A stretch of DNA of 20,769 nt from a virus. How positions within the stretch are numbered: position 1 is the stretch's first letter; each line of letters opens with the position of its first letter. The translations under genes and the position numbers were made by a program. Location of the stretch: the IMG/VR virus record IMGVR_UViG_3300046777_000866, positions 1 to 20,769 of that record. One strand, written 5' to 3'. The notes under the pieces were generated by a model that made no database searches, was not told where the DNA came from, and was given only the letters and a program-made list of their open reading frames with translations. Shown piece by piece: positions 1 through 20,769 of the stretch.

Positions 1-841
1 CCGTAGTACCAGACACACCTGCATTAATAAATAAACCAGGACCAAGTTCTCCTTTTGATTCGGCTAAATCCTTGTTGAATGTTTGTGCTCCTGTTGTTAT
101 ACCAGCTAATGGAGCAGATAAAAAGAATGGAGCAGATTGTACAGTTGCTCTTGTTATTGTTTTAAGGATGTCAGTTCCTTTATCTACTGATGGATCACTA
201 ACAAAACTAGCAATCTTATCAGATATACCTTGCTCATCTTTAACCGTTTTTTCTAAGAATTGATTACCCTTTTTGATAAAATATTCCTTTGCTTTATTGG
301 ATACATTAATATCAGATCCTGGTATATTTCTTGATATAGCAGCATTAAAAACATTGTTTAGATCTTTTTTAGCATAAGATGGAAGTTTATTATACTCTTC
401 ATCTAAGCCATATGCTTTTAATGTTCCGTACATTGCAAGCTTTTGGGCAAAATCTGGGATTGTAGCAATACCTTCACCTATATTATTAAGTGTCGACATG
501 AACCTATTCCCCAAGTCTTCTGCAAAACCTATCTCTTTTGGTTGTTCTACTTTAGGTACTTGTTGTTTGGGTACAGGTTTTTGTATGGAAGATTTTCCCC
601 ACTTAGAAGAAAGTGGATTAAATCTTTCTGTACTTAAATTATCATCACTTACTTGCGATAATGCCGATGAAGACTTCGTAGGTATAGATGTGGATGGTAA
701 TTCCGTACTTGTAGGTGTACTTAGTTGAGGCTTTTTTTTTTCAGGCACAACTTTTGATTCTACCTTAGGCTCAGTTGATTGAGATGTAAGATTTAATAAA
801 TCATCTAAAGATGCGTAATTTCCCGATTGTTGCTTTCCCAT
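1..841 (-). CDS. N-terminal part of a probably large virion protein, cut by the window edge
   Basis: An open frame runs from ATG at 841 to the left edge without a stop, giving 280 residues of an incomplete protein. The start lies 8 nt beyond the stop of the 496-residue gene, in the same tight minus-strand series. Residues 1-100 are low-complexity and rich in Ser, Thr, Pro, Lys and Gln. After that come helix-rich segments (for example GFAEDLGNRFMSTLNNIGEG) and a hydrophobic stretch near residue 240 (APFFLSAPLAGITTGAQTF). I do not recognise a catalytic domain. In crAss-like phages the genes after the tail module encode very large virion-packaged proteins, including a giant RNA polymerase and cargo proteins. 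By position this could be one of those, or a large ejection protein. That assignment is inference; being coding and phage-borne is well supported. Confidence 0.8.
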   Translation of the reverse strand, partial: MGKQQSGNYASLDDLLNLTSQSTEPKVESKVVPEKKKPQLSTPTSTELPSTSIPTKSSSALSQVSDDNLSTERFNPLSSKWGKSSIQKPVPKQQVPKVEQPKEIGFAEDLGNRFMSTLNNIGEGIATIPDFAQKLAMYGTLKAYGLDEEYNKLPSYAKKDLNNVFNAAISRNIPGSDINVSNKAKEYFIKKGNQFLEKTVKDEQGISDKIASFVSDPSVDKGTDILKTITRATVQSAPFFLSAPLAGITTGAQTFNKDLAESKGELGPGLFINAGVSGTT

Positions 842-849
842 ATTTATTT

Positions 850-2340
850 TTAATATTCAACTATGTAATCAGAAGGTAATTGTTTTATGAAGTCGTTAAC
901 TGTTATGCCCTTTTGTTTTGCAGCTTGCCTAATATCATTTATTTTAGCAATCTTAACATTAGGATCAAATTGACCCATTTTTTTAGTAGCCAAATTCTTA
1001 GCGACATCCCAATCTAAAACATCTTGACCAGTCCATTTACTTGATAATACTTTATAAAAATCAGCAGAACTTTTTATATTTATAGTTTTAAATTTTTGTC
1101 CTTTAGTATCTAATGGTAACTTTATTTGTAATGAAGGATCACCAGATTTTGTTTGTCCCAGAGTAGCCTTTACATTATCAAATTCAGGGTATAAGTCAAT
1201 TAATTGTCTAATTGATTGTGCTTTAGTTCCATTCTTAACAACATCTTGCCACCCTCTACTAGCTGTAGTAAAGGCATTTATAGCTTTTAATTGGTATTGA
1301 TTTAAGTCTTTTTCTTTACCTTCACCATCTCCTTTGGGCCTTGGTGCTTGCTGTCTACCAGTAATTCGTTCTGATAATGAAGCATCTAAGTTAGACTTAA
1401 TAATATCTTTCGCTTCATTTTTTTGTTCATCTGTCAAAACAGGTACATATAAATTATCTCTTTGTGTTAAGAAAATTAATTTATTCGGATCAGCCCCCTC
1501 AGCTATCCTCATTTCTTTTTCCTGAGGAGTGGTATATACATCGTATCCTCCATAATCAGCCAATATATTTGTTATTTGATTTGGAGTAGAAGTAAGAGCA
1601 TTTGTCTGAGAATCAATAATTGTTTGATATTCAGGATTATTTTTTGCACTATCTAGCACATAAGATGAACCATCTGCATTTTTTACAATTAATCCTTTAG
1701 TGCCTAAAAAATCTTTTATTGTTTTAGATGTTTTAGCTAAGTCAACTTTTGGTATGTAACTATTTGCTGGATTTGATAAGGTAATAATACTTGAGATATT
1801 ATCTTTACTAGTTACAGTTTTGGTTTCAGGATTAATATCAGCAATAAATAATCCCATTGTATCGGGATCAACCATTCCTTTACGATTACCTATATTTTGG
1901 AATGTGCCAAATCTTTCTGCCATTCTAGTTCCATACTTACCTAAATTACCTTCAGCAGCAGCTTTAGTTAGCATGTCTGCATTTTGTTGGTAACTTTTAG
2001 CAAATTTATTTAGTACGTTTGTATTTGTAGTGGCAGTTAATAAAGCTTTTTTGAAATCTTTCTGAGTTAATAATCCTTGCTTAACAAGCTTTGCTTTCAT
2101 TGCTAACGCTTGTCTATTGCTATCCACTACGTCAACCATAAATGAATTGAATGGCTGACTGCTAGTTGACTCGATATCTCCAACTTTAGCATAAGCCTCA
2201 GCCTCCATGTCATCAATCTTTTCTTGTTCAGCCTTTCTCTGCTCATTCAATTGAATGAGTCTATCTGTATATTCACGACCAATTTTACCCCAATCTGTTG
2301 GAGGTATATTAGACCCTATATATCCTGCAAATTCTGCCAT
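850..2340 (-). CDS. Virion-associated structural protein (496 aa), function unknown
   Basis: The 496-residue protein starts MAEFAGYIGSNIPPTDWGKI. Residues 15-65 are strongly charged and helix-forming (LNEQRKAEQEKIDDMEAEAY). The middle is mixed alpha/beta, and a Lys/Gln-rich stretch lies near residues 335-350 (RQQAPRPKGDGEGKEKD). No catalytic motif, signal peptide or membrane segment is visible. It starts 3 nt after the stop of the Q/A-rich gene and is followed 8 nt later by the next gene, so the three are almost certainly cotranscribed. Its place between an internal-virion-like protein and a large protein suggests a structural or ejected protein, the kind seen after the tail genes of Bacteroidetes podovirus-like phages. 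That role is inferred from position only. Confidence 0.85.
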   Translation of the reverse strand: MAEFAGYIGSNIPPTDWGKIGREYTDRLIQLNEQRKAEQEKIDDMEAEAYAKVGDIESTSSQPFNSFMVDVVDSNRQALAMKAKLVKQGLLTQKDFKKALLTATTNTNVLNKFAKSYQQNADMLTKAAAEGNLGKYGTRMAERFGTFQNIGNRKGMVDPDTMGLFIADINPETKTVTSKDNISSIITLSNPANSYIPKVDLAKTSKTIKDFLGTKGLIVKNADGSSYVLDSAKNNPEYQTIIDSQTNALTSTPNQITNILADYGGYDVYTTPQEKEMRIAEGADPNKLIFLTQRDNLYVPVLTDEQKNEAKDIIKSNLDASLSERITGRQQAPRPKGDGEGKEKDLNQYQLKAINAFTTASRGWQDVVKNGTKAQSIRQLIDLYPEFDNVKATLGQTKSGDPSLQIKLPLDTKGQKFKTINIKSSADFYKVLSSKWTGQDVLDWDVAKNLATKKMGQFDPNVKIAKINDIRQAAKQKGITVNDFIKQLPSDYIVEY

Positions 2341-2343
2341 TAT

Positions 2344-3159
2344 TTATCGAACGTTTGGATTAAAGATACTGGTTAAGCCACTAGGTATACCAAATGCATT
2401 TAAGTTTGATGGATTCATAGCATTTTGTTGAAAATAATATGGCCCTTGTTGTGACGCACCTATTTTAAAATTATCAACAGCATATGGATTGCTACTAATT
2501 ACAGGGGCAAAACCTTGTGCTGGATTTGCAGACATTGCGTTCATTGGATTTATCTGCCAACTACCTGGTACTTGTGTCGCATTTAAAGGCAATGCCGTAG
2601 GTGTTGTTTGTGAAATTCCTGGAGCCTGTTTGTTTTGATTAAAGTATTGGTTCATAAATGCTTGATTAAGTATTGCTCCAGCACCTCCAGAAATAGCAGC
2701 TTGCTGTTCTTGTGCACCACGTGTTGCAGCAGCTTGAGCTCCAGCTAATCTCTGCTGTTCTAAGTTAGCAAGTCTAGCCGTTTTTTCTGCATTAATAGCT
2801 TGTTGTTGTTGTCTAACCGCAACATCTCTATTATATTGAGCCTCATTAGCCAAAGCAGCTAACTGTAAGTTTTGAGCCTGAGCTTGTTGCTGTGTACCTG
2901 TTAGTCCACCCAATACACCAGCAGGACCCATCTCTTGAAGGGCTCTAACATCTTGTGATTGTTTTTGTTGAATATTTTGTTGAGCAAGGTCTAATCCTAA
3001 TGTAGGTATCTGCAAATCTTTGAAAGCATTTAGTTGCTCTAATTGTGCCATTCGATTTGCAGCATTAGAAGCAGCCTGATTGGCTTCTGCTTGAGCTTGT
3101 GCACCTTTAATCATTTGATAAGCAGAACCTGCTATAGATATTGCTGTTTCTATTCCCAT
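2344..3159 (-). CDS. Q/A-rich helical internal-virion-like protein
   Basis: The 271-residue protein opens with a short apolar helix (MGIETAISIAGSAYQMIKGA). Roughly residues 15-165 are extremely rich in Ala, Gln and Asn, with heptad-like spacing (for example QAQAQNLQLAALANEAQYN), so a long alpha-helical bundle or coiled coil is expected. From about residue 175 the sequence becomes disordered, with many Asn, Pro, Gln and aromatic residues. This composition recalls small internal virion or ejection proteins of podoviruses (T7 gp14-like in style). I see no specific homology. It starts 3 nt after the GNAT stop and 3 nt separate it from the 496-residue gene, so translation is likely coupled. Functional confidence is moderate; coding confidence is high. 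Confidence 0.83.
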   Translation of the reverse strand: MGIETAISIAGSAYQMIKGAQAQAEANQAASNAANRMAQLEQLNAFKDLQIPTLGLDLAQQNIQQKQSQDVRALQEMGPAGVLGGLTGTQQQAQAQNLQLAALANEAQYNRDVAVRQQQQAINAEKTARLANLEQQRLAGAQAAATRGAQEQQAAISGGAGAILNQAFMNQYFNQNKQAPGISQTTPTALPLNATQVPGSWQINPMNAMSANPAQGFAPVISSNPYAVDNFKIGASQQGPYYFQQNAMNPSNLNAFGIPSGLTSIFNPNVR

Positions 3160-3162
3160 GTC

Positions 3163-3570
3163 TTATAAGTGTTTGACTAATTCAATACATCTATCTTGGG
3201 TTTGGATGTATCCTGTATTCTTATATTTTTGTACTAATGACTTATTAAAAACAGTAGCCCACATTACCCTTGCACCCATAATCTTAGCTAATTGGCTAAT
3301 TGTTTCTATTAAAAATTCTATTGCTTGGCCTCTATCTTTCTCTCTGTAGTTGTAATTAGATACAACAAATTCACAAAAAGCAATATCAGAATTAGTCTGA
3401 TACAAGTACCCAGCACATATATCGGTATCTCCTTTTGATACCATCACCCCACCAACACCATTCTCTGCTAAACTTGACCGAGGAGGAATCTCTCCGCCCC
3501 AATCTGTCCACCACCCTTTGAGTGTATTGTCGTAATCTTCTTCTCGAAGTTTACGTGCATTAAATTCCAT
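3163..3570 (-). CDS. GNAT-family N-acetyltransferase
   Basis: The 135-residue protein starts MEFNARKLREEDYDN. I chose ATG at 3570; a TTG two codons upstream (3576) also keeps the frame open, but ATG is preferred. The pattern fits a small GNAT acetyl-CoA-dependent acetyltransferase. There is a beta-bulge region with GGVMVSKGDTDICAGYLY, then FVVSNYNYREKDRGQAIEFLIETIS matching GNAT motif A (R-x-x-x-R-G, where the acetyl-CoA pyrophosphate loop would sit). The final ATVFNKSLVQKYKNTGYIQ is the usual GNAT motif B (N-x-x-x-x-x-x-Y-x-x-x-G-[FY]). The substrate is unknown. It sits between a tail protein gene and an internal virion protein gene, so a virion protein or a host protein could be the target. 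Such acetyltransferases recur in phage late regions; the target here is not deducible. Confidence 0.8.
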   Translation of the reverse strand: MEFNARKLREEDYDNTLKGWWTDWGGEIPPRSSLAENGVGGVMVSKGDTDICAGYLYQTNSDIAFCEFVVSNYNYREKDRGQAIEFLIETISQLAKIMGARVMWATVFNKSLVQKYKNTGYIQTQDRCIELVKHL

Positions 3571-3588
3571 TTGCAAATATAATTAAAA

Positions 3589-4320
3589 TTAAGGGTAACT
3601 CTGAAAAACATCAGATGTTATCATAAATATTTCACTATAATCGTAATCTTCATTTTCAAAATACACCTCCAAATAAGTACCTCTTGTCGGGTATGACTCA
3701 GCTTCACTATTCTTCATGTATAGAATAAAGCTACCATTTGTTGGAGGTGTACCTGTTGGGTTAATGGTAATAGTATTATTACTATGAGCTGTTATTGTGC
3801 CAGCCAAAGTAAGAACACCTGCATTTAACCAATATAATTTATCGCCATCACTTATAATGCTACCTACATTAAATGTAAAGGTTAAAACTCCTGCGTTATA
3901 AGTTGTTACGTTTCCTACTCCTTGAGCTGATATCATTGATACAGATGCATCATCTTCATTTCGTCTAATATATGCATACCATGTACCTTCTTTAAACTCG
4001 TATTGATCAGCTTGAATATGACCTTTACCTTGGTCAGATGTGATTACTGTTTCCCAGGATGAAGTCGAATTAGTTGCAATCGTTTTAAATTGCTTAGTTT
4101 GATATGGCTCGTTATTAAATATAGTTGTTATTGCAGATTTATGATGTATATCATAGTAAGTATTTCTTGATGGATTTTGATTGTGCTTATACAAGTTACC
4201 ATTCTTAAAAGTATATAAGAAATTATTCATCATTGTCATCCACTCAGGTTGGTAGGAATGAAATGATGTCCAGCCATTATCAGCATCCGAGAAACTTAAT
4301 GTATAATTTAGCTCTGCCAT
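3589..4320 (-). CDS. Tail protein, likely the detached C-terminal part of the stabilization-type tail protein
   Basis: The 243-residue protein starts MAELNYTLSFSDADNGWTSF. The series GWTSFHSYQPEWM (16-28), NNFLYTFKNGNLYKHN (32-47) and ITSDVFQSYP at the end matches, as I remember them, the C-terminal part of the giant tail 'stabilization' protein in crAss-like and related phages. There it directly follows the section found near residue 1065 of the 1522-residue protein in this window. Residues 133-203 form a probable beta-barrel insert (GVGNVTTYNAGVL to GSFILYMKN) between HIQADQYEFKEGTWYAYIRR and the terminal strands. It lies 24 nt after the radical SAM stop and 12 nt before the nearest possible GNAT start. 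I infer a structural tail role, possibly assembling with the 1522-residue product in trans. Confidence 0.82.
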   Translation of the reverse strand: MAELNYTLSFSDADNGWTSFHSYQPEWMTMMNNFLYTFKNGNLYKHNQNPSRNTYYDIHHKSAITTIFNNEPYQTKQFKTIATNSTSSWETVITSDQGKGHIQADQYEFKEGTWYAYIRRNEDDASVSMISAQGVGNVTTYNAGVLTFTFNVGSIISDGDKLYWLNAGVLTLAGTITAHSNNTITINPTGTPPTNGSFILYMKNSEAESYPTRGTYLEVYFENEDYDYSEIFMITSDVFQSYP

Positions 4321-4327
4321 ATAGTTA

Positions 4328-4356
4328 CAAAGTTACATATTTATTTATTCTTCAAA
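4328..4356 (-). promoter_or_regulatory. Weak candidate Bacteroidetes-type promoter before the 243-residue tail gene
   Basis: On the minus strand TTTG (4353-4356) and TAACTTTG (4328-4335) are separated by 17 nt, within the loose spacing reported for Flavobacterium-type promoters (TTG, then TAnnTTTG). The box ends only 7 nt before the ATG, so the transcript would be nearly leaderless. The match could be chance in AT-rich DNA. Confidence 0.2.
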
Positions 4357-5376
4357 TATAGCTGACGCACAATTTCTGCAAATAGTATTATATGATTCTT
4401 CTATTTTTTTTATATGGTCTTCTTTGCCCCAGAAATCACATAATTCTTGAGTCTTAAAGTCTCCAAATTTAACTTCAAAATCATAATCATTGCAGCATAA
4501 AAAAGCTTCGCCATTAGCATTTATATGTATCCAACCAATTGGTCTTCCACCAACTTCTCTTCCATTACCACACATAACAACCTTCTTGCTATCATCTCGC
4601 TTCATTAAATAGTTTCCTATAGCATCTTTATTAGATATAACATCATCTAGCAATCCTGCCCTATCAATTAAAGATGGGACACTAAAGATTTGAACTTCTG
4701 GAAATAATTCTTTAGCCAAATTAAATTGAGTTGCAAGTTCACCAGTCGCTACATCAGTATTAATATCAACGGGGAAATTATTACCTTTTTCAATCCAACC
4801 CCCACGCTCCCTAAATGAATTATCATTAACCCCATTTATTTGGATGGAGAGCGATTTATTTTGAACCATTAATGGTAACTTCTCAATTGCATATTTTATG
4901 TTATCTATGAGGCGATCAAATAATTTTATGTTTACGCCTGCACGTTTACTCCATGTCTCAGCTTCAAACGCAGGTACATTTAAACAAATACCATTAATTA
5001 CATCTTTGTACTCCGCAATTAAGTCTATCTTTTCCTTTGTCAAAGGAATACCATTAGTCAAAACCATTGTACATAATCTATATTTTCTACATATTTGCAA
5101 AAACTCTTCAAAATGTTTATAAAGAAGAATTTCATTGTAATGTGCTGTATAAAATCCACCAAAGTGTTTATGAACTAATCCATCCTCTTTATCTCTCTCA
5201 TCTACAATGTTTTTGATTATTTTTTCTAAAAGTTCAACAGACATTGTATTTTTCCCATCATCTGGATTGCCTCTATATTTAACAGGGCAAAACCAACACT
5301 TAGCATTACAAACCCCAAAAGGGTCTAGTTGCATTTGATGTATTTTAAATTTATTAAACTCTTCTCTTAAATTCAT
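4345..5376 (-). CDS. Radical SAM protein with a SPASM-like C-terminal domain
   Basis: The 343-residue protein carries the radical SAM cluster motif C-x3-C-x2-C at Cys23, Cys27 and Cys30 (DPFGVCNAKCWFCPVKY), which would bind the [4Fe-4S] cluster that cleaves S-adenosylmethionine. The barrel follows (GGFYTAHYNE near 73-82, VLTNGIPLT near 105-113, where GGE-like and strand-end positions are expected). The C-terminus resembles a SPASM/Twitch domain holding auxiliary Fe-S clusters: Cys269, the GEAFLCCNDYD block with Cys294 and Cys295, then Cys313, Cys333 and Cys336 (CRNC). SPASM enzymes commonly modify peptides, though some act on sugars or other small molecules. Its ATG overlaps the glycosyltransferase stop (ATGA), so the two are translationally coupled. 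Target unknown; the neighbouring Thr-rich tail protein or a sugar precursor are the obvious candidates. Confidence 0.88.
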   Translation of the reverse strand: MNLREEFNKFKIHQMQLDPFGVCNAKCWFCPVKYRGNPDDGKNTMSVELLEKIIKNIVDERDKEDGLVHKHFGGFYTAHYNEILLYKHFEEFLQICRKYRLCTMVLTNGIPLTKEKIDLIAEYKDVINGICLNVPAFEAETWSKRAGVNIKLFDRLIDNIKYAIEKLPLMVQNKSLSIQINGVNDNSFRERGGWIEKGNNFPVDINTDVATGELATQFNLAKELFPEVQIFSVPSLIDRAGLLDDVISNKDAIGNYLMKRDDSKKVVMCGNGREVGGRPIGWIHINANGEAFLCCNDYDFEVKFGDFKTQELCDFWGKEDHIKKIEESYNTICRNCASAIFEE

Positions 5377-6284
5377 AAATATTGTTTTACTAATTCATAA
5401 TACTTACTACTGCAACTATTAGGTGCAATTACTAAATCTTTAGGAGGTGGCCCTTGTTGATATAATGCTTTATAAAACATGCCTTCTTTGTCGGTAGTCA
5501 CTCCTGCATTGTGCATGATATTATATTTATCCCACGCATCAATATAACTAGTACCCCATGCAAATTGTAAGTCTTCATGGCATAAGGTTGTGAATCCTCT
5601 TTTCCAAGCAGTCCATAATAAACCCCACATATCTGCTGTCCATATTTGTAATTCATGATATGTTGGATTATTTTGTTTTAATGAAACGTTTAATTTAGTT
5701 ATTTCCCTAAATAACGTCTCAGATAAAGTCTCAACTTCCTGCCAAAACGAAGAGTCCACTTGCTTCATTAGGTATTGAGCACCAATAGAGTGATCCTCAT
5801 TTAACCTGATAATCTCTGGATGTATTTGTGCTAAGTCACACATGGTTTGTAGCACCACATCACCCTTTGAAGCAATATAATCATGGCCAACATACCACTT
5901 GCAATCACTACCATACCATTTGTTATTATTTAAAAATTGGTTCCAATCAATTGGCTTGGTAAATACCATATCGCAATCGTGGTAAAATATTGCTTCATTA
6001 AACAATTCAGGATAAGCCAAGAAGTGTTTCTTAAGAATATGTGGCCTAATTGTACTGATATAAGTTACAGCACCTCGTGTATCGTCATAAAAGAAAAACC
6101 TAACATAGTTGTATTTACTTGCTAGGTCTGACCATGCTTGTGGAACTTTGCCATCTATCTTGGCACATACGATGTCGATATTATTTGGATTAATTCCAAC
6201 TGACATGAAATTTTTAATCATTACTTCAACCTGCCACAAGTAATACGGTGTAGCAGGTTGGGCACATACAAATCTTAGATTCAT
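5373..6284 (-). CDS. GT-A-fold glycosyltransferase with DxD motif
   Basis: The 303-residue protein has the layout of a nucleotide-sugar-dependent GT-A glycosyltransferase. The N-terminal Rossmann-like half begins MNLRFVCAQP. The metal/nucleotide-binding DxD is at Asp103 and Asp105 inside EAIFYHDCDMVFTKP. GAQYLMKQ (168-175), WTADMWGLLW (215-224) and IMHNAGV (256-262, where the His could be a late metal ligand) look like acceptor-side and C-terminal catalytic motifs. There is no signal peptide or membrane helix, so it is cytosolic. The sequence recalls peptidyl glycosyltransferases of the plant GT95/GT96 type, which would fit a protein acceptor; this resemblance is from memory and tentative. 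It starts 15 nt after the stop of the tail protein with threonine tracts and overlaps the radical SAM gene by 4 nt. A role in glycosylating the tail is inferred from context. Confidence 0.82.
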   Translation of the reverse strand: MNLRFVCAQPATPYYLWQVEVMIKNFMSVGINPNNIDIVCAKIDGKVPQAWSDLASKYNYVRFFFYDDTRGAVTYISTIRPHILKKHFLAYPELFNEAIFYHDCDMVFTKPIDWNQFLNNNKWYGSDCKWYVGHDYIASKGDVVLQTMCDLAQIHPEIIRLNEDHSIGAQYLMKQVDSSFWQEVETLSETLFREITKLNVSLKQNNPTYHELQIWTADMWGLLWTAWKRGFTTLCHEDLQFAWGTSYIDAWDKYNIMHNAGVTTDKEGMFYKALYQQGPPPKDLVIAPNSCSSKYYELVKQYL

Positions 6285-6299
6285 TTTATTTTATTTTAT

Positions 6300-9200
6300 T
6301 TAAGCTGGACATCCTGTTTGTCCTGTTGCTGTTATTGCAAATTGTGACCCACCTGGATCGGTTGTAAGTACATTACTAATATAGAATGTTGATACTCCAA
6401 TTGTAACCCTATCATTCAACGCAAAATCTCCTGCTGTATAAGCAATCGAATATGTTATTTGTGAAGTTACACAATTTGTTAATTCATACCAAACAGTTTG
6501 CAAGGTAGTTGTTGTAGTTGTACTTGTCGTTGTAGTTGTTGGCTTAGAAGCACAAGCTAATTCACAAGTATTATATGCTGGCAAAGTTAATATGTCTGCT
6601 GGACCTGGAGTTTGACCAGTGTCGGTAATCTTATAGACATAATTATTTGTAGACACTTCATTATAGAATCTATTAGGGATTACTACAGTTCCTATGTCGA
6701 ATTTAACTAATAGTCCTGTTGCTACAGGAGTAGTACAATCACCACACAAATATTGGTCAGCTAAATAGAAGTCATATGGCAACACTGTAGTCGTAGTTGT
6801 AGTTGTTGTGGTAGTTGTCGTATCTCCTGGACATCCAGTCAAACCAGTAGATGTAATCGCAAATTGTGATCCACCTGGATCAACTGTTAATACATCTGTT
6901 ATTTTAAATGTTGATGCCCCGATAGTTACTCTATCATTTAAAGCAAAATCTCCAGCTATATATGAAATAGAATAAGTTATTTGAGATGTTGTACAATTTG
7001 TCAACTCATACCAAACAGTTTGTAAAGTAGTTGTTGAAGTTGTTGTTGTGGTTGTTGTAGGCTGATTAGCACAAGCTAATTCACAAGTATTATACGCTGG
7101 ACTAACTAATATATATGCTATGCCTGGAGCTTGACCAGTATCGGTTATTTCATACACATAATTACTTCCACCTGATTCGTTATAAAATCTAGCTGGAATT
7201 ACAGTAGTTCCAGAAATAAATTTAACTAAAATCCCTGTAGCATATGGAGTCGTGCAATCGCCACATAAATATTGATTTGCCAAATAGTAATCATATGTAG
7301 GAGCTATTGTAGTAGTAGTCGTTGTAGTAGTAGTTGTCGTTGTGGTAGTAGTAGTTGTCGTTGTGGTAGTCGTAGTTCCTGCGGCTTGTGTAATATTAAT
7401 TGTATACGTTGTATTATCGCATCCACGAACCGTAACACTAGTAGCACGATATGCACCAGGATATGGATTAGCCTCTACTTCAACTTGAATAGTTTGGCTT
7501 GTATTTCCGAATCTAGTTGGGATAGTTATCCAATCAACAGTTGGCTCAGAAATATACCACTCCGCATTTGAGGTAATAATAATATTAAATGTACTAGCAG
7601 ATTGTGTAGCATTTATAGAAGTTGTACTAACATTAAAAATACACTCCTTAACTTTCGTATCATTGCCCGATAAAATATAATGTTCAAAATAAGGGTCCAT
7701 CATTCCTAACTTCTGTGTATTAACATCTAAGTTAGCCTTGAACCAGTTCTTCATTCCAAGTGATGAAATTTCAAATAGTCCATTACCACCAAGTTTCATT
7801 ACAGCCCCTCTTCTTGTGTCGGTAAAGAATAATGTATCACCCCAACGAGTAAAGCTCTCAGGATTCAAACTAATACCATATTCACCAGTATATGCAATTT
7901 GAGTACCTAGTACCTCTGGAATAGAAGCAATAGTACCCCCACCAACTGAGTCGCTTAATAAGTTTTTGCCATATAAAACTTTTGAAACTTTATTTTCTTG
8001 GAATACAACCAAGTCAGTATCTCTTGCATGCAACTTTTGAATAGATCCAAAAAATCTATCTAAGTATTTAAAGTTGCCCTGAGATAAATTAAATTCATTT
8101 AATCTATTAATTGCACTAACCTGAGTATAAATACCACTATAAGTTAATGCTTGTACTAATGTTTGTTGCTCGTATCCTTCAACCGTCGCATTAGCCCTTG
8201 GGCTATATTGCATAGTTGCTGCATTGAAATCATCTTTAATACGGTAGCTTTCAATACCATTCCCAAATGCAAACGCATTAAAATCTTTATTTGGATATGC
8301 TATGGTAGAATAGTTTAACTTAACAACACCATTAGTACCAGAAGTTTGATTAGTAAAGTTTGTTTGATGATACCCCCCAACAATTGGAAAAGTTTTTGAT
8401 AACTCATAATAAATATCTTGGCTATTTTGAACACCTTCTGTTTCAAAATAAATTGGACTCTCAACTATCTTCAAATCAAATGAACAAACTAAAAAATCAC
8501 CACTACCAGCAAATTCTGTATTCATATACATGAACATTGGAAATGCTAATGTAGTAGGAGATATAGAAGTACCTTGACTTATTTGAGCAAATCCAGTACC
8601 TTGAACATAATTTTCTCCTCGCCTAAAAGTTATTCTTTTTGCTCTTATTTGTCCATTAGCTGAATTAAACTGATTCCAAGTATTATAAATTTGATCTTCA
8701 TAAAACCATTCTTCTATATTGCTATATGTGCTACTAGAAACAAATGATTGTATAATATCCGTATTAGCTCCACCAGTTTCTTTATAAGTAAAAGTTAGAA
8801 TAGATCCAGCAGTAATAGGTTCGAATGTGTTATTCCAATTAGGCCCAGTAAAAAAAGCCCACATTTGATTGATAGCACAAATCTGACCACCATTAGGATT
8901 TTCACCAGTAGCATTACTAGTACGGCAATTTATTACCCAATAGTTACCTAATTGATGACCTGTTGTAGCAGCAAACTTAACACTACAACTATTACCATCA
9001 TATGATAATGTTATACTACTAGATGTAATTGGGTTGTTTTGGCTAACTAATGTTTTATATAATCCATTATATGTAACATATACCTTATATGTATCAACTA
9101 CACCAACATGATCTATTTCAACATAAAATCTAGCATCATTTGATCCTGTATAAGCATTTGATGCTTGAACACTTAAATCATTTAATCCTTGCCCATAAAA

Positions 9201-10868
9201 TATTGAGTTTTCTGCTACATTAAATCTATTCGAAACAGGCACTTCACTCCATGTAGCAAATGTAGCACCATCAGAAGTACCTTGATATAAAGATATGTCA
9301 GGTAAAACAGATGAATCTATTTTTATTTTAAAATAAATCCCAGCAGGTTGAACTTCACTGTTATTTAAAAAATTTGCTGATTTTGATACAATATCTAATA
9401 CTTTATACTGAGTATCTGTATTACTTGTTGGTGACTTTAAATATATGTAATCTCCAGTAGTTATTTTATCTTGGTCAGCTTGATTAATTAAAAACCATCT
9501 AAATTGACCATCACTAAAATATATTAAAGGAAATAAATTATAATAATCTCCTCTATTTTGTTTTATTACAAATCTATAACTAGTTGCAAAACATGGTGGC
9601 TTATATCCTTTATCAATTGTTACAACTAAATCATTTGACTTTGTCGCATCAGAAGGACTAATGAATTTTGTATTTGAGTGCAAGTTAGTATCTGTAGGAA
9701 CAATTACCGTAGATGATCTACCATAATCATCAAGATAAATAATACCAACTTCGTAATCCCTGTTACTTTTAAACGTAGGCATAGGGACATTCCCAGCTAT
9801 TGCTGTAGATTCGTAATCTAAAGAAAATTTTGGATTTATTACATTTCCATCACAATCTATTAAATTATAAAATTGCGTATAATTTCCGTACACTAACCTG
9901 CTTCCAATTAAATCTTGAGCCTTAGCCTTCAAAGGAACATTGTCAAATGTCCTGGCAATTTGTTCGGCTGGCAATACAGTATAAACCTTACTATTATTAA
10001 ATAGATATGATTCGTTAGTATTATCTGAATAACCAAGTAATGATTTGTCTAAGTTATCAATAATGTATGCATTTAGATTTAATGTATCTCTAAACACTAA
10101 TTGAATCTCTTTTACATTTGGTCCACCTGTATTAAACCCAATTGTAGCAGTATTGAAATCATTGACCATGGAAACGTTTTCTGAAACGCCATAATCATAT
10201 TTGAAATTCTCAGGATAAAAAGCTACAGGAGAGAATGGTGACAAAGCACTGTACTCATTATCTAAATATTTGTATCTATAAGCAAAATAGAGAAATCGAT
10301 CTTTTAAATTATTTGTTTCTCCAACTGTACTTAATGTAATTGAGGGAGATGAAATAGGAGGTTTCATTATTAAATTAATGTCAGCCTCAGTAAATCCATC
10401 TACAGCATAATTCTTACATCTCTCGATGTTTATTTTTCTTGGAGGATTATAATTATCCGTCCAAAATAAAAGTCCATTTAAATAATTTATTCCTGTTACA
10501 ATATATTGCTTGTTAAAATTAAGCAATGATGGTGTAGTAGGTGTTAACTTTGATGCTTTTAAAACTACTGTAGTAATATCTTCTGCCTCATTGTATTCAT
10601 AAATGGCATCACATTCATCAGCGGCTACAAGCCAGTAAATGATATTATGTGCTTCATTCGATAACGCACCAATACATGTGGCATTAGTCAATCCGATTGA
10701 CGCATTCATTTGAATGTTTCCCAAATAATTTTGAGCAACACCCTCATGAGATCCTTCGGAATCTAACACAACCATGTTCAACGCATCACGGTATTGACCA
10801 TCAGGAAGAAAATGGGGGTCTGTGTCCTTGTTCATAACCCCCTTTAAAAAATTTCTTTGTAATTCCAT
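6300..10868 (-). CDS. Giant tail (stabilization-type) protein with BACON-like domain and Thr-tract modular C-terminus
   Basis: This 1522-residue protein starts MELQRNFLKGVMNKDTDPHF. Residues 1 to about 1070 match the large tail 'stabilization' protein type of crAss-like and related Bacteroidetes phages (LPDGQYRDALN near the start; FQENKVSKVLYG and GGNGLFEISSLGMKNWF near the end). Residues about 1072-1161 form a BACON-like domain: Ile/Val-rich strands, SNAEWYISEPTVDWITIP, VEVEANPYPGAYRATSVTV and TINITQ. Then follow Thr23 (1165-1187), module A (1188-1270), a Thr/Ser tract (1271-1281), module B (1282-1349), Thr12 (1350-1361), A' (1362-1443), a Thr/Ser tract (1444-1455) and B' (1456-1522). A modules have four Cys (YLCGDC, NTCELAC); B modules have two. 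I infer a surface-exposed, stalk-and-bead adhesive extension on a tail component. The ATG overlaps the upstream stop (TAATG). Confidence 0.9.
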   Translation of the reverse strand: MELQRNFLKGVMNKDTDPHFLPDGQYRDALNMVVLDSEGSHEGVAQNYLGNIQMNASIGLTNATCIGALSNEAHNIIYWLVAADECDAIYEYNEAEDITTVVLKASKLTPTTPSLLNFNKQYIVTGINYLNGLLFWTDNYNPPRKINIERCKNYAVDGFTEADINLIMKPPISSPSITLSTVGETNNLKDRFLYFAYRYKYLDNEYSALSPFSPVAFYPENFKYDYGVSENVSMVNDFNTATIGFNTGGPNVKEIQLVFRDTLNLNAYIIDNLDKSLLGYSDNTNESYLFNNSKVYTVLPAEQIARTFDNVPLKAKAQDLIGSRLVYGNYTQFYNLIDCDGNVINPKFSLDYESTAIAGNVPMPTFKSNRDYEVGIIYLDDYGRSSTVIVPTDTNLHSNTKFISPSDATKSNDLVVTIDKGYKPPCFATSYRFVIKQNRGDYYNLFPLIYFSDGQFRWFLINQADQDKITTGDYIYLKSPTSNTDTQYKVLDIVSKSANFLNNSEVQPAGIYFKIKIDSSVLPDISLYQGTSDGATFATWSEVPVSNRFNVAENSIFYGQGLNDLSVQASNAYTGSNDARFYVEIDHVGVVDTYKVYVTYNGLYKTLVSQNNPITSSSITLSYDGNSCSVKFAATTGHQLGNYWVINCRTSNATGENPNGGQICAINQMWAFFTGPNWNNTFEPITAGSILTFTYKETGGANTDIIQSFVSSSTYSNIEEWFYEDQIYNTWNQFNSANGQIRAKRITFRRGENYVQGTGFAQISQGTSISPTTLAFPMFMYMNTEFAGSGDFLVCSFDLKIVESPIYFETEGVQNSQDIYYELSKTFPIVGGYHQTNFTNQTSGTNGVVKLNYSTIAYPNKDFNAFAFGNGIESYRIKDDFNAATMQYSPRANATVEGYEQQTLVQALTYSGIYTQVSAINRLNEFNLSQGNFKYLDRFFGSIQKLHARDTDLVVFQENKVSKVLYGKNLLSDSVGGGTIASIPEVLGTQIAYTGEYGISLNPESFTRWGDTLFFTDTRRGAVMKLGGNGLFEISSLGMKNWFKANLDVNTQKLGMMDPYFEHYILSGNDTKVKECIFNVSTTSINATQSASTFNIIITSNAEWYISEPTVDWITIPTRFGNTSQTIQVEVEANPYPGAYRATSVTVRGCDNTTYTINITQAAGTTTTTTTTTTTTTTTTTTTTTTTIAPTYDYYLANQYLCGDCTTPYATGILVKFISGTTVIPARFYNESGGSNYVYEITDTGQAPGIAYILVSPAYNTCELACANQPTTTTTTTSTTTLQTVWYELTNCTTSQITYSISYIAGDFALNDRVTIGASTFKITDVLTVDPGGSQFAITSTGLTGCPGDTTTTTTTTTTTTVLPYDFYLADQYLCGDCTTPVATGLLVKFDIGTVVIPNRFYNEVSTNNYVYKITDTGQTPGPADILTLPAYNTCELACASKPTTTTTSTTTTTTLQTVWYELTNCVTSQITYSIAYTAGDFALNDRVTIGVSTFYISNVLTTDPGGSQFAITATGQTGCPA
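6504..6539 (-). repeat. Threonine tract 4 (11 Thr, 1 Ser)
   Basis: Twelve consecutive codons are ACN except one AGT serine, and they link modules A' and B' of the tail protein. ACA, ACC, ACG and ACT all occur, so the amino acid is conserved while the bases vary. Confidence 0.9.
6786..6821 (-). repeat. Threonine tract 3 (12 Thr)
   Basis: Twelve uninterrupted ACN codons separate module B from module A'. All four Thr codons are used, in a different order from the other tracts. Confidence 0.9.
7026..7058 (-). repeat. Threonine tract 2 (10 Thr, 1 Ser)
   Basis: Eleven codons, seven Thr, one Ser (TCA) and three Thr, link module A to module B. This is the counterpart of tract 4. Confidence 0.9.
7308..7376 (-). 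repeat. Threonine tract 1 (23 Thr) containing a perfect 21-nt tandem duplication
   Basis: Twenty-three consecutive ACN codons join the BACON-like domain to module A. Within it, 7324-7344 and 7345-7365 are identical 21-nt units in direct tandem, with degenerate partial copies on both sides. The period is seven codons, so gain or loss of a unit would keep the frame and change only stalk length. Confidence 0.93.
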
Positions 10869-11764
10869 TATTTAATCCACTGAGCTTGTTTTCTCAAATT
10901 CATTAATAGTCTGCCAGGATGCAAATTACTCAACCTTATTTTTGTGTTTCTAAAATTAGAAACCTTTTCTTTCTTTGCTCTATTAACAATATACTCTGGA
11001 ATGTTGGACTTATTGTTTAAAATAGCCCATTTGATATATGAGTAAAGATATTCCTCTGCTAGCTTAGGTATTGTTATTTGGCTATCATCAAGATTATATA
11101 ATCCATCAGAAATATATTCTAGGACTACAGATCTTCCACCCACACCAGAACTAAAATTAATGACTCCTGCCGCCTTATTTACTCTAAAGGTAGGGTTTGT
11201 ATTAGCTATCTCTGTATTAAGCCCGTAGCGAGCACCGTAGTTATAATTGAAATACCACAATCCATCTACAAACCATCCCATTTGATTATTGTATGGGCAA
11301 ATTCTCATAGTAGCACCATCAATTCTTGATCGGTCTAACTTAGATGTACCAATCAAAGCATTCCCTTGGTCGTCAAATAAAATGTTGTATAAATCATCTT
11401 GTAAAAATTCAACAGCACTATTCGCCTGCACATTCTCATACATCGGATATAAAACACCACCAAAAAATAATGATACCCTTACGTAATTAACATAATCAGG
11501 AGGCAATACAAATTGCAATGTATCAGCAACATCAAGCTCTAAAACATTAACTACTCTATTCCCATCAAAGTTTAATTCTTGAAATCCTCTCTTTGCATGG
11601 AATAAAACCTTATAACGATTGACATTATTTAATAACTCTCCATCATCTTGATACATCAACATGAAATTATTAACAACATCAGCTAAGGTTGTGTTCTGAT
11701 ATGTGCCCCAATTTTTATCAGTAGGTGTGACCCCACCATTGGTGTAATATTCTTCTTGAGTCAT
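10868..11764 (-). CDS. Connector/tail ring-type structural protein (298 aa)
   Basis: The 298-residue protein starts MTQEEYYTNGGVTPTDKNWG. An N-terminal helical part is followed by beta-rich middle segments (LELDVADTLQFVLPPDYVNYVRVSLF). The C-terminal helical part has LAEEYLYSYIKWAILNNKSNI and a basic tail ending RNTKIRLSNLHPGRLLMNLRKQAQWIK. This layout and its position right before the giant tail protein fit the ring or head-tail connector proteins stacked below the portal in crAss-like phages. The exact ring number cannot be assigned from sequence alone. Its ATG overlaps the stop of the preceding connector gene by one base (TAATG), and its own stop overlaps the next ATG the same way, so the three are translationally coupled. 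Confidence 0.85.
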   Translation of the reverse strand: MTQEEYYTNGGVTPTDKNWGTYQNTTLADVVNNFMLMYQDDGELLNNVNRYKVLFHAKRGFQELNFDGNRVVNVLELDVADTLQFVLPPDYVNYVRVSLFFGGVLYPMYENVQANSAVEFLQDDLYNILFDDQGNALIGTSKLDRSRIDGATMRICPYNNQMGWFVDGLWYFNYNYGARYGLNTEIANTNPTFRVNKAAGVINFSSGVGGRSVVLEYISDGLYNLDDSQITIPKLAEEYLYSYIKWAILNNKSNIPEYIVNRAKKEKVSNFRNTKIRLSNLHPGRLLMNLRKQAQWIK

Positions 11765-12456
11765 TATTGTGCTATTTGATAGTCATAAGTTTCTTCTTGC
11801 TTAGCAACTGCTACCACCTCTTGCTCTCTGATGCTTATACCTGCATATTGGCAAATCTTTAATACTAATTGTGGGAAATCAGCCGTGCTTAATTCGAAAT
11901 CTTGATAGTCACTTGCTGATTGATTAAATACGGGGCTACCATTCACCATTGTATATGTCCATTTCGGATCAGCAGGATATCTTAAATAAAATATCTCTAC
12001 ATTGTCTGTAATAGTAGCAGGATAAACACGTAGTTGGCTTCCCTGCATCACATAAGATGGATATAATTCTGTAGGTGCTGTTAAGTTGCTATTTAATAAA
12101 TAATATAATTTCTCTTGATTAATGTGCTGAATTTCTTTTCCATTATAATACAAAACATTTAACAAATAAAAATCTGTTGGCAAATCAAATTTTGAATCCC
12201 CAGTATTATAGGTTAAGTCCTCATTCTTAGAAAAAAAATCTAATGTCTGGTCAATCTGTTTAGTTACATCAGAATATCCCCCAGTCTCAATGCCTTTAAT
12301 ATCTGATATTTTAGCCTTTTTAAAGTCTGTTGCATATTGATCAAATATCTCTAATTGACTTTGTTTTGCAAAGCTATTAAACTGCTCAGGGGTAATGTAG
12401 CCTTCGTTATTCTTATTCAGAATAGACATGACCGTGTTTCTCACAGAGTTTATCAT
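11764..12456 (-). CDS. Connector/tail ring-type structural protein (230 aa)
   Basis: I place the start at ATG 12456, giving MINSVRNTVMSILNKNNEGY. An in-frame ATG at 12504 would add 16 residues, but it lies inside the loop of a terminator hairpin and upstream of a promoter-like box, so it is unlikely to be used. The protein has an N-terminal helical part (ITPEQFNSFAKQSQLEIF), a beta-rich middle (SKFDLPTDFYLLNVLYYNGKE, QGSQLRVYPATI, VEIFYLRYPADPKW) and a C-terminal helix (FPQLVLKICQYAGISIREQEV). The pattern resembles small head-tail connector or ring proteins of crAss-like and related phages. It is coupled to the next gene by a TAATG overlap. Confidence 0.85.
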   Translation of the reverse strand: MINSVRNTVMSILNKNNEGYITPEQFNSFAKQSQLEIFDQYATDFKKAKISDIKGIETGGYSDVTKQIDQTLDFFSKNEDLTYNTGDSKFDLPTDFYLLNVLYYNGKEIQHINQEKLYYLLNSNLTAPTELYPSYVMQGSQLRVYPATITDNVEIFYLRYPADPKWTYTMVNGSPVFNQSASDYQDFELSTADFPQLVLKICQYAGISIREQEVVAVAKQEETYDYQIAQ

Positions 12457-12478
12457 CTCATCGAAATTAATATTATTG

Positions 12479-12486
12479 CAAAGATA
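12479..12486 (-). promoter_or_regulatory. Candidate Bacteroidetes -7 box (TATCTTTG) for the connector/tail genes
   Basis: On the minus strand TATCTTTG fits TAnnTTTG and ends 22 nt before the ATG at 12456, immediately downstream of the terminator at 12489-12514. No convincing -33 TTG is at the usual spacing, because that region is occupied by the hairpin. It supports a new transcript starting here and the shorter gene start. Confidence 0.42.
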
Positions 12487-12488
12487 AT

Positions 12489-12514
12489 AAAAAAGGGGCA
12501 ACATCTGTGCCCCT
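12489..12514 (-). terminator. Intrinsic terminator after the 248-residue gene
   Basis: On the minus strand AGGGGCA pairs with TGCCCCT (7 bp) around a 7-nt loop, followed by six Ts. It begins 4 nt after the stop codon of the 248-residue gene. The distal in-frame ATG of the next gene (12504) falls in the loop. Confidence 0.85.
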
Positions 12515-12518
12515 CTTC

Positions 12519-13265
12519 TTATAACCCCTTATCGAGAATCTTATAAATCTCAATTCCATCATCACTCTGAAGGAATGAGGCAAGTACATCAATTGGGTCT
12601 GAGCCAAATGGGATACCCATTAATTTCTTTTTATTGTCTGGCAAGTTGTAATAAATATCTCTCTTCTGATTTTTCAATACAAAAATATTCTCAGCTAATG
12701 CTCTTGCAGCAATATTTCTAAGTCTTAACTCTGGGTCATTAACCAAGTCAATAAATTTAGATGCATTACGTTTAGCAAAAACGATAATATCACGTTTTAA
12801 TTCCTCAGAAGTAAGTTTATCTACTCTGTTGCCTAATAAAATTCTACCGACAGCTTCTCTAGTATTAATATCTAGACCTCTAGCTATCATTTGTGCTTCA
12901 AACTCTAAGTCTAATTTATCTAATTCATCAGAAGCATCTTTTACTGTATCGAACTCTTCGAATATCGATCCATTGTCTGGATGTAATGCTAAGAATTGTT
13001 GTAATACAAAATTATTTCTAGGCACACTTAAGATACCATCCTCAAAAATAATTGGTTCTAAAATAAAATTACCATCTTGTTCATCCTCGAAAGGAGACTT
13101 TTGGTTTCTTGCGTAACGTAAAGTACGGTTGATTTTTTTCTCTTCATCAAAATACAACAAAGGTTTGTTTCTTGTATTTCTGCTTGATAGCATGAAGCTA
13201 ATTGGGAATGTTTTTCTTTTAAGGACGTAGACACGGTCCTTTACTTCCATTTTTTTGATTTCCAT
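12519..13265 (-). CDS. Conserved phage protein of the head module (248 aa), function unknown
   Basis: The 248-residue protein starts MEIKKMEVKDRVYVLKRKTF; a second ATG five codons later is also possible. The N-terminal part is basic and beta-like. Next comes RTLRYARNQKSPFEDEQDGN and a strand-turn block (LEPIIFEDGILSVPRNNFVL). From about residue 100 it is mostly charged helices (DELDKLDLEFEAQMIARGLD, LTSEELKRDIIVFAKRNASK). I remember proteins of this pattern in other phages near capsid genes, but know no assigned function. It is flanked by terminators on both sides and preceded by its own TAnnTTTG box, so it may be a single-gene transcription unit expressed differently from the capsid. Head completion, decoration or regulation are all possible. 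Confidence 0.85.
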   Translation of the reverse strand: MEIKKMEVKDRVYVLKRKTFPISFMLSSRNTRNKPLLYFDEEKKINRTLRYARNQKSPFEDEQDGNFILEPIIFEDGILSVPRNNFVLQQFLALHPDNGSIFEEFDTVKDASDELDKLDLEFEAQMIARGLDINTREAVGRILLGNRVDKLTSEELKRDIIVFAKRNASKFIDLVNDPELRLRNIAARALAENIFVLKNQKRDIYYNLPDNKKKLMGIPFGSDPIDVLASFLQSDDGIEIYKILDKGL

Positions 13266-13285
13266 TTTATTAAAATTTTAAATAA

Positions 13286-13293
13286 CAAAAATA
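13286..13293 (-). promoter_or_regulatory. Candidate Bacteroidetes -7 box (TATTTTTG) for the 248-residue gene
   Basis: TATTTTTG on the minus strand fits TAnnTTTG and ends exactly 20 nt before the ATG at 13265, directly after the capsid terminator and overlapping its T-rich tail. No -33 element is clear. The equal spacing at the scaffold gene and near-equal spacing at the 230-residue gene supports it. Confidence 0.4.
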
Positions 13294-13317
13294 TAAAAGT
13301 GGGGGCGAACCCCCACT
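13291..13317 (-). terminator. Strong intrinsic terminator after the major capsid gene
   Basis: On the minus strand AGTGGGGG pairs with CCCCCACT (8 bp, perfect) around a TTCG (UUCG) tetraloop, followed by TTTATATTTTT. It begins 9 nt after the capsid TAG stop. Stable UUCG loops are typical of efficient terminators and 3'-end-protecting hairpins, as expected after a highly expressed capsid gene. Confidence 0.92.
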
Positions 13318-13326
13318 CTTAATTTA

Positions 13327-14742
13327 CTATGATTCGAAGATGAAGAAGTTATTCGCACCAAGAGTACATAATGCACGCTCAGATAAGAAGTTAACCTCCA
13401 TTGCATCTAAAGAGCTTGTTTGAGCTCCACCAGCCGAACCTGTGATCCAAGTTTTGTAACGACGATCTTCAGTTTCAGAAGCACGGTAACGAACGTGTAA
13501 GAACGGACGCTTAGCATTCTTTCCTAAGATTTGATCGTAAACAGTAGTAGATCCAGCAGGAACTAAAACACCGTTAACAGCACCACCAACGATACCACCA
13601 CGCAAAGTTGCGTCGTTCAAGTATTTCCAGTCAGTTTTGTAGAACTCGTATCCACGCTTAAAGCCTTTGAATCCTAAGTTCAATGCCATATTCTCATCAT
13701 TGTTAAATAAACCATAAGAAGTACCGCCTGCTCCGTAAGAGTTCTGAGATGCTAACATGTCGTCGATATCGAAAGAGAACTGACGATTAACGAATAAAGC
13801 ATTCTCTTGGATAGCTCCTTGCTTGTCTAAACGCTGGATGATAGAATCGAAATCAGATAAAGTTGATGGATTGCCACCAGACCAAACGTTTCCTCTATCT
13901 TCGATAGCGTTGAACATACCTTGAGTACCAGCAGCACCAGGTTGTACGTTAGAAGTAGCAACTGTCAAGTAAGTTAAAGCACCTGAACCTGATTCAGCAG
14001 GAACACCTTCAACCATTGACATCTCTAAATAATCTTCGAAACGTAAACGAGTCTCGTGCTCAGACTTGATGTACCATAAGTAACCAGTAGCACCATTCTC
14101 AGAAGTTACTTCAACCCATCCGATTTGAGCCATGTCAGATCCAGATACAGTGTAGTTATCTTTGATGATGATAGGCTTGTTATCGAAGAATAAGTCTTGT
14201 GACTCTAAAGAACCTTCCATTCCTAAAGAGCCTTTAGTAAATTCAGATCCAAAAACGAAAGCAGTAGCTTGAGCAGCAGCAGCAATAGACTGACCAGTAG
14301 CAGAGTAATAAGCTACAGTAAATGTATTGTTAGCTGAGTCAACAGCAGTGATAACTGCCTTATCAGATGCAGAACCAGAGTTTGCAGATAAGAATACAGT
14401 TTGGTTAACACGGAAGTTAACTGATACGTTAGCATCATTAACAGTCCATACGGCAGTATTGTCTCCAACCACAGCATCTGTAGTTACATCAACATACTTA
14501 GTATGTAAACGACCTTGCTCTGCCCATTTAATTAAGTCAGAGTTAGTCGGCAATTCAGCTCCTACGATACGTAAGAATGAAGCAATAGAGCGATTACCAT
14601 AACGCTCAAATTCTTTCTCATATGTATCTGGTAAATACTGATTTAAGAAGTCGAAGTTGGTAATGTAGTTAGTTGGCAACGTCTGCTTCACCGCAGATGG
14701 CTCCAACTGAAATCCTGGGATTGTATTAACTTGTCCAGCCAT
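13327..14742 (-). CDS. Major capsid protein
   Basis: The 471-residue protein starts MAGQVNTIPGFQLEPSAVKQ and has the makeup of a HK97-fold major capsid protein of the crAss-like type. It has an N-terminal arm, a helical LPDTYEKEFERYGNRSIASF block (38-57), an acidic loop region with FTKGSLGMEGSLESQD (168-183), EHETRLRFEDYLEMSMVEG, and a C-terminal beta-rich part ending ERALCTLGANNFFIFES. Residues about 84-165 form an extra beta-rich domain (VTTDAVVGDNTAVW to AFVFGS) likely exposed on the capsid surface. Codon use is visibly more selective than in neighbours (Arg almost all CGN, many AAC/TTC codons), as expected for the most abundant virion protein. It lies between the scaffold-like gene and a strong terminator. 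An A-rich leader precedes the ATG. Family identity is from pattern recognition plus gene order. Confidence 0.9.
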   Translation of the reverse strand: MAGQVNTIPGFQLEPSAVKQTLPTNYITNFDFLNQYLPDTYEKEFERYGNRSIASFLRIVGAELPTNSDLIKWAEQGRLHTKYVDVTTDAVVGDNTAVWTVNDANVSVNFRVNQTVFLSANSGSASDKAVITAVDSANNTFTVAYYSATGQSIAAAAQATAFVFGSEFTKGSLGMEGSLESQDLFFDNKPIIIKDNYTVSGSDMAQIGWVEVTSENGATGYLWYIKSEHETRLRFEDYLEMSMVEGVPAESGSGALTYLTVATSNVQPGAAGTQGMFNAIEDRGNVWSGGNPSTLSDFDSIIQRLDKQGAIQENALFVNRQFSFDIDDMLASQNSYGAGGTSYGLFNNDENMALNLGFKGFKRGYEFYKTDWKYLNDATLRGGIVGGAVNGVLVPAGSTTVYDQILGKNAKRPFLHVRYRASETEDRRYKTWITGSAGGAQTSSLDAMEVNFLSERALCTLGANNFFIFES

Positions 14743-14775
14743 TTTTTTTAAAAAGTAAAAGTTTAAAGTTTAAAA

Positions 14776-15867
14776 TTATTTAATCTTTAGTCTGCTACCG
14801 TGATCATTATCCAATGCTGTTACTTTAAATCCAGAACGCTCTAATGGTTGACCTGTAGTTCTAACAGATCCCATGTCGATATTCTTAGATTGTTTAGCCG
14901 ATTCTTCAATTGCTTCTGCTTTACCTTGTTCATAAAAGAACCTAGCAAAAGCGTCTTTGTTCATCGCAACAGCAATAGTCTTATGATACTCTTTAGCATC
15001 CTTAAGCAGCCCATTTTCATCCACAAAATCATTAAAAAATTTTGAGATATCCATTTGAGCGTTTTTAATCTTGTCAGCATCACCAGGTTTATAAGTAAAT
15101 TCTTTGTCACCAATCTTGAAATCAAAACCTTTGAAATCATTGGAGAACAATTCATTTGTTTTATTAACAAAATGTTCTGAACGTTTTGCTTGAAACTCAT
15201 TTTGAGCATCAAGCTGTTTTCTATACTCTCTATAGGTAGCTAATTCTTGTTGATCTTCATTAGAAATACTTTGTTGAACCATCGACTCGAGTGGTGTCTT
15301 ATATTTCTCCTTCTGTTCATTGAAGTAATTAGTTGCCTTAGTAAGTTCTTTTTTGTAGGCAAGTTTTTTCTTTTTAACGTCTCGTTCTTCATCTAATTCT
15401 TCGTCATATCCAAATCTTTCACTAATCTCATACTGAATGTCCTCATCATCCATCTCTGGATTCATTTCTTTTAAGTATGAAGCGATTAATCTTTCTGGAG
15501 ATTCTTTTGAATAATCCTGATTAACACGGTAAAAATCATCTAACCCTCTTCCTGTTTCTTTTTTAAACTTTAAGAATGCATTTACATCCTCTGGCAACAC
15601 CTCTTGTGGGGTATTATTCGTTTGAAAAAGATCATCAAAAGATGAGATGTCTTTATTAAACTTGCTTTTAATATATGAAAGAACGTCTTCATCACCAAAT
15701 TGTGGTGCTTTATTTTCTTCTGCCTCAACAGGAACTCCCACTTCTGGAACTTCTACTGGAGGAATATCATCTTGTTGTTCTTGCTCATACTTCTCGAGCA
15801 ATGCTGCTTCCTTTTCTTGTATAGACTTCTCCTCAAAGTCTACTTGTTTTACTTGAATACCTTCCAT
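14776..15867 (-). CDS. Scaffold-like acidic helical protein
   Basis: The 363-residue protein starts MEGIQVKQVDFEEKSIQEKE. It is very rich in Glu, Asp, Lys and Gln and predicted largely helical. A Pro/Val/Glu linker lies near 35-52 (IPPVEVPEVGVPVEAEE), followed by charged helices (PEMDDEDIQYEISERFGYDEE, ERDVKKKKLAYKKELTKATN). The tail ends with a basic segment (TALDNDHGSRLKIK). Its position between portal and capsid genes, its acidic coiled-coil character and its size fit a capsid scaffolding protein with a C-terminal capsid-binding end. No protease motif is visible in it or elsewhere in the window, so whether it is cleaved is unknown. A TAnnTTTG box lies 20 nt before its start. Confidence 0.82.
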   Translation of the reverse strand: MEGIQVKQVDFEEKSIQEKEAALLEKYEQEQQDDIPPVEVPEVGVPVEAEENKAPQFGDEDVLSYIKSKFNKDISSFDDLFQTNNTPQEVLPEDVNAFLKFKKETGRGLDDFYRVNQDYSKESPERLIASYLKEMNPEMDDEDIQYEISERFGYDEELDEERDVKKKKLAYKKELTKATNYFNEQKEKYKTPLESMVQQSISNEDQQELATYREYRKQLDAQNEFQAKRSEHFVNKTNELFSNDFKGFDFKIGDKEFTYKPGDADKIKNAQMDISKFFNDFVDENGLLKDAKEYHKTIAVAMNKDAFARFFYEQGKAEAIEESAKQSKNIDMGSVRTTGQPLERSGFKVTALDNDHGSRLKIK

Positions 15868-15887
15868 TTGATTTAATTTAGTTTATG

Positions 15888-15895
15888 CAAAATTA
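15888..15895 (-). promoter_or_regulatory. Candidate Bacteroidetes -7 box (TAATTTTG) for the scaffold and capsid genes
   Basis: TAATTTTG on the minus strand fits TAnnTTTG and ends 20 nt before the scaffold ATG at 15867, in the short gap after the portal stop. No -33 TTG is seen at normal spacing. It would allow scaffold and capsid to be made in excess over terminase and portal. Confidence 0.4.
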
Positions 15896-15905
15896 GTAAA
15901 ATATT

Positions 15906-18338
15906 TTATCTTGGATTGAATTGCTCTAAATCAAACGACCCCAAATCGTCCTCTTCACTCTCGAAGTTAGTTGGCGGTAGGTCTTTTTGACGTTGTTCAA
16001 TTAATTTAGATTGCTGTGTAGCTTGTAATTTAGTACGATTATCCTTTGCATCTTCTTTTTCTTGCTCCATTTGCTTCTTAGTACTTACATCAATACCACG
16101 AAGTTGCATATTGTATTCAAACTCACGAGCCATTAAACGTTCTTTAATCTCTGCCTCAGCCACCATCTTTTGAATATCAAGTTGAGTTTTTTGCTTTTCT
16201 AATTCAGCCTTCGCAGCAGACTCCATTTGTATAGCCTGCATTTTTGATTGAGATGCAGCTTGAGCCGATTGAATATTACCTTGAGTTTGCATTTGTATTT
16301 TAGCTTGCTCTCGCTCCATATCTTTTTGCTCCTTACGTTTACGCTTAAATTTGAGCAACTCATTAGCTAACTTCAAGTTTTTCATTTGACGAATATCAAT
16401 AGCATCCTCTAAAGTGATTTGATCTGACTGAAGAGCAGCTTGAATATTTGCTTCTAATTGGGCTTTCTCCTCAACGTCAGGTGCAACCTCAATATAAATA
16501 CCGAAATCAAATAAATATAAGTTTTTAATGTCCTCTAAAATATGAATAGCATGCTTACCAATCTGCATTGCAAATTGTTCTTTAAAATCAGAATACTCTA
16601 ATATGTCAGCCACACGGCATGACACCGCCTCAGCTAATTTTCTAGTCAAGAATTTACTTCCTTCTAAAATATGTCGAGTTGCAGTATTTGAGTTTAAGGC
16701 AGCCAATTTTTGTACGCCTACCAAAGTATCAGGGTCTGGATTAGAAGCGTCTCTAGCCTCATTTAAACCAGTCACATCACGTATCATTGCCATGTATTGA
16801 TTATAGGTAGTAATCAATGCATTAATTTTGGATTGTCCAGAATTTGTATTTAGTTCTTGGATTGGTATTTTAGCATGGTTATATTCCCCATCTCCTGTGA
16901 AGCTTCGACCAATCACACTACCCGTCTGGAAGTATAAACGTAATGCATCCTCAGGATTATAAGCAGCACCTGTACCAAGGTCAACTTCGTTGATACCATC
17001 GGCATCAATAAACACACCGTCTGGTACTACTCTTTGGAGTACTTGTTGAAGTTTTAAGTGTGTCATTTGAATTAAATCAGCAAATGGCATCATCCTTCTA
17101 ACTAATGACTCAATAACTCCTTTATACATTCTAGGAGCAACACATAAATAATTAGGCAATGCATATTGAGATGCTGACTGAGGTCTAACCATATTCTTAG
17201 CCAAATCCCACTTAAGCAAATAACTCGATCCCATTACCATCACACCCTCATACCAAACGTCAATACGTTTCTCTATTCTCTCAAATCTTTCTTCAGTCCC
17301 TTCTGGAGGATTAAAGTTCTCATCTTTTTGAATTACTTTTGCCCCTCCATTGTCTGTATATTTTTTCTTGTAAACATACGTTTTGTCAGTTTTGTAATTA
17401 AAGTATAATAATGTAACAACATCACGATTAAATAAATCTGAACGATAAGGTCTTAATACTCCATAATAATTATACCAAGCCGTGCCTAATTGCTGAATCT
17501 CGGCCATCTCTTCTTTTGTGATGTCTGGTTTAATTTTAATCAACTCAGTAATTGGGACTTGCTTAACCTCTCCGAAATAAAAACAATCGTCAAATGTCGG
17601 GTACTCTGTGTAACTATAAACTAAGTTAGCAGGATCTACGTAATCTATTTTGACCCCTTGTCCTGGAACAAAAGAATGTTTGACAACACCAAGGCCAATA
17701 GTAGTAATATCATAATCAACTCTTTTCCTAATATCTCCATAATGATTTGTATCAAAAATTGTATTAATTGCTTCTTCCTCAGCTATCTCAATAGATGGCT
17801 TATAGTTTATCTGCATGTATAAATTTAACTCTTGGTCAGTCGTAGGAACCTCATCCTCAGGAATATTAAAAGCATCAATTCCTGTTTCTTTTTTTACTTC
17901 TTCTAAATAAGGTTTTGCGACCATATCAGCTTCTACCATATCTTGGAAAGCTGAACGTTTTTCTGCTGATAATGCATCTTGAGAAAACGCTTTTACCTCA
18001 AAATACCTATCGTTCATTCCATTTACTACAATGTCGACAAACTTAGGGATAATAGGTACAGGCTGCCAATCAATATTAATATGCGACATATCGCCATCAA
18101 CTTGGAATTGGTCTTTATATTTTCCAATAGGCTGTTCACCTCTTGCATATAATCTCAACTTATGAAAGTCAATCCATTGCGAATAATACCGACAACTATT
18201 GCCAGTCTTAGCAAACCATTCCCACATAATGCTTTGCCCAACTCTTAGTCCAAATTCCTTGGACGCCTTTTCCGAATCAGTGGCTAACTGAGATGGGAAT
18301 GTAGATGGATTAATTAATATCTTTACTGGATCATTCAT
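15906..18338 (-). CDS. Portal protein
   Basis: The 810-residue protein starts MNDPVKILINPSTFPSQLAT. The block MSHINIDWQPVPIIPKFVDIVVNGMNDRYF (about 84-113) and the following alpha/beta core are typical of the large portal proteins of crAss-like and related Bacteroidetes phages. It forms the dodecameric DNA channel at one capsid vertex, binding terminase during packaging and the tail rings afterwards. The core includes GLGVVKHSFVPGQGVKIDYVD and MAMIRDVTGLNEARDASNPD. Residues about 655-790 are a long Lys/Gln/Glu-rich coiled coil (RKRKEQKDMEREQAKIQMQT), an extended C-terminal 'barrel' region, ending in an acidic tail (FESEEDDLGSFD). The start overlaps the terminase stop by 8 nt, so the two are coupled. 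Confidence 0.9.
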   Translation of the reverse strand: MNDPVKILINPSTFPSQLATDSEKASKEFGLRVGQSIMWEWFAKTGNSCRYYSQWIDFHKLRLYARGEQPIGKYKDQFQVDGDMSHINIDWQPVPIIPKFVDIVVNGMNDRYFEVKAFSQDALSAEKRSAFQDMVEADMVAKPYLEEVKKETGIDAFNIPEDEVPTTDQELNLYMQINYKPSIEIAEEEAINTIFDTNHYGDIRKRVDYDITTIGLGVVKHSFVPGQGVKIDYVDPANLVYSYTEYPTFDDCFYFGEVKQVPITELIKIKPDITKEEMAEIQQLGTAWYNYYGVLRPYRSDLFNRDVVTLLYFNYKTDKTYVYKKKYTDNGGAKVIQKDENFNPPEGTEERFERIEKRIDVWYEGVMVMGSSYLLKWDLAKNMVRPQSASQYALPNYLCVAPRMYKGVIESLVRRMMPFADLIQMTHLKLQQVLQRVVPDGVFIDADGINEVDLGTGAAYNPEDALRLYFQTGSVIGRSFTGDGEYNHAKIPIQELNTNSGQSKINALITTYNQYMAMIRDVTGLNEARDASNPDPDTLVGVQKLAALNSNTATRHILEGSKFLTRKLAEAVSCRVADILEYSDFKEQFAMQIGKHAIHILEDIKNLYLFDFGIYIEVAPDVEEKAQLEANIQAALQSDQITLEDAIDIRQMKNLKLANELLKFKRKRKEQKDMEREQAKIQMQTQGNIQSAQAASQSKMQAIQMESAAKAELEKQKTQLDIQKMVAEAEIKERLMAREFEYNMQLRGIDVSTKKQMEQEKEDAKDNRTKLQATQQSKLIEQRQKDLPPTNFESEEDDLGSFDLEQFNPR

Positions 18339-20547
18339 GTTTTTTGATTCTGCTTAGTGAGCCTGAGTTATCATATCTTGCAAATTTAATGCTTATTTTT
18401 GATTCTTTTTTCTCTGGCAAATAAATATGCTTCTGATTAGCCATAATAGCTAGTCCAGAACTGATTGAAGCATCATGCCTTGTACGATTATTGATATCAA
18501 ATCGTGCCCAGTCAGTCAATGTTCTATTAAATGGCATATTGCCAATCTCGTCTGGTTGTCTATAATGACTTTCTAAATCATAGCCAACAAATCTCTCAAT
18601 ATAAGTCTCAATTGCTGTTGCATGAGCTTGCTTAATATCCTCACTTGAGTTAGGAATACCACCAATTTCTTTTTCAGTAAATGACAATTTTGTGAAATGT
18701 TTGTCAGGTCTATTCATTGAGAATCCTCTATACCCTCTGTTTTTAAAGTGATAAAGTAACCTGGCTTTATTATTTTCAGCAAGCATCGGCATTCCATAAA
18801 ATACACAAGCCATTAATATCTCCTCAAAAAATATCTCAGCAGTCTGTGGTCTGGCTAAATACTCTAAAAAAAAGGCATTACTTGGTGCCTCATCCATATT
18901 AAACTTTGTCAAGCCGTGTAATGAACCGTTCGAACCACCAAATGTAGCACCAGATATATCATAAGGGTCACATCCGAAAGCACCAATATGTTCGTTTTGT
19001 GGATATTTAACACCATTCTTAGTGATAAATTTATTCCTAAGATGCATCGGAGGTAGCCATGATACATTAAATCTCCCTTTTGGGTCTGGATTCCAAATAA
19101 CTTCTGTGTCTTTTTGTCCATTCCTCCAACTAAAATATCCACGTGTAATGACTTGATCACGGATCATCCCGTCATTATAATCAATCTGCTGATAGATTTT
19201 CGTTAGATTAAATAGAGATTGAGTAGATTCATCACGGAATGCGTGCGACTCTGTTCTAGGGAACTGACGATACCATTCGTTTAAGGCATCAGGATTAGAC
19301 TTTAAGGCATCTACCTCGTTATTCCAGTACTCAATAACACCTTGTCTAATTATAGAGCCATCATTACCCTTAACAGGTTTTTCAGGTGTATCAAGAACTG
19401 CATGTCCAAATTCATCAATATATCCTTCAAAATTCTCTTCCATTGGGATAAAGAGAGCATAAAGACCTGAAATTGTCTGACCATTTTGATTACGTTTCTT
19501 AACATTTGAATCATTATATAATTGCTTGTAATTTTCACCACCCTTATCTAATGCATTAGATGTTGATCCCATCATGCATTTACCTACTATCTTTGCTCCC
19601 AAACGAAGGCATGTCTTTCTCACACGCCATCCATTTTGAATATTTAATGGTTTATCTAACTTTGCTGCCTCATCTTCTATTAAGAATAATAATTTTTCTG
19701 AGTCATATGCATTATCAGCAGTATTTCTCCAGTCAATAGTTGTATCAAGCCCATCGATATCCTCTTCCTGCTCTTGGTCCATATTTCTGCGTGTAATCTT
19801 TGTAGCAGGGACACGAAAAGCAAGCTCAGTCTTTGGAGCACTCATACCATCTCTAACAGGTTGGAAAAAGAATGGGTAGTTGTTAGCAATAGGGACAACC
19901 TTATCAGTAAATAATTTCTTAGAGTCAGCTCCAGTCTTAGAAACCATTCCAACCCTTGCATCTTTTGCAAGAGTTCCAATATTCACTGCTTCAGATGAAG
20001 CCATAAATGAAAATCCAGAACGACGGTTTTTAAGATAGCACATTCCAAAAGACCTGAAATCAGCTTTGCATGCTTCCCAAAAAATATAAAATATTCTATT
20101 TGACTCTCTAAAATCTGGCAGGCCAATATCAATTTTTGTCCATTGGAGGTACATATAATGAGATCCAGTTAGATAAGTTTTAACTTTGTTGTTAATAAAC
20201 CAATATCCTTCCTCTCTTCTTGTAAATTCCTCCTCAATATAATCAACCCATTTAGACTTAAATGCATTATCTCGACGTGCCCAGTCGAATATAGTTTTTA
20301 TTCTTGAAAGTTCTTTTGGTAGTTCTTTAGGCTCCCATTTGTTGCTTTGATAATTTACTTTATCAGGAGCCATAGGTAAACCTACTAATAATCCTTGTAT
20401 GTCATATATATCGCCTAATGTGCCATCTTTAGAAATGATGACAATATCATATTCCTCATTGTATCCATACTCCCATGATTTATTTTTGTTCTTTCTTTCA
20501 AGAACTTTATCAGGAATAATATCTTTAACAATGGTATATAAACTCAT
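18331..20547 (-). CDS. terL: Terminase large subunit (packaging ATPase/nuclease)
   Basis: The 738-residue protein starts MSLYTIVKDIIPDKVLERKN. It has the two-domain plan of phage large terminases. In the ATPase half, YLKNRRSGFSF (171-181) sits where the Walker A loop belongs and is a deviant form. LLFLIEDE (286-293) is Walker B with the catalytic Glu, and MMGSTSN (325-331) is the coupling motif. In the RNase H-like nuclease half, GAFGCDPYD (522-530), MLAENNK (588-594) and RHDASISSGLA (690-700) supply the metal-binding acidic residues. It docks at the portal and cuts and pumps DNA into the procapsid. The ATG overlaps the stop of the upstream gene (ATGA) and its own stop overlaps the portal start, giving a coupled packaging operon. 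Confidence 0.93.
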   Translation of the reverse strand: MSLYTIVKDIIPDKVLERKNKNKSWEYGYNEEYDIVIISKDGTLGDIYDIQGLLVGLPMAPDKVNYQSNKWEPKELPKELSRIKTIFDWARRDNAFKSKWVDYIEEEFTRREEGYWFINNKVKTYLTGSHYMYLQWTKIDIGLPDFRESNRIFYIFWEACKADFRSFGMCYLKNRRSGFSFMASSEAVNIGTLAKDARVGMVSKTGADSKKLFTDKVVPIANNYPFFFQPVRDGMSAPKTELAFRVPATKITRRNMDQEQEEDIDGLDTTIDWRNTADNAYDSEKLLFLIEDEAAKLDKPLNIQNGWRVRKTCLRLGAKIVGKCMMGSTSNALDKGGENYKQLYNDSNVKKRNQNGQTISGLYALFIPMEENFEGYIDEFGHAVLDTPEKPVKGNDGSIIRQGVIEYWNNEVDALKSNPDALNEWYRQFPRTESHAFRDESTQSLFNLTKIYQQIDYNDGMIRDQVITRGYFSWRNGQKDTEVIWNPDPKGRFNVSWLPPMHLRNKFITKNGVKYPQNEHIGAFGCDPYDISGATFGGSNGSLHGLTKFNMDEAPSNAFFLEYLARPQTAEIFFEEILMACVFYGMPMLAENNKARLLYHFKNRGYRGFSMNRPDKHFTKLSFTEKEIGGIPNSSEDIKQAHATAIETYIERFVGYDLESHYRQPDEIGNMPFNRTLTDWARFDINNRTRHDASISSGLAIMANQKHIYLPEKKESKISIKFARYDNSGSLSRIKKHE

Positions 20548-20769
20548 TTTGTTTTAGCTCTTGATTCTGCAAACCCTTTACTTGTCACAACATGAGAGGT
20601 CTCGACACCCTCTAATATATTTTTCTCATCCTCAATTCTTTTAAGAATCTCAAATGCATCAAATATGGCTAATTTCTTTGCTTGTGCAGCAGTACGCAAT
20701 TTGTCTGCCGATAATTCATCCTCCAGATCATCTGTAATAATTGCCTCATTTGCTACTTTAATAAGCTCC
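20544..20769 (-). CDS. C-terminal end of a probable small-terminase-like protein
   Basis: An open frame enters from the right edge and ends at TGA 20544, giving 74 residues. It overlaps the terL start codon as ATGA. The segment is charged and helical (ADKLRTAAQAKKLAIFDAFE, then ILKRIEDEKNILEG) and ends SHVVTSKGFAESRAKTK. Its position, coupled overlap and helical oligomerisation-like character fit the C-terminus of a small terminase subunit. The DNA-binding N-terminus is outside the window, so this remains a probable assignment. Confidence 0.65.
   Translation of the reverse strand, partial: ELIKVANEAIITDDLEDELSADKLRTAAQAKKLAIFDAFEILKRIEDEKNILEGVETSHVVTSKGFAESRAKTK

Follow-up and report, generated by a model that had tools for sequence, protein, structure and literature searches.

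Why should a phage keep a glycosyltransferase (GT) gene and a radical SAM gene directly behind a virion protein with long runs of threonine near its C-terminus? The question arises from the window analyzed here, the whole 20,769-nt stretch of viral DNA at positions 1-20,769 of IMG/VR record IMGVR_UViG_3300046777_000866. Our analysis suggests that the phage is crassvirus-like and that these genes probably form a phage-encoded virion glycosylation cassette inserted in its muzzle gene. The relevant features are as follows.

6300-10868, minus strand: open reading frame of a 1522-aa virion protein (ORF translation)
7668..10868, minus strand: muzzle-like N-terminal part, aa ~1-1067 (phrog_14478, E 1.5e-206)
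6300..7667, minus strand: C-terminal extension, aa ~1068-1522, missing from phi38:1 gp097
7308..7376, minus strand: Thr tract 1, 23 T, aa 1165-1187
7026..7058, minus strand: Thr tract 2, 10 T and 1 S, aa 1271-1281
6786..6821, minus strand: Thr tract 3, 12 T, aa 1350-1361
6504..6539, minus strand: Thr tract 4, 11 T and 1 S, aa 1444-1455
5373..6284, minus strand: GT-A glycosyltransferase, phrog_4417 ('prophage pi2 protein 34'; E 4.8e-63), proposed Thr-tract O-glycosyltransferase
4345..5376, minus strand: radical SAM/SPASM enzyme (PF04055, E 2.2e-12; PF13186, E 3.7e-7), proposed accessory modifier of the glycoprotein
3589..4320, minus strand: separate C-terminal muzzle domain, crAss_MUZ_C (PF25729, E 1.3e-11)

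A preliminary description of the window had called the carrier of the tracts an adhesin. By homology it is instead a crassvirus-type "muzzle" protein and no generic or recognized adhesin, as judged from phrog_14478, PF25729 and alignment to Cellulophaga phage phi38:1: residues 1-1066 align with residues 2-1072 of gp097 at 36% identity, and the crAss_MUZ_C gene product aligns with residues 1078-1323 (E 4e-33). The N-terminal part and the separate C-terminal domain thus match gp097 end to end. However, gp097 is one continuous protein in which the extension, the tracts and the enzymes are all absent; by this comparison, the muzzle of the window is split at a single point by the extension, its tracts and the two enzymes. 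The extension begins with a domain that appears BACON/Ig-like by eye (no Pfam match), after which Thr tracts alternate with Cys-containing repeats of two types, YYLANQYLCGDC... and WYELTNC.... In close muzzle relatives these Cys repeats are kept and the Thr tracts are missing. The four tracts total 56 T and 2 S in the translation, exactly as first counted, and use mixed codons (ACA, ACT, ACC and ACG). In 2000 same-composition shuffles T runs reached at most 8 (mean 3.3).

The GT gene starts 15 nt after the stop of the 1522-aa ORF (6285-6299), between two muzzle genes and inside the virion gene module. The original assignment as a DxD glycosyltransferase at this distance agrees with the coordinates and with the motif D103-C-D105; D103, D105 and H258 are invariant in 21 sequences, and the phrog_4417 profile match spans residues 4-301 (full length). 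The predicted model (pLDDT 94.6) has a GT-A fold, and a structure-based search placed it nearest to glycogenin (Z 14.8; rmsd 3.4 over 222 residues), LgtC (14.3) and Skp1 galactosyltransferase (14.1). The resemblance to CAZy GT8 (glycogenin/LgtC) is one of fold only, with no Pfam family match, and a phmmer search of the PDB returned noise only.

Relatives of this GT were found beside Thr tracts in phages of several kinds. Among IMG/VR loci with readable flanks, 26 of 27 have a Thr-tract gene adjoining the GT (22 upstream, 4 downstream), and of 15 named phages sampled with the GT, 13 have Thr tracts either on the gene just before it or no more than 300 nt upstream, in most cases at the very C-terminal end of the major capsid or major tail protein. 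The carriers include muzzles, tail fibers, major tail and capsid proteins and some short ORFs, and fall into 21 groups without similarity outside the tracts. In lactococcal, enterococcal and lactobacillar phages the GT directly follows major capsid or major tail genes that end in Thr tracts, and within a single phage non-homologous capsid and tail proteins can end alike: ...TTTTTTTTTHHD and ...TTTTTTTTTTHHD in phage 1706, ...TTTTTTTSK on both proteins in iLp84, and ...TSSHA and ...TSHA in R3.3. The exceptions are few: one GT adjoins a DNA methylase (locus L063), another accompanies PTT-type repeats only (L121), and the distant GTs of 521B and LP65 have no adjoining tract. What follows the GT in other phages varies between further GTs, a GT29-like (sialyltransferase-like) enzyme and a methyltransferase, as in glycan-extension operons.

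Gain and loss tell a similar story. Tracts were absent in all 29 close muzzle relatives without the GT and strong in 6 of the 8 with it. Because the tree of the muzzle family needs only 3 changes, the Fisher p of 1.2e-5 for this contrast overstates independence; Fisher p-values, once checked against the tree, were not used as the main argument. With unbiased sampling, the GT was present at 12 of 95 random poly-Thr loci versus 0 of 98 poly-Ala loci, and phrog_4417 was the commonest family in the two genes downstream of random poly-Thr, most of these loci having none of the three modeled enzyme families. Taken together, the 21 unlike carrier groups, the joint gain and loss in relatives, the blank poly-Ala controls and the GT-A fold strongly support the view that GT and Thr tracts go together. 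On these comparative data, it is quite likely that the GT acts on the tracts.

The position of the radical SAM enzyme is different. Its start codon and the stop of the GT gene overlap in the sequence ATGA, and its C-x3-C-x2-C motif is C23/C27/C30, in line with the preliminary description. The motif is invariant, and Pfam Radical_SAM and SPASM both exceed the curated cut-off. Five further C-terminal Cys (C269, C294, C295, C333 and C336) are invariant in 27 sequences; these suffice for one auxiliary cluster, whereas seven-Cys SPASM has two. The gene is present in only 5 of 29 GT loci, and we therefore regard the enzyme as an optional partner. A tblastn search found no match to it in 50,697 phage records, which ruled out tracing it through named phages. 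The earlier proposal, that virion tracts are modified by a co-encoded GT and radical SAM pair, accordingly fares well in its GT half, since related phages with the GT rarely lack Thr tracts; the other half stands only as an association, because tracts, with or without the GT, mostly occur without a radical SAM gene. We nevertheless lean towards a shared glycoprotein target for the GT and the radical SAM enzyme.

Radical SAM relatives revealed a second kind of cassette. The phrog_4417 family and the structural genes of the window are missing from all 56 radical SAM loci; the absence of any GT-radical SAM pair that these loci suggested was rejected, as GT-selected loci show the pair in five contigs. 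Where the flank is long enough, nearly all radical SAM loci show a Thr-rich fiber just upstream. Nearly all radical SAM loci carry a PF11397 GT, often with an epimerase, and a 2-oxoglutarate oxygenase accompanies fibers with (PT)n repeats. In Deltaproteobacteria the radical SAM enzyme is fused to a PF11397 GT, and the fusion adjoins pentapeptide-repeat genes rather than Thr tracts.

What the radical SAM enzyme modifies can be read in more than one way, and neither choice, sugar or peptide, is probable enough for us to adopt it. The better placed, though still tentative, is a special case of the cassette explanation in which the enzyme oxidizes, epimerizes or otherwise changes the attached sugar. 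Radical SAM enzymes that act on sugar-like substrates include BtrN and DesII, and BtrN is both the top structural match to our model (pLDDT 82; Z 16.2, with DesII at 14.2) and the sole phmmer match in the PDB (E 0.001). Moreover, since the enzyme is found with two unrelated GT families and with both T-runs and (PT)n tracts, sugar is a common denominator, and the GT-radical SAM fusion points the same way. Against this, the Z gap to peptide maturases is ~1, a tie (ChlB 15.5, anSME 15.1), and SPASM members act mostly on peptides; a SPASM domain with five conserved Cys fits peptide and small-molecule substrates equally.

It is unlikely that the enzyme is instead a peptide maturase that forms thioether or similar cross-links on the Cys repeats between the tracts, unconnected with glycosylation. 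The RiPP maturases ChlB, SuiB and SkfB are among the closest folds, and carriers do have Cys-rich repeats and ends. However, some Cys-containing carriers have the GT beside them and no radical SAM gene, and close relatives with neither enzyme retain the Cys repeats of the window; we rank this reading low because such repeats exist without the gene. The bacterial fusion partner, moreover, is a GT, and no NCBIfam peptide-maturase equivalog reached its cut-off, the best being TIGR04321 spiroSPASM with 38.6 bits against 250.

Less likely still is that the GT alters the host envelope or the phage DNA against superinfection or restriction, its tail-region location being incidental and the tracts independent flexible linkers: this is the usual reading of phage GTs, as LPS change (PMC7029224) or DNA protection (PMC10202952; VPE25, PMC4999554), and is in keeping with a fold near LgtC and other glycan-acting GT8-type enzymes and with the methylase neighbor at L063, but the GT also lies beyond variable fiber regions, right after tract-ended major capsid and tail genes, is gained and lost jointly with the tract in muzzle relatives, and is never a neighbor of the poly-Ala tracts.

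The gene content, adjacency, controlled co-occurrence and fold class observed here suggest a scheme for the virion glycosylation cassette, in which the Thr tracts of the muzzle extension would serve as acceptor. The phrog_4417 GT, as a metal-dependent GT-A enzyme, would put the first sugar on Thr hydroxyls in the host cytoplasm, ahead of assembly. The radical SAM/SPASM enzyme may next alter the glycosylated tract, at the sugar or the peptide, standing in for the second GTs, methyltransferases and sialyltransferase-like enzymes that follow the GT elsewhere. The product would be a stiff, mucin-like tail stalk that could shield the tail or bind host-surface glycans. A wider code of tracts and enzymes for phage glycoprotein stalks and tags is a possibility we rate a little below even: poly-Thr with a dedicated phrog_4417 or PF11397 GT, (PT)n with an additional 2-oxoglutarate (prolyl-hydroxylase-like) oxygenase, and the radical SAM enzyme providing the virion with a chemically new modified sugar or glyco-amino acid.

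That the GT recurs in many phages beside Thr runs of tail and capsid proteins that are not related to one another points to widespread sugar-coating by phages of their own particles. If so, glycosylation of phage particles would be common and modular rather than confined to mycobacteriophages, and would extend across Bacteroidota and Bacillota phages as well as those of many uncultured groups. The family phrog_4417, so far listed with no function, would gain one, and Thr runs beside this GT would be a signature for predicting glycosylated virions. Radical SAM chemistry would join virion maturation, and many phage GTs annotated as DNA- or LPS-modifying might need re-reading. The idea is open to direct test in cultured dairy phages.

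Among known systems, BtrN, anSME and RiPP SPASM enzymes share a radical SAM core and SPASM-like C-terminus with the enzyme of the window and are its nearest solved folds, but identity is only 10-17% and no equivalog cut-off is reached. In hydroxyproline glycosylation of Skp1, a 2OG prolyl hydroxylase acts with a PF11397 GlcNAc transferase. The likeness lies in the PF11397 GT of the radical SAM relatives, and in the 2OG-Fe(II) oxygenase where the fiber is (PT)n; both are absent from the window, and the phage version adds a radical SAM enzyme and Thr-rich fibers. A search of open-licence papers found no description of Thr-rich phage tails with glycosylation or of phage poly-Thr, which, given that scope, is weak evidence of absence. 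Closest in kind are the mycobacteriophages, which encode GTs that modify capsid and tail-tube subunits at the C-terminus (Freeman et al. 2023, Cell Host Microbe, doi 10.1016/j.chom.2023.05.028, as summarized in PMC12619734 and PMC12894461). For glycosylation alone, the earlier statement that no example had been described was thus too strong. Gram-positive relatives of the GT adjoin C-terminal Thr tags on the same kinds of protein, capsid and tail, as in those summaries, although tblastn with the GT of the window gave zero mycobacteriophage matches. Compared with the system summarized there, the putative acceptor here is a recognizable poly-Thr tract, borne in the window by a muzzle protein, and there is a radical SAM enzyme in addition. 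Both the link to Thr tracts and the partnership with a radical SAM enzyme appear to be new.

The minus-strand genes of the window, an IMG/VR virus record of 20,769 bases, form a structural module, arranged in this gene order:

Minus strand: terminase (phrog_6681)
Minus strand: portal, capsid and two ring-like proteins
6300-10868, minus strand: 1522-aa muzzle-type virion protein with four Thr tracts
5373-6284, minus strand: DxD glycosyltransferase (GT) of the phrog_4417 family
4345-5376, minus strand: radical SAM/SPASM protein
3589-4320, minus strand: small muzzle C-terminal domain protein (PF25729)

A recount on the sequence confirmed the positions and composition (56 Thr, 2 Ser) of the Thr tracts given in the preliminary description, along with the 15-nt gap between the 1522-aa gene and the GT, the DxD motif, the ATGA overlap, the CxxxCxxC motif and SPASM. 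The longest Thr run is 23 residues, whereas same-composition shuffles of this carrier never exceeded 8. The carrier matches phrog_14478 (E 1.5e-206). Aligned with Cellulophaga phage phi38:1 gp097, its residues 1-1066 correspond to residues 2-1072, and residues 1078-1323 of gp097 correspond to the small protein encoded downstream. Thus the muzzle, one continuous protein in phi38:1, is two proteins in the window; the halves are separated by a 456-residue extension, in which Thr tracts occur along with repeats that contain Cys, and by the GT and radical SAM genes. A small phrog_17252 protein (3163-3576), N-acetyltransferase-like by eye, follows the muzzle C-domain, a position kept in muzzle relatives and apparently also in phi38:1. 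The closest isolates have Cellulophaga, Flavobacterium, Maribacter and Tenacibaculum as hosts, so the host here is likely a member of the Bacteroidota.

Twenty-nine IMG/VR loci were retrieved by the GT alone; two begin at the GT, leaving 27 with readable flank. A Thr-tract gene adjoins the GT in 26 of the 27 (22 upstream, 4 downstream), the sole exception being L063. Among named phages the family has 74 records, most of them from phages that infect lactic acid bacteria, enterococci or staphylococci, and Thr tracts lie directly upstream of the GT in 13 of 15 sampled. In most of these phages 1-5 residues separate the tract from the C-terminal end of the major capsid or major tail protein, and a single terminal tag can be common to both proteins of a phage: HHD (1706), RHD (bIL285), SHA (R3.3) and TSK (iLp84). 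Taking all GT loci with enough flank, a set in which part of the loci were chosen for poly-Thr and part of the carriers are short ORFs, the tract gene is immediately upstream in 49/60, mostly less than 80 nt away. The carriers fall into 21 groups with no similarity between groups outside the tracts. By these sequence comparisons, phrog_4417-type GTs accompany Thr tracts on proteins that are otherwise unrelated.

Four phages have a Thr-rich ORF in another frame just 3′ of a capsid or major tail gene (L136 4778-4870, L137 4956-4973, L140 3667-3930, L146 5720-5926), as if a frameshift added a Thr tag to some copies of these proteins; they are Enterococcus phage Planchet, Lactococcus phage bIL285, Staphylococcus phage SA2 and Arcanobacterium phage TPWB06. 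A subtilase-like protein with Thr tracts near its C-terminus lies upstream of a GT and radical SAM pair in L061 (6625-8517).

The converse scan selected genes with at least 12 Thr codons, ignoring neighbours, and yielded 95 loci that could be used; an identical scan for Ala, with 98 usable loci, served as control. Of the 95, 12 contained the GT profile and 2 a radical SAM gene together with a PF11397 gene, and neither was found in any of the 98 poly-Ala loci. In the first two positions downstream of poly-Thr genes, the PHROG family seen most often was phrog_4417 (10/108 proteins), and several other GT families were also present; no GT family was among the 25 commonest Pfam families listed for the poly-Ala set. 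Most poly-Thr genes lack a recognised GT neighbour, so a Thr tract by itself is no predictor of the cassette.

Of 48 IMG/VR loci whose muzzle shares about 60% identity with that of the window, 37 had readable downstream genes. The GT is absent in 29; nearly all of these have the muzzle C-domain within about 30 nt downstream, and they keep window-type repeats, with short linkers between them and no Thr run. In the other 8 the GT lies between muzzle and C-domain. Strong Thr tracts are present in 6 of these; the remaining two carry TTTIAPTTT-type repeats (L116) and no more than a few PTT repeats (L121). On the muzzle tree, GT presence and Thr richness each require three changes, with L116 (GT, Thr-rich) sister to L134 (neither). 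The co-variation is clean but rests on few independent events.

The AlphaFold2 model of the GT (pLDDT 94.6) predicts a GT-A enzyme, with glycogenin as best match (Z 14.8, rmsd 3.4, 222 residues), tied with LgtC (14.3), Skp1 alpha-galactosyltransferase (14.1) and UGGT (13.8). Residues D103, D105 and H258 are invariant. Since the acceptors of glycogenin and UGGT are proteins or glycoproteins and that of LgtC is lipooligosaccharide, the acceptor is not decided by the fold. In other phages the genes after the GT vary and include Mannosyl_trans3, a methyltransferase and enzymes of GT2, GT25 and GT29 type; such an arrangement, constant in its first enzyme and variable thereafter, would fit O-glycan initiation and extension.

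The radical SAM gene occurs with the GT in five further contigs (L058-L062, 68-73% identity), overlapping it as in the window in three and separated by a mannosyltransferase-like gene in two. More distant relatives (42-53%) belong to a second recurrent cassette, consisting of a Thr-rich fibre, a 145-aa protein, a DUF6171 protein, the radical SAM protein, a PF11397 GT (E 1.9e-34) and often a GalE-like epimerase. Its carriers are of two kinds. Among non-redundant loci with tracts, (PT)n repeats were found in 11 of the 12 that have a 2OG-Fe(II) oxygenase and in 0 of the 17 that do not (Fisher 3.5e-7, uncorrected for kinship); the T-run fibres that precede the radical SAM gene occur without the oxygenase gene. 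The (PT)n fibres with an oxygenase gene resemble hydroxyproline-rich glycoproteins. Long (PT)n fibres lie upstream of the radical SAM gene in L035, L037, L038, L041, L044, L045 and L053; in the radical SAM locus L020 (4715-5746; also L019) the upstream protein has FFPFFPPFF repeats in place of Thr tracts. Two Thr-rich fibres (L031 3402-6398, L158 5520-8069) have a Hint-like (intein/hedgehog-type) end by eye, which suggests self-processing. L157, L180 and L182 keep the fibre and PF11397 GT and lack the radical SAM gene. The closest Deltaproteobacteria relatives (39-41%) are 622-aa fusions:

L427 4086-5951: PF11397 GlcNAc transferase fused to radical SAM/SPASM
L428 4083-5948: the same fusion
L429 2252-4117: the same fusion

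These fusions adjoin pentapeptide-repeat genes. Co-occurrence with the GT, the PF11397 cassette and the fusions are good evidence that the radical SAM enzyme would work with glycosyltransferases. Its model matches BtrN (Z 16.2), ChlB (15.5) and anSME (15.1) within about one Z unit, so that the fold does not settle the substrate.

The preliminary description had proposed that the two enzymes modify the Thr tracts of the tail. Its main line, a GT acting with Thr tracts in candidate glycosylation, appears right and reaches wider than was claimed; participation of the radical SAM enzyme is plausible. GTs of other phages have been interpreted as DNA or LPS modifiers (PMC7029224, PMC10202952, PMC4999554), and the open-licence literature yielded no description of the GT/Thr-tract link, the (PT)n link or the radical SAM partner. 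In mycobacteriophages, phage GTs glycosylate virions, with glycans at the C-termini of capsid and tail-tube subunits, as reported in PMC12619734. No mycobacteriophage was among the named-phage matches to the window's GT family. Virion glycosylation by phage GTs is already known from mycobacteriophages, and the link to Thr tracts and the radical SAM partner would be a variant of it.
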